This document shows, piece by piece, positions 1 through 54,996 of a DNA stretch of 54,996 nucleotides. The notes under the pieces are model-generated. The model was not told the DNA's origin. It worked only from the letters and a program-made list of their open reading frames with translations, and did no database searches. Made by a program: the position numbers and the translations under genes. How positions within the stretch are numbered: position 1 is the stretch's first letter; every line of letters begins with the position of its first letter. This DNA comes from Balneolales bacterium (GTDB taxonomy: Bacteria; Bacteroidota; Rhodothermia; Balneolales; Natronogracilivirgulaceae): positions 1 through 54,996 of the forward strand of contig SLOL01000156.1 of the NCBI GenBank assembly GCA_007132495.1. The letters are read 5' to 3'.

Positions 1-1
1 C

Positions 2-484
2 CGGGGTTTCTTTACCGAAACCTACCGTTTGAACAAATTTAATAAATCCGGCATCCGTGAATATTTTGTCCAGGATAACCTCTCCCGTTCGGTCAGACAC
101 ACGTTGCGGGGTCTCCATTACCAGATCGTCAATCCGCAAGCTAAACTGGTCATGGTAACTTCCGGGGAGATCCTTGACGTGGCCGTTGATATCCGCCGCA
201 ACTCCCCCAACTTCGGTAAATATGTATGCTGCCGACTTTCCGAGGAGAACAAGAAGATGCTCTACATTCCGGAAGGCTTTGCACATGGATTTCTGGTACT
301 TTCCGACGAGGCTACTTTTTTATACAAATGCAGTGACTATTATAATCCCGCCGGAGAGCGGGGCATTCGGTGGAACGATCCGGCTATCGGGATCGACTGG
401 CCGGAAAGCGATCCGGTTTTATCTGCAAAAGACCAAAAACTTCCGTTACTTTCGGAATTGAATGAAGACGATCTACCCGATTGA
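2..484 (+). CDS. rfbC: dTDP-4-dehydrorhamnose 3,5-epimerase, 5' end cut by window
   Basis: Epimerises dTDP-4-keto-6-deoxyglucose at C3 and C5 in the dTDP-L-rhamnose pathway, in the cytoplasm. The reading frame is open to the left edge and reads RGFFTETYR, the conserved segment near the N-terminus of RfbC, so the first residues lie outside the window. Further family motifs are QDNLSRS, RGLHYQ (with the catalytic-base histidine), VDIRRNSPNFGK, IPEGFAHGF and the C-terminal RGIRWNDPAIGIDWP. A TTG at 29 could be taken as a start, but it would discard the conserved segment and is rejected. The stop lies 11 bases before the likely rfbB ATG, so the two genes are co-transcribed. The cupin fold and product are confident; only the true start is unseen. 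Confidence 0.93.
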   Translation, partial: RGFFTETYRLNKFNKSGIREYFVQDNLSRSVRHTLRGLHYQIVNPQAKLVMVTSGEILDVAVDIRRNSPNFGKYVCCRLSEENKKMLYIPEGFAHGFLVLSDEATFLYKCSDYYNPAGERGIRWNDPAIGIDWPESDPVLSAKDQKLPLLSELNEDDLPD

Positions 485-495
485 AAAAGAATAAT

Positions 496-1497
496 ATGCG
501 ACTATTGATCACCGGCGGGGCCGGTTTCATCGGTTCCAACCTTATTTTGCATCTGCTTTCGCGGAGAAAAAATCTTGAAATCTGCAATCTTGACAAGCTG
601 ACCTACGCCTCCGATCCGAGCTATCTCAGACCGGTTGAAGACCTCCCCTCGTACCGTTTCGAGAAGGTCGATCTTGTCGATCGACCGGCGGTTCATGATG
701 TTGTGCGGGACTTCCGGCCGGATGGTGTTATGCACCTTGCCGCCGAATCCCATGTCGATAATTCCATCAAAGGACCGGAACCGTTTGTGATGTCCAATGT
801 CGTGGGCACCTTTAACATCCTGGAAGAGTGCCGGCAATTCTGGCAGACCGATCCGGATACGTATGCCGGCAAACGGTTTCTGCACGTATCCACCGACGAA
901 GTGTACGGCTCACTGGGTGCCGAGGGAGCATTCACCGAAGAGTATCCCTATCAGCCCAATTCCCCCTATTCGGCGACCAAGGCGGGAAGTGATTTTCTGG
1001 TGCGATCCTATCACAAAACGTTCGGGATGAATGTGGTGACCACCAATTGTTCCAATAACTTCGGACCCCATCAGCACGATGAGAAACTGATTCCGACGGT
1101 CATCCGCAAAGCACTCGCCCATGATGAAATACCTGTTTACGGGAAGGGGGAGAATGTACGGGACTGGTTGTTCGTAACCGACCATTGCCGGGCCATGCTT
1201 GACGTATATGAAAACGGTAAGGCCGGTGAGACCTACAATGTAGGCGGACACAACGAATGGAAAAATATTGACCTGGTCAAACAACTGTGCGACTTGCTGA
1301 ATGAACAGAAAGGTGAGGGGCCGGGAGGGGATTACAAAAACCTGATCACCTATGTGACCGACAGGGCCGGCCATGACCTGCGTTACGCCATTGATCCGGC
1401 GAAAATTCAATCCGAGTTGGGGTGGAGACCGCAAATGGATTTTAACGAACAGCTCAGGGAGACGGTTCTCTGGTATATCGACCGATACCGCGATTGA
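496..1497 (+). CDS. rfbB: dTDP-glucose 4,6-dehydratase
   Basis: Converts dTDP-glucose to dTDP-4-keto-6-deoxyglucose with bound NAD+, the step before RfbC. It is an extended short-chain dehydrogenase: Rossmann motif TGGAGFIGSN at the N-terminus, then LDKLTYA, HLAAESHVD, STDEVYG, the YSATK catalytic Tyr/Lys motif, NCSNNFGPHQ and VRDWLFVTDH, all typical of RfbB. Length (about 333 residues) fits the family. A TTG at 481 overlaps the rfbC stop, but the ATG at 496 puts the Rossmann motif right at the start and is preferred. It forms an operon with rfbC; the 178 bases after it hold no recognisable gene and only a weak hairpin. Confidence 0.95.
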   Translation: MRLLITGGAGFIGSNLILHLLSRRKNLEICNLDKLTYASDPSYLRPVEDLPSYRFEKVDLVDRPAVHDVVRDFRPDGVMHLAAESHVDNSIKGPEPFVMSNVVGTFNILEECRQFWQTDPDTYAGKRFLHVSTDEVYGSLGAEGAFTEEYPYQPNSPYSATKAGSDFLVRSYHKTFGMNVVTTNCSNNFGPHQHDEKLIPTVIRKALAHDEIPVYGKGENVRDWLFVTDHCRAMLDVYENGKAGETYNVGGHNEWKNIDLVKQLCDLLNEQKGEGPGGDYKNLITYVTDRAGHDLRYAIDPAKIQSELGWRPQMDFNEQLRETVLWYIDRYRD

Positions 1498-1675
1498 GCA
1501 GGATGAGATGGACCGATCCCCATTTCTGTCTGGTAATCCATTTTCGATTGGTGATCAGGCAGATTATATTCAAACCGCAGAGCAAGTCGGCAACAGACAA
1601 CCGGCAAAACACTCCGCCGGTTTCGGGTGTTTGAAGGCTTATAAATGAACTTATTAATGATTACGATATAACGCT

Positions 1676-2155
1676 ATGGCAAGAAAATTCTGGTTGATGA
1701 AATCGGAACCTGATGAATTCAGCATCGATGACCTGATCAGCAGGGAGAATGGAACCACCTACTGGGAGGGGATACGGAATTACCAGGCGAGAAACTTTAT
1801 GAGGGATGAGATGCAGATCGGCGATGGTGCGCTGTTTTATCATTCCCGGACCAAACCGCTGGCGGTAGTGGGCACCATGAATATTGCAAGCGAACCGTAT
1901 CCCGATCCGTCCCAGTTCGATCCGGAATCCAAATATTTTGATCCGAAAAGCTCCAGGGAAAACCCGGGATGGATGCTGGTCGATGTTCAGTTTACCGCAA
2001 AATTCGATCCGCCGGTGACGCGTGACCGGATTAAGGAGACTCCCGGACTGGAAGATATGATGGTCATCAAAAAAGGTTCCAGACTCTCCATTCAACCGGT
2101 AACTGAGCAGGAGTGGAACATCATCCATGAATTGGCCGGAGTGAAACCCAAATGA
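1676..2155 (+). CDS. EVE-domain protein (PUA-like, Thy28 family)
   Basis: A 159-residue single-domain protein. The N-terminal KFWLMKSEPDEFSIDDL, the WEGIRNYQARNFMRD segment and the C-terminal VTEQEWNIIHEL match EVE-domain proteins, relatives of human THYN1. EVE domains are PUA-like folds related to YTH domains, and several bind modified bases in DNA or RNA; the ligand here is unknown. The stop overlaps the start of the dCTP deaminase gene by four bases (ATGA), so translation is probably coupled. Family assignment is firm, cellular role is not. Confidence 0.9.
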   Translation: MARKFWLMKSEPDEFSIDDLISRENGTTYWEGIRNYQARNFMRDEMQIGDGALFYHSRTKPLAVVGTMNIASEPYPDPSQFDPESKYFDPKSSRENPGWMLVDVQFTAKFDPPVTRDRIKETPGLEDMMVIKKGSRLSIQPVTEQEWNIIHELAGVKPK

Positions 2156-3351
2156 ACAGAAAAACGGTTAAGAACAGAGACCATGATCTGGTGATACGGA
2201 CCCGGGGCATTCTGCCGATTCAGGAGCTGAAAAAACTTCGTGATTTCGGTTTTTTGAAATCGGAAGAGGGGTACCCGATCCATAATGACCAGTTTCAGCC
2301 CAACTCCATGGATCTGAGGCTGGGTACGGTTGCATACCGGGTTCGTTGCAGCTTTCTACCGGAAAATGAGACCGTAGAGAGCAAAGTCGAAAGACTTACA
2401 CAGCATACGCTTGATATTCGTGATGGCGCAGTTCTTGAACAGAACTGCACATACCTGATCCCTTTGCTGGAGCAGTTGCATTTGCCGATGACCGGTCGCA
2501 TGATTTCGGCGGCTGACGGTGCGCTGGTAACCGAAGAACCTCTGACAGCAAAGGCCAATCCCAAAAGCAGTACCGGAAGACTGGATATATTTACCCGACT
2601 GATCACCGACTTCTCCCACCGTTTTGAAGAGATTACGGCCGGATATCAGGGTAAGCTCTATCTGGAGGTAGTCCCGAAGTCATTTCCGATCAGAGTGAAG
2701 ACCGGTCAGCGTTTGAACCAGTTGCGGGTTCGTCACGGGCAGGCGCTGCTCAGCGACCAGGATATTCTGCATACCCATCTTCAGGACCCGATTCTTTTTG
2801 ATGAAAGAGGGAAACCGTTGCCGGTGGATGCTCTGAATGTAAAGGACGGTCTGTTCATGCGGGTCAGTTTGCAAGCTCCGGAGGGTGATGTGGTCGGTTA
2901 CAAGGCAAAAAAGCATCGGGACCTGATCGATCTTCAGAAAACCGATCATTATCATGTCCATGAGTTCTGGGATCCGATTTATGCCCGAAAGGACGATTAT
3001 ATGATTCTTGAACCGGAAGCCTTCTATATTTTTGCCTCCAAGGAGCGTTGCCGGATTCCGCGGCCTCTGGCTGCCGAAATGGTACCCTATGATACCGGTT
3101 CGGGTGAGCTGCGGACGCATTATGCCGGTTTTTTTGACAGTGGTTTTGGTGGAAATGTGCGTGATGGAGGAGCAAAAGCGGTGCTGGAAGTCCGCTCTCA
3201 TGATGTACCGTTTCTCGTGGAGGATGGTCAGACCTTTTTCCGGATGGTATTTGAACCGAATACCCGGCTCCCCGACCGGGTCTACGGTAAAGGGTTAAAG
3301 AGCAACTACCAGGGGCAGGCCCTGAAACTTGGAAAACATTTCAAGGATTGA
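2152..3351 (+). CDS. dcd: 2'-deoxycytidine 5'-triphosphate deaminase, double-domain type
   Basis: Deaminates dCTP to dUTP and so feeds thymidylate synthesis. At 399 residues it is about twice the usual Dcd length and resembles the tandem-domain form best known from Alphaproteobacteria (DCD_N type). The N-terminal half has GILPIQELKKLR, QPNSMDLRLG and the active-site stretch AKANPKSSTGRLDIFTRLITD; the C-terminal half (from about residue 230) repeats the dUTPase-like fold with DPIYARKDDYMILEPEAFYIFASKE and a Gly-rich FFDSGFGG. The start overlaps the EVE gene stop by four bases, and rsmE follows after nine bases, so the three genes form an operon. The separate dut gene at 14.6 kb would hydrolyse the dUTP produced. 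Confidence 0.88.
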   Translation: MNRKTVKNRDHDLVIRTRGILPIQELKKLRDFGFLKSEEGYPIHNDQFQPNSMDLRLGTVAYRVRCSFLPENETVESKVERLTQHTLDIRDGAVLEQNCTYLIPLLEQLHLPMTGRMISAADGALVTEEPLTAKANPKSSTGRLDIFTRLITDFSHRFEEITAGYQGKLYLEVVPKSFPIRVKTGQRLNQLRVRHGQALLSDQDILHTHLQDPILFDERGKPLPVDALNVKDGLFMRVSLQAPEGDVVGYKAKKHRDLIDLQKTDHYHVHEFWDPIYARKDDYMILEPEAFYIFASKERCRIPRPLAAEMVPYDTGSGELRTHYAGFFDSGFGGNVRDGGAKAVLEVRSHDVPFLVEDGQTFFRMVFEPNTRLPDRVYGKGLKSNYQGQALKLGKHFKD

Positions 3352-3360
3352 CGGATCACT

Positions 3361-4062
3361 ATGGATGATCATTTTCTGTTTTATGCCGATCCGGAGCATA
3401 TTCGGAATAATGTGGTACATTTTCCGGAAGAGGAGGTGCGGCATATTGTCAAAGTGCTGCGGAAAAAGCCCGGTGACCGGGTTCAGGTTACCGACGGTTC
3501 TGGAAAACGGATGGATGTCCGGTTGATGGAGATTGAGAAGAAGCGGGTTACGGGCGAAATTGTGGCCACTGAAGTGGAACCGGCCGAACCGGAGCGGATC
3601 CTTGCAATGGGGCTCGTCCGGAAACGGGAACGACTGGAGTTCGCGATTGAAAAGGCTGTTGAACTGGGCGCTACTCACATCATACTGGTACACTCGGACC
3701 ATTCGGAAAAAATGTCGATTAAGGCTCCCAGAGTTGATAATATCATCATATCCGCTATAAAGCAGAGTCAAAGGTGTTATCTTCCGAAATGGGAAACCCG
3801 GAACAGTTTTGGCGAGGTGCTTGAGGCCTATGGGAAAGACCGCAGGGTGTTAGTGGCCCATCCCCGAGATAGTCCGGTATCGGAGAATCATGCGAAGGAC
3901 GATCCCTTGCTGATGATGGTAGGTCCGGAAGGGGGCTTTTCCACTGAAGAACTGGAGCAGGCCGCCTCCGCAGAAGCTGTATTTATACGGCTGGCTCATA
4001 CCAGACTGCGTACAGAGACCGCTGTATGTGCCGTTATGGCATATACAGCCCGAATGTTGTAG
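3361..4062 (+). CDS. rsmE: 16S rRNA (uracil-1498-N3)-methyltransferase
   Basis: Methylates N3 of U1498 in helix 44 of 16S rRNA using S-adenosylmethionine. The 233-residue protein has an N-terminal PUA-like part (HFPEEEVRHIVKVLRKKPGDRVQVTDGSG) and a C-terminal SPOUT knot with KRERLEFAIEKAVELG, MMVGPEGGFSTEEL and the closing RLRTETAVCAVMAY, which are family signatures. It follows the dCTP deaminase gene with a nine-base gap and is the last gene of this unit. It converges with the S41 protease gene, leaving only 27 bases and no obvious terminator hairpin. Confidence 0.93.
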   Translation: MDDHFLFYADPEHIRNNVVHFPEEEVRHIVKVLRKKPGDRVQVTDGSGKRMDVRLMEIEKKRVTGEIVATEVEPAEPERILAMGLVRKRERLEFAIEKAVELGATHIILVHSDHSEKMSIKAPRVDNIIISAIKQSQRCYLPKWETRNSFGEVLEAYGKDRRVLVAHPRDSPVSENHAKDDPLLMMVGPEGGFSTEELEQAASAEAVFIRLAHTRLRTETAVCAVMAYTARML

Positions 4063-4089
4063 CTGTATCCGGCGCGGTTTACGTGCTGA

Positions 4090-5976
4090 CTATCTCATTT
4101 CCAGGCCTTCCAGCATCGCTCTGAGATCCTGGACTTCCGGCCAGAGTTTCAATGCCGTTTTAACCATGAAGTCCACTTCATCATTGATTACGGGATAGAA
4201 GTACTCATTTCCCCAAACCTGACGGGCAAGGTCCGCCTTCATGTAACCCAGAGGAATGGTAAGCTGTTCTTCCAGCTGAGATTCGCTCAGATACAGTTTG
4301 TTATCCTCAAAATGGGCCGTTGAAACCGTATCAGATACGACAAGGCCGTTGTCATTAAGTCGGTTGACAAAATCATTCCGGCTGTCATCCGACCAGGTAT
4401 AATCTGTACGGAAATCATTGAAGCGATCACTCCATTCTTCCCGGAACGCTTCGCCTTTGCGGTCGATGAATTCGCGTACAAAAGAGGAACCGATGTTATT
4501 TCTCCGCATCAGGACAAAGAGCTCATTGGTGGTTTCGAGATCTACGATATGATCCGGAACCACACCGCCGCCGCCATAAACCTTTCGGCCGGCAGTGGTT
4601 TCATATTTCAGGGAATCCGGAACATTCCGGATGAATTTGGCAATGTCACCGGATGCACTCTCTTCTCTGGTATAGATTTCGTAGGCGTACTGTTCCCGCC
4701 CATCCCGGAAGGGTTTCTGGATTTCCCGTCCACTTGGTGTCAGATAACGGGAAATGGTGATGCGGATGTTGCTGTTGTCAGGCAGCTCATACTGTTGCTG
4801 AACCAGGCCTTTACCGAAGGTCCGACGACCAACTACCAACCCCCGGTCATGATCCTGGATAGCTCCGCTCACAATTTCACTGCCGGATGCGGATCCTTCA
4901 TTAACCAGTACAATAAGGGGTATATCACGATAAGGACCGTTGTATCGGGCACGATACTCTGAAGTAAAACGGGCATGACGGCTTTCCGTTGCAACAAGCT
5001 TGGTTCCTCTGGGGAAGAAGTCATTGGTCATGCGTACAGCCTGCTCCAGGTATCCGCCGGGATTGCCCCTCAGATCCAGTATCAGCCGCTCCATATCCTG
5101 CTGTCGCAGATCACTCATGGCCTCGGTGAATTCCTCATGGGTTGTGGCGGCAAAGCGGTTGACGCGGATGTAACCGGTTTTATCATCCAGCATGTAGGAG
5201 CTGTCGAGTGTATAAAGCGGTATCTCGTCACGGGTAATAACAAAGTCGAGCATTTGATGGGTACCGGGACGCAAAATGCCAACCTCCACTTCTGTTCCCT
5301 TGGGTCCCCGGAGGCTGTTAACCACATCCTGTTCGCTGAATCCGACCGAACTTTCTCCGTCAATTTCCACAATGCGGTCGCCCGATCGAATGCCGAGCTG
5401 ATCACTGGGTCCGTTGGAAATTGCTGAAATGACCGTAATGGTATCGTCCAAAACCTGAAATTGAATGCCAACCCCTTCAAACCTGCCGGAGAACTCATCC
5501 TGGATGCGCTCGCTGGTTTCGGGTTTAATGTAGACCGAGTGGGGATCAAGAGGGCGGAACATGGCGTTGATGGCATCCTCCACACGCGTGGTCATGTCCT
5601 CTTCTACAGCGGAGTTGTTTTTCAGATAGAGATAGGCGCGTTCAAACCGGGTAAACGATTCACGCAGTGAACTGACCTCAATATCAGAAAAAGTGGTATC
5701 CAGCGGGGTACCTTCTATTTCAAGCAATGAATCCGAGATATTGCTTACGAAACCATACATGCTGTTCTTAAACAGTTCCTGGATGGATACATCGTCAACA
5801 TGATTCTCGATGATTTGATTCTGAACCTCGGAGTACTTCTTCAGATTGGTCTCATGATGATTGTTATTTACCGTTACCCGGTCCAGACCGCTGACATAAA
5901 GGAAGGAAAGGACCAGTATGGATATCAGGGGGGGCGTGACAAAACGTTTCAGACTCATTATCTGTAGTACATTCAT
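4090..5976 (-). CDS. S41 family C-terminal processing protease, membrane-anchored
   Basis: A Ctp/Prc-type serine protease that cleaves or degrades envelope proteins from their C-termini. An N-terminal hydrophobic segment (about residues 15-30) should anchor it facing the periplasm. A PDZ domain (about residues 170-255, containing GIRSGDRIVEIDGES) precedes the protease core with the Ser in EGSASGSEIVSGA and the Lys in RRTFGKGLVQ, the Ser-Lys dyad of the family. About 190 residues follow the core, a C-terminal extension common in Bacteroidota-like Ctps. A second ATG at 5958 is possible. It lies 197 bases after hslU on the same strand, with a terminator-like hairpin between, so it probably has its own promoter. 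The exact substrate cannot be read from sequence. Confidence 0.9.
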   Translation of the reverse strand: MNVLQIMSLKRFVTPPLISILVLSFLYVSGLDRVTVNNNHHETNLKKYSEVQNQIIENHVDDVSIQELFKNSMYGFVSNISDSLLEIEGTPLDTTFSDIEVSSLRESFTRFERAYLYLKNNSAVEEDMTTRVEDAINAMFRPLDPHSVYIKPETSERIQDEFSGRFEGVGIQFQVLDDTITVISAISNGPSDQLGIRSGDRIVEIDGESSVGFSEQDVVNSLRGPKGTEVEVGILRPGTHQMLDFVITRDEIPLYTLDSSYMLDDKTGYIRVNRFAATTHEEFTEAMSDLRQQDMERLILDLRGNPGGYLEQAVRMTNDFFPRGTKLVATESRHARFTSEYRARYNGPYRDIPLIVLVNEGSASGSEIVSGAIQDHDRGLVVGRRTFGKGLVQQQYELPDNSNIRITISRYLTPSGREIQKPFRDGREQYAYEIYTREESASGDIAKFIRNVPDSLKYETTAGRKVYGGGGVVPDHIVDLETTNELFVLMRRNNIGSSFVREFIDRKGEAFREEWSDRFNDFRTDYTWSDDSRNDFVNRLNDNGLVVSDTVSTAHFEDNKLYLSESQLEEQLTIPLGYMKADLARQVWGNEYFYPVINDEVDFMVKTALKLWPEVQDLRAMLEGLEMR

Positions 5977-6140
5977 TTCAGGATTCAGTAAATTTTCAAG
6001 ATATGTAACGCCACAAATAAAGCAATGTTATCTTAATAACTAACTACGGACATTTACATACTAATTCAAGCAATAGTTGAAGTAAAATCATTCCCGATCA
6101 GCACATGCTTTTTTTGGGATCTGCCAAATCGTTGATTCAC

Positions 6141-6171
6141 AAAAGGGAGAACGGTTTTACGGTAAACTCCC
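6141..6171 (-). terminator. Possible intrinsic terminator after hslU
   Basis: Read on the minus strand just after the hslU stop, GGGAG and CTCCC pair around a loop that contains a smaller TTTA/TAAA stem, followed at once by TTTTG. The five-base GC-rich stem plus short T run fits a modest rho-independent terminator separating rng-hslV-hslU from the S41 protease gene. The stem is short, so confidence is limited. Confidence 0.4.
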
Positions 6172-6173
6172 GG

Positions 6174-7604
6174 TCAGAGAATATAATGACTGAGATCCTT
6201 GTCACGGGTAAGCTTTTCAAGCTGCCGGTCGACATAAGCTTTGTCGATGGTCACTTTTCCGCTGCCAATATCATCGGGAATGGCAAACTGAAGTTCTTCG
6301 AGTACCGTGGAGAGGATGGTATGCAGCCTGCGCGCTCCGATATTTTCGATGGAGTCATTCACCTGGGCGGCAACCCTTGCAATTTCACGAATGGCGTCAT
6401 CGGTAAATGAAAGCTCTACCTGCTCGCTCTTCAGCATAGCGATATACTGTTTGGTAAGGGCGTTTTTAGGCCGGGTCAGGATATTGTAGAAGTCTTCTTC
6501 GGTGAGCGAATCCATCTCCACACGTATCGGAAACCGTCCCTGAAGTTCGGGTATCAGGTCAGAAGGCTTCGAGGTGTGAAAGGCTCCGGAGGCGATGAAC
6601 AGAACATGATCGGTCTTCACCAGCCCGTGTTTGGTCGATACATTGGCGCCTTCGACGATGGGAAGCATATCACGCTGCACCCCCTGGCGACTGACGTCCG
6701 GTCCGCCGCGCCCGTCACCGCTGGTCCCGGAAGCCACTTTGTCAATTTCATCAATGAATACGATTCCGGAATTTTGAACACGTTCAATCGCCTCCTGGGT
6801 GGCGGCTTCGTGGTCGATCAGCTTTTCGGTCTCTTCGCTCAGCAGTATCGGTCTGGCATCGCTGATTTTCATCTGTCGCTTCTTGGAGCGTGACTTCGTC
6901 AGGTTGCCCAGCATATCCTGCAGGTTCATCCCCATCTCCTCCATGCCACCCGGACCGAAGATCTGCATCATGGGATTCTGTCCGGATGGCTGAACGTTGA
7001 TCTCCACCTTGCGATCCTCCAGCTCACCGTTCCTCAGTTTCTCCCGGAACTTCTCCCGGGTACGTTGATTGAGTTCTTCATCAGAGGCGCTTTCAGGGTC
7101 AAATGAGGTGTCGGTGGATTGATAACCGGTGCGTCGATCGCCGCTTGACCGTTTCATCGGAGGAATAAGCAAATCCAGCAGCCGTTCTTCAACCTGTTCG
7201 GTGGCTTTTTTTTCCACCCGTTGCTGCATTTCGGATTTGACAATGGAAACGGCAATATCGGTAAGGTCGCGGATCATCGACTCCACATCACGGCCAACGT
7301 AGCCGACTTCTGTATACTTGGATGCCTCTACCTTGACAAAGGGTGCGTGGGCAAGTTTGGCCAGACGGCGTGCGATTTCGGTTTTACCCACTCCGGTCGG
7401 GCCGATTAATATGATGTTATTGGGCACGATCTCATCCCGGATGGATTCATCGGAATTCAGCCGGCGCCAGCGGTTTCGCAGTGCGATAGCGACCGATTTC
7501 TTGGCCTCATCCTGACCGATGATATAGGTGTCCAGGGCTTCTACGATTTGGCGGGGCGTCAAACCGGTTTCTTTGGGTTTGGTAATCTGATTACTCAAGA
7601 TCAA
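6174..7604 (-). CDS. hslU: ATP-dependent protease ATPase subunit HslU
   Basis: AAA+ unfoldase that feeds substrates into the HslV peptidase (HslUV/ClpYQ) in the cytoplasm. The 476-residue protein has the N-terminal [27 protein letters not shown] block, Walker [10 protein letters not shown], the pore-loop region [13 protein letters not shown], an intermediate I-domain (about residues 120-250), Walker [11 protein letters not shown], the sensor region [11 protein letters not shown] and [10 protein letters not shown], and the C-terminal LSHYIL tail that inserts into HslV. Its start overlaps hslV by 14 bases, so translation is coupled. Length is slightly above the E. coli protein because of the I-domain. 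Confidence 0.96.
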
Positions 7605-8133
7605 GCAGGGTTACATTGTGATTGGTATATATACAGATATCGGCGGCTATGTGGAGGGATTGTTCCACCATCTCCCGGGCTGATAACGCGGGAGCATGGC
7701 TCTTCAATGCTCTTGCTGCGGCCTGGGCATATGATCCGCCGCTTCCGATAGCCAGGATATGGTCATCGGGCTCAATGACATCACCCTGACCGGAGATCAG
7801 CAATCCTTTCTCCTGGTTCATAACGATCAGCAGCGCTTCCAGCTTGCGCAGGTACCGGTCTTTACGCCACTCTTTGGCAAGCTCCACCGCCGCCCGTTCT
7901 ATGGTTCCATTGTACTGATTGAGCTTGTCTTCAAAACGTTCAAAAAGAGTGAAAGCATCTGCAGTGGAACCGGCAAAACCGGCCAGAACCTGCTTGTTAT
8001 ACAGATACCGGACTTTTTGGACATTGGCCTTCATCACCACCTTATCATGGGTTGCCTGACCGTCGCCACCAATACAGGCTTTTCCTTCGTGAATGATGCC
8101 AATTACTGTCGTGGCTTTCAGTTCAAATGCCAT
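7591..8133 (-). CDS. hslV: ATP-dependent protease peptidase subunit HslV
   Basis: Threonine peptidase that forms the double-hexameric chamber of HslUV. After a seven-residue leader the sequence reads TTVIGI; the first Thr of this pair (Thr8) is the expected N-terminal nucleophile after processing. [60 protein letters not shown] and [10 protein letters not shown] are all family hallmarks. Length (180 residues) is normal. It sits 21 bases after rng and overlaps hslU, giving the order rng-hslV-hslU. Confidence 0.96.
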
Positions 8134-8154
8134 AAGTATGTCTTGCCGGTTAAT

Positions 8155-10497
8155 TTATTCTTCTTTCCTGGTTTCATCGGAGTCCGATTTGCTATCAGAA
8201 GCCTCCTTCTCTTTTTCAAGTCGGTGCTGCCTGGCCACTTCAACGGCTGATGGAAGGTGCGCATTGTCAACCGCCTCCTTTTCGTCTTTTTTGTCACCGG
8301 ATACGGACGACTTGGTGTCGGACTTCGCCTGATCCTGCTCTTTTCCGGATGATTTGGTAGTGCTGTCCGTGGTTTGAGAGGTTTTGGCCGGTGAATCTTT
8401 CGACTTTTCTGCGTTCTGTGTCGATTCTGTCGGTTTGGCCTGGTCCTGACTCGAGCCGGCGGCTGAAGGCTTGTCTTTATCCGGCTTTTGCTCGGAGGCA
8501 GCCGGTTCGGAGCGATCCCGCGATGATTTGTAATATTTCGCTTTCGTACTGGATCGCTTGGCCTGTTGGGGTGCCGGCCGGGATTTACGCTCCTGTGGTT
8601 TGCGTTCCGAATCCGGGGTTGTGGATTTCCGGGATGCGGGCGTCTTCCCGTCTTCCGACGCATCGGTTTTGTGATCTTGCCGCGACTTGGGTGCCGCCTT
8701 CTTCTCCGGCTTGGCGCTATCCGATTTTTTTCCGTCTGAAGGTTTGCCTTTAGACTGTGATGAACGGGATCCGCTTCGGTCGCCCCCCGCTTTTTTGCCG
8801 GGAGACTTTTTCGGATCCTTTTTGAAGTAATCCAGCCCGGGGTCATCTTTCTTCTTGTCGCCGGTGCCAATACTGCCAAGGTCGGTTTCGGTGATGGCCT
8901 TCTCAAGCGGCTGATTATGGATCACGGTATCGGTGATGTCAATCTCGGATTCAGGCAGCATGAACTTGTAATCATTCATGGACATGGTTTCATCACCCAG
9001 TAAATTCACATTTAAACGATAGGAAAAGATCCACTTGACCCGTTGACTGATCCATCCTCTCTGCATCATTGACCTGAGATATGGATTCAGGTGCAGATCC
9101 AGCGAATAGTGTCCTTTGTAGTTATACTTGAAACGGGTAAGCCAGCCTTCGATATCGGCAATAATTGTATTCTGTGATACAATACTGCCCGATCCACCAC
9201 ACATCGGGCAGACCTTGGAAACCGACTTGACCACACTGGGACGGATGCGCTGCCGGGTGATTTGAACCAGACCAAAATCGCTCATCGGCAACACATTGGT
9301 TTTGGCCCGGTCTTTACGGAATTCACGTTTCAGTTCATCATAGACTTTTTTCCGGTTGGAGTCTTCCCGCAGATCGATGAAGTCCACGACGATAATTCCG
9401 CCGATATCCCGCAGTCGGAGCTGTTTGGCAATCTCTCGCGCTGACTCCAGATTCGTTTTAAGCGAATTCTCTTCCTGCTCACGTTTGGCGGCATAACGGC
9501 CCGAATTTACATCCACCACATACATTGCCTCCGTCTGTTCAAATATCAGATAGCCGCCGCTGGGCATCTTGACTCTGGGACTGAATACCGAGTCCACGTC
9601 CCGGGAAATTTTCATGTAGTCGAAAATATGCTTGGACCCTTTGTAGAGCTCAATATTCGGCACCATGTTGGGAGCTACACGCGACACATACGACTTAATG
9701 GAACGGTAGATCTTGGCATCGTCGATCAGGATTCGGCTGTAGTCCTTGGCGAACAGATCCCGGACGAGGCTCTCGGTCATGTCCATATCCTGATGGAGCA
9801 GTGCAGGAGGCTTGGCATCTTTCAGTTTTTCCTGGATTTTATTCCATTTGTCGAGAACATCCTTGAGATCTTCATGGAGCGATTCTTCACTCTGTCCTTC
9901 GGCAAGTGTGCGTACAATGACGCCAAACCCGTCAGGAAGTACCGATGAGATGCACGAACGTAAACGGCGCCGCTCTTTGTGGCTGCGGATGCGTTTTGAG
10001 ACGGCTACATATTCGCCCATGGGAATCAAGACCAGGAACCGCCCGGCAACCGTAATATTTGTTGAAACCCGCGGCCCCTTTGACCCGATAGGCTCTTTTA
10101 CGATCTGTACCAGTACTTTCTGTTTCGATGCCAGCAGAGCACCGGCCCGGTTTTGTTCTTCGGTTATTGAGCCGTTTCCTGACCCCTTGATCTTCTGGAT
10201 CTGGTTCTCCTTTTTTCCTTTATCCGGGAGGGCCTCCTTACCATTGAGCATGATCAGATAATCTTCCAGGTGCTCACCGGTGTCGGAAAAGTGAAGAAAG
10301 GCGTCTTTTTGCGCCCCTAGGTTGATAAACGCCGCGCGTATACCGGCCATAACCTTGTGTACTTCGGCAAGGTATATGTTACCAACAGTGCGTTGGTTTT
10401 CCGGGGATTCTATAAATAGTTGGGCTAATTCACCATTTTCAATCAGGGCTACGCGGGTTTGATTGGCCGCCGCGTGTATGATGATTTGGTTTTTCAT
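8155..10497 (-). CDS. rng: Ribonuclease E/G with long disordered C-terminal tail
   Basis: Endoribonuclease for rRNA/tRNA maturation and mRNA decay. The catalytic core (about residues 1-545) has an N-terminal MKNQIIIHAAANQTRVALIE start, an S1 RNA-binding domain carrying a charged insertion, the metal-binding aspartates in VVDVNSGR and IVVDFIDL, and the Zn-link CPMCGGSG. The last 235 residues are almost entirely Lys, Ser, Asp, Glu, Pro and Gln with no predicted fold, ending near HLPSAVEVARQHRLEKEKE. Such tails in RNase E act as scaffolds and membrane/RNA tethers; here this is inference. The ATG at 10497 begins at the conserved N-terminus; an upstream ATG would add 13 non-conserved residues. hslV follows after 21 bases. 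Confidence 0.92.
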   Translation of the reverse strand: MKNQIIIHAAANQTRVALIENGELAQLFIESPENQRTVGNIYLAEVHKVMAGIRAAFINLGAQKDAFLHFSDTGEHLEDYLIMLNGKEALPDKGKKENQIQKIKGSGNGSITEEQNRAGALLASKQKVLVQIVKEPIGSKGPRVSTNITVAGRFLVLIPMGEYVAVSKRIRSHKERRRLRSCISSVLPDGFGVIVRTLAEGQSEESLHEDLKDVLDKWNKIQEKLKDAKPPALLHQDMDMTESLVRDLFAKDYSRILIDDAKIYRSIKSYVSRVAPNMVPNIELYKGSKHIFDYMKISRDVDSVFSPRVKMPSGGYLIFEQTEAMYVVDVNSGRYAAKREQEENSLKTNLESAREIAKQLRLRDIGGIIVVDFIDLREDSNRKKVYDELKREFRKDRAKTNVLPMSDFGLVQITRQRIRPSVVKSVSKVCPMCGGSGSIVSQNTIIADIEGWLTRFKYNYKGHYSLDLHLNPYLRSMMQRGWISQRVKWIFSYRLNVNLLGDETMSMNDYKFMLPESEIDITDTVIHNQPLEKAITETDLGSIGTGDKKKDDPGLDYFKKDPKKSPGKKAGGDRSGSRSSQSKGKPSDGKKSDSAKPEKKAAPKSRQDHKTDASEDGKTPASRKSTTPDSERKPQERKSRPAPQQAKRSSTKAKYYKSSRDRSEPAASEQKPDKDKPSAAGSSQDQAKPTESTQNAEKSKDSPAKTSQTTDSTTKSSGKEQDQAKSDTKSSVSGDKKDEKEAVDNAHLPSAVEVARQHRLEKEKEASDSKSDSDETRKEE

Positions 10498-10959
10498 GTG
10501 GATTCCGTATTGAAAAGCAGACGATGCAGGAATCAAAAGCCAAATCTCTGATTGGGAGAGTTATTGAAGTTCCATGGGTAGAAAAAGCCGATGTTTGTAT
10601 AATGGTTGACTCGTACATGCCGTTCTGCTTTTGGGATAATTTCTTTAATTTTTTTCGACAAAAGTGTTTGAATGCATCTTCTAAAATTTCTTCGTGGTTT
10701 TTGTTGATGGTTCCATAAACAACCACGAGATTTACCAGCTCCAATCAGAGATCAAAGAGAAGATGAATCGGTATCAAATTGCTGCTGTATATTCTGAAAC
10801 ACAGGGTATCGGATAAGTATTCTCCGGACATCTGTTCCTTCAGGGAACCTCTTTCAAGCCGGTTTGAATACGCAATGGTTGAATTACGATACATTGACTA
10901 TTAATATAATGTAAAAATAAGAATAAAGACAGTATCTATGTTATCCGCCCGGTATTGTT
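10498..10959. other. 462-base non-coding gap between murA and rng (rng leader region)
   Basis: AT-rich stretch with no convincing gene. It lies downstream of murA and upstream of rng, both on the minus strand. Open frames on both strands here match no family I recognise and one runs into the rng start. It probably holds the murA 3' end and the rng promoter and leader. E. coli RNase E autoregulates through its long 5' leader, so a similar role is possible. No TAnnTTTG box could be assigned with confidence on the minus strand. Confidence 0.5.
10692..10728 (-). promoter_or_regulatory. Hairpin in the presumed rng leader
   Basis: An exact eight-base inverted repeat, TCGTGGTT and AACCACGA, separated by 21 bases, lies about 195-230 bases upstream of the rng ATG. 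It has no T run, so it is not a standard terminator. It could be an RNA stem used in RNase-dependent autoregulation or a protein-binding site; chance is also possible in AT-rich DNA. Confidence 0.3.
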
Positions 10960-12234
10960 TTACGGGTTTTCCTCGATCCGCCTGATATTGGCACCGACCC
11001 GGTTCAGCTTCTCTTCGAGCTTCTCATAGCCGCGGTCAAGGTGATATACTCTGAGCACTTCGGTTTCACCCCGGGCAGCCATGCCGGCCATAACCAGACT
11101 TACACTTGCCCTCAGGTCCGTACTCATGACCGAAGCCCCTTTCAACCCGGACCGGCCGGTTACGGTAACCTGGTTCTCGTGGCGGGTAACATCGCCACCG
11201 AGGCGGTTCAGTTCCGGAACATAACTGAACCGGTCGGGGTATATATGGTCAATGATCGTGGATTTTCCGCGAGCACGGGTCATCATTGTAGCCCACTGTG
11301 CCTGCAAGTCTGTTGGAAATCCCGGATAAATTGCTGTCTCAACAGAAACAGGGGGCAATTCGTCGTTGGCCCGGATACGGATCGTGTCTTCACGGATATC
11401 GAGGCCGGTCTTCAGTTTGGCAAATGTAGTGGTGAAAGAACCAAGATCTTTTTCCAGGGTATTCGTCAGAGTAAGGTCGGATCCGGGCAGCATGGCCGCT
11501 GCAATCATGTATGTACCGGTTTCAATCCGGTCGGGAATATTGTTCATAATGCCGCCGCTGATGTGCTCCACACCCTCTATGGTCAATGTGGGAGTACCGG
11601 CCCCTTCTATGCGTGCACCGAGCCGGTTCAGGTTTTCGCACAAATTTACGACATCGGGCTCCATGGCGGCATTGCGGATGACGGAAGTGCCGCGGGATTT
11701 GACGGACGCCAGTACCAGATTGACCGTAGCACCGACACTGCTTGGATTCATTTCGAACGTTCCTCCGGGAAGCCGACCATCAGGAGCTTTGGCGATGATA
11801 TAGCCCTGATCCATGTCGATATCGGCACCCAGTGCACGGAATCCATCAAGATGGAGATTCACCGGTCGTGGGCCCCAGGCGCATCCACCGGGCAGCGAGA
11901 CCCGGGCATAACCCGCCACTCCTAATAAAGCACCGGTCATGTAAAACGATGCCCGCATTTTTCGCACCAAATCGTATGGTGCCTCGTAATGATAGATGCC
12001 TCCCGAATCCACCAGCAGCTTGCTCTCTTTTTCATCGAATTCGAGACGGGTTCCCGTCACCCGGATCACATTGTTGAATGTGTAAATGTCGTTAAGCTGC
12101 GGGACGTTAGTGATGGTAATCGGATCGTCGGCCAGCATGGCGGCTGCCATCAACGGTAAAGCAGCATTTTTCGATCCGCTTATCGGCAGCGACCCCTTTA
12201 ATGGCGTGCCGCCCTGAATGATAAATTTGTCCAA
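10960..12234 (-). CDS. murA: UDP-N-acetylglucosamine 1-carboxyvinyltransferase
   Basis: Transfers enolpyruvate from PEP to UDP-GlcNAc, the first committed step of peptidoglycan synthesis, in the cytoplasm. The 424-residue protein starts MDKFIIQGGTPLKGSLPISGSKNAALPL, with the substrate-binding Lys-Asn pair, and carries LPGGCAWGPRPVNLHLDG, whose Cys is the PEP-binding and fosfomycin-target residue. The second EPSP-synthase-like lobe has DRIETGTYMIAAAM and YPGFPTDLQAQ. It follows the small winged-helix-like gene by 63 bases on the same strand and may share its transcript. Confidence 0.96.
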   Translation of the reverse strand: MDKFIIQGGTPLKGSLPISGSKNAALPLMAAAMLADDPITITNVPQLNDIYTFNNVIRVTGTRLEFDEKESKLLVDSGGIYHYEAPYDLVRKMRASFYMTGALLGVAGYARVSLPGGCAWGPRPVNLHLDGFRALGADIDMDQGYIIAKAPDGRLPGGTFEMNPSSVGATVNLVLASVKSRGTSVIRNAAMEPDVVNLCENLNRLGARIEGAGTPTLTIEGVEHISGGIMNNIPDRIETGTYMIAAAMLPGSDLTLTNTLEKDLGSFTTTFAKLKTGLDIREDTIRIRANDELPPVSVETAIYPGFPTDLQAQWATMMTRARGKSTIIDHIYPDRFSYVPELNRLGGDVTRHENQVTVTGRSGLKGASVMSTDLRASVSLVMAGMAARGETEVLRVYHLDRGYEKLEEKLNRVGANIRRIEENP

Positions 12235-12297
12235 TGGTTTTGTGTAAAGCTATGAGTGGTTATTGTAATGTTGGATAACAAGAGAACCGGCATGTGG

Positions 12298-12558
12298 TTA
12301 GTACATGGCGTTCATTCCCGATTTGGTCGCCCGGTAATAAAAAAACTCCGGATGGTCATTGTCGAAATGTCTGACTTTTTGGCCAACTTTACCACCGTGC
12401 CCCTCATACACCTCAATCATGTTGTGATGAGAAAGAGCGATCAGATCGTCACGGATCTCTCCGTAAGAGAGCCCGGTCTCCTCACGAATGTGATCGTAGG
12501 ATTCCGTAAAGATCAGAATCTGCAGAATCCGGCGCTGGCTGTCGGTAATTCCGGTCAT
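12298..12558 (-). CDS. Small winged-helix-like protein, function unknown
   Basis: An 86-residue protein that I do not recognise as a named family. The first 50 residues (TDSQRRILQILIFTESYDHIREETGLSYGEIRDDLIALSHHNMIEV, in part) have the spacing of a helix-turn-helix followed by a wing, and the C-terminus is rich in aromatic and charged residues. Its ATG lies two bases after the stop of the upstream lipoprotein gene, which argues strongly for a real, co-translated gene. murA follows after 63 bases. It could be a small DNA-binding regulator or an adaptor; that is inference. Confidence 0.6.
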   Translation of the reverse strand: MTGITDSQRRILQILIFTESYDHIREETGLSYGEIRDDLIALSHHNMIEVYEGHGGKVGQKVRHFDNDHPEFFYYRATKSGMNAMY

Positions 12559-12560
12559 CG

Positions 12561-13109
12561 TTATTTGAGTTTTATATCACCATAGGTGATCAGATTGTTT
12601 CGATTGTCAAAGATAAAAAGCCGGTGCAAACCGTCATTGACCTGCCGTGCATTGCTGTAATTGTTATGCCGGTCAAAGTTCTCCGGATAGATTTCGAATA
12701 CCATCAAGCCCGGTTCCAGCGGTGAACGGTCATGCTGATAGAGGGTTCTTCGATTCATGCTGTCAAACATATCGTAAAATGCCTCGGCCCGCAATCCGTC
12801 AACCGTCCGGCTGCCGCTGATGTATAACTCAATCTGCACCGGATCATGATGGGTCGGGTTGGGGAAAGGCGGAGTTTCAATTTCAACAGACCCCTGAAAC
12901 ATCGGGCCAATGTTCCAGTCACCTTCATCTTTGCTGACGATTTCACCATGCGGGGTCGTCTCGGTGTAATTTTCCGGCATCCGGAACGCTTCCTGCTCAA
13001 ATTCCTTTTGGTCCTCGCTCCGGCTGCATGCCGCAATGAAAAGCAGTGCAACCATCATGAGGAGCGGCAAGTCCGGCTTTCCGGGATTTTGTATGTTGAT
13101 AACGATCAT
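12561..13109 (-). CDS. Predicted envelope lipoprotein, unknown function
   Basis: A 182-residue protein with a signal sequence ending in LLFIAAC, a lipobox, so it should be lipidated and exported. The mature part (NIGPMFQGSVEIETPPFPNPTH, then PVQIELYISGSRTVDGLRAEAFYD) looks like a beta-rich domain with an extracellular Ig-like feel, and it ends in FDNRNNLITYGDIKLK. No named family is recognised. An internal ATG at 13058 would leave a very short signal sequence, so the first ATG is kept. It is followed within two bases by the small winged-helix-like gene. It is divergent from the Spx/YffB-like gene across a 218-base promoter region. Confidence 0.65.
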   Translation of the reverse strand: MIVINIQNPGKPDLPLLMMVALLFIAACSRSEDQKEFEQEAFRMPENYTETTPHGEIVSKDEGDWNIGPMFQGSVEIETPPFPNPTHHDPVQIELYISGSRTVDGLRAEAFYDMFDSMNRRTLYQHDRSPLEPGLMVFEIYPENFDRHNNYSNARQVNDGLHRLFIFDNRNNLITYGDIKLK

Positions 13110-13327
13110 TTGATGTTTTACACCTGTTAACGTGAAACCTTTTATGCACCATTTTCACGGGATAATACGTAATTTACGAAACTGAATTCAAAGTTGAGTT
13201 CTTTAGCACCTGTTCATTTTATGTAATTTGTAACGTCAGATGAATCACCATGAGGGTATTAAGACATGCACCTGTGAATATGAGCAGGTACCCGGTCATG
13301 GTTCTTCACCTAAAATATCAACGCAAT

Positions 13328-13678
13328 ATGCTGGAAGTAATTGGCATCACTAACTGTAATACTGTAAAAAAAACCAGGCAGTGGCTGGAGCAGAAGGATA
13401 TACACTACTCATTCCGTGACCTGAAAAAAGAGCCGTTATCCCCGAATGAACTGGCCGATCTGGTTATGAAAGCCGGACTTGAAACGCTCGTCAACCGTCG
13501 GGGAAGAAAATGGAAAATGCTCGGACTGGCCGACAAGCAGCTCTCTGATAACGATCTTTTCGAGGTGCTGCTGGAGCACCAGACCATGATCAAACGTCCT
13601 GTTTTACGTTATGGAGAAGCGGTGATGGTCGGTTTCGATGAGGATGCCGTGGCGACATTTATTGAGGAGGGGAGTTGA
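13328..13678 (+). CDS. ArsC/Spx-family protein (YffB-like)
   Basis: A 116-residue thioredoxin-fold protein of the ArsC/Spx family. GITNCNTVKKTRQWLEQKDIHY, LVNRRGRKWKMLG and IKRPVLRYGEAVMVGF follow the E. coli YffB pattern closely. There is one N-terminal Cys in a CNT context rather than CxxC, so a true arsenate reductase is unlikely; relatives are glutathione-dependent reductases or RNA-polymerase-binding Spx regulators. The frame extends upstream to 13250, but the ATG at 13328 starts exactly at the conserved beta strand MLEVIGITNC. Its stop overlaps the start of the DUF3108 gene. Confidence 0.85.
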   Translation: MLEVIGITNCNTVKKTRQWLEQKDIHYSFRDLKKEPLSPNELADLVMKAGLETLVNRRGRKWKMLGLADKQLSDNDLFEVLLEHQTMIKRPVLRYGEAVMVGFDEDAVATFIEEGS

Positions 13679-14601
13679 TGTTGTTCCGCACCCTGTCGGG
13701 CTTGCTTGTTTGTTTCGGATTGTATTTGTGGATCCTGGGAGGGGAGCATACCGCCGAGAGTGGAGAAGCCGCCTTCCTGACCGGATCCATGGAATCCCGA
13801 TATGTTATCACTGCGGGATCAGCCACGCTTTTAACAGCATCTCCGGAAGACGTTCACGGCAGAATGGAACCGGCGGGGCGGAGGGCATCGTCAGGACCAC
13901 CGGATATTCATACCCTGCAGAACATAAATGAGCGGTTTACCTATGAAGTACGATACGGTTTTCTGCGACTCGGGGATGTCCATGTTTATTTAAAAGGAGA
14001 TACGCTCTACCAGGATACCCCTGCCGTACACATGGTTACCGAAATGGTTTCCAATCGTCGCCTGCCGCTCATCGGATACCGGGAAGTTCACTATCACAGC
14101 TTTCTGGCCTATAACGACAGTATTCCGTACGGACTTCGATTCTGGCAGAACAGTCTGCACCGGGATAAGTTCGAGCGCTATCTGTATGAATTTGACTATG
14201 CGTCCGGCAACGTCTACAGTTTTGAGGAGGGGGAAGCGGTGGATACTCTGGATTTGTCGCGGCCGGGTGACGGAGGTCCGGCCGTCATGTACTACTCCCG
14301 AATGTTTGCCGGAACAGCAGGGGATAGAACCTACCCCATCTACATTGATCACGAGCAGTCGGAAATTGAAATGAGTTTTACAGATCGGCAGGAGTCCTAT
14401 GACTCGCCCGCTTTTCCTGATGAGGATATAAAAGCCTATATTATGAATGGAAATGCCGATTTCGAAGGCCCTTTCGGCTTTTCCGGAGAGTTCACCGCCT
14501 TTTATAAAGATGACGATCTGCGTATTCCCCTGGAGGCCAGAGTCAGTATCTGGCTGGGCAGTGTGCGGGTGCGTCTTACGGAATATGAACGTTTGCAATA
14601 A
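13678..14601 (+). CDS. DUF3108 domain protein, exported
   Basis: A 307-residue protein with an N-terminal hydrophobic export segment (about residues 2-20). From about residue 85 it matches DUF3108: [26 protein letters not shown], the [16 protein letters not shown] region, a [14 protein letters not shown] block and a closing [23 protein letters not shown]. The family is periplasmic or outer-membrane associated and of unknown biochemical role. The ATG at 13678 overlaps the previous stop (TGATG) and is preferred over the TTG just before it. Its own stop shares one base with the dut ATG, so this is a tightly packed operon. Confidence 0.85.
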
Positions 14602-15044
14602 TGAAGGTTTATTTCAAAATATTACCACATGCCGAAACCCTGGAGCTGCCATCCTATGCGACATCGGCTTCGGCCGGACTGGATTTAAGAGCGGCAATTG
14701 ACCATCCGGTGTATCTGGAACCCGGTGAGCGGAAGCTGATTCCGACCGGTTTGCAGATGGCGCTTCCAGAGGGCTATGAAGCACAAATCCGCCCCCGCAG
14801 CGGACTGGCATTCCGGCACGGGATTACGATGCTGAATACCCCCGGCACCATTGACTCCGACTACCGGGGGGAAGTGAAAGTACTTGCCGTAAATCTGGGG
14901 CAGGAGACATATGAAATCCTGCATGGTGACCGTATCGCCCAAATGGTAATAGCACCGGTAAGCAGGGCAGAGATTGTTGTTACCGGTGAACTTCCTGATA
15001 CCGAACGCGGAGATGGAGGATTCGGAAGCACGGGAAAAAAGTGA
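14601..15044 (+). CDS. dut: dUTP diphosphatase
   Basis: Hydrolyses dUTP to dUMP and pyrophosphate, keeping uracil out of DNA and supplying dUMP to thymidylate synthase. The 147-residue protein has all five trimeric dUTPase motifs: [44 protein letters not shown] and the C-terminal [10 protein letters not shown] arm that closes over the active site. It shares one base with the preceding stop and overlaps the following MFS gene by four bases. It complements the dCTP deaminase at 2.2-3.4 kb. Confidence 0.96.
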
Positions 15045-16342
15045 ACAGGCTCACTCCATACCTCACACTTCTTAAGACCAATCACCACTTTCGCAGAGTC
15101 TGGTTAAGCCAGATTGTCTCCAATTTTGGTGACTGGTTTGGAGTGATCGCTGTATTTACCATTGTGCTCAAGTACTCCGACTCGGAGTTTCTGCTGGGCA
15201 TGGTCATTGTCTCCAAATTTCTCTCATTTGCCGTTATTTCTCCCTTTGCGGGGTATGTGGCCGATCGGTTTGATCGCAGAATGCTGATGATATGCTGTGA
15301 CTTCGGACGGGGTGCTGTCGTGCTGAGCTTTTTGTTGGTTCGTGATCCGTCCATGCTCTGGCTGGTATATGTGCTGACTACCTTGCAGATGGGATTCGCC
15401 GCTGTATTTGAGCCTGCCAAACAGGCCTCCATACCCAATATCACCACCTCTGATGAGCTGGTACGAGCTAATATCATATCCAACCTCTCCTGGAGTATTA
15501 TCTTTACTACAGGCATGGGAATCGGTGGACTGGCTACCGCCTGGATGGGAACCGACTGGGTGTTTGTCGTAAACGGAACCGGCTATATCTTTTCGACCTG
15601 GTTTCTTTTCAAGGCCGTCATCCCGCATCGAAGGGATGAAAAGACGATGCTTGCTTTGAGCAATCCTGTGCGCGGTATTGCTGACGGGTACCGGTTTATC
15701 TTTGCCAATCCGCACATTTTGCGACCGGCTCTGGCCAAGGGCACCATTACCTTCTTTTTGGGAGCTTTGGCCTATATGTTGATACTGGTGTCGGAAGAGA
15801 TCCTGTTAATGGGGAGCATCGGTCTCGGTCTGCTCTATGCAAGCCGGGGGTTTGGAACGGCCGTAGGTCCCGTTCTTGTGCGCCGCTACATCAGTGACGA
15901 ACGGAAATGGGTTATGTTAATGGGAGCAGCCATGATTTCATCCGGTTTTTTCTACCTTGTACTGGGTGCCATGAATATGGTGTGGGTGATGGTTCTTCTC
16001 GTATTTCTGGCTCACTGCGGATCAGGGGCCAACTGGGTGATGAGTACCGTATTATTGCAAAAAAGATCTCCCGATGAGTTCCGGGGGCGCATATTCAGTT
16101 CGGAATGGCTGTTGTTTACCCTTTCACAGGCATTCTCGGTAACCTGTGTCTCAATGATCATGGAATTCGAACTGCTCACGCTGCAACAGGCCATCTGGGC
16201 TTATGCAGCCGGACTTGTGATCACCGGACTGGTCTGGTTGGCAGTCGTTGCAAGAAAAGAGTCGCGTTGGCATCGCATGGTATCTGCGCAACAAATGCGC
16301 AGTGAAATGCGGGAGCACCATCTGTTACAAACCTGCGAATGA
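15041..16342 (+). CDS. MFS transporter, probable efflux
   Basis: A 433-residue integral membrane protein with about 12 hydrophobic segments. After the first helix pair it carries [22 protein letters not shown], the MFS loop 2-3 motif, and [19 protein letters not shown] in the central loop, which resembles the EntS/transmembrane-effector branch of MFS efflux pumps. The GTG start overlaps the dut stop by four bases. The substrate cannot be inferred; its place between dut and coaX looks like operon packing rather than a shared pathway. Confidence 0.85.
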
Positions 16343-16379
16343 GTTGTCCATTTTTCCCAAACTGGTTATGATAAAAGCT

Positions 16380-17105
16380 ATGCGGAAGACCCTTTATATT
16401 GATGCCGGCAACAGCAGCATGAAAGTCGCTGCTCATGATGGGGATGAGTGGGAGCTTATTGCCACTTTTTCATATGACCGCTCCGGCCTGGCAGAAAACC
16501 TGCGTGAGTTATGCCGTGAATACAGTAATGTAGCGGTCGCTTCTGTAAAGCGGTCGTGGCAACCGTCACATTTTGAAGAGTTGCTTGACCGTGATATATC
16601 CGGAATTACCCGCTGGGATATTCCGTCTGGCCGCATTCGCTACCGCTCTGTAGAATCATTCGGAATCGATCGCTTTCTTGGCTGCCTGGGCGCCTGGAGC
16701 CTCAGTGGTACGGCTGTCATCGTATCTGACGCCGGAACGGCTTGTACCATAGATATCATGGACCGGGACGGGGTGTTCAGAGGTGGAGTCATTATGCCGG
16801 GTATCTACGCCATGGAAAAGGCACTTGTATCCGGAACCGACGGGCTCTTCCAGGTCGGGAGCAAACTTCCCGCCGAGTGGCCGCCACAATCCACAGAAAC
16901 GGCTCTCCAGGCCGGCCTTTCCGGTTCTTATCTGGCTGCATGGGAAATGCACGTACGGAGACATCGGGAACTTTATCCCGACGCCCGGCTATGGGTTACC
17001 GGTGGCGACTCTGCATTTCTGAAACAGCACGCATCGTTTGATATGCATACGCACAGCTTTCTGGTATTTGAAGGGATGCGTAAGTGGTTTTCAATGATCC
17101 CGTAA
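16380..17105 (+). CDS. coaX: Type III pantothenate kinase
   Basis: Phosphorylates pantothenate in the first step of CoA synthesis; type III enzymes are insensitive to CoA feedback and need a monovalent cation. The sequence has the ASKHA-fold motifs: LYIDAGNSSMKV at the start, FGIDRFLGCLGAW, DAGTACTIDIMDRDGVFRGG, IMPGIYAMEKAL and WVTGGDSAF. The frame is open to 16248 inside the MFS gene, but the family begins at the first beta strand, so the ATG at 16380 is preferred (16368 is the alternative). No clear ribosome-binding site is seen before either. It is the last gene of the Spx-DUF3108-dut-MFS-coaX run. Confidence 0.92.
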   Translation: MRKTLYIDAGNSSMKVAAHDGDEWELIATFSYDRSGLAENLRELCREYSNVAVASVKRSWQPSHFEELLDRDISGITRWDIPSGRIRYRSVESFGIDRFLGCLGAWSLSGTAVIVSDAGTACTIDIMDRDGVFRGGVIMPGIYAMEKALVSGTDGLFQVGSKLPAEWPPQSTETALQAGLSGSYLAAWEMHVRRHRELYPDARLWVTGGDSAFLKQHASFDMHTHSFLVFEGMRKWFSMIP

Positions 17106-17138
17106 AGCAAGCTTAAACGCTGGCTCAAACACAGGAGC

Positions 17139-17624
17139 TTATTCAAGCCGGAACGTTACCGGAAGGGCATAGAGCACCGCTACGGTCTGGCCTTCATGTC
17201 GTCCGGGGCTGAATTCCACTCGTTGAATGGCATTGATGGCGGCCTGTCCACAGCCCCCGCCGATATCCCTGAGTATTTCCGGGTTGTGAACATTGCCCTG
17301 GGCGTCTATGATAAACTGAATGACCACACGACCCTGAATCTCCGCTCTCATTGCACGCTCCGGATAGTTGAGATGCTTGTACAATTCCTCAATACCGCCG
17401 ACGATTTCAGGCATTTCATCGACAACACGGTAAACGTCATCGTCATCGGCACTCATATCGGTAGCCGTCAGCGCGGTTAACCCGGAATGAGGAGCGGCTG
17501 CCGCTTGTGTGAACTTTGTATGACCGATAGCGGCCGATAAAATCAAAATAATGAGGCTAATGGCAAATAATGCTTGTATGCGACCCATTGTTGTGAAAAC
17601 AGAAGAGAATAATGGATTTAACAT
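17139..17624 (-). CDS. TonB C-terminal domain protein
   Basis: A 161-residue protein with an N-terminal membrane segment (about residues 18-36), a short linker and a TonB C-terminal domain: MPEIVGGIEELYKHLNYPERAMRAEIQGRVVIQFIIDAQGN, in part, then AAINAIQRVEFSPGRHEGQTVAV. The linker is much shorter than in classical TonB and lacks a long Pro-rich stretch, so it may not span the periplasm. Such short TonB-domain proteins are common in Bacteroidota. ExbB/ExbD genes are not nearby. A second ATG at 17588 would start just before the membrane segment. Confidence 0.8.
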   Translation of the reverse strand: MLNPLFSSVFTTMGRIQALFAISLIILILSAAIGHTKFTQAAAAPHSGLTALTATDMSADDDDVYRVVDEMPEIVGGIEELYKHLNYPERAMRAEIQGRVVIQFIIDAQGNVHNPEILRDIGGGCGQAAINAIQRVEFSPGRHEGQTVAVLYALPVTFRLE

Positions 17625-17733
17625 AATGATATCTGAATGGTTGTAAATTCAAGTTGTCTCCGGGTATGCCGTGATACCGCTTTACGGGATTATCGACTTT
17701 ATTATTTTTTTTTAAAGTATTTGTATCCGTTTT

Positions 17734-19791
17734 TTAAAAATCGCTGATATCGTCACCATCCAGTGGGATCAGACTCTCCGATTGTTTTGTCTTTTTGGCG
17801 GAGTGGCCGTTTCCGCTCTGTTTTTGGCTGCGGACGGATGCGTATCCTCCGGTATGATTTCCCGATTTTTCCGGACTTTTATCGAGGTATTCACCATTGC
17901 CCATTGCATAATCGTGGTGTTTATTGTCATCTTGTTGACCACTACCGGCGCCGACCATATTGACCAATTCCACAACCATATTTTTTAATTCCGATGCCTG
18001 GGATGTGAGCTCCTCAGCGGCACTCGCCGACTCTTCAGATCCGGAAGCGTTGCGCTGCACTACCTGATCCATCTCCGACATCACCGTGTTTAATTCAGTT
18101 ATGCCTGTAGTTTGTTCTTTGGCTGCCGAAGAGATCTCCACAACGATTGTGCTCACATTCATGACACTCTCCTTGATTTCATGGAGGTCAACCGATACTT
18201 CCCGGGCCAGGGAAGCACCGCGATCTGTATTGGACTGGGACTTTTCAATTAACTCCGCTGTACTGCGGGCAGCTTCGGCGCTGCGTTGTGCCAGGTTACG
18301 AACTTCTTCAGCTACAACGGCGAACCCCTTGCCTGCATCACCGGCCCTGGCGGCTTCCACAGCGGCATTAAGAGCCAGTAAATTTGTCTGAAAGGCAATG
18401 TTGTCAATGGTTTGAATGATCTTTGATGTTTCTTCAGAAGAGTTCTTGATCTCGTCCATGGCTTTGGACATCCGGTCCATCTCTTCCACACCCCGATTGA
18501 CCAGGGGTTCGGTCTCATTCATGGCTTTTTCGGCTGACCCCGCATTATCGGCGGTCTGCCTGGTCTGTGATAAAATCTGTTCGAGGGAGGAGGATGTCTC
18601 CTGAAGGCCGGCGGCCTGTTCACTTGCTCCCTCCGATAGATCCTGGCTTGATCTGGCCAGCTGCATGGCCGACGTGTTCACCTGATCGGCACCATTGTCC
18701 AGACCGGCGATGATTCGTCTCAATGTACCGTTGACGGAGCGGCTCATTCCAAAACCTGTGATATATGCACCAATGACACACAAGAGTGAAGCAAGTCCCA
18801 AAATCCAGCTGTATCGGGTAACGGTTGCCCTGGTAAGTTCTCCCTGATGGTATACGGATTGTTGCACCTCAGTAGTAAGGTCATTGGTATAACTCAGAAT
18901 GTCGTCATAGGCTCTGGAACGGATCATGTCGGCTTCATGGAAATTTTCCCGGGCCGATATCATGGCCCGGATGATTTCAACATTGTCATTCAGGGTAGCC
19001 ATGGCAATACTCAGGAATGTTTGACCCATGCCGGTGGTAGCACGGTTGGTCAGATCCCCCATATCACTTCGTATGGTGTTGAATTCGGATTCCAGTGACT
19101 GCAGCCTTTCCATTTCATTTGTCGCTTCTGCTTGCCAAAGGTCTTTGTACAGTATTTTGAAATGTCCAAGGATTTTCTGTCCGTCATTGTACTGGGCAAG
19201 TAGTGAACGGGTGTGATTGCCACCGGAACCGAGGGCGGCTGCGAGATCATCGTTTTGTACATCCAGAAAGTCCAGCATACTCTCTTCAAAATCGATGAAG
19301 GATTCCTCCACCATCCTCCGGTAGTTCAAAAGGTTGTCTCCCGCCTCCCGGGATCCCTCAATTGAACTTTGATACTCATTAAGAGCTTGCTCAATATCTG
19401 TCAGTTGTGCGTGGAAATGGGCTCGGCCATCCTCATTTGCAAGGTTACGAGCCTGCTGCAGATGTTCACTGAGTATTTCCAGTTCATTTCGGGCGGATTC
19501 CCACGCTTCCAGGTCATAGTTAAGCTGGTACCGGGTCATATGATTTCCGGCTTCCTGGATTCTGTTATCGATAGTATTTGCAACCGACCATTCGGCAAGG
19601 TTTTCATTGACAAGGCTGTCTGTGTAACCGTAGATAGTTCTCAGTGATATGATCGCGAGAATGCCGACGATCATGGTTATGCCGGCTATACCCAAAGAAG
19701 AAGCGACGATTTTTTTGCCTACGGTCCAGCGGCTTTTACTCATCTCTGCCGGCAACCTGCGGGAGAATATTTTTTTTAATGGGTTCATCAT
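17734..19791 (-). CDS. Methyl-accepting chemotaxis protein
   Basis: A 685-residue transmembrane chemoreceptor. TM1 is at about residues 28-50 and TM2 at 327-349, enclosing a roughly 275-residue, largely helical periplasmic sensor, long enough for a double four-helix-bundle sensor. A full HAMP domain is not obvious; a short [22 protein letters not shown] segment leads directly into the signalling coiled coil. The conserved hairpin tip is [23 protein letters not shown] followed by [22 protein letters not shown] (about 462-509). A flexible Gly/Ser/Lys-rich tail ends the protein, without the pentapeptide used to tether CheR. No other chemotaxis genes are in the window, so this receptor is an orphan here. 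Confidence 0.93.
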
Positions 19792-20053
19792 ACCTGGATA
19801 ATAGATTGATACACAGTAAGCTGCATGAAATTATGAGATTGCACTATGAATTGACTTCAGGCTGAATTTCTTCTTAATACCGCACATGGTCCCGACCGCG
19901 TTTGACAGCACCATAACTCACCACACTCATTACCGTTATCTATATGGCAGTCTTTCTCTTGTTATCGCAGCCCGGTCCGGATTCTTAAACCTTTTTTATA
20001 ATGATTACTGCAGACAGGAGGGGTAGTGAGGAAGGGGTGGTGAGGAGCCTGGT

Positions 20054-20076
20054 GAACTGAAAAGTGTTTTCAGTTC
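20054..20076. terminator. Ten-base-pair hairpin at the udk stop codon
   Basis: GAACTGAAAA and TTTTCAGTTC form a perfect ten-base stem with a three-base loop, spanning the udk stop codon. There is no T run after it on the minus strand, so termination would be weak; it may protect the mRNA 3' end or simply stall. The remaining bases up to the chemoreceptor gene start (278-base gap) show no gene. Confidence 0.35.
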
Positions 20077-20690
20077 CGGATTTTTTCAAATATAAGCGCA
20101 TTGACCATCTGCAGGGCAATCTGATTTTCCCCTCCATGAGGGATGATGATGTCGGCATAGCGCTTGGTGGGTTCAACAAACTCCAGGTGCATGGGACGTA
20201 CGAATCGTTCGTATTGATCGAGTACTCCTTCAATTGAACGTCCTCTTTCACAGATATCCCGTTTCAGGCGGCGGAGCAGCCGGACATCATCGTCGGTATC
20301 CACGAATAGCTTGATATTCATCAGTTTTCGCAACTCCTTTTCATAGAAAATCAGGATACCGTCAACCAGAATTATTTTTTTCGGGGTAATGGTTAGCGTC
20401 TCTTCTTTCCGGATGTGATTGTTGAAGTCATAAATGGGACAATCGACACGATATCCGGTACTAAGCGCTTTGATGTGTCGTATCAGTAGTTCCGTTTCAA
20501 GCGATGCGGGGTGGTCAAAGTTCTGTTTGGTTCGTTCCTCGAAGGAAAGATGCTTCAGATCCCGGTAATAGGCGTCATGGGCTATCAGCGATAAATTCTC
20601 TTTTCCGACATGCTCGACGATGTGGTGGATGACCGTGGTCTTTCCCGAGCCGCTGCCTCCGGCGACTCCAATAATCAGGGGCTTTTCCAT
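20070..20690 (-). CDS. udk: Uridine kinase
   Basis: Phosphorylates uridine and cytidine to their monophosphates in pyrimidine salvage. The 206-residue protein starts MEKPLIIGVAGGSGSGKTTV (P-loop), followed by HDAYYRDL, FDHPASLETELL, YDFNNHIRKEET and LVDGILIFYEKELR, all specific to uridine kinases, and the lid RDICERGRSIEGVLDQY. Length is normal. It follows the amidase gene by 46 bases on the same strand. A nucleoside transporter fragment at the right edge of the window is a plausible metabolic partner but is far away. Confidence 0.95.
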   Translation of the reverse strand: MEKPLIIGVAGGSGSGKTTVIHHIVEHVGKENLSLIAHDAYYRDLKHLSFEERTKQNFDHPASLETELLIRHIKALSTGYRVDCPIYDFNNHIRKEETLTITPKKIILVDGILIFYEKELRKLMNIKLFVDTDDDVRLLRRLKRDICERGRSIEGVLDQYERFVRPMHLEFVEPTKRYADIIIPHGGENQIALQMVNALIFEKIRN

Positions 20691-20736
20691 TCGCTGGCAG
20701 GGTAACTGTTGAATAACGTGTGGATGATGAGTAATG

Positions 20737-22080
20737 CTATCGTTCTGTGTTGTTTCGGCTGCGTTCCAACCGCTCTTTGTAGTCCCTGACAGAGCGGAAA
20801 ATTGCTGATGCCATTATGCTCTGCCCGTATTCACTGCTTAGAAACTGAGCCTCCTGGGGATTGGTTATATAACCCAGTTCAACAAGAATAGCCGGCATGG
20901 AGGCGTGGTAAAGGACAATAAAACCGGCTTGTTTCACTCCGCGTGAACGTCGCTTGGCGCGATCGGCAAACTGCCGGTCCATTTTGGATGCCAGCATCTC
21001 GCTGCTGGCCATAAAGCCGATATTTGACAACTCATATACGGCAAGCTGTTCCGGCGTTAGCTCCTCGGAACGTTCGTCTTCTTCTTCAAACCGGATCGCA
21101 CTGTTCTCTTTTTTCATAACTTCGAAGGCTTCCCGGCTTCGGTGCATTCCCAAAAAGTAAATTTCGGTGCCGTGTGCATGCCGGTTCTGATTGGCATTGG
21201 CATGAATGGACAAAAACAGATCCGCTTCGGCCTGATTGGCTATTTGTCCACGCTCCTGCAAGGGAATGAAGGTGTCATCGTCTCGCGTATATATGATTTC
21301 GATATCGGGGAGGTTCTGCTCAATATATTCACCGACTTTCAGCGCTACAGCAAGAGCTATCTCTTTTTCCCGTGTGCCGTGCGCCCCCATGGCGCCGGGA
21401 TCCCGCCCCCCGTGTCCGGCATCAATTACGATACGGTTGAGCTGCAGGAAAGTGGGATCGGGTTCGGCCTGTTCGGGATCTATCGTCACACGGTCCAGTT
21501 CTTCATCGGGCTGCTCCCAGTTGTTAAGGGCCAGATCAGGAGTGGTATCTACATCCTCCATCAGATCGTCCCAGAAGATGGGGTAAAGACCGTCGGTAAG
21601 CACCTCCAGATCATGGGGAGAAGCCTCGGTAAGTCCGATCAGCAGATCTCTGCCATTGGCATCCATATAGGCATCGGCAATCATATAGACCCCTTCGTTC
21701 AGGTAGATATCCGCTCCGATTCCCCCCTCTATATCCTCATAGAAAAAGTTTTCAAAGGCATCGCCATTGTTATTGCCGGTTGATATCTCATCAGACACAA
21801 TACCGTCTTTGTAGAGCGCAAGCTGTATCAGTTTGGGATTGGGTTGCCAGATATGAAACGAATCAGGTCGACTTTCCATATGAAAACGGACGACATAACC
21901 CAGGCCGTCGGAGCGCTCAACGGTAGACACCCTGTCGAGGGCAGAGGAAGTTTCACTGGCGGGAGCCGGAGACAGTATTCCGCTCAACACTGTTAGTGAC
22001 CAAATAGTTGTTAGCAGTGCTGCCATCCGGAATCTGGTCCGATGTCCGGTATTAACCGGGTTTCTCAATCGTAACCACAT
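20737..22080 (-). CDS. N-acetylmuramoyl-L-alanine amidase (AmiC type)
   Basis: Periplasmic zinc amidase that cuts the peptide from muramic acid during cell separation or wall turnover. An N-terminal signal segment (about residues 19-42) precedes an AMIN-like beta domain (about 50-155), a linker, and an Amidase_3 domain from about residue 215. The zinc ligands are visible: His in IVIDAGHGG, Glu in TREKEIALAVA, His in LSIHANAN; the catalytic Glu is in ILVELGYITN. An acidic insertion EEEDERSEELT in the middle resembles the regulatory helix that blocks the active site in AmiB/AmiC. Length, 447 residues, is normal. Confidence 0.92.
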   Translation of the reverse strand: MWLRLRNPVNTGHRTRFRMAALLTTIWSLTVLSGILSPAPASETSSALDRVSTVERSDGLGYVVRFHMESRPDSFHIWQPNPKLIQLALYKDGIVSDEISTGNNNGDAFENFFYEDIEGGIGADIYLNEGVYMIADAYMDANGRDLLIGLTEASPHDLEVLTDGLYPIFWDDLMEDVDTTPDLALNNWEQPDEELDRVTIDPEQAEPDPTFLQLNRIVIDAGHGGRDPGAMGAHGTREKEIALAVALKVGEYIEQNLPDIEIIYTRDDDTFIPLQERGQIANQAEADLFLSIHANANQNRHAHGTEIYFLGMHRSREAFEVMKKENSAIRFEEEDERSEELTPEQLAVYELSNIGFMASSEMLASKMDRQFADRAKRRSRGVKQAGFIVLYHASMPAILVELGYITNPQEAQFLSSEYGQSIMASAIFRSVRDYKERLERSRNNTER

Positions 22081-22137
22081 GGAATAATCGGGTTTTCATT
22101 AAAAATACGGCGTTTTCTCTGATGAAGGCAAGAGCTA

Positions 22138-22665
22138 TTACAGAAAATGGTAAAGAGCAATGCCTATGCTGACGGAGATGTTTAATGAGTGTTTGGTTCC
22201 GAACAGGGGTATTTCAAGTATGGGCTCACAATGATGCAGTATGGAAGCATCAACGCCGGTTACTTCGTTGCCGAAGACCATGCAGAGCCTGGCATCGGGT
22301 GCGGGCCGGTATTCTGTCAACAGGGTGCTTTGGTGTGTCTGTTCCATCCCGGCGAGGATGTAGCCATTATCCCGGCACCATGAGAGATACGGTTCAGGTT
22401 CAACCGAGTGAGACCATTTGACCGATTCATCCGCACCAAGTGCCGTTTTGGAAATCTCGGCCCGGGGTGGTGCCGGAGTATAACCCGATAGAAACAGTTG
22501 GTGAATACCGAATGCATCGGCAGTCCGGAAGGCCGAACCGACATTGTGCATACTTCGTACGTTGTGCAGCCAAAGAACCATATTCGACAGGATCAACGGG
22601 GGAGTCCGGCTGTTGTTGGTTACGGATATTTCCCTTGTGGTTTTCTTTCGGATGCTGTTCGGCAT
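22138..22665 (-). CDS. TrmH/SpoU-family RNA 2'-O-methyltransferase
   Basis: A 175-residue SPOUT methyltransferase. Motif 1 is NVRSMHNVGSAFRTADAFG, motif 2 VFGNEVTGVD and motif 3 IPLFGTKHSLNISVSIGIALYHF, the knot that binds S-adenosylmethionine. There is no extra RNA-binding domain. The substrate (a tRNA or rRNA ribose) cannot be told from sequence. The gene is divergent from greA, and the 197-base gap between them contains a promoter-like box and a terminator-like hairpin, both oriented toward greA. Confidence 0.9.
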   Translation of the reverse strand: MPNSIRKKTTREISVTNNSRTPPLILSNMVLWLHNVRSMHNVGSAFRTADAFGIHQLFLSGYTPAPPRAEISKTALGADESVKWSHSVEPEPYLSWCRDNGYILAGMEQTHQSTLLTEYRPAPDARLCMVFGNEVTGVDASILHHCEPILEIPLFGTKHSLNISVSIGIALYHFL

Positions 22666-22683
22666 ATGCAGGTCAGTCCGGCA

Positions 22684-22714
22684 TTTTGTTTTTGAGGAAT
22701 AAATTCTATTTTTG
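22684..22714 (+). promoter_or_regulatory. Bacteroidota-type promoter upstream of greA
   Basis: TATTTTTG at 22707-22714 matches the -7 consensus TAnnTTTG of Bacteroidota-like primary sigma factors, and a TTTTG at 22684-22688 lies 18 bases upstream, in the -33 position. Transcription would begin at about 22720, leaving a leader of roughly 140 bases before greA. The match is by eye only. Confidence 0.5.
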
Positions 22715-22774
22715 TTTTCAGATAGACAGTAGCGTACTACCAGTAGGTGCCGCTTTTATAATACATCTTTTCGT

Positions 22775-22820
22775 GACCCGTTGCATACAGGTTTAGTACT
22801 GTAGCCAACGGGTCTTTTTT
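22775..22820 (+). terminator. Strong intrinsic terminator inside the greA leader
   Basis: GACCCGTTG and CAACGGGTC form a perfect nine-base stem, extended by an inner TACAG/CTGTA stem, and are followed directly by TTTTTT. The T run is on the plus strand, so it acts on transcripts heading into greA, 42 bases before the greA start. No open frame begins between the promoter-like box and this hairpin, so it is either an attenuator or the 3' end of a small RNA of about 100 bases. Upstream ACAGTA and GTACTA could pair with TAGTACTGT in the hairpin, which would be an alternative fold. Confidence 0.75.
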
Positions 22821-22862
22821 ATTGCCGTAAGTCGAACATCAAACCAGAAATCCCTTAATACC

Positions 22863-23336
22863 GTGAAAATCAACTACCTTTCCCGAGAAGGATTCGACAA
22901 ATTGAAAGAAGAACTCAGAGACCTGGTTACGCGTGGCCGTAAAGAAATCGCCAGACAGATTGATGAAGCCCGTTCTCACGGCGATCTCAGTGAAAACGCC
23001 GAGTATGATGCCGCAAAAGAGGCCCAGGGTAAAATGGAATCCCGGATATCCGAACTCGAACAGATAATGGCCAATTCAAGGGTGTTGGATGATAAAAATA
23101 TCGACACTTCCAAAGTGTATGTCCTTTCTACGGTCACCATATTTAATAAAAAAACGAATAAAGAGATGAAGTACACACTCGTCTCCAAAGATGAAGCCGA
23201 TTTCAGTAAAGGGAAAATTTCGGTTGATTCACCCATTGGAAAGGCACTGCTGGGCAAAGAAGTGGGCGATGTCGTGAAAGTGAAAGTGCCCGCCGGACTG
23301 CTTGAACTGGAAATCCGGAATATTGAGCGTCAATAA
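22863..23336 (+). CDS. greA: Transcription elongation factor GreA
   Basis: Enters the RNA polymerase secondary channel and stimulates cleavage of backtracked transcripts. The 157-residue protein has the N-terminal coiled coil with the tip DLSENAEYDAAKEAQ (acidic Asp/Glu pair that places the metal) and the C-terminal FKBP-like domain with ISVDSPIGKALLGKEVGDVVKVKVPAG. Start is a GTG, and no clear ribosome-binding site is visible. Expression is probably controlled by the leader terminator just upstream. Confidence 0.96.
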   Translation: MKINYLSREGFDKLKEELRDLVTRGRKEIARQIDEARSHGDLSENAEYDAAKEAQGKMESRISELEQIMANSRVLDDKNIDTSKVYVLSTVTIFNKKTNKEMKYTLVSKDEADFSKGKISVDSPIGKALLGKEVGDVVKVKVPAGLLELEIRNIERQ

Positions 23337-23483
23337 CTACGTCCGGAATTTGTCAAAACTCCGTTACATCGATATATTGTTCCGGTATACAAGTTGCAAT
23401 TCGCAACCCAATGTCACTCGTTGATGTTAACGGGGTGACGATATTCATCATTACCTATAGTCCACCTAACGCCCTCTGAAACT

Positions 23484-24830
23484 ATGAATATTGCTGTCAT
23501 CGGTACCGGATATGTCGGCTTGGTTACCGGCACCTGTTTCGCGGATTCAGGAAATCATGTCATATGTGTTGATAACAACCAGGATAAGCTCAACGCTCTG
23601 AAAGCGGGCCAGATTCCCATTTATGAGCCCGGACTTGATACCCTGTTCAACCGGGCCATCAGGGAGAAGCGTATGACATTTACCGACAGCCTGGCTGATG
23701 CCGTAAAAGCTTCTGATATCATCTTTTTGTGTCTCCCTACACCACCGGGTGCTAATGGAGAGGCCGACCTCAGTTCGGTACTCAAGGTTGCCGGGCAAAT
23801 CGGGGAATTGATAGATGAATACAAGGTGATTGTGAATAAGAGCACTGTCCCGGTTGGCACCGCCGACAAAGTGCGTATGGCGATAGAATCACAGACAAAC
23901 ACCCCCTTTGATGTTGTTTCCAACCCCGAGTTTTTACGTGAGGGGGCGGCAGTCACGGATTTTCAGAAACCGGAACGGGTTGTGATCGGTACTTCCGGTG
24001 AAAAGGCCGCTGAGATCATGAAAGAGCTTTACGAGCCCTTTGTACGAAGCGGAAACCCCATCATTGTGATGGATGAGCGGAGTGCGGAAATGACTAAATA
24101 TGCGGCGAACGGATTTCTGGCCACCAAGATCACCTTTATGAATGAAATCGCCAATCTCTGTGAGAGAGTCGGGGCCAATGTGGACCATGTGCGGAGGGGG
24201 ATAGGTACCGATTCCCGTATCGGGAAACGTTTTCTTTTTGCCGGTATCGGTTTTGGCGGAAGCTGCTTTCCAAAGGATGTTCAGGCACTGCATTATACCG
24301 CCCGGCAGCATGGCTATGATTTTCAGATCCTTAATTCCGTAATGGAGGTCAACGACAACCAAAAACTTTCGATCGTTGAAAAAATCAAAGGCTATTATAA
24401 CGGTGATATCAAGGGGAAGACGTTCGGTGTTTGGGGTCTTGCCTTCAAGCCCGAAACCGATGATGTCCGTGAAGCTCCGGCCATCTATATCATTCAGGCA
24501 CTTGTTGCCATGGGAGCCAGGGTTAAAGCCTACGACCCGGAAGCGCAAAAGACGTTCCCTGCGGCCGTTGGAGAGGAGGTCAACTCGCATGTTGAATATG
24601 TGGAGGATCAGACAGCTGCACTCAAGGATGTCGATGCATTGATTATCAGCACGGAGTGGAATGAATTCCGCAGGCCCGACTTCCAGAATTTCCTTAAATT
24701 AATGAAACAGCCGGTGATTTTTGACGGACGAAACCTCTATGATCTTGATCGGATGGAAGCTCTGAATATCACCTATTTCAGCGTTGGACGGCGTGGGGTG
24801 AATATCAATAGAAAGGTCATTGACGCCTGA
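23484..24830 (+). CDS. UDP-glucose 6-dehydrogenase
   Basis: Oxidises UDP-glucose to UDP-glucuronate with two NAD+, supplying capsule or exopolysaccharide precursors. The 448-residue protein starts MNIAVIGTGYVGLVTGTCFAD (Rossmann motif), with LPTPPG, STVPVGTAD, NPEFLREGAAV, the catalytic cysteine region GIGFGGSCFPKDVQAL and the C-terminal GLAFKPETDDVREAP. It lies 147 bases after greA with no obvious shared transcript. A GlcUA route complements the dTDP-rhamnose genes at the left edge as a second nucleotide-sugar pathway. Confidence 0.95.
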   Translation: MNIAVIGTGYVGLVTGTCFADSGNHVICVDNNQDKLNALKAGQIPIYEPGLDTLFNRAIREKRMTFTDSLADAVKASDIIFLCLPTPPGANGEADLSSVLKVAGQIGELIDEYKVIVNKSTVPVGTADKVRMAIESQTNTPFDVVSNPEFLREGAAVTDFQKPERVVIGTSGEKAAEIMKELYEPFVRSGNPIIVMDERSAEMTKYAANGFLATKITFMNEIANLCERVGANVDHVRRGIGTDSRIGKRFLFAGIGFGGSCFPKDVQALHYTARQHGYDFQILNSVMEVNDNQKLSIVEKIKGYYNGDIKGKTFGVWGLAFKPETDDVREAPAIYIIQALVAMGARVKAYDPEAQKTFPAAVGEEVNSHVEYVEDQTAALKDVDALIISTEWNEFRRPDFQNFLKLMKQPVIFDGRNLYDLDRMEALNITYFSVGRRGVNINRKVIDA

Positions 24831-24873
24831 TTGGCATCCAAATGTATTGCAGACCGGGCCGCTCCGGAAAGTG

Positions 24874-24914
24874 TCACCCCGGAATCGGTGTAATGATTAT
24901 TCGAATCGGGGTGA
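24874..24914. terminator. Shared hairpin between convergent genes
   Basis: TCACCCCG and CGGGGTGA form a perfect eight-base stem around a 25-base loop in the short gap between UDP-glucose dehydrogenase (plus) and the DUF2914 gene (minus). An AT-rich TATTAT follows on the plus strand. It probably serves both converging transcripts, although there is no strong T run on either side. Confidence 0.45.
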
Positions 24915-24925
24915 TATTATCCCGG

Positions 24926-25483
24926 CTATTCGTTGACCCGAAACTGCAGCTCCTCAAGAATTTGCCCTTGCCGGTTTTCAAGGGTGACCTGCCATTCGCC
25001 CGGTTGCAGACCGACAGAAGAATAAGTGCGCCAGTTACGGGAAACGCCGATTTTGCTGTTCATTTCGAAATACAACTCGCCTTCGTAGTACCATTTGAAA
25101 AAGACATCCTGCATCTTTTCACTGTTGTAAATCCGGACAAAACACCATGCACGGGCATCCGACATCGAGTACGATTCTACTCTGTCTACCGGTTCCCGCT
25201 CCACAACATCACGAGTTAGAATGAACTCATTTACATAGAGGGTATCATCTTCCATCTCATCCATGGTTGTGGTTGCGCGGGATTCGAAGAAAGCTTCCGT
25301 ATAATTGTGAGCGTTAAGGAAAGCATGCTGTGGTGCGCCTGCATGCATGAATCCGGAATGAAGTTGATGTGGCATGGTGTTTTGATGACGGGATTCGGGG
25401 TTTTGTCCAATTCCCGGCTGCCATAGACCCGTATGAATAATTAACAGTGTCAGGAGCGCCATTAACGGGTGCTTGTTCCGCAT
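24926..25483 (-). CDS. Exported DUF2914-like protein with His/Met-rich segment
   Basis: A 185-residue secreted protein. An N-terminal hydrophobic segment (LMALLTLLIIHTGLW) acts as a signal peptide. After it comes a short His- and Met-rich stretch (about seven His in 30 residues). The C-terminal half matches the DUF2914 pattern: a WYYEGELYFEM region, then RNWRTYSSVGLQPGEWQVTLEN. The family's role is unknown. The frame is open upstream to 25558, but the ATG at 25483 sits right before the hydrophobic segment. It is convergent with UDP-glucose dehydrogenase and divergent from the barrel gene. Confidence 0.7.
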   Translation of the reverse strand: MRNKHPLMALLTLLIIHTGLWQPGIGQNPESRHQNTMPHQLHSGFMHAGAPQHAFLNAHNYTEAFFESRATTTMDEMEDDTLYVNEFILTRDVVEREPVDRVESYSMSDARAWCFVRIYNSEKMQDVFFKWYYEGELYFEMNSKIGVSRNWRTYSSVGLQPGEWQVTLENRQGQILEELQFRVNE

Positions 25484-25715
25484 AACAGGTACTGACCCGG
25501 AGACTCTTTGTGGTAATATTGAGCGTTTTTGATCAGAATGAATGATAAAGTGTAACATAGAGGCAATGAGGTTAATTGATGTTTATCCGTATACCAATCG
25601 GAAATTTTGCCGTAATGCAGGATTATATAGTGCCAATTGGATAATACTAAAGTATTTTACCTTTGCGATACCTTCCTGTTATATAGCAATGAAGGAAAAT
25701 TACATAACTTTTACT

Positions 25716-27029
25716 ATGAAACCGCTGAGATTTTACCGCCCAAAATTCATCACTCCTTATGTAGTGTTATTCCTCATATCCGGACTTTTTTTCGGCTTTG
25801 CACCTACTGTTCAAGCACAATTGGTTTCTGCGGAATCTTATGAGCTCAGGGTTGCACCGGATCTGTGGTTTAATGCGGTTGACGGAGTTCAGGTGGGTGT
25901 CCGCTTCCGGGGTGAAGATCCGCGAACGTTTCTGGACGGACCGCACCGGCTGAACGGTGGCTTCAGCATCGGTACGCGTTTTCCCGACGTACCGGTCTCC
26001 TACGATCTCTCTTATGTCCACCCCATTGATGCCATATCGCGTCGCAACAGTGAGGGGGCTTTTTCCCTGTTCAGCAGTGTGCGTGCCGGATTACATCATC
26101 ATGAAACCGGATTCCGCAAACGCTGGCAGCCCGGCTTTGATGAATTCGTGTCACTGGACTTGCATGTCATGGGTGGTTTTTACCGCCGGTTTGATAACGA
26201 TTATCTTTTGTATGAATCACTGTGGCAGGATGATCCGGTGTATTATCTGCGAACCCGCATTCGCAAAAGAGACCGGAATGCACTGGGACGCTGGACGCTC
26301 TCTCTTTCCGCCATATCCGGTGTACCCGGCGGATCGGGTTCGGACTATGTCGATTTTCAGGGTCAGCCGGCCGACCGCCCCGAAGCTCTTGGAATGGAAG
26401 GATTATTCGGCCAAATTCATCTGCAGGCACTGCAGCAAATTGAGATATCCTCCCGATTTTATGTACGCTCACGCCTTTTTGCCGGTACGTCCTCCAATGC
26501 GCTACCCGGGGAACACCGCTATCTGGCATCCGATGCTGCTGCATTTGACAGGATCGATTCCCGCTTGACCCGGGCCAGGGGAACGGTTCCACAGGGATGG
26601 ATGGAATCCGGATGGGTACACATACCGGGCGGACCCGGACTGAGGGGATTTACCTTTCAGACAACGGAACAACTGGAGCAGGGATTAACAGCATGGATTC
26701 AACACGCATTAGCTTTTAATCTCGATGTTTATTATCCCAATCCGCTCAACGCCCTGTTATCCGGTATACCCTATATGGGCGACCTTTTAAGGTTGGAGTC
26801 CTATCTCTTTTCTGATGCAGGATTTCTGAATGAGCAGTCAGAGTGGCAGGATCTCAAGTTTAATGCCGGAGCCGGCTTTATGTTATCTCTGAATATCCCT
26901 GATTACCTGGGACAGGACAGGGGTTTTTTCATTCGTTACGATCTTCCGCTTTGGCTCTCCGATGCCTCCGGGGAGGAGAATTTTAAAATCAGACACATCC
27001 TGGGCCTGGGGAGTGTATATCGGTTCTGA
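25716..27029 (+). CDS. Predicted outer-membrane beta-barrel protein
   Basis: A 437-residue protein with a signal peptide ending APTVQAQ and alternating aromatic/polar strands typical of a beta barrel. Near residue 308 GGPGLRGF resembles the (V/L)RG(F/Y) motif in loop 6 of Omp85/surface-antigen barrels, and the last strand ends in Tyr-Arg-Phe, the usual C-terminal signature. No POTRA domains are visible, so it would be a barrel-only relative. The frame is open to 25542, with ATGs at 25689 and 25716; the latter gives the cleanest signal peptide. Function is unknown; Omp85 relationship is inference. Confidence 0.65.
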   Translation: MKPLRFYRPKFITPYVVLFLISGLFFGFAPTVQAQLVSAESYELRVAPDLWFNAVDGVQVGVRFRGEDPRTFLDGPHRLNGGFSIGTRFPDVPVSYDLSYVHPIDAISRRNSEGAFSLFSSVRAGLHHHETGFRKRWQPGFDEFVSLDLHVMGGFYRRFDNDYLLYESLWQDDPVYYLRTRIRKRDRNALGRWTLSLSAISGVPGGSGSDYVDFQGQPADRPEALGMEGLFGQIHLQALQQIEISSRFYVRSRLFAGTSSNALPGEHRYLASDAAAFDRIDSRLTRARGTVPQGWMESGWVHIPGGPGLRGFTFQTTEQLEQGLTAWIQHALAFNLDVYYPNPLNALLSGIPYMGDLLRLESYLFSDAGFLNEQSEWQDLKFNAGAGFMLSLNIPDYLGQDRGFFIRYDLPLWLSDASGEENFKIRHILGLGSVYRF

Positions 27030-27072
27030 CTTCAGCCATACGAAGCATGATGCTCAGGAGGCTGAAGTCAGA
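27025..27072. terminator. 13-base-pair hairpin between convergent genes
   Basis: TCTGACTTCAGCC and GGCTGAAGTCAGA form a perfect 13-base stem with a 22-base loop; the stop codon of the barrel gene lies inside the left arm. The opposing OFA transporter gene ends 24 bases beyond. There is no T run, so it may act as a bidirectional 3'-end stabiliser or a weak terminator. Confidence 0.55.
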
Positions 27073-27095
27073 GTATGCTGAATCTGGTCGTTGCC

Positions 27096-28493
27096 TTAGT
27101 CCTGATCCGGTTTAGGCTTGTTCGGTTTTAACTGAGTAATAAGAACGGCTGCGATCAGGCATGCAATGCCCGCCGTCCAGAATGCAAGCCGGTAATCACC
27201 GAGGGCAAAGACTTTTTCGAGCAAGACACCTTCCACCGGGCATCGGGTGTAGTAAGGTATATGGTCGACGACCTGCATCAGTCTGGCCGCCAGATAGGGT
27301 CCTGCCAGTCCGCCGACACCGTAAGCGGTAAACATCCAGCCGTAATTGGCACCGATATGTTTCGTACCGAAGAAGTCGGCGGTCACTGCCGGGTATAGTG
27401 CCAGATAGCCGCCGAAACACAGACCGACAACACTGATGCCGGTCAGGTAGAGTGGATAAACTCGCATCCAGTCCAGTGTCAGCATCGCAACCCCGCACAG
27501 GACGAACATGATCGCCAAAGTGGTTCTGCGATCGAGGGTATCGGAGACTTTACCCCACAAAATGCGTCCGGCGGAATTGAATATGGCCAATACGGAGACG
27601 GCGACAGCTCCTGCGCCGGATACACTGAGAAAAGCTTCCGCCGAAACGGGCGTGGACATGGATTCAAGTGCGAAAGACTGCCATATCGGAGAGGCTTTCA
27701 TGATGATCAGGAGTCCCGCAGTGCAACCGGCAAAATAGGTAATCCAAAGCACCCAGAAGGCCGGCGTTTTCAGCATTTCCGATGGAGAATAATTGACATT
27801 TTGTGCATTTGCCTGGGTTCCTGTTTCAGGAGGTGTCCATCCCGGCGGGGAATAACCTTCCGGGGGATTGCGAAGCAGTTGTGCACCACCTGTTACTACG
27901 ACAAGAAAAATGATACCAAGAATCAAGAATGTATTGAAAACACCAACATTCGGCATTTGAAATAGTGCCGCATTAAACAGTTGATAGGGATCCTCACAGA
28001 CGAGTGACTGTGCCAGCGGTGCAAAGAAAAACGCACCGGCTCCAAATCCCGCAACGGCCAGTCCGGTGATCAGTCCGCGTTTGTCCGGGAACCATTTGAC
28101 GCAGGTAGCTATCGGGCATACATATGCGACACCAATTCCTATACCTCCCAGTACGGAATAGGTTATAATCAGCCATACAAGAGCTGTTGTGGGTTCAAAC
28201 TCCCCGGCAAAACGCGCAAGGATGAGTCCGCTTCCAAGAATAATGCCCCCTGCCGTGGCTACAATCCGGGGACCAAGCCGGTCCTGGATGCGTCCGCCGA
28301 CAATTACAGCGAGGGCAAATGCCGCAAGGACAATTTGTGCCGGTAATGTAACCTGGGTTTCTGTCCACTCCGGAAAAGCCTCTAAAAGCGGTGTCTGAAA
28401 TACACTCCAGATATACACTGCGCCGAGGCTGATTTGAATAACCAGCGCCCCGACAACTACCCACCATCGGTTCATAACATGCTTTGCGTTCAT
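27096..28493 (-). CDS. OFA-family MFS transporter (oxalate/formate antiporter-like)
   Basis: A 465-residue membrane protein with 12 predicted helices. It starts MNAKHVMNRWWVVVGALVIQISLGAVYIWSVF, in part, the typical opening of OFA-family carriers, and has GGRIQDRLGPRIVATAGG in loop 2-3, KWFPDKRGLITGLAVAGFGAGAFFFAPL and NYGWMFTAYGVGGLAGP. OFA carriers move small carboxylates such as oxalate, formate, lactate or pyruvate. The ATG at 28493 has a good ribosome-binding site (GGGAGGGG about eight bases upstream), which rules against the TTG at 28511. It is downstream of acs on the same strand, but a strong terminator lies between them. Confidence 0.88.
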   Translation of the reverse strand: MNAKHVMNRWWVVVGALVIQISLGAVYIWSVFQTPLLEAFPEWTETQVTLPAQIVLAAFALAVIVGGRIQDRLGPRIVATAGGIILGSGLILARFAGEFEPTTALVWLIITYSVLGGIGIGVAYVCPIATCVKWFPDKRGLITGLAVAGFGAGAFFFAPLAQSLVCEDPYQLFNAALFQMPNVGVFNTFLILGIIFLVVVTGGAQLLRNPPEGYSPPGWTPPETGTQANAQNVNYSPSEMLKTPAFWVLWITYFAGCTAGLLIIMKASPIWQSFALESMSTPVSAEAFLSVSGAGAVAVSVLAIFNSAGRILWGKVSDTLDRRTTLAIMFVLCGVAMLTLDWMRVYPLYLTGISVVGLCFGGYLALYPAVTADFFGTKHIGANYGWMFTAYGVGGLAGPYLAARLMQVVDHIPYYTRCPVEGVLLEKVFALGDYRLAFWTAGIACLIAAVLITQLKPNKPKPDQD

Positions 28494-28604
28494 ACGAATT
28501 TCCCCTCCCAAGGAATTTTAGAGGTGTACAGCGAGGGTGATGCATCTTCATTAAACGGCGATGCAGAGGTAATAATAATTTGGTAGCGTTAGCAGATTAA
28601 TAAA

Positions 28605-28642
28605 ATCGGGGTGGATAAACCCCGCAAACGGTTTATCCACCC
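28605..28642 (-). terminator. Intrinsic terminator downstream of acs
   Basis: On the minus strand GGGTGGATAAACC and GGTTTATCCACCC form a perfect 13-base stem with an eight-base loop, followed by CGATTTTATT. It lies 31 bases after the acs stop and fits a rho-independent terminator well, separating acs from the OFA transporter. Confidence 0.75.
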
Positions 28643-28673
28643 GAACTGCTTGATAGAACAAACAACCAATAAT

Positions 28674-30656
28674 TTACTTTCCGCGATTGGCGATAAGGCT
28701 TTCGACCACTCCGGGATCGGCCAGCGTTGAGGTGTCACCCAGGTTGCTGGTGTCTTTTTCAGCGATTTTGCGGAGGATTCGTCTCATGATTTTACCCGAT
28801 CGCGTTTTCGGCAGAGATGGGGCAAATTGAATGGCCTCCGGAGTTGCAATCGGACCGATCTCCTTGCGTACGTGCTTGATCAGCTCTTCTTTCAGCTCAT
28901 CGCTTTCCTCAATGCCTTCATTGAGAGTGACATAGGCATAGAGTCCCTGTCCTTTGATCTCGTGCGGGACGGGAGTAACCGCTGCCTCGGCCACTTTGGC
29001 ATGGCTGACCAGCGCACTTTCCACCTCTGCGGTACCGATACGGTGTCCGGAGACGTTAACGACATCGTCTATGCGTCCCATAAGCCAGTAATCGCCGTCA
29101 TCATCTATGCGACAACCATCTCCGGTGAAGTAGAGATCTTCAAATATGGAAAAATAGGTATCAATGAAGCGGTCATGGTCACCCCACATGGTGCGCATCA
29201 TGCCTGGCCATGGTTTGCGGATACAGAGTTTGCCGCCTTCGTTGAGGTCACATTCTGTGCCGTCATCACGCAACAACACCGGGGCAACGCCGAAATACGG
29301 TTTGGAGGCACTTCCCGGTTTAAGTGACATGGCACCGGGCAGGGGAGTAATCATGAAGCCGCCGGTCTCGGTTTGCCACCAGGTATCCATAATCGGACAG
29401 CGTTCACGCCCGACATTTTTGAAGTACCACATCCACGCTTCGGGATTGATCGGCTCGCCGACCGATCCCAGAATCCTGAGGGAATCCAGCTTGTATTTCA
29501 TCACCCATTCGTCCCCTTGACGCATAAGTGCGCGTATGGCGGTGGGTGCCGTGTAAAAGGATGTCACTTTGAATTTATCACATATATGCCAGAATCGTCC
29601 GGGATCAGGGTATGTCGGCACTCCTTCAAACATCAGGCTGGTCGTGCCATTGGCCAACGGACCGTACACGATGTAGCTGTGACCGGTTACCCAGCCGATA
29701 TCGGCTGTACACCAGTAGATTTCATCTTCTTGTACATTGAAGACGTGTTTGTGGGTCAGCGCCACTTGAAGCAGGTAACCGCCGGTTGTATGGACCACCC
29801 CCTTGGGCTTGCCGGTAGATCCGGACGTATAGAGAATGAATAACGGATCTTCGGCATTCATCTTTTCCGGTGGGCAATCGGGGTCGGCGTTTGCCATCTC
29901 TTCATGATACCAGAGATCACGCCCTTCTTCCATGTTGCATGGTTCGTCATTGACCTTGACCACCACCACGTTCTCAATGGTCGGGCAGTCTTCAAGGGCT
30001 TCGTCACTGATTTTTTTCAGGGGGATATGCTTGCCACCCCGCAGGGAGACATTGGATGTTATCAGCATTTTGCAGTCGGAGTCATTGACACGGCCTTTAA
30101 TAGCATCGGCGCTGAAACCGCCGAATATAACCGAGTGAATAGCTCCGATCCGCGTACAGGCCAGCATGACTATGGTGAGTTCCGGAACCATCGGCATATA
30201 AATGGCGATGCGGTCGCCTTTTTGAATTCCCTTATCCTTGAGGACATTCGCAAATTTGCCGACCTCTTTGTGCAGTTCCTTGAAAGTGAATTTTTTTACA
30301 TTATTTTCGTCTTCCCCCTGCCAGAGGATGGCGGTTTTATTTTCACGGGAAGTTCCCATATGCCGGTCAAGGCAGTTGTATGAGACGTTTAATTCACCAT
30401 CCTCAAACCAGGTGTGTTTAATGATGCGCTTTTTGGTGTTCCAGGTGTATTCAAGAGATTTTGTTGGAAATGTAAACCAATCCAACTCCCTGGCCTGTTC
30501 CAGCCAAAAACCGTCAGGGTCGTTGATGGAACGGTCCCACATATCCTTGTATTGATCCATCGATTTGATCCATGCATTTTTCCGAATATTTTCCGGAGGT
30601 GGAAAAATGCGGGATTCGGACGTTAATGATTGCATGCCTGATTTGTTCTCTGCCAT
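28674..30656 (-). CDS. acs: Acetyl-CoA synthetase (AMP-forming)
   Basis: Activates acetate to acetyl-CoA through acetyl-AMP. The 660-residue protein is of usual length and has YTSGSTGKPKGVVHT (phosphate-binding loop), GEPINPEAW, MDTWWQTETGG, YFTGDGCRIDDDGDYWLMGRIDDV in part, NVSGHRIGTAEVES and PKTRSGKIMRRILRKIA, whose first Lys after SG is the lysine that family members acetylate to switch the enzyme off. The W in the WWQTE block is the residue that limits the pocket to acetate. Its ATG has TTAGGGG nearby. The next gene, after a terminator, is an OFA carboxylate carrier. Confidence 0.97.
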   Translation of the reverse strand: MAENKSGMQSLTSESRIFPPPENIRKNAWIKSMDQYKDMWDRSINDPDGFWLEQARELDWFTFPTKSLEYTWNTKKRIIKHTWFEDGELNVSYNCLDRHMGTSRENKTAILWQGEDENNVKKFTFKELHKEVGKFANVLKDKGIQKGDRIAIYMPMVPELTIVMLACTRIGAIHSVIFGGFSADAIKGRVNDSDCKMLITSNVSLRGGKHIPLKKISDEALEDCPTIENVVVVKVNDEPCNMEEGRDLWYHEEMANADPDCPPEKMNAEDPLFILYTSGSTGKPKGVVHTTGGYLLQVALTHKHVFNVQEDEIYWCTADIGWVTGHSYIVYGPLANGTTSLMFEGVPTYPDPGRFWHICDKFKVTSFYTAPTAIRALMRQGDEWVMKYKLDSLRILGSVGEPINPEAWMWYFKNVGRERCPIMDTWWQTETGGFMITPLPGAMSLKPGSASKPYFGVAPVLLRDDGTECDLNEGGKLCIRKPWPGMMRTMWGDHDRFIDTYFSIFEDLYFTGDGCRIDDDGDYWLMGRIDDVVNVSGHRIGTAEVESALVSHAKVAEAAVTPVPHEIKGQGLYAYVTLNEGIEESDELKEELIKHVRKEIGPIATPEAIQFAPSLPKTRSGKIMRRILRKIAEKDTSNLGDTSTLADPGVVESLIANRGK

Positions 30657-30730
30657 AATAAACCCCTAATTATTTAGTTGAATTTTTTCTAAAACCGACT
30701 ACGTCAATAGTTGAGTTGGAACTATACTTC

Positions 30731-30752
30731 CCAGAACCACAGGCTGTTCTGG
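30731..30752. promoter_or_regulatory. Inverted repeat upstream of acs
   Basis: CCAGAAC and GTTCTGG form an exact seven-base inverted repeat with an eight-base spacer, 75-96 bases upstream of the acs start. It could be an operator for acetate-responsive control or a stem in the acs leader. No named regulator can be assigned. Confidence 0.3.
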
Positions 30753-30854
30753 CGTTTAATTATACTATCCGTTTCATTATTGGTTAAAAAAATAAAAGAA
30801 GAACATTTACTAATTGCAACCGTTATCAAGCGAAAATCCTTTTGAAAATAAAGG

Positions 30855-30885
30855 AAAAGCGCTTTTATATATACATGTTTACATG
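30855..30885. promoter_or_regulatory. Two adjacent palindromes in the acs upstream region
   Basis: AAAAGCGCTTTT (12-base perfect palindrome) and CATGTTTACATG (five-base arms, two-base spacer) lie seven bases apart about 200 bases upstream of acs and 180 upstream of the pseudocaspase gene. Two symmetric sites side by side suggest protein binding, but AT-rich DNA yields such sites by chance. Confidence 0.3.
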
Positions 30886-30963
30886 AAACTATTTAGATTA
30901 TCCGGATTTGCAGATAGCCGGAAGATTTTATTCCGGACGGGTAAATTTTTTTAAGCAGTTTTT

Positions 30964-30997
30964 TTTCTGTTCCCGTCCTCAACATACCGTATCTTTG
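30964..30997 (+). promoter_or_regulatory. Promoter-like -33/-7 pair for the pseudocaspase gene
   Basis: TATCTTTG at 30990-30997 is an exact TAnnTTTG -7 box; a TTTCTG at 30964-30969 lies 20 bases upstream as a possible -33 element. Transcription would start about 60 bases before the GTG start of the lipoprotein gene. Confidence 0.45.
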
Positions 30998-31064
30998 GTA
31001 TAAGAGAAGGACAGCCGCCGCTCTTATATCCGAAACATTAATCATTCAAGATATCGGATCAGAA

Positions 31065-32927
31065 GTGACACCGTATATTACTACTGTTTTTCATGCCTTT
31101 CAGGTTGGTTTCGCAAGTTTATTTCGGAATTACAGTTCCCTTGTCTTGAAGGTTCTTATGGCTTGTGTGATTGCCAGGGTATGTACAGGATGCACCACAT
31201 CCGCATGGGTTGTTAAGGAGGAACCGACACCGGACCCCGATTCGGAGGTGGTGGTATCCGAAGAACGCCTTTTTGTTCCGGCTGCCACACCTACTCCCCA
31301 GAGTCCGGTACTGTCACTGGATTTTGTGATGGAGCGGCAATTGCAGTACAACAGGCATCTGGTTTCTGAAAGATATATTCAGCGTTACCGTCCCAGATAT
31401 GGTTATATGACGCTTGGATTGGCGGGTATGGGATTTGGAGTTTATTTTTCCAACTTTTCCAGGAATGGTGCTGATCAACTCTCGGACCGGGAAAGGATTA
31501 TCCTGAACGCAGCTTCTGCCGGTCTTGGAGCCGCCGCTTTTATGTCGATGAAGCCGGTTGGAGAGCCAAGACCGGCCGGTGAGCGGCGTTTGCTGCAGCA
31601 AATGGATACGGTGGTTCAAAATGATACCATCCCCGCTTCACTGACGGAAGAAGAGGCCGCCCGGCTTACCATGGTCCGTGGTCAGGATACGCTGATCACC
31701 GAAAAGCAGATACCGATCCGGGAGAACAGGGTGTCCATTCACCTGGGGCAACAGGCTGGATTTAAGCAACTTCCCATCAGTGATACAACGGGATTGGACG
31801 TACAGGTTCAGTATCAGGAGATTACTTTCAACCGACATTATCCGGTACCTGATTTCATGCAGAAGTTTGTGGAGGTTGTCAATTCCGGGGTTCCTCTCCG
31901 GTCGGCGCCGGCTATTCTGACGAATAATATTATCAGACATGTAGAAGCCGAAAGCAGGTTTCCACTTTTGACTGAAGTGGATGATCGTTGGTACAGGATA
32001 CTGAGATCGGATGGTCCGGCTTATGTCCTGAAAGAGCATACCCGGCAAATCTGGCAGATGACAGATACGGCAGATATTGAAGAGTTTGTGGTACAAGCCG
32101 ATGAACCGGTGTTCGGGGATCTCGAAATAGAGCGGGATCTGCCGGATAACCGCCGGAGTAATCCCGACGGCATCGCCATTGTAATTATTAATTCCGATTA
32201 TCGTGAACCGGTCAGATCACTGCCCTATGCATCAAGAACAGGGGAGTTGGCGGCCTTGTATCTGAATCGGGTCATGGGATATTATTCAGACAACATCCTC
32301 GTCTTTGAAAATATGACCGGTGGGGAGATGCAGCAGTTGCTGGCCGAGAGCGATTCCCTTATGATTGGCGGCCGGCACCTGAACATGGATGAGTCCGATC
32401 TGTTCGTCTATTATTTCGGTCATGCTTTTACAGATGAAGATGACCGCCGCTATTTGCTTCCCGTGGATTATGATCCCGGTGAAATAGATCAACAGCTCAT
32501 ACCTCTGGGAGAAATTGCTGAAACCCTGGGGAAAATCAGAGCCCGGCAAACGGTGCTGGTACTGGATACAGACTGGTCACGGGGCTCTGTATTCGGATTC
32601 TCGAGCCGGCCGGAAATCCGGTCGCCTCAGCCGCAGCTGGATGCACTAGCTTCTGCTCTGCCACCGGAATCCAGATCAAGGAGTGCAGTCTTCTGGGCAG
32701 CACAACCGGGTCAGGTTTCCGAACCCTATTCCGGAATGAATGGACGCCGGGCCTATCCCTATAACATCTTTACCTGGCACTTTTTTGAAGCATTACAGGA
32801 GGGCGCACAAACAACCGGGGACATTGAACAATACCTTCAGCGAAACGTGCCGTTCACTTCCCGCAGATTACATGACAGAGCTCAGGATCCCGGTTTCTCG
32901 GGTAACAGAGATTTGGTCCTGCCATAA
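31065..32927 (+). CDS. Lipoprotein with SH3-like and inactive caspase-like domains
   Basis: A 620-residue envelope protein. An N-terminal hydrophobic stretch ends in CTGC (Cys43), a non-canonical lipobox; the GTG start keeps this signal whole. Residues 115-160 contain two glycine-rich hydrophobic segments. Residues 265-330 look like a bacterial SH3 domain (VNSGVPLRSAPA, then VDDRWYRIL). Residues 370-580 follow a caspase-like C14 fold: IAIVIINSDY, YYFGHAF with the catalytic-type His453, and LVLDTDWSRG. In active members that last block reads LDxCHSG; here Asp503 and Trp504 replace Cys and His, so the protease should be dead. The later WAAQPGQ and NIFTWHFFEALQEG segments are kept. Neighbours are unrelated; partner unknown. 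Confidence 0.7.
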   Translation: MTPYITTVFHAFQVGFASLFRNYSSLVLKVLMACVIARVCTGCTTSAWVVKEEPTPDPDSEVVVSEERLFVPAATPTPQSPVLSLDFVMERQLQYNRHLVSERYIQRYRPRYGYMTLGLAGMGFGVYFSNFSRNGADQLSDRERIILNAASAGLGAAAFMSMKPVGEPRPAGERRLLQQMDTVVQNDTIPASLTEEEAARLTMVRGQDTLITEKQIPIRENRVSIHLGQQAGFKQLPISDTTGLDVQVQYQEITFNRHYPVPDFMQKFVEVVNSGVPLRSAPAILTNNIIRHVEAESRFPLLTEVDDRWYRILRSDGPAYVLKEHTRQIWQMTDTADIEEFVVQADEPVFGDLEIERDLPDNRRSNPDGIAIVIINSDYREPVRSLPYASRTGELAALYLNRVMGYYSDNILVFENMTGGEMQQLLAESDSLMIGGRHLNMDESDLFVYYFGHAFTDEDDRRYLLPVDYDPGEIDQQLIPLGEIAETLGKIRARQTVLVLDTDWSRGSVFGFSSRPEIRSPQPQLDALASALPPESRSRSAVFWAAQPGQVSEPYSGMNGRRAYPYNIFTWHFFEALQEGAQTTGDIEQYLQRNVPFTSRRLHDRAQDPGFSGNRDLVLP

Positions 32928-33054
32928 TTTCATTCGATTTAGAGCTCGTTTTTCTTTATATTTAGATTGTTTAAAAATAAGGAACTTCTCGGTGCATTGA
33001 TGTGGTTAAGAACATTGCACCAGGCAAGTCAAAGAATCAATTCAAGGCGTATAT

Positions 33055-33080
33055 CCGGGAAACGGTTCCCGGCGTCTTTT
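33055..33080 (+). terminator. Hairpin upstream of sufB (terminator or attenuator)
   Basis: CCGGGAA and TTCCCGG form a perfect seven-base stem with a four-base loop, followed by CGTCTTTT. It lies 58 bases before sufB and 128 after the pseudocaspase stop. A weak -7-like box (TATATTTAG) at 32957-32965 lies between the pseudocaspase stop and this hairpin. It either ends the pseudocaspase transcript or attenuates suf transcription. Confidence 0.5.
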
Positions 33081-33130
33081 ATCAAACTACAGCAGAATCG
33101 GAACACCTGCCAAATTAATTGTTTTCCATT

Positions 33131-34573
33131 ATGAGTGATACCCAAACCATAGAGAGCATGGTCAAGCAGCCGTACAAGTACGGTTTCAAGACCAATGTTG
33201 AATACGACTACTTCCCGAAAGGGTTGAATGAAGATATCGTCAACATGATTTCCGATATCAAGGAAGAGCCGGATTTCCTGCGTGAATTTCGTCTGAAAGC
33301 CTATCGCAACTGGAAGACGATGAAGGATCCGCTCTGGGCGAATATCAACTATCCGAAAATCAATTACGACGACATCCAGTTTTACTCGTCACCCAAGAAA
33401 AAGCCTCAGCTTGACAGCCTCGATGAGGTGGATCCTGAGATACTGGAAACCTATGAGAAGCTGGGTATCCCCCTTTCAGAACAGAAAATGCTGGCCGGAG
33501 TGGCTGTTGATGCGGTATTTGACAGTGTTTCGGTTGCAACAACATTCAAGGAAAAGCTGGCTGAAGCGGGTGTGATTTTCTGCTCCTTATCCGAGGCGGT
33601 GCAGAAGTATCCGGATCTGATCAAAGAATATATGGGATCGGTGGTTCCTTATAACGATAACTTCTTTGCTGCGATGAACTCTGCGGTCTTTTCCGACGGC
33701 TCGTTCTGCTACGTGCCGAAAGGGGTTGTGAGCCCGATGGAACTGTCCACCTACTTCCGGATCAATAACGAGGAGTCGGGTCAGTTTGAGCGAACGCTCA
33801 TCGTGGCCGAAGAAGACAGTTTCGTCAGTTACCTGGAAGGGTGCACCGCGCCGATGTTCAGCAAAAACCAGCTGCACGCCGCTGTGGTTGAACTCGTGGC
33901 ACTGGACAATGCCCAGATCAAATACTCCACCGTGCAGAACTGGTATTCCGGTAACGAAAAAGGTGTAGGCGGTATCTTTAACTTTGTAACCAAACGGGGG
34001 CTCTGCAAGGGTGACCATTCCAAGATTTCGTGGACCCAGGTGGAGACCGGCTCCGCCATCACCTGGAAATACCCCAGTGTGATCATGAAAGGAGATAACT
34101 CGACCGGTGAGTTTTACTCCGTTGCGGTGACCAATGATAAAATGGAAGCCGACACCGGCACCAAAATGATCCACCTTGGAAAGAATACCAACAGCACCAT
34201 CATCTCCAAGGGAATCGCCGCAGGTGAATCGCAAAACAGCTATCGCGGTTTGGTGAAAATCGGGCCGAATGCCAAGAACTCCCGTAACTATTCGGTGTGT
34301 GACTCCATGCTGATCGGTGACCGCTGCGGAGCGCACACGTTCCCGTATCTGGAAGCCAAAAACAACTCTTCCAGCGTAGAACACGAGGCCACCACTTCCA
34401 AAATCGGGGAAGATCAGATCTTCTACCTGCAGCAGCGTGGCCTGGACGAAGAGAATGCCGTCTCGCTGATTATCAACGGCTTCTGTAAAGAGGTCTTCAA
34501 AGAGCTGCCGATGGAATTTGCTGTGGAAGCCATTAAACTGCTGGGTATCAAGCTTGAAGGCAGTGTCGGTTGA
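33131..34573 (+). CDS. sufB: Fe-S cluster assembly scaffold SufB
   Basis: Core of the SufBC2D scaffold on which Fe-S clusters are built. The 480-residue protein has the SufB-specific [21 protein letters not shown], the [12 protein letters not shown] block with a conserved Cys, [32 protein letters not shown], in part, and the closing [17 protein letters not shown]. The TTG at 33119 is dismissed; the ATG at 33131 starts [11 protein letters not shown]. It opens a suf operon that continues with sufC after 90 bases. Confidence 0.96.
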
Positions 34574-34663
34574 TTTTGGCACCCTTGAGGGCACACCGGC
34601 GGGCAACACAGAACACCTCATTTATAAAAACGATAACGATATCCAAACAGATTAGAACCTAAC

Positions 34664-35431
34664 ATGCTGACAATTAAAAATCTCCACGCCACAGTGGAAG
34701 GCGAAGAAATACTCAAAGGAATCAATCTTGAAATCAAGGCAGGCGAAATACACGCCATCATGGGTCCCAATGGAAGCGGGAAAAGTACACTGGCAAAAAT
34801 CATTGCCGGGCACCCTTCTTATGAAGTGACCAGGGGCGAAATTATCTATGAAGGTGAAGATCTCGCGGAAATGGATCCGGATGAACGGGCCCGTAAAGGG
34901 GTTTTTATGGCATTTCAGTATCCGGTGGAAATTCCGGGTGTGAGCAACTCCATGCTCATGCGTGAATCCTATAATGAAATCCGCAAGGAGCAGGGACTCG
35001 ATCCGCTTGATCCGCTGGAGTTTGAGGACTATATCACCGAGAAGCTCAACCTGGTAGAGATGGATGCCAAATTTCTGGAGCGCAATGTAAACGCCGGATT
35101 CTCCGGTGGGGAAAAAAAGCGGAACGAGATCCTCCAGATGGCCGTACTGAACCCCAGGCTTTCGCTGCTCGATGAAACCGACTCCGGACTGGACATCGAT
35201 GCTCTGAGAATCGTATCAGAAGGTATCAACAAGTTATCCGGCAAAGAGAATGCGGTCATGCTTGTTACCCATTACCAGCGAATCCTCAACTATATCACCC
35301 CTGACTATGTTCATGTATTGGTCAACGGACAGATTCAGAAATCCGGCGGAAAAGAGCTGGCCATTAAACTGGAAGAGCATGGATATGAGTGGGTAACTGC
35401 AAAAACAGAAGTAAACGGAGAGGCCAAGTAA
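34664..35431 (+). CDS. sufC: Fe-S cluster assembly ATPase SufC
   Basis: ABC-type ATPase that drives conformational change in SufBC2D. It has Walker [10 protein letters not shown], the signature [10 protein letters not shown], and Walker [13 protein letters not shown], where the SufC-specific Asp/Thr/Asp pattern follows the catalytic Glu. The 255-residue length is standard. Its stop shares a base with the sufD start (TAATG), so SufC and SufD are translationally coupled. Ninety bases separate it from sufB, containing no gene. Confidence 0.97.
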
Positions 35432-36768
35432 TGACAGATATCACCAAAGAGACTAACTTTTTGGACCGGATGATAGACAGTCACGGTCCGATGCAAACGG
35501 GTTATGACCGGGTGACGGAACTGCGCAGGAAAGCGGCAGATGATATTACCGGTCGGGATCTGCCCACAACGCGTCATGAGGAGTGGAAGTACTGCTCTTT
35601 GAAAAAACTCAGCAGGGAATCATTTATTCCGGCCGCCGAAATAGCACAGCCCGATCTTCCCGATAATATTGCCGATTATATTTATCCGGAGGCCGAGCAC
35701 CATCATCTGACCTTCATCAACGGGGTGTACAGTGAGAAGTGGTCCAAGACCGACAAGCTTCCCCAGGGGGTGATTGTGGCCAACCTCGCCGATGTCCTCG
35801 ATGAAGGAAATCCGGTAGCTCTGGAGCACATTGGCCAATATGCCCGGTGGGAGGATGATCCGTTCGTACCTTTGAATACATCGGTCTTCAGGGACGGAGC
35901 GTTTATCCATGTTCCCGCCTCCGTGAAAATCGAGGACCCCATCCAGTTGCTGTTTATCAATACGGATGAAAAGGAACAGTATTTCATGACACCGAGGTGT
36001 CTGGTAGTCGGTGAACGGTCCAGCGAAATCACCGTCGTGGAGGATCATGTCGGTTTCGGTGACAATGTCTATTTCAATGCACCCGTCTCCGAAATCAAAC
36101 TTGCAGAGAACTCACATATGACCCATGTGAAGCTGCAACGGGACAGCAGGAAGGCTTATCATATTTCACGACTGGCCGCCGATATAAGCCGGGACAGTAA
36201 CTACAAGTCCTATGCCGTACAGCTGGGTTCACAGCTGTCGCGAAGCGATGTCAAGGCCGTTCTCACCGATGAAAACACCCACGCAACGCTTGACGGACTG
36301 GTCATGGTGAATGGAGATCAGCTTTCGGATACACACAGCATCATGGATCATACCATGCCCAACTGCACCAGCCATCAGCTGCATAAGTGTATCATCGATG
36401 ATGAAGGCACATCCGTGTTCAACGGGAAGATATTTGTGCGGCAGGATGCCCAGAAAACCGATGCATTCCAGGAAAACCGGAACCTGCAGCTTTCCGACAG
36501 CGGTACGGCCTATGCCAAACCGCAGCTGGAGATTTTTGCCGACGATGTCTCCTGCAGCCACGGGGCAACCATCGGACAGCTGGATCCTGATCAAGTCTTC
36601 TATCTTAAAACAAGAGGACTTCATGAATCACAAACCCGTGAAATTCTCACCTATGGATTTGCCCTTGATGTAATCGAATCCATTCCGGTCGCATCCATCC
36701 AGGAGCGGCTCAGCAAGGAAGTGGAGAAGTTTACTAAAGCAAGTAATTCCATCAAGCAACTTGTCTGA
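35431..36768 (+). CDS. sufD: Fe-S cluster assembly protein SufD
   Basis: Partner of SufB in the scaffold complex. The 445-residue protein has an N-terminal helical part with RHEEWKYCSLKKL and a right-handed beta-helix core with HVPASVKIEDPIQLLF, FNGKIFVRQDAQKTDAFQ, SCSHGATIGQLDPDQVFYLKTRG in part, all typical of SufD. An upstream frame extends to 35389, but the ATG overlapping the sufC stop is favoured. Its stop overlaps the sufS ATG (TGATG). Confidence 0.95.
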   Translation: MTDITKETNFLDRMIDSHGPMQTGYDRVTELRRKAADDITGRDLPTTRHEEWKYCSLKKLSRESFIPAAEIAQPDLPDNIADYIYPEAEHHHLTFINGVYSEKWSKTDKLPQGVIVANLADVLDEGNPVALEHIGQYARWEDDPFVPLNTSVFRDGAFIHVPASVKIEDPIQLLFINTDEKEQYFMTPRCLVVGERSSEITVVEDHVGFGDNVYFNAPVSEIKLAENSHMTHVKLQRDSRKAYHISRLAADISRDSNYKSYAVQLGSQLSRSDVKAVLTDENTHATLDGLVMVNGDQLSDTHSIMDHTMPNCTSHQLHKCIIDDEGTSVFNGKIFVRQDAQKTDAFQENRNLQLSDSGTAYAKPQLEIFADDVSCSHGATIGQLDPDQVFYLKTRGLHESQTREILTYGFALDVIESIPVASIQERLSKEVEKFTKASNSIKQLV

Positions 36769-38024
36769 TGACAGACACGTCCACATATCTGAAACAGCGT
36801 ACGAACAGCGTCGATATTGATCTATGTCGTGACGACTTCCCGGTTCTTCGCCGGGAAGTCCACGGCAAGCCGCTGGCGTACCTGGATAATGCGGCTTCCA
36901 GCCAGATGCCGGAATCCGTTATTGAGGCTTACACCGAATATCACAGGCGCTGCCATTCCAATGTCCATCGCGGGGTGCACCTGCTCAGCCAGGAGGCCAC
37001 CGAGGCGATGGAAAACGCCCGGGAGACGATCAGGGGATTGATCAATGCCCGCAACAACAAGGAGATTATTTTCACTTCGGGCACGACCGACGCGATCAAC
37101 TTGGTGATGCAGACCTATGGCCGGTCCCGCATCGGAGAAGGGGACGAAATCATCATCAGCACCATGGAGCACCATTCCAATATTGTGCCCTGGCGTATGC
37201 TCTGCGATGAAAAAAAGGCTGTACTGAAGGTGGTACCGGTCAGTGATGACGGAGAACTGGACCTGGAGGCTTATGCTTCCATGTTTTCCGATCGCACAAA
37301 ACTGGTCGGTATTGTCCATGTATCAAACACTCTCGGAACCATCAACCCGGTAGCTGAGGTCACGCGAATTGCCCATGATCATGATGTACCGGTACTGGTG
37401 GACGGCGCCCAGGCGGTCTCCCATATGCCGGTGGATGTGCAGCAGATCGATTGTGATTTTTATGCAACATCCGGACACAAAATGTACGGTCCGACAGGCA
37501 TCGGGATTCTTTACGGCAAAGAGGAGATGCTGAAGACGTTACCTCCGTACCGGGGCGGTGGTGATATGATACTCAGTGTATCATTTGAAGAGGTGCTGTT
37601 CAACGATCTTCCCTATAAATTCGAAGCCGGCACGCCCAATATTTCCGGAGCCATCGGAATGGGTAAAGCTGCCGAGTATATTCGATCGGTGGGCTATGAG
37701 AACATACATCAGAAGGAGCAGGATTTGCTCAGGTATGCCACCGAACAGCTTTCAGCGGTTGACGGCTTGCGTATCATCGGCAGGGCAGCGGAAAAATCCT
37801 CGGTTGTTTCATTTGTCATGGAGGATATCCATCCCCATGATATCGGAACGATCCTCGATCTGGAAGGGGTGGCCGTCCGGACGGGGCACCATTGTACACA
37901 ACCTCTCATGGAGAGGCTGGGGGTGGTTGCAACTACCCGGGCATCCATGGCCATGTATAACAGAAAAGAAGAAATCGATCAGCTTACAGCCGCACTGCAT
38001 AAGGCTGTAGAGATATTCCGATAA
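36768..38024 (+). CDS. sufS: Cysteine desulfurase SufS
   Basis: PLP enzyme that takes sulfur from cysteine. Residues to note: LAYLDNAASSQMPESV near the start, EHHSNIVPW, the PLP lysine in ATSGHKMYGPTGIG, and the active-site cysteine in VRTGHHCTQPLMERLG. This is the class II (SufS/CsdA) pattern. The 418-residue length is normal. Its stop is 27 bases before the sufU ATG. The neighbour is SufU rather than SufE, so the sulfur is most likely passed to SufU. Confidence 0.96.
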   Translation: MTDTSTYLKQRTNSVDIDLCRDDFPVLRREVHGKPLAYLDNAASSQMPESVIEAYTEYHRRCHSNVHRGVHLLSQEATEAMENARETIRGLINARNNKEIIFTSGTTDAINLVMQTYGRSRIGEGDEIIISTMEHHSNIVPWRMLCDEKKAVLKVVPVSDDGELDLEAYASMFSDRTKLVGIVHVSNTLGTINPVAEVTRIAHDHDVPVLVDGAQAVSHMPVDVQQIDCDFYATSGHKMYGPTGIGILYGKEEMLKTLPPYRGGGDMILSVSFEEVLFNDLPYKFEAGTPNISGAIGMGKAAEYIRSVGYENIHQKEQDLLRYATEQLSAVDGLRIIGRAAEKSSVVSFVMEDIHPHDIGTILDLEGVAVRTGHHCTQPLMERLGVVATTRASMAMYNRKEEIDQLTAALHKAVEIFR

Positions 38025-38051
38025 ATCGTATTCCCTATTTAAATTCGGCTC

Positions 38052-38507
38052 ATGAACGACAAGACAAGCCAACTTTATCAGCAGGTTTTACTGGATCACA
38101 ATAAAACACCCAGAAATTACCGGGTACTTGATCCTTCGGATCATGAAGCTTTGGGGCACAATCCCCTCTGTGGTGACAAGTACAAGATATTTGTTAACAT
38201 CGATGAAAACGACACTGTGACCGATGTTACTTTTGTCGGGGAGGGGTGTGCCATTTCCAAGGCATCGGCGTCTATGATGACAACGGTGGTTAAAGGCAAG
38301 CAAGTAAGCGAGATTGAAGCCCTTTTTCACCAGTTTCATGATATGGCTCAGGGCAAGCTTGACCCGGAAACCGAACCCAATGATCTCGGCCGGTTAAAGA
38401 TATTCGCCGGAGTCAGAAACCTGCCGGCACGCGTAAAATGTGCCACCCTGTCATGGCACACCCTCCACGCGGCACTGGAAGGTCAGGAAAAAGTAACTAC
38501 CGAATGA
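38052..38507 (+). CDS. sufU: Sulfur transfer protein SufU
   Basis: A 151-residue IscU-like protein. The three cysteines are in NPLCGD, GEGCAISKAS and RVKCATLSWHTL. The roughly 20-residue insertion between the second and third Cys, as in Bacillus SufU, separates it from IscU. The CGD Asp and the three cysteines bind zinc in SufU, which then accepts persulfide from SufS. No SufE gene is present nearby. A 62-base gap separates it from nfu. Confidence 0.92.
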   Translation: MNDKTSQLYQQVLLDHNKTPRNYRVLDPSDHEALGHNPLCGDKYKIFVNIDENDTVTDVTFVGEGCAISKASASMMTTVVKGKQVSEIEALFHQFHDMAQGKLDPETEPNDLGRLKIFAGVRNLPARVKCATLSWHTLHAALEGQEKVTTE

Positions 38508-38569
38508 GTTGAAATACTGTACGCAGGTAATCGTTTATTCTGTGAAATTGAAACTTAAAATCTGATTTT

Positions 38570-39124
38570 ATGCCTAAAATAGCCGAAATAGAACGCACTC
38601 CGAACCCGGATGCCATGCGATTCGTTCTGAGAGAACCCATCTCCCAGGGGGTAACCCGTTCTTACGAAGCCCCTGAAGAGGCCAAGGCGGACCCCTTTGC
38701 AACCGAATTGTTCAATATTCCCCATGTCATATCGGTCTATTATGTGGACCGATACGTTACCATTACCCAGGATGGAGGAATCGACTGGAATACGTTACTG
38801 AGGCAGCTGGCACCACCCATCAGGGAGGCGGAGCCGATTGAACAGCTCGAGACCGATGATCCCAATGTCAATGTAAGTGAGGAGGCACAAAAATCTGATG
38901 ATCCGCGTCTGGCCGAGATCAACAAAATGCTGGACGAGCAGGTAAGACCTTATCTTCTGGCCGATGGCGGAGGCTTAAAAGTCGTTGGGCTGGACAACGA
39001 TGTACTGAAGGTACATTATCAGGGGGCATGCGGTACCTGTCCAACAGCTACCAGCGGAACACTGTATGCCATTGAAAGTATGGCGAGACGAATTGACCCC
39101 AATATCCGGATTGAATCGGTATAA
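38570..39124 (+). CDS. Nfu-type Fe-S carrier
   Basis: A 184-residue protein with an Nfu N-terminal domain (ERTPNPDAMRFVLREPIS, then FNIPHVISVYYVDRYVTIT) and a C-terminal NifU-like domain with VRPYLLADGGGLKVVGLDN and the cluster-binding CGTCPTA. The two domains are joined by an acidic linker (about residues 88-112). Nfu proteins pass assembled clusters to target enzymes. Position directly after sufU fits that job. Confidence 0.93.
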   Translation: MPKIAEIERTPNPDAMRFVLREPISQGVTRSYEAPEEAKADPFATELFNIPHVISVYYVDRYVTITQDGGIDWNTLLRQLAPPIREAEPIEQLETDDPNVNVSEEAQKSDDPRLAEINKMLDEQVRPYLLADGGGLKVVGLDNDVLKVHYQGACGTCPTATSGTLYAIESMARRIDPNIRIESV

Positions 39125-39147
39125 CGAAACAAAAGAATCAGTGTGAT

Positions 39148-39486
39148 ATGGCTATCAAAATCAGTGAAAAGGCGCGGGACCGCATCCTGGAAATACGCTC
39201 TCAGGAAGGAGCCGACGAAGACACGGCGCTTCGGGTCGGAGTGGTTGGCGGGGGATGCTCCGGTTTAACTTATCAACTCGATTTTGATGAAAACGGCGCA
39301 TCCGAAGAGCGCAAGGACAAAGAGTTTGTAGTGAACGATATCCGCGTGGTGATCGATATGCGAAGTTTTCTTTACCTTGCGGGAACCGAGCTTGACTACT
39401 CCGACGGACTTGAGGGCAAGGGTTTTCATTTCGTCAACCCCAATGCGGCGAGAACATGCTCGTGTGGTGAATCGTTTTCTGTTTAA
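39148..39486 (+). CDS. A-type Fe-S carrier (SufA/ErpA/IscA family)
   Basis: A 112-residue HesB/IscA-like protein that carries or delivers Fe-S clusters. Three conserved cysteines are visible: VVGGGCSGLTYQ and the C-terminal ARTCSCGESF. It follows nfu by 23 bases in the suf operon. The exact paralogue (SufA, ErpA or IscA) cannot be fixed from sequence; the operon position favours SufA. Confidence 0.93.
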   Translation: MAIKISEKARDRILEIRSQEGADEDTALRVGVVGGGCSGLTYQLDFDENGASEERKDKEFVVNDIRVVIDMRSFLYLAGTELDYSDGLEGKGFHFVNPNAARTCSCGESFSV

Positions 39487-39503
39487 TACACTAATGATCC
39501 AAT

Positions 39504-40037
39504 ATGGAACGTCAGGATACCGTAATTGAAAACAAGGTAGCCAAATCCGGACTGGTGACTCTGGATTTACAGAATTGGTACTCGGATGTGGATATCGTTG
39601 CATTTGATCTCAAAGAGTACCTTCACATGGAATTTATTCTGAGGGAGAAAGCGTTTCGGGACACCCTTGAAGAGCATGACTGGTCACAGTACCATGGAAA
39701 AGTACTGGCTGTTTATTGTTCCACGGATGCCATTATCGCTTCCTGGGCGTATATGCTTGTAGCAGCCCATGCCAAAGATATCGCTGCGGATGTTGTTTTC
39801 GGGAAACCGGATGATGTGGTATTTGAACGTTTCCGGCAAGCCCTGGATGAAGAAGATTGGTCCGATTATGCCGGAAAAAGAGTATTGCTGAAAGGCTGTT
39901 CTGATATTGAACTTCCTCCGTCTGTCTATTTATATGCAACCCAGAAACTGTTACCTTACGTGGACAGGTTGATGTATGGAGAGGCTTGCTCTTTTGTACC
40001 GGTGTATCGTGCTCAGGGAAAACGCAAGCCCGGTTGA
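39504..40037 (+). CDS. DUF2480 family protein
   Basis: A 177-residue cytoplasmic protein matching DUF2480, a family I know mainly from Bacteroidota-like genomes near suf genes. The recognisable parts are VTLDLQNWYSDVDIVAFDLKEYL, in part, KVLAVYCSTDAIIASWAYMLVA, in part, and KRVLLKGCSDIELPPSVYLYATQKLLPYV, in part. One Cys lies in each of the last two blocks. Function is unknown; its location at the end of the suf run suggests an Fe-S-related role. Confidence 0.85.
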   Translation: MERQDTVIENKVAKSGLVTLDLQNWYSDVDIVAFDLKEYLHMEFILREKAFRDTLEEHDWSQYHGKVLAVYCSTDAIIASWAYMLVAAHAKDIAADVVFGKPDDVVFERFRQALDEEDWSDYAGKRVLLKGCSDIELPPSVYLYATQKLLPYVDRLMYGEACSFVPVYRAQGKRKPG

Positions 40038-40115
40038 AGGAATTTTCGGAGTGATCGATCAACGAGCGTGTATTCCGATTGAAATAACGATAACAGAGGA
40101 TTAGATCCACATAAG

Positions 40116-41141
40116 ATGGATGATACCGGTAAACGGAAAAAAGATCATATTGATATTACAGCAAGGGGAAAGGCAGGATATCATAAGACGGCGGGTTTTG
40201 AACAATATGATTTTGTCCACAATGCGCTTCCCGAAATAAATTTTGATGATATTACATGTGAAACCCGCTTTTTAAATCGCTGGTTCGGGTTTCCGCTTTT
40301 CATTTCGTCCATGACCGGCGGGCACCAGGATGCCGTCGCTGTGAACACTGTGATAGCAGCCTTCTGCGAGCGCTATAACCTGCCGTTCGGAGTTGGAAGC
40401 CAGCGGGCCATGCTCGAAGATTCATCCCTTGAGGCTACCTATTCGGTAGTGAGAAAAGAAGCACCATCAGCCTTCATCGCATCCAATATCGGAGGTGCGC
40501 AACTTATCGACGGTCTCTCATCCGATCAGATTCGGCTGCTGGTTGATTCTATCAGGGCCGATGCTGTCATTGTACATCTTAATCCCCTGCAGGAGCTGCG
40601 CCAAAAAAGTGGAAGCCGCAATTTCAGCGGCATAAGAGAAGGTATTCGAACGCTGGCAGGTGAGGTGGAAATGCCGGTGATTGTTAAGGAAACCGGTGCG
40701 GGACTTTCATCCGGTGTTATCGAACAGTTGATTGATTGCGGGGTATCGGCGGTTGATGTTGCCGGCTCCGGCGGTACCAGCTGGGGGAAAGTGGAGAATA
40801 TACGAAATGAATTACAGGAGCCGCATTTTACGGATGAGTGGGGAATTCCGACTGTTGATGCACTGCTTTCTTCTAAAGACCGGGTGGAAAACCGATGTGA
40901 GTTGATAGCATCAGGTGGCATTCGCGGAAGTGAGGATATCGCAAAAAGTCTGTGCATGGGAGCTGTGATAGCGGCGACGGCCCAACCGGTATTGCAGGTG
41001 GTCAGAGAAAAGGGATATGAAGGATTGGAAAAGATGTATCGGAGATGGGAAGAAGAATTTCGGATAATATTGTGCTTACTTGGATGTGAGAGACCCACGG
41101 ATCTGGATATGATTCATCTTCGGAGAGTTAATTTTCGTTAA
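40116..41141 (+). CDS. fni: Type 2 isopentenyl-diphosphate delta-isomerase
   Basis: FMN-dependent enzyme interconverting IPP and DMAPP. KRKKDHIDITARG matches the N-terminal RKxDH block; FPLFISSMTGGH, PFGVGSQRAMLED, NIGGAQL, VHLNPLQE, the VIVKETGAGLS phosphate loop and VDVAGSGGTSWGKVE are FMN- and substrate-binding segments typical of Idi-2. The 341-residue length is normal. It is followed by a polyprenyl synthase, which gives a short isoprenoid module. The 78-base gap after DUF2480 leaves room for its own promoter. Confidence 0.94.
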   Translation: MDDTGKRKKDHIDITARGKAGYHKTAGFEQYDFVHNALPEINFDDITCETRFLNRWFGFPLFISSMTGGHQDAVAVNTVIAAFCERYNLPFGVGSQRAMLEDSSLEATYSVVRKEAPSAFIASNIGGAQLIDGLSSDQIRLLVDSIRADAVIVHLNPLQELRQKSGSRNFSGIREGIRTLAGEVEMPVIVKETGAGLSSGVIEQLIDCGVSAVDVAGSGGTSWGKVENIRNELQEPHFTDEWGIPTVDALLSSKDRVENRCELIASGGIRGSEDIAKSLCMGAVIAATAQPVLQVVREKGYEGLEKMYRRWEEEFRIILCLLGCERPTDLDMIHLRRVNFR

Positions 41142-41158
41142 AGACAGTTGTTTTTTTG

Positions 41159-41166
41159 TATATTTG
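41159..41166 (+). promoter_or_regulatory. -7-like box upstream of the polyprenyl synthase
   Basis: TATATTTG (followed by C) matches TAnnTTTG and lies 38 bases before the TTG start of the polyprenyl synthase, within the 62-base gap after fni. A TTTTCG about 21 bases upstream is a weak -33 candidate. Confidence 0.45.
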
Positions 41167-41203
41167 CATCCGAAAATATTGATATAAACCGCCAGGATAT
41201 CTA

Positions 41204-42193
41204 TTGCAAGATATACAGAAACAACTTGACTCTCTGATCAAAACCGGATTTGATGCTGTTGAGATTCCGGAAGAGCCTTCCGGTTTATACAATCCGGTCA
41301 GGTATACCCTGGAAATGGGAGGCAAACGCCTCCGGCCTAAACTGGTGTTGCTGACGGCCGGTTTGTGTGGAACCGATCCCTCTAAAGCTCTTCCTCCGGC
41401 AATAGCCGTTGAGATGCTCCACAATTTCACGCTGGTACATGATGACATAATGGATCATGCCGAGACCAGGCGCGGCATGGCCACCGTACACCGGAAGTGG
41501 GATCAATCTTCGGCAATTTTATCCGGTGATGTACTCTTTGTGCTGGCCATGAAACAGCTGGTTGCCTTCGACAGACCCGGACCGGAGTCGGACAGATTGA
41601 AGGCAGAGCTTACAAGGCGGTTTCTGGACGCAGTGCAGACCGTTTGTGACGGACAGGCTCTGGATATGGCATTCCAGAAGCGTGACCGGGTCTCGGTTCA
41701 GGAATACCTGCAAATGATCCGGGCCAAAACCGCCGCACTGATTCAATGCTCCATGCAGATGGGGGCCATGGTTGCGGGATCTGATGCAAAAACCATCAAG
41801 GATTGTGGTGAAATCGGACACCATGCCGGACTCGCATTTCAGATTCAGGATGATTTGCTCGACGCGACAGGTGATTCGGAAACCTTTGGAAAAAAAGTAG
41901 GTGGCGACATCGTTGAAGGGAAGAAAACCTGCCTTTCCATTCTTGCATTGGAACGGGCCGACGATGTTGACCGCAAACTGCTTAAACAGCTGTATGGGAA
42001 CAAAACGGCTGATGAAGGTGATATACTGAGGGTGATACGAATATACCATGATCTTGGTGTGATTGATGAAGCCATTGCACTCATTACAGAGCACTACAAT
42101 ATCGCTTCACAGAAGCTGGAAGAGTTTGAGAATTCGGCTTATCGCAGGGAAATAAATATGCTGCTGGATAAGTTAAAGGTAAGAAACAATTGA
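41204..42193 (+). CDS. Polyprenyl diphosphate synthase
   Basis: Chain-elongating trans-prenyltransferase of 329 residues. It has GGKRLRPKLVLL, the first aspartate-rich motif LVHDDIMDHAETRRG, the Gln-containing GQALDMAFQ, and the second, FQIQDDLLDATGD, which bind Mg2+ and the allylic substrate. The start is a TTG, with no in-frame ATG before the conserved core. Product length (farnesyl, geranylgeranyl or longer) cannot be told from sequence with confidence. It follows the type 2 IPP isomerase. Confidence 0.92.
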   Translation: MQDIQKQLDSLIKTGFDAVEIPEEPSGLYNPVRYTLEMGGKRLRPKLVLLTAGLCGTDPSKALPPAIAVEMLHNFTLVHDDIMDHAETRRGMATVHRKWDQSSAILSGDVLFVLAMKQLVAFDRPGPESDRLKAELTRRFLDAVQTVCDGQALDMAFQKRDRVSVQEYLQMIRAKTAALIQCSMQMGAMVAGSDAKTIKDCGEIGHHAGLAFQIQDDLLDATGDSETFGKKVGGDIVEGKKTCLSILALERADDVDRKLLKQLYGNKTADEGDILRVIRIYHDLGVIDEAIALITEHYNIASQKLEEFENSAYRREINMLLDKLKVRNN

Positions 42194-42206
42194 AGTCGTT
42201 AAGATT

Positions 42207-43040
42207 ATGACAAAATTCCATATGAATACATTTGGCAAGATTATCGCCTTTTCCGTACTGTTGATCACTCTAATGTCGTGCGGATCAAGTCACACCATAC
42301 AACGTGGTGATTCCGCTGAGGTGGCTTTTGAAAAGGCCATGAGCTTGTACGATGCAGAACGTTACTCCCGTGCCGCCGAGGCTTTTGAGGTGGTTTTATC
42401 CATTTCCCGGGGTACGGCATTAGCTGCCGACGCACAGTTTTACCTGGCCCAAAGTCATTTCAATAACAACTCATTTCTGCTTGCAGCAAGTGAATTTCAA
42501 AGATTTTCAAGGACCTATACCAATGACGAACGGCGAATAGAGGCGGAGTTTATGGAGGCATATTCCTACTATATGATGAGCCCCAGGTATAACCTTGACC
42601 AGACCGACACCTATACGGCACTGGATCGTTTCCAGCTGTTTGTAACCCGGCATCCGGATTCAGATTTGGCTGATGAAGCGCATGAATATATGGATGAACT
42701 GCGCGACAAGCTGGCAAGAAAGAAATTTGAAGCTGCAGAAATGTATTTTCGTATCGGTGAATACCGTTCGGCAGCCTTGTATTATGAACTGACGGTTGAA
42801 GATTTTCCGGAAAGCAGGTGGACTGAAAGGGCACTGTTGCGAAAAATCGAGACCTATGTAAGGTATGCGGAAAACAGTGTCCGGGAAAGGCAGCAGGAGC
42901 GTTTTGAAGAGGCGGTGGACAGCTATCAGCAATATGTTCAGATATTTCCGAGAGGAGAACACCGTGACAGGGCCGAAGAGTTTTATAATGAAGCGCTTGA
43001 CGGTCTTGCAGAGCTGGCAACCGTAACGGCAGAACGATAA
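42207..43040 (+). CDS. bamD: Outer-membrane assembly lipoprotein BamD-like
   Basis: A 277-residue lipoprotein. A signal sequence ends in LITLMSCGSS (lipobox). Then follow tetratricopeptide repeats: FEKAMSLYDAERYSRAAEAFE, in part, FYLAQSHFNNNSFLLAASEFQRF, in part, FQLFVTRHPDSDLADEAHEYM and YYELTVEDFPESRW, the pattern of the YfiO/BamD family that positions substrates on BamA. A second ATG at 42222 is possible. It is followed by nadD two bases after its stop. Confidence 0.88.
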   Translation: MTKFHMNTFGKIIAFSVLLITLMSCGSSHTIQRGDSAEVAFEKAMSLYDAERYSRAAEAFEVVLSISRGTALAADAQFYLAQSHFNNNSFLLAASEFQRFSRTYTNDERRIEAEFMEAYSYYMMSPRYNLDQTDTYTALDRFQLFVTRHPDSDLADEAHEYMDELRDKLARKKFEAAEMYFRIGEYRSAALYYELTVEDFPESRWTERALLRKIETYVRYAENSVRERQQERFEEAVDSYQQYVQIFPRGEHRDRAEEFYNEALDGLAELATVTAER

Positions 43041-43042
43041 AG

Positions 43043-43720
43043 ATGAACATCGGCCTCTTTTTCGGGACTTTTAATCCCGTTCACCGGGGACATGAGGCTC
43101 TGGTATCCTCCTTTTTATCATCCGGGGTGATCGATGAGATATGGATCGTTGTAACACCGAACCCGCCACATAAAAATGTCTCAAAGCTGGCACCTTTCCA
43201 GAATCGATGGGATATGCTGAAGCTTGCTTTCCAGGAGCAGCCGAATCTGAAATTATCCGACCTGGAAAAACACATTCCGCCTCCCCATTATACCTGGAAG
43301 ACACTCTCCTGCTTAAAAGAGAGGAATCCCGGATCTGTTTTTTATCTGTGTATCGGAACCGATACGTTGCAGACGCTGTCGACTTGGGCCGAATATCAAA
43401 ATATCGCCCGTTATGCGGGTCTGCTGGTGGCGGAACGACCGAATGTCTCAAGTGAAATTCCATCGGAACTGGATTCATTCAATGTGCAATTCTGCAAACA
43501 CAACAAAACGGATATTTCGTCCACCCAAATACGACGAGCTATTGTTTCCGGTGAGATGCCGGGTATCGATCAACTGCATCCGGAAGTGATCTCATATATC
43601 CGGCATAATCGACTTTATCAACACCTGCATAAAACCGGGGACTTTGATCCCACTGATAATCCCTCCAGGGGCGGATGCGTGAAGGATACGAATGGCCCGG
43701 ATCCCCAAAACCTGGAGTGA
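43043..43720 (+). CDS. nadD: Nicotinate-nucleotide adenylyltransferase
   Basis: Adenylates nicotinate mononucleotide to deamido-NAD. LFFGTFNPVHRGH is the GxFxPxHxGH nucleotidyl-transfer motif, and DISSTQIRRAI the C-terminal ISSTxIR motif. A middle VVTPNPPHKN fits NadD rather than NMN-specific relatives. The last about 30 residues (from about 195) extend beyond the usual end and look disordered. It is translationally close to bamD and converges with tadA. Confidence 0.93.
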   Translation: MNIGLFFGTFNPVHRGHEALVSSFLSSGVIDEIWIVVTPNPPHKNVSKLAPFQNRWDMLKLAFQEQPNLKLSDLEKHIPPPHYTWKTLSCLKERNPGSVFYLCIGTDTLQTLSTWAEYQNIARYAGLLVAERPNVSSEIPSELDSFNVQFCKHNKTDISSTQIRRAIVSGEMPGIDQLHPEVISYIRHNRLYQHLHKTGDFDPTDNPSRGGCVKDTNGPDPQNLE

Positions 43721-43729
43721 TCCTCGTCC

Positions 43730-43752
43730 ACAGGCTCAAGGAGAGGGCCTGT
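43730..43752. terminator. Hairpin between convergent nadD and tadA
   Basis: ACAGGCTC and GGGCCTGT pair over eight positions with one T-G wobble and a seven-base loop, between nadD and the tadA stop. No T run follows, so it is a weak candidate for the shared 3' end. Confidence 0.35.
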
Positions 43753-44243
43753 CAGCCACCGCGTAAATCTCTAAAGAAGCTGCTCAGCAGGTGTTCGCTT
43801 TCTTTCTCCATAATGCCGTGAATAATCTCGATTTGGTGATTGAGAGTGCGATGAGCGGCTATATTAAAAATACTCCCGCAAGCCCCGGCTTTGTCATCAA
43901 GAGCTGCGAAAACCATTTTGCCAAGTTTTGCCCATACCAAAGCCCCGGCACACATGGGACAGGGTTCCAGTGTCACATACAGGGTACAGTCGGGTAAATA
44001 TTTTTCTCCAAGGTATTCCAGTGCTGCCGACAGGGCAATCATTTCGGCATGTGCCGTCGGATCTGTCAGTAACTCGACCTGATTGTGACCACGACCGATG
44101 ATACGGTTATTATAAACAATAACCGCTCCGACAGGTACTTCTCCGGCTTCGGCAGCCTTTTCAGCCTCATTCAGAGCTTGCTTCATGAACCGGTGATGGA
44201 GCATCTCCGGATCAGACAGAGAAAAACTGGCAGGAGTATTCAT
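43752..44243 (-). CDS. tadA: tRNA-specific adenosine deaminase
   Basis: Deaminates A34 to inosine in the anticodon of tRNA-Arg. Zinc ligands are in TAHAEMIALSAA (with the catalytic Glu) and EPCPMCAGALVWA. Other family parts are GEVPVGAVIVYNNRIIGRGHN, in part, and the C-terminal FFRDLRGG. Length (163 residues) is typical. It is divergent from apt across a 123-base gap with promoter-like sequence. Confidence 0.93.
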   Translation of the reverse strand: MNTPASFSLSDPEMLHHRFMKQALNEAEKAAEAGEVPVGAVIVYNNRIIGRGHNQVELLTDPTAHAEMIALSAALEYLGEKYLPDCTLYVTLEPCPMCAGALVWAKLGKMVFAALDDKAGACGSIFNIAAHRTLNHQIEIIHGIMEKESEHLLSSFFRDLRGG

Positions 44244-44319
44244 ATGCTTGGAAAAGGAAGATTAATATTATGGCATTCACTCTAAAAAATGAGATTTTCT
44301 GGTTATTTTAAAAAAAACT

Positions 44320-44337
44320 CATATTTGTTATAATTTG
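44320..44337 (+). promoter_or_regulatory. Promoter-like region for apt
   Basis: CATATTTG (one mismatch to TAnnTTTG) and an overlapping TATAATTTG lie 30-47 bases before the apt ATG. They could be a -7 box, but which one is used cannot be told by eye. Confidence 0.3.
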
Positions 44338-44366
44338 CATTAAATTAAGGAGAAGCAGCGTATTTT

Positions 44367-44909
44367 ATGGCAGAACAACAACATCGTAACATTGCAATAA
44401 TTCGTAATAAAGTCCGCGATATTCCGGACTTTCCACGAAAAGGTATCGTATTTAAGGATATAACACCGATTCTGAATGATCCGGAGACGCTTAACTTAAC
44501 CTCACAATTGCTTTATGAGCCTTTTATGGGAGAAAATGTGGACTTTGTTGCAGGTATTGAGTCGCGGGGGTTCATTCTGGGAGCTCGTCTGGCAACCGAT
44601 CTGAACGCCGGATTTATTCCGATCCGTAAACAAGGTAAGCTTCCTGCCGACAAAATCTCGATAACCTATGAACTGGAGTACGGTACAGATCAACTTGAAA
44701 TACATCGGGATGCTTTGCATCACGGAGATCGGGTGATCATTCATGATGATCTTATGGCAACGGGCGGATCCGCTTTGGCTGCCACCAGGCTGATCAACAA
44801 GCTTGGTGGTGTTGTGGTCGGTTATTCGTTTGTTCTGGAGTTATCTTTTCTGAATGGCGTTTCACTCCTTGATCCGGACATACCCACTCATTCTCTGATA
44901 AAAGTATGA
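44367..44909 (+). CDS. apt: Adenine phosphoribosyltransferase
   Basis: Salvages adenine to AMP with PRPP. The 180-residue protein has IRDIPDFPRKG-type opening (DIPDFPRKGIVFKDITPIL), GIESRGFILGARLA, IRKQGKLPADKIS, and the PRPP loop VIIHDDLMATGGSALAA. Length is standard. It precedes two unrelated envelope genes on the same strand, with a 198-base gap after it. Confidence 0.95.
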   Translation: MAEQQHRNIAIIRNKVRDIPDFPRKGIVFKDITPILNDPETLNLTSQLLYEPFMGENVDFVAGIESRGFILGARLATDLNAGFIPIRKQGKLPADKISITYELEYGTDQLEIHRDALHHGDRVIIHDDLMATGGSALAATRLINKLGGVVVGYSFVLELSFLNGVSLLDPDIPTHSLIKV

Positions 44910-45107
44910 TACAAAGCTTGAAAGTTTTCTTTTAATTAATGATAATATGGCTGACAATGGGTAATTGTGATTTCAGCTATTTTTATTCGGATGTTTTTTT
45001 TGATATTTTCACTGGAAATATGCGCAGTGAAGGATTTTACAAATGAAGGTTAGAACGTTTTTCTATAAAAAAAACAAACACACACATCACGATCAATTCA
45101 AAATTTA

Positions 45108-45584
45108 ATGCTCAAAACAATGATCTCTAAAAAACATCTCAGCTTTCTGGGGAAATTGTCGGCGGCAACCTTGCTTGTTTTTACGGTTGCATGCGGCCCC
45201 TCACTGACGCTAACTGACGTGGATTATGCACAACCCATGGAGTCAGTAGTGTCACCTGATCAAAATGGTAATGTGGAAGACCCCCGAACGGGTGTTAGCT
45301 TTAACATTACAGCACTTAATGTCGAAGAGCGTGGAGAGGATGCATCTCTGCCGGATCATATACGCTTTATTCGTAGCAGAGAAGGATATTACTTTGTAAC
45401 GGCACCTGGATACAGCAATGTTTATGTATTCGAATCGGCTGAACGCTCCCTGGAGTTGTACGAAATCATCGAGGTTTCGGAAGCAGGTCTGGCCGATCCG
45501 GCTTTTAACCAGCGTTCTCCGCAAATCCAGTTGTTAGATGGCGATACCGAATATCGATTGACCAAAGACGGCCTTGCAAACTAA
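45108..45584 (+). CDS. Small predicted lipoprotein, unknown function
   Basis: A 158-residue protein with a signal ending in LLVFTVACGPS (lipobox). The mature part is acidic; RFIRSREGYYFVTAPGYSNVYVFE looks like a beta-hairpin region, but no family is recognised. A second ATG at 45120 would start just before the hydrophobic segment. It is followed after 36 bases by the coiled-coil membrane gene on the same strand and is probably its partner. Confidence 0.65.
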   Translation: MLKTMISKKHLSFLGKLSAATLLVFTVACGPSLTLTDVDYAQPMESVVSPDQNGNVEDPRTGVSFNITALNVEERGEDASLPDHIRFIRSREGYYFVTAPGYSNVYVFESAERSLELYEIIEVSEAGLADPAFNQRSPQIQLLDGDTEYRLTKDGLAN

Positions 45585-45620
45585 ACCGAAATTTTAAGCT
45601 ACGACTAAGTATATAGAACA

Positions 45621-46880
45621 ATGGAAAAGCTAAAGATCAATACCGTGCTGGCTGCAGCCTTGGTACTCACCTTGGGATTTGCGGGTCAGGCACAGGCACA
45701 ATATCAGTCGGATTTTCAGGTCAAACAAAACTTTGATCGTGATCACGCCGAAGTATTAGAGGAGTTGAAAACCGTCAATACCGTGGAAGACGCGGATGCT
45801 CTTTTGGAAGAAGTGAATGAAATGCAGATGCAATACAGCGATCATGAGAGTTTCCTGGATCGCGTGTTGTATCCTGAAACATTTGACCAGCGCATGACCA
45901 ATCTTCGCGAACTGGCGGAAGTAACCAGCGTCCGGCTTGCCCGTATCGGTGAGCAGGGGGATACGGTGGTAGTCCTTGAAGAGCGTATCGCTGAACTCAC
46001 GGATGATGCAACCCGCTACCAGGAGCGTGCTGATTCATTGAGCAGAGAGCTGGCCGCTATGCGCCGGTCCCGTGACGCCAATGCCGCACAGGCACGCCGG
46101 CTGCGTCAGGAAGTGAATGAACGCGATGAGTTCATCATCAAAATGGTCGACTCCATTTTTGTTGCTTACGAAAATGTCGATCTGGAATCACTTTCTCCTG
46201 CTGAAGTCAGTGAACTGGCTATGGAAATCGATGCCCAGAATGTGCTCGGCTACATCGAGTCCGTTGTGGATAACAACATTTCATTCCTGGATACCCACAC
46301 TGAACTGAGTACACGAGACTTCCTGAACTTGTACAGTGTTCAGGTTGAATTCGAACGTATGTGGGAGAATATGGGCCGTGAACTTGCCGATATCTATGTC
46401 TCTGAAACCAATCGTGAAGAGCGTCTCTCCGGTATCGTTGAAAAAATCGATCAGTGGGAAATGCTGATTGATGATGCCGCATGGACTACCCTTGCTGATG
46501 CATTTGAGCAGAACGACATCGATTTGGCACCGTTCAGCAGTTCCATGGAATTCTACACTTCATTAAACAACTATCTTGATGATGCGATAGCTCGTGCTGA
46601 AGAGTCCGGTGGAGACGAAGAGATGGCCGATTATCAGCAGTTTTCCGATTTCTGGTTCAATGATGTCAAGCCTCGCTGGCAGGAGTATCTCATCTCTGCA
46701 AATCTCATGACCTATGAGAATTTCAATACTATAGATGAGAAACTCACCGAGTGGAGACTTTATGCTCAACCGACATCTTACACCACGCTGATTTTCCTTG
46801 GACTCGCTGTTATTATCGCCCTGGTTCTTCTTGGACTCTGGCTCAAGGAGCGAGGCACCAAAAATAATAGTAATAGATAA
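45621..46880 (+). CDS. Predicted membrane-anchored coiled-coil protein
   Basis: A 419-residue protein with a signal peptide ending GQAQA, an acidic helical domain with a coiled-coil at about residues 110-185 (IAELTDDATRYQERADSLSRELAAM, in part, and ANAAQARRLRQEVNERDEF, in part), a second helical part from 200, and a C-terminal membrane segment at about 388-408 followed by a basic tail (KERGTKNNSNR). The topology suggests a large periplasmic part held in the inner membrane. No family is recognised. The stop is followed by a strong terminator. Confidence 0.7.
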   Translation: MEKLKINTVLAAALVLTLGFAGQAQAQYQSDFQVKQNFDRDHAEVLEELKTVNTVEDADALLEEVNEMQMQYSDHESFLDRVLYPETFDQRMTNLRELAEVTSVRLARIGEQGDTVVVLEERIAELTDDATRYQERADSLSRELAAMRRSRDANAAQARRLRQEVNERDEFIIKMVDSIFVAYENVDLESLSPAEVSELAMEIDAQNVLGYIESVVDNNISFLDTHTELSTRDFLNLYSVQVEFERMWENMGRELADIYVSETNREERLSGIVEKIDQWEMLIDDAAWTTLADAFEQNDIDLAPFSSSMEFYTSLNNYLDDAIARAEESGGDEEMADYQQFSDFWFNDVKPRWQEYLISANLMTYENFNTIDEKLTEWRLYAQPTSYTTLIFLGLAVIIALVLLGLWLKERGTKNNSNR

Positions 46881-46934
46881 TCAACAGCAGGACGATATCT
46901 TATCGGGAAATTAATTGTATGTTTCCCGGCCTTT

Positions 46935-46967
46935 TTAAGCCGGGTCCGTTTTTCGGGCCCGGCTTAA
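46935..46967 (+). terminator. Intrinsic terminator after the coiled-coil gene
   Basis: TTAAGCCGGGTCCG and CGGGCCCGGCTTAA form a 14-base stem with one T-G wobble and a TTTTT loop. It ends the lipoprotein/coiled-coil transcript. A competing smaller hairpin, CCCGGC/GCCGGG, lies immediately upstream and shares its right arm with this stem. The opposing vWA gene ends about 185 bases further, so this may act for plus transcripts only. Confidence 0.7.
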
Positions 46968-47150
46968 TTATTACAGGGATGTGCTATTTCCAGGGCAGTA
47001 TCTGGTACGGGTGTGCTTGATCAGGCATGCTTTAATTCCGGTATTTCGCTTCTGCCGAACCTTCTTTGATTGGCGACATTATTATTTCTTGTCGTGTTGC
47101 CGGAAAACTTTTTTTAATTGACGTTGATCACCTCTTACAGGTCATAACGG

Positions 47151-49289
47151 TCAGGCGAGTGATCGATATTTTCTCAATGACCACTCCAGCGCAAGGATCA
47201 AAATGAGAACGATGAACCATATTGGATGGCGGTGAAGTGAAAGGGATTGACTGATGGTTTCAACCCGTTCTTCAAAGCCAAGTTCCTGTTCAAGCAGGTC
47301 AGTCAAGAGATGGGCATCATAGTGAGGCAGGTAGGTGCCCCCGGAAATGCCTGCCAACTGCTGCAACAGAGGGTCATTGCGGTTTGTGTTGATGAGTTCT
47401 CGGTTGACACCTCCAATGGTAAATTGACCGGACCGGGCATCCACTTCTCTGTTGCTTCTGCTTGCAATACCATGATACGTATAGGTACCTTCCGGCAAAT
47501 TGCTGATTTCAAGCTGATAATGTCCACCGCCTTCATTACTCATGACATAGCTGCTTGATCCGGTCTCACTGCTTTCGATCTCCAGCTCAATGACTCCGTT
47601 CGCCTCAGGTTCACCCGATTCATTCCGGAAGTAGCCGTTCATAACCAGAGGTTCTCCAATCTGAAAAACCGGTTCGGCAGGAACAAGCTCCAGCAGTTCT
47701 TCGTCCGGTGAGGCAGCGGTCCACTTCACAGTGTTATTTAGCAAATTTTCCCAGAAATATCTGGTCTCATCCCTGGTACCAAGGGCCCAACGGTAGAAAT
47801 TGTAACCGTTCAGGTGGGATACTTGCCGGTTTGCCAGGGTGCGTACTGCCAGAATCGGCGCACCGGTAGGATTGCCGCGATAAACCGTCTGCAGTAGTGC
47901 AGTGGAGTTTCCCTGCTCACTGACACCGTCTATACCGCTTCTGATCGGTGTGGTACGAAGGTCATCGGGAGATTCAAAATCGAGGATGGCGTGATTGTCA
48001 TGTGACCCTGCAATTGCGACCTGTGTATTGTGCCAGCTAAAACCGGATTGGAAATGAAGGGGCAATTGTCCGGGAAACAGCGAAGAGAGCCGGGTAACAT
48101 CCTGACCGGGACTGCCCATGATAAGTATGGCATTGTCCGAAAATCGATCAGCTACTTCACCGGCGTGGGTTGATGACAGATCCGTATGGGGAAAACCATG
48201 AAAAATTACAAGGTCAAGCGTATCAGGCCGGTCCGGCAAATCACCTTCAACGTAACGATCATCACCTGTCCAGGTCCGGAAGTCCAGATTTATCTGCTGA
48301 TCTTCCTGCAGAAAAGTACGGACATTTCGGACATCGGGGTGGATTTCATAGGCCAGGTGCAATATCTGAATCCGGTCATCCCGTACATCTACAGAAAAAA
48401 AGCGGGTGTTATTTTCGGTGGTCCACTCCCCCTCAACTTCGGGAACATGTATGCTGTATTGCTGCAAACCCTCTTCCTCAAGTGCGATTTCAAAACGCAC
48501 CTGCTGCACAGAACGAGGTTCAGAGGATCGGATCGTTGTTTCATCGAGAACGGCTCCATTCTGCATCAGTTGAACGGGTATGTCCTGATCCGGAAAACCG
48601 TCGTTACGGATGGAAGCTTCCACTGGTAAACGACTGTTCAGCGAGGCGGTGGGGTTGTGTGTAACGGATTGGACGATCAGATCATTCCGACGGGTGGTAT
48701 CACCGATTCCAACAGTATATATCGGCATCTGAAATCGGTTGGCCGTTGCCGAGGGATCTCTGCCGGTGGTTACAATTCCGTCTGTAACGAGGATGACGGC
48801 TTCTTCCCGATCGATGATATCGAGAAGATCGGCAAGTGCCTGGTCAATGTTGGTTCGTGATCCCTCAAAATTGAGCTCAGCAGGTGATTCAATGTTAAAC
48901 AACTCCGAATCAAAACCGTAGGGTACGATATTAAGATGGTCATATTGCCCATCTTCAATCTCCTTTATCTGTTCGAGCACCTCACCATAACTTTCCAAAC
49001 CATGATAATCGCCCTTTTCAATGGAAGTACTCTGACTGTTATCAAGTAAGAGGGCGATTTGCAGTGGATAGGTTTCGTAATCACTGGTTGTAATCACCGG
49101 GTTCAACAGCAGAAGTAACAGTATCAGAAAGGCCGCAGCCCTCAGGCCGGAGAGGAACCAGCGAAAAGCATTCGACAATCCCTCTGTCCGCCAATATGAC
49201 CAGTAGGACAGGCCCAGCACGCCCAGTATCAGAAGTATCATCCAGAAAGTCGGGATACTATGTTGAAATCCGTCAAAATGAATATCCAT
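47151..49289 (-). CDS. vWA-domain membrane protein
   Basis: A 712-residue protein with two N-terminal membrane helices (about residues 14-31 and 44-63) and one at the C-terminus (about 690-705). Between them lies a von Willebrand A domain starting at residue 74, with the metal-binding DNSQS (83-87) and VTDGIV. The rest is beta-rich, with Ig-like parts around 200-310 and 550-650. It is the last gene of the foldase operon, 109 bases after the MoxR gene. MoxR/vWA pairs are often chaperone-like systems; here no DUF58 protein is beside them. Confidence 0.75.
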   Translation of the reverse strand: MDIHFDGFQHSIPTFWMILLILGVLGLSYWSYWRTEGLSNAFRWFLSGLRAAAFLILLLLLLNPVITTSDYETYPLQIALLLDNSQSTSIEKGDYHGLESYGEVLEQIKEIEDGQYDHLNIVPYGFDSELFNIESPAELNFEGSRTNIDQALADLLDIIDREEAVILVTDGIVTTGRDPSATANRFQMPIYTVGIGDTTRRNDLIVQSVTHNPTASLNSRLPVEASIRNDGFPDQDIPVQLMQNGAVLDETTIRSSEPRSVQQVRFEIALEEEGLQQYSIHVPEVEGEWTTENNTRFFSVDVRDDRIQILHLAYEIHPDVRNVRTFLQEDQQINLDFRTWTGDDRYVEGDLPDRPDTLDLVIFHGFPHTDLSSTHAGEVADRFSDNAILIMGSPGQDVTRLSSLFPGQLPLHFQSGFSWHNTQVAIAGSHDNHAILDFESPDDLRTTPIRSGIDGVSEQGNSTALLQTVYRGNPTGAPILAVRTLANRQVSHLNGYNFYRWALGTRDETRYFWENLLNNTVKWTAASPDEELLELVPAEPVFQIGEPLVMNGYFRNESGEPEANGVIELEIESSETGSSSYVMSNEGGGHYQLEISNLPEGTYTYHGIASRSNREVDARSGQFTIGGVNRELINTNRNDPLLQQLAGISGGTYLPHYDAHLLTDLLEQELGFEERVETISQSLSLHRHPIWFIVLILILALEWSLRKYRSLA

Positions 49290-49398
49290 ACGGCTAACTG
49301 ATATAATGTTGCGTCATTCCGAAGTCCGCCAGCAGACAGGCAATACAGGTTTAGCTGAAGATAGGATCAGTCTCGGCTCCACCGGGTACCGTGTGTGT

Positions 49399-50397
49399 CT
49401 AACCGGTATGATCAATGAGTCGTTTTATAAGCGAAACGGTATCCAGGCCTTCGGCTTCTGCAGCATAATTATTGACAATTCGGTGTCTGAGTACAGGTAT
49501 GGCGAGATGCCTGATATCCTCTTCTGTTACGTTATACCGGCCATTGGCCAACGCCCGTGCTTTGCCGCCAATAACAAGATATTGTGATGCTCTCGGACCG
49601 GCGCCCCAACTCATATATTTGTTTACAAAATCGGGGGCATCAGAAGTATTGGGGCGTGATTTGGTAACAAGTCGAACGGCATACTCCATCACGCTTTCCG
49701 GAACGGGAATTTCACGAACCAGATTCTGATAGGCCATAATCTGTTCGGCATCCAGAATTGGTTCCACCTCTACCTCACGCGGTGAGGTTGTTTGGCTTAC
49801 GATATTCATCTCTTCCTCGAATGCAGGATAGTCAAGCCAGAGGTTAAACATAAACCGGTCCAGCTGAGCTTCCGGAAGGGGGTATGTGCCTTCCTGTTCA
49901 ATGGGATTCTGCGTTGCCAGCACAAAGAACGGTTTTTCGAGGTAATGGCGTGTGCCACCGGCTGTTACATGATACTCCTGCATGGATTCAAGCAGGGCCG
50001 CTTGTGTTTTAGGGGGAGTTCGATTGATTTCGTCAGCCAGAACAATATTGGCAAACAGTGGCCCATGTATGAACTTGAACAACTTTTTTCCGGTTGTGGG
50101 GTCTTCTTCTATGATCTCCGTTCCGGTGATGTCGCCGGGCATGAGATCGGGAGTGAACTGAATCCGGTTGAATGAGAGGCTGAGACTCTGTGCCAGGGTG
50201 CGTATAAGCAGTGTTTTGGCAAGGCCGGGAACACCGACAAGGATGCAATGACCACGGGAAAAAAGACTGATTAGCAGCTGTTCCACGATGTCATCCTGCC
50301 CGACTACGATTTTCGCAATCTCTTTCCGGAGGGATTGAAAGTGTCTGGTGAATTCTTCAGCGGTTTCCACATTGCTGAATGGGGTTTCATTTGACAT
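49399..50397 (-). CDS. MoxR-family AAA+ ATPase
   Basis: A 332-residue AAA+ protein of the MoxR branch. Walker A is GVPGLAKT, Walker B VLADEINR, sensor 1 FFVLATQNPIEQEGTYPLPEAQLDRF, in part, and sensor 2 near the RALANGRYNVTEEDI block. MoxR ATPases act with vWA proteins in envelope or metal-centre assembly. The ATG is 60 bases downstream of the SurA gene stop. The vWA gene follows after 109 bases. Confidence 0.9.
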   Translation of the reverse strand: MSNETPFSNVETAEEFTRHFQSLRKEIAKIVVGQDDIVEQLLISLFSRGHCILVGVPGLAKTLLIRTLAQSLSLSFNRIQFTPDLMPGDITGTEIIEEDPTTGKKLFKFIHGPLFANIVLADEINRTPPKTQAALLESMQEYHVTAGGTRHYLEKPFFVLATQNPIEQEGTYPLPEAQLDRFMFNLWLDYPAFEEEMNIVSQTTSPREVEVEPILDAEQIMAYQNLVREIPVPESVMEYAVRLVTKSRPNTSDAPDFVNKYMSWGAGPRASQYLVIGGKARALANGRYNVTEEDIRHLAIPVLRHRIVNNYAAEAEGLDTVSLIKRLIDHTG

Positions 50398-50456
50398 ATG
50401 GATTGCAATGATCGGTTACAGAGATAGTTTGTGGTAATGTTCAGATGGTAATTAAG

Positions 50457-51872
50457 TTAATTGACCGGGGGCGGCGGCTGTTGCTGCTGTTGTTGAGGCG
50501 GTGCTTCCGGAACGTCTGGCGTCAATTGATCAGGCATTTCTTCGGTATCCAGGTCAGGTACCGGAATCCGGTATTCCACATACATTTCTTCACGCAATTC
50601 ATCCACCCAGTCGGCCATAATTTCCTGGCTTTTTTGCTGGAGTGCATAACTGCGGATGAGCTGATAGTCCTGTTCCAGGTTGGCACGGTGTTCCTCAATG
50701 CGATCATTCAATTTAACAATTCGGAAAGCCCGCTGATCATCTTCACCATATCGATAGGAACGGGGTGGGGAGATTCCACCTACGCTGTCAATCAGCATTA
50801 CCGTCCGGTGAAGCGTGGGGTCAAGCTGGTTGACGGGAATGTGCCGCTGACCGGTTTGCGGATCCACCAGACGACCGCCCGCCGGGGCCGTATTGCGGTC
50901 ATCAGAATGTCTTCTGGCCATCTCGGCAAATGGGCGGTTGTGGTGCAGAACGCTGTCTCTGATGGCGGTGAGCTTATCAATGGCTTGATCTTCGTCCAGC
51001 TCCTCATCTCCAACAGATATAAGGATGTGATGTGTGGAGATGCTTTGTCCCCTCCGTTCGTTCAGGCGTATCACATGAAAACCCTGAGGGGTATTGACCA
51101 CTTCGGATATCTCGCCGGGTTCCAGGGCTGCTGCCGCAGCCGCATATTCCGGTAATAAATCGGTGGTAGCCACCATAGGAAGCCCACCACCCTGGGCGGC
51201 AGTCGGTCCGTCACTGTATCTTCGGGCAAGATCTTCTATTGTTGCATCATGATGCAGGATGGAGTCACGAAGCTGCTCCGCCAGTGCCCTGGCATTTTCA
51301 CGTGCATCAGGCCTGGGCGGAGGAATCGCTGTAATTTGAGAAAGAGAAACGGATTCCGGTATTATTGGCAGCGAATCTTGCGGTATCCGGTTGTAAAACT
51401 CCACAACTTCCGGGCGGGTGATATTGATGCGGTTCATTCTTTGCTCCCGGACGCGATTCACCAGCATATCTTCACGAAACTGCTCGCCATATTCGGCTTT
51501 GATCTCCACGATGGACTGCCCGAACGCCTGCTCGAGAGCTCTCTCTCCGCCGACCTGTTCGATCATCTGATTAATACGCTGGTCCAGGATTCGATCCACC
51601 TCTGAATCACTTACAACGACTGAGTCGATTTTTGCCTTTTCCAGAAGGACATAGTTGTCGATCATGGACTCCAGTACGAAATACCACATTCGCTCGTCGA
51701 AGTTCTGTGACTGTTGACGTTGCATATACTCTTGCAGCTGCATGTCAACATCGGATTTCAGGATAATATTGTTGTTGACTACTGCGACGACCTGGTCAAC
51801 GACCTGCCGTTGCTGAGCCAGTGCAGAGCTGGATATGAATAATAATATTGCCAGAGTGATATAATAGCGCAT
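50457..51872 (-). CDS. SurA-like periplasmic foldase
   Basis: A 471-residue protein with a signal peptide ending ALAQQ, a SurA-type N-terminal helical domain (VVDQVVAVVNNNIILKSDVDMQL, in part), and two parvulin domains, the first with YSDGPTAAQGGGLPMV and the second with STHHILIS and HSDDRNTAPAGGRLVDP. A Gln/Pro-rich tail ends it (PPQQQQQQPPPPVN). SurA helps barrel proteins cross the periplasm. It is the third of three tandem foldase genes. Confidence 0.87.
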   Translation of the reverse strand: MRYYITLAILLFISSSALAQQRQVVDQVVAVVNNNIILKSDVDMQLQEYMQRQQSQNFDERMWYFVLESMIDNYVLLEKAKIDSVVVSDSEVDRILDQRINQMIEQVGGERALEQAFGQSIVEIKAEYGEQFREDMLVNRVREQRMNRINITRPEVVEFYNRIPQDSLPIIPESVSLSQITAIPPPRPDARENARALAEQLRDSILHHDATIEDLARRYSDGPTAAQGGGLPMVATTDLLPEYAAAAAALEPGEISEVVNTPQGFHVIRLNERRGQSISTHHILISVGDEELDEDQAIDKLTAIRDSVLHHNRPFAEMARRHSDDRNTAPAGGRLVDPQTGQRHIPVNQLDPTLHRTVMLIDSVGGISPPRSYRYGEDDQRAFRIVKLNDRIEEHRANLEQDYQLIRSYALQQKSQEIMADWVDELREEMYVEYRIPVPDLDTEEMPDQLTPDVPEAPPQQQQQQPPPPVN

Positions 51873-51909
51873 AAGGATACAACCTGTTGAGTATTGTTAT
51901 CAGCTTCTC

Positions 51910-52803
51910 TTACAAACTGTCTGTTACGATTTCAATTTCCTGTTCCGGTTCTCTTACATCAAAGATCCTCAATTCATTATTTGCCTGAGCCTGGAGAAAG
52001 AGGTTTTGCTCCATCGAACGGAGCTGCCTTCTTTTTCGTTCAAGCATGAGCCATTCCGAGATTTGGCTGATAACCCAATCGATCTCCGGATGTTCACCGG
52101 CATCACGTGATTCCATGAGCTGTACGAAATGGAAGTGATCACCGATTCTGCGTATTGGAGATATTTCGGTAATACCGATTCGCTGCAGAAAATTATTCAT
52201 ATCTTCGTACTCGGAGGATGCTGTTGAGACGGACCAGTATCGCTGTGATCTTTGATAGGCCTGCTGAGGGTTGATGGAGTATTGTTCGGCTACGTCACGC
52301 CAACTGACGCCTCTCTGGAGTGCGTTGCGGGCATTTTGGGCATCAGAGAGAGAATTGGCCATCATATGGCGATAGCGAATATGGCGTTCTGCCAGTACAA
52401 ATTTCTCTTTGTGATTTTCATAATAGGTTTGAGCCTCCGAACGGCTTACGGGCTCTTCGGTTACACTCATGTACACTGCTTCATTGAAAGCATCAACCAG
52501 AATGGTTTCTTCTGCCCGCTGTATCCTGCGTTGCACTTCTGCTTGTTGATCCAGCCCCAGTCTTCTGGCTTCTTCCACCTTCAACTGTTGCCTGATCCAA
52601 TTATTGCGGTAACGCTCAATAACACCAAGGCTGTCGTTTGCGAACTGGTCGGGAGAAACTCCGTTTTTGACATCATCCAGGAGCAGCACCCGGTTACCAA
52701 TCTCGGCCAGTATGATATCATTATCATCGATAGCCCTTCTATCGCACGATATAAAGGCAACCATCAATATAAAAAACAGTAACAACAGCGTTTTTTTAGT
52801 CAT
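51910..52803 (-). CDS. Foldase-like lipoprotein (SurA/PrsA N-domain, degenerate parvulin)
   Basis: A 297-residue lipoprotein: signal ending FISCDRR (lipobox). The N-terminal helical part (AEIGNRVLLLDDVKNG to WIRQQLKVEEARRLGLD) matches SurA/PrsA. The middle region corresponds to a parvulin domain, but the glycine motif (GGxLGW) is missing and it has RSQRYWSVSTASSE instead, so isomerase activity is doubtful. It lies nine bases after the larger foldase gene. Confidence 0.75.
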   Translation of the reverse strand: MTKKTLLLLFFILMVAFISCDRRAIDDNDIILAEIGNRVLLLDDVKNGVSPDQFANDSLGVIERYRNNWIRQQLKVEEARRLGLDQQAEVQRRIQRAEETILVDAFNEAVYMSVTEEPVSRSEAQTYYENHKEKFVLAERHIRYRHMMANSLSDAQNARNALQRGVSWRDVAEQYSINPQQAYQRSQRYWSVSTASSEYEDMNNFLQRIGITEISPIRRIGDHFHFVQLMESRDAGEHPEIDWVISQISEWLMLERKRRQLRSMEQNLFLQAQANNELRIFDVREPEQEIEIVTDSL

Positions 52804-52812
52804 AGTAACAGA

Positions 52813-54759
52813 TCATTCTTTCATCCGGAGTGCTTCCGGATACATTTCTACCCCATATTTCGATCGCATACTCTCCATCCATTCCATTTCACGAATGTTC
52901 TGATATTCTGTGACCAGCCTGTTGTAGGCCTCATCAAAGGTCATCGGACGCGCTTGCAATATCTCTTCCAGATACATCGCCGTTCTCCGGTTTCGATAGT
53001 CGAAATAGGAAGAAAACATTCCTTCTTCAAGATCCTCCAGATGAGTGTAGGGTAGCCCGTCGAGCTGATTGGCAATATCCCTGCGCACAACAACGCTTTG
53101 AAGGTTGTTTTGGATACTGTCGACCGGAACGCCATCCGCCGTCAGTTGCACCACCCGGTCCAGTGTGCTGTCGGCTTGTGCCGAAAACCGAACATAACGA
53201 TAGCGGGTACCATACTGATACTGATCATCGTTGGCTTCGAGCAGCTGTTTAAGTCTCGCAGTGTCCTGTTGGGCGTAAGTCCAAATGGAATCTTCGTTTA
53301 CCTGAAATACAGCAAGTCCGGTGTGGTAATCATTACTTAATTCCGAAAATTCCGGAAACCGCTCAATTGTGAAAGGTATTAACCGTGAGTCTATAACATA
53401 ATCCCGAAATTCATCAGCCATGGAGTGATGATAGGCCTGTGCAGTACCCACCTCTTGTTCTGCAGTGAGCCAGTTGCTGTAATCAGCTACCGACCAGCTT
53501 TGCCGGTTGAATGAAAGAACCGGTTTGCCGGCCAGACTGTCAGGGATGGTCAATGATGATAACGCCATGCCGGCTTGTCTGAGATACTCTTCAAAAGTTT
53601 CGAGATGTTCCCGGTGAAAACGGGCATCACCTGCTTCGGCAATGTTGGTTCTGACGGCCTGCTCGTTGTCACGATATCTGGGCAACTGGTTGAGTCGCTC
53701 CAACAACTCCTCACGTCGTTCTTCTTCCGTCGGATGTTTCAGGGAATCCAGTTTTACAATTTGAACTCCATATGGGCTTTGAAAGGGTTTTGTATATGCT
53801 CCGACATCCTCAATTTGCATCAGGGTGTCGGTAAAGTCCTGATGAAACCTGCCGTAATCTACCCATCCTATGGCGCCACCGGAGAGCCGGGACTGTTCGT
53901 CCTCCGAGTAGGTTTCAACGACATCACGCCAGGGTTTGCCACCTTCCAGTTCCCGGTATGCTTCCTCAGCTGCAGCCATGATCGAGTCGACCGGCTGTTC
54001 AACATTTCTGGTTCTGAAAAATATATGTGAGAAATGTTTGTCAGGACCGGTCTCCATGCGGTCTTTGACATGGATGATATGATAACCGAACCGGGTCCGA
54101 AATGGCATGCTTACCTCACCGGGTGACAGGGAATAGGCCGCATCTTCAAACGGTTTCACCGCCCATCCGGCACTGAAATAACCCAGATCTCCCCCCATAC
54201 TTTGACCGCGCTGCCGGCTTGAAAACTGCTCTGACAGATCCATGAAATCCGCTCCTTCATTCAAAAAACGATCGCGTGCTTCCATGAGGCGCTCATAGGC
54301 CTCCAGTGTGTCGGAAGGCGTGGCGTTTGACGGCAAACTGATCAGTATGTGTTGAGCATGAATTTGCTCACGGGAGCGCTCGTACAGCTCATCAAGCAAT
54401 TTATCTTTAACCTCCCTTTCAAGCCAGAAGGGGTAGGCGGATTGCCGTTGATACTGTTCGAGTTCAGAGAGAATTTCGGGATCATCCATATATCCACCAT
54501 CCTGTGCCACCTGGAGCTTCAAGCGGTAATCCATGTAAAGCGGCAGAAAGTCTTCAAGTCCTTGTTCTTCATCGGTTTCCATCATGACCGGATTGGATTT
54601 GTTATACTGTGCAACCAGCTGCCGCTGAGTTACCGGCTCTTCACCGATTTTCCCCACGATGACATCTTCATGATCCGGTTCCTGAGAAAATTGAAACAAT
54701 GTGCATCCCGATACGAGGAATAACGCTACAAGGACGCCAATACCCAAATTACGATCCAT
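52813..54759 (-). CDS. Large foldase-like lipoprotein with two parvulin domains
   Basis: A 648-residue lipoprotein: signal ending FLVSGCTLF (lipobox). The N-terminal part is SurA/PpiD-like helical, with two parvulin domains at about residues 130-240 (AQHILISLPS, SMGGDLGYFSAGWAVKPFED, in part) and 245-345 (HFSHIFFRT, LSGGAIGWVDYG). The C-terminal 300 residues are helical and unassigned. It is the first gene of the foldase-MoxR-vWA operon. Confidence 0.83.
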   Translation of the reverse strand: MDRNLGIGVLVALFLVSGCTLFQFSQEPDHEDVIVGKIGEEPVTQRQLVAQYNKSNPVMMETDEEQGLEDFLPLYMDYRLKLQVAQDGGYMDDPEILSELEQYQRQSAYPFWLEREVKDKLLDELYERSREQIHAQHILISLPSNATPSDTLEAYERLMEARDRFLNEGADFMDLSEQFSSRQRGQSMGGDLGYFSAGWAVKPFEDAAYSLSPGEVSMPFRTRFGYHIIHVKDRMETGPDKHFSHIFFRTRNVEQPVDSIMAAAEEAYRELEGGKPWRDVVETYSEDEQSRLSGGAIGWVDYGRFHQDFTDTLMQIEDVGAYTKPFQSPYGVQIVKLDSLKHPTEEERREELLERLNQLPRYRDNEQAVRTNIAEAGDARFHREHLETFEEYLRQAGMALSSLTIPDSLAGKPVLSFNRQSWSVADYSNWLTAEQEVGTAQAYHHSMADEFRDYVIDSRLIPFTIERFPEFSELSNDYHTGLAVFQVNEDSIWTYAQQDTARLKQLLEANDDQYQYGTRYRYVRFSAQADSTLDRVVQLTADGVPVDSIQNNLQSVVVRRDIANQLDGLPYTHLEDLEEGMFSSYFDYRNRRTAMYLEEILQARPMTFDEAYNRLVTEYQNIREMEWMESMRSKYGVEMYPEALRMKE

Positions 54760-54897
54760 ATTAGTTCAAAATGTTATAGAGATAGAAAGAAAAAATATAT
54801 TCGGAGGAATCAGCCAAAGATATGTTTTTTATAGTAGACTTTCCGTAGCAAAACGATTGTAATAAATCGATAGTATAAGGTAGTTTGACACAAGGAT

Positions 54898-54996
54898 TCA
54901 ATACAGTACACCTGCAATAGTGGCGGACAGCAGATTAGCCATGGTACCCGCTATCACAGCTTTGATGCCGAATTCGGCAAGCTCCGACTTGCGGGA
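54898..54996 (-). CDS. NupC-type nucleoside transporter, C-terminal fragment
   Basis: Only the last 32 codons lie in the window; the rest is beyond the right edge. They read ELAEFGIKAVIAGTMANLLSATIAGVLY, in part, which is the C-terminus of concentrative nucleoside (CNT/NupC) transporters with the usual LANLxSAxIAG pattern. The stop is at 54898. The gap to the foldase operon (138 bases) shows no gene. Product is likely but rests on a short stretch. Confidence 0.7.
   Translation of the reverse strand, partial: SRKSELAEFGIKAVIAGTMANLLSATIAGVLY

Follow-up and report, generated by a model that had tools for sequence, protein, structure and literature searches.

Does a lipoprotein of the bacterial envelope that ends in a caspase-like domain, in which an aspartate stands at the place of the catalytic cysteine, still act as a protease, or has the fold been retained for another role? 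This question is raised by a gene in a stretch of 54,996 nucleotides from a Balneolales bacterium (GenBank assembly GCA_007132495.1, contig SLOL01000156.1), hereafter called the window. Prokaryotic proteins with a p20-type domain and a substituted catalytic dyad have been defined as pseudo-orthocaspases; they account for 858 of 9,994 orthocaspases, and 90% of them are found in Alphaproteobacteria and Cyanobacteria (PMC6426788). In Bacteroidetes, 10 of 1,078 sequences belong to this group (PMC6426788). Our literature search found no paper linking Balneolaceae with caspase.

Gene and domain organization

The gene, of which the window genome has a single copy, encodes a protein with several distinct elements (Table 1). 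A preliminary description of the locus had proposed that the product is probably lipid-anchored and that an SH3-like domain is joined to the caspase-like C-terminus. Judged from the sequence, the predicted lipid anchor is supported by a lipobox cysteine, Cys43, which follows the hydrophobic signal and is retained in all homologues covering the lipobox. In these homologues, the preceding residue is mostly Gly, Ser or Ala, and the lipobox of the window protein is atypical in having a Cys at position -3. Position +2 is occupied by Thr or Ser and not by Asp, which makes the outer membrane the most likely location.

Table 1. Features of the pseudocaspase gene and of its surroundings in the window
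Feature	Position	Strand	Remarks
Barrel-like protein gene	25542..27029	+	secreted, strand-rich, probably outer-membrane barrel; candidate partner
Pseudocaspase lipoprotein gene	31065..32927	+	620 aa, uninterrupted ORF, putative GTG start
Type II signal peptide (predicted), residues 1-42	31065..31190	+	hydrophobic at 25-43, KD ~1.9
Cys43, predicted to be lipidated	31191..31193	+	residue 1 of the mature protein; Cys in 104/104 homologues covering the site
Hydrophobic hairpin of two helices (112-130, 141-160)	31398..31544	+	AF2 secondary structure
SH3b-like domain, residues 274-324	31884..32036	+	SH3_3 and profile matches
Caspase-fold domain, residues 366-620	32160..32924	+	profile and structure evidence
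His453, catalytic-His position, in YYFGHAF (449-455)	32421..32423	+	alignment, AF2, hhalign
Asp501, by position the S1-pocket Asp of C14B proteases	32565..32567	+	two residues before the Cys position
Asp503, replacing the catalytic Cys	32571..32573	+	codon GAC; LDTDWSRG at 500-507
Conserved C-terminal motif NVPFTSRRLHDRAQDPGFSG (594-613)	32844..32903	+	columns rank with the best conserved of the family
sufB-type gene opening the suf operon	33119..34573	+	downstream; Pfam SUFBD_core; conserved synteny

The AF2 model places the helical hairpin between two beta-strands of around 29 residues, with pLDDT values mostly above 80. The hydrophobicity of the two helices is conserved among 104 homologues (KD19 medians of 1.34 and 1.19). 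This Gly/Ala-rich, family-conserved segment (residues 112-160) constitutes a second, helical membrane-seeking element, which is unusual for a lipoprotein. The SH3-like domain scores 12.5 bits with SH3_3 in the window protein, below the threshold of 27; other members of the family match SH3_3 with E values down to 3.5e-6, and the family profile aligns its SH3-like region with residues 93-159 of the NlpC/P60 chain 6bim (E 0.0013). These matches favour the proposed linkage of a putative SH3b domain to the C-terminal domain.

The C-terminal domain has a caspase fold

The caspase-like framework attributed to the C-terminal domain was confirmed by several profile-based and structural comparisons. 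NCBIfam NF047832 matches residues 371-583 with an E value of 1.6e-8, its 34 bits falling far short of the curated cut-off of 140, and Pfam Peptidase_C14 matches six of the 14 close homologues, with E values down to 2.5e-5. Searches with the window protein alone gave neither a PF00656 match in Pfam, the curated cut-off not being reached, nor a caspase match with phmmer against the PDB; profiles alone revealed the relation. Using hhalign, the family was aligned with four intact C14 domains from the same order and class over 234 columns (99.8%, E 1.1e-27). An AF2 model built from an alignment of 16 sequences (mean pLDDT 82.7) predicts a caspase-like fold, and a Foldseek search of the PDB with this model identified the MALT1 paracaspase as the best match (E 1.9e-10, TM 0.68 on the target), followed by metacaspases and legumain. 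In the model, the strands 445-456 and 495-503 terminate near His453 and at Asp503, respectively, which are the places of the caspase dyad: His453 closes the third core strand and Asp503 the fourth. Beyond the dead site, the model has further strands and helices, which correspond to the small-subunit half.

State of the catalytic dyad

Alignment with the intact C14 proteins encoded at the loci L083, L084 and L100, which carry SGHG and DACFSGAS motifs, places their His at His453 and their Cys at Asp503. Thus, the window protein keeps the His and has lost the Cys of the dyad, as the preliminary description had stated, and the catalytic position is not matched by a Cys from its vicinity either. 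The same description had read Trp504 as the replacement of a second His; this reading has to be corrected, since the nearest intact relatives have DACFSG rather than DxCHSG, so that Trp504 replaces a Phe and hence another aromatic residue. That position 503 is Asp throughout the lineage holds for the window's own family, where His453 and Asp503 occur together in 17 of 17 members, and fails for the order as a whole. Among the 104 pseudocaspases with this site, the residue is Asp in 67, Glu in 20, Gln in six, Ser in four, Asn and Phe in two each, His, Ile and Met in one each, and never Cys; two Cys-bearing rows of the alignment (L124 and L161), which are intact C14 proteases and come from genomes outside the order, are not part of the 104. 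Outside the window's family, the His position is mostly occupied by Tyr (53) or Phe (23). In a tree calculated without the two dyad columns, the pseudocaspases are separated from the intact C14 proteins with support values of 86/83, the sole exception being the long-branch row L081. This tree, whose root is not established, fits a course of events in which the Cys would have been lost early and the His later.

Distribution, conservation and selection

A scan of genome contigs with the single sequence gave no match, and an alignment-based scan identified 15 loci. With a profile of 14 homologues, the gene was found in 106 of the 129 Balneolales genomes and in 76 of the 84 good-quality ones. Almost all of these have a single full-length copy that no stop codon interrupts, and the named relatives come from Balneolales and Balneolaceae genomes. 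The only matches outside the order, in 245 genomes of the class, are two weak ones, both to ordinary C14 proteases. One of these loci (L124, G238:C5:147000-151500) has two neighbouring ORFs in the same orientation: one codes for a C14 caspase with PEGA-like repeats behind it, the other for a C14-like protein (YFAGHG, LDACR) whose C-terminal part is formylglycine-enzyme-like. Within the order, the pseudocaspase gene is missing from one family, f3, which shows that the order does not depend on it. Intact C14 proteins (SGHG, DACFSGASGSG) were detected by the family-profile search in three genomes of the order, all of them Balneolaceae (L083, G038:C3; L084, G046:C3; L100, G042:C1); L083 additionally contains YCF48/BNR repeats and CARDB domains. 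The window genome, which is 93% complete, has no Pfam Peptidase_C14 match.

Among the 104 sequences, Cys43, Trp48, Trp309 and Trp330 are the top-conserved columns, and conservation is likewise highest in the C-terminal half, with a mean of 2.40 bits (NVPFTSRRLHDRAQ, including the TSRRLHDRxQ region). Conservation is lowest in the segment 471-540 with the dead site (1.20 bits). Asp501 within this segment is Asp in 102 and Glu in two of the 104 sequences. It corresponds by position to Asp211 of the Trypanosoma brucei metacaspase 2 (TbMC2), which we take to lie at -2 from the catalytic Cys. Asp211 of TbMC2 is an S1-pocket residue (PMC6426788). The dN/dS ratio of the caspase domain is approximately 0.03 to 0.17 (NG86, computed for close pairs whose dS was usable). 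A protease gene in decay and without function, which the loss of the catalytic residue might bring to mind, is thus practically ruled out by the intact full-length frames in 106 of 129 genomes and by dN/dS values well below 0.2.

Gene neighbourhood and a barrel-like neighbour

In Balneolales, genes for a NUDIX protein, an exported barrel-like protein, AckA, the pseudocaspase, an EamA permease, Pta and the suf operon recur in this order, and several of them overlap or stand a few bases apart. The barrel-like gene is located upstream of the pseudocaspase gene in 27 of 35 loci compared and is present in 109 of 129 Balneolales genomes. In the window's lineage, genes for an MFS transporter (27096-28511, minus strand) and an acetyl-CoA synthetase (28674-30656, minus strand) lie between the two, and other lineages have ackA at the place of this pair (27096-30656). 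The suf operon downstream is probably a unit separate from the pseudocaspase gene; a terminator-like site at 33055-33072 is within chance expectation. For the barrel-like protein, neither a Pfam family nor a solved relative was found by sequence, and its AF2 model (pLDDT 41.7) is too poor for a fold search. The protein carries a GGPGLRGF/LRGY motif. An LRGY-type motif recalls loop 6 of Omp85, and the barrel-like protein is possibly Omp85-like. An obligatory two-gene module was rejected: the f3 loci examined keep the barrel-like gene and are empty at the usual place of the pseudocaspase gene, and the genus g28 shows the reverse. It is plausible that the barrel-like protein is an envelope partner of the pseudocaspase.

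Comparison with caspase relatives

The window protein combines a prokaryotic p20-type domain with a substituted dyad and in this respect matches the definition of pseudo-orthocaspases (PMC6426788), a group also marked by the lack of a p10 domain and of proteolytic activity. Like other bacterial members of this group, the Balneolales proteins have a caspase fold in which the His-Cys dyad is replaced, with a frequent exchange of His for Tyr or Phe, and retain the S1-type acidic residue; a single-copy, lineage-wide occurrence is also common to some clades of pseudo-orthocaspases. The dyads described so far are YS, YN, YA, FS, YG, QC and HA (Klemencic et al. 2019, PMC6426788), whereas the Balneolales family has His, Tyr or Phe together with Asp or Glu and adds an SH3b domain, a lipid anchor and an N-terminal ribbon-hairpin. 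With peptidase family C14 (PF00656, NF047832; L083, L084 and L100), the Balneolales family shares the fold and strand order, and with its C14 relatives also an N-terminal (D/E)IExD(I/L)P extension and a C-terminal RRLHxRxQ region. The intact relatives, however, have SGHG and DACFSG motifs and other architectures, such as the YCF48/CARDB and caspase domains of L083, whereas the Balneolales family is devoid of the Cys. The closest solved folds, MALT1 paracaspase and plant metacaspases (PDB 3v4o and 8a53), share 13-16% identity and, unlike the Balneolales family, are active eukaryotic Cys proteases. In Synechocystis, deletion of the pseudo-orthocaspase SyOC led to greater oxidative stress tolerance (PMC7889975).

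Proposed function and alternative readings

We consider it probable that the protein is an envelope pseudo-orthocaspase, a lipoprotein that serves for binding or as a scaffold and not for catalysis. It would be exported by Sec, processed at Cys43 and anchored in the membrane, most likely the outer membrane, facing the periplasm. The extended beta-ribbon with its hydrophobic hairpin and the SH3b domain would present the C-terminal caspase fold, and the SH3b domain probably contacts peptidoglycan or a cell-wall peptide. The caspase domain is not expected to cut, since all members lack the nucleophile and most of them also lack the His; instead, it may have become a fixed binding module, in which the S1-type Asp501 and the conserved C-terminal half recognize a partner or a peptide. 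The binding or sensing role put forward in the preliminary description fits the observed conservation and selection.

A role as an enzyme that uses the pair His453/Asp503, together with Asp501, for instance in metal-dependent or acid hydrolysis, would accord with the invariance of both residues in the window's own family, where many other columns of the caspase domain vary, and with their predicted position at the strand ends at which caspases seat the dyad. Elsewhere among the pseudocaspases, however, the His is exchanged for Tyr, Phe, Ser and others and the Asp for Glu, Gln, Ser, Asn or Phe, and within the domain, conservation is at its lowest in the segment with the dead Cys site. We know of no caspase-fold enzyme with an Asp nucleophile and regard this reading as highly improbable. 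Animal pseudocaspases bind and control active proteases, for example in mixed dimers, and the same could be imagined here, as some Balneolaceae genomes hold intact C14 genes. Such control of a C14 partner is improbable, since the window genome has no Peptidase_C14 match and the family-profile search brought up intact relatives in only three genomes of the order, versus a near-universal pseudocaspase.

A specific form of the binding or scaffold role would be that of an accessory lipoprotein of a barrel-type transporter or insertase in the outer membrane, for which the caspase fold would provide the docking site. The barrel-like gene adjoins the pseudocaspase gene or is one gene away in many genera, where the genes overlap or stand close together, and the resemblance of its motif to Omp85 loop 6 would suit this arrangement. 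The two genes do not obligatorily co-occur, though, as f3 and g28 illustrate, and a barrel fold is not established by the AF2 model or by sequence comparison; we therefore regard the transporter or insertase accessory as rather unlikely, if worth keeping in mind. It is likewise a tentative thought, with a limited chance of being right, that the non-catalytic binding lipoprotein represents an order-wide periplasmic pseudoprotease receptor, whose caspase fold would have become a recognition module for peptides or the cell wall, combined with a lipid anchor, an SH3b domain and a membrane-seeking hairpin.

Significance

Pseudo-orthocaspases as such are already known; the Balneolales family stands apart by its substitution, its domain architecture and its lineage. 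Little is understood of what pseudo-orthocaspases do, and they are known mainly from Cyanobacteria and Alphaproteobacteria. The Balneolales example is order-wide, normally single-copy and, as predicted, lipid-anchored, has Asp or Glu at most Cys positions and is under clear selection. Furthermore, it provides an evolutionary series, with the His kept in one family and lost elsewhere, and the order also contains intact C14 relatives. No C14 protease is recognizable in the window genome. The family offers a clean setting in which to study the role of a caspase fold that has given up catalysis.
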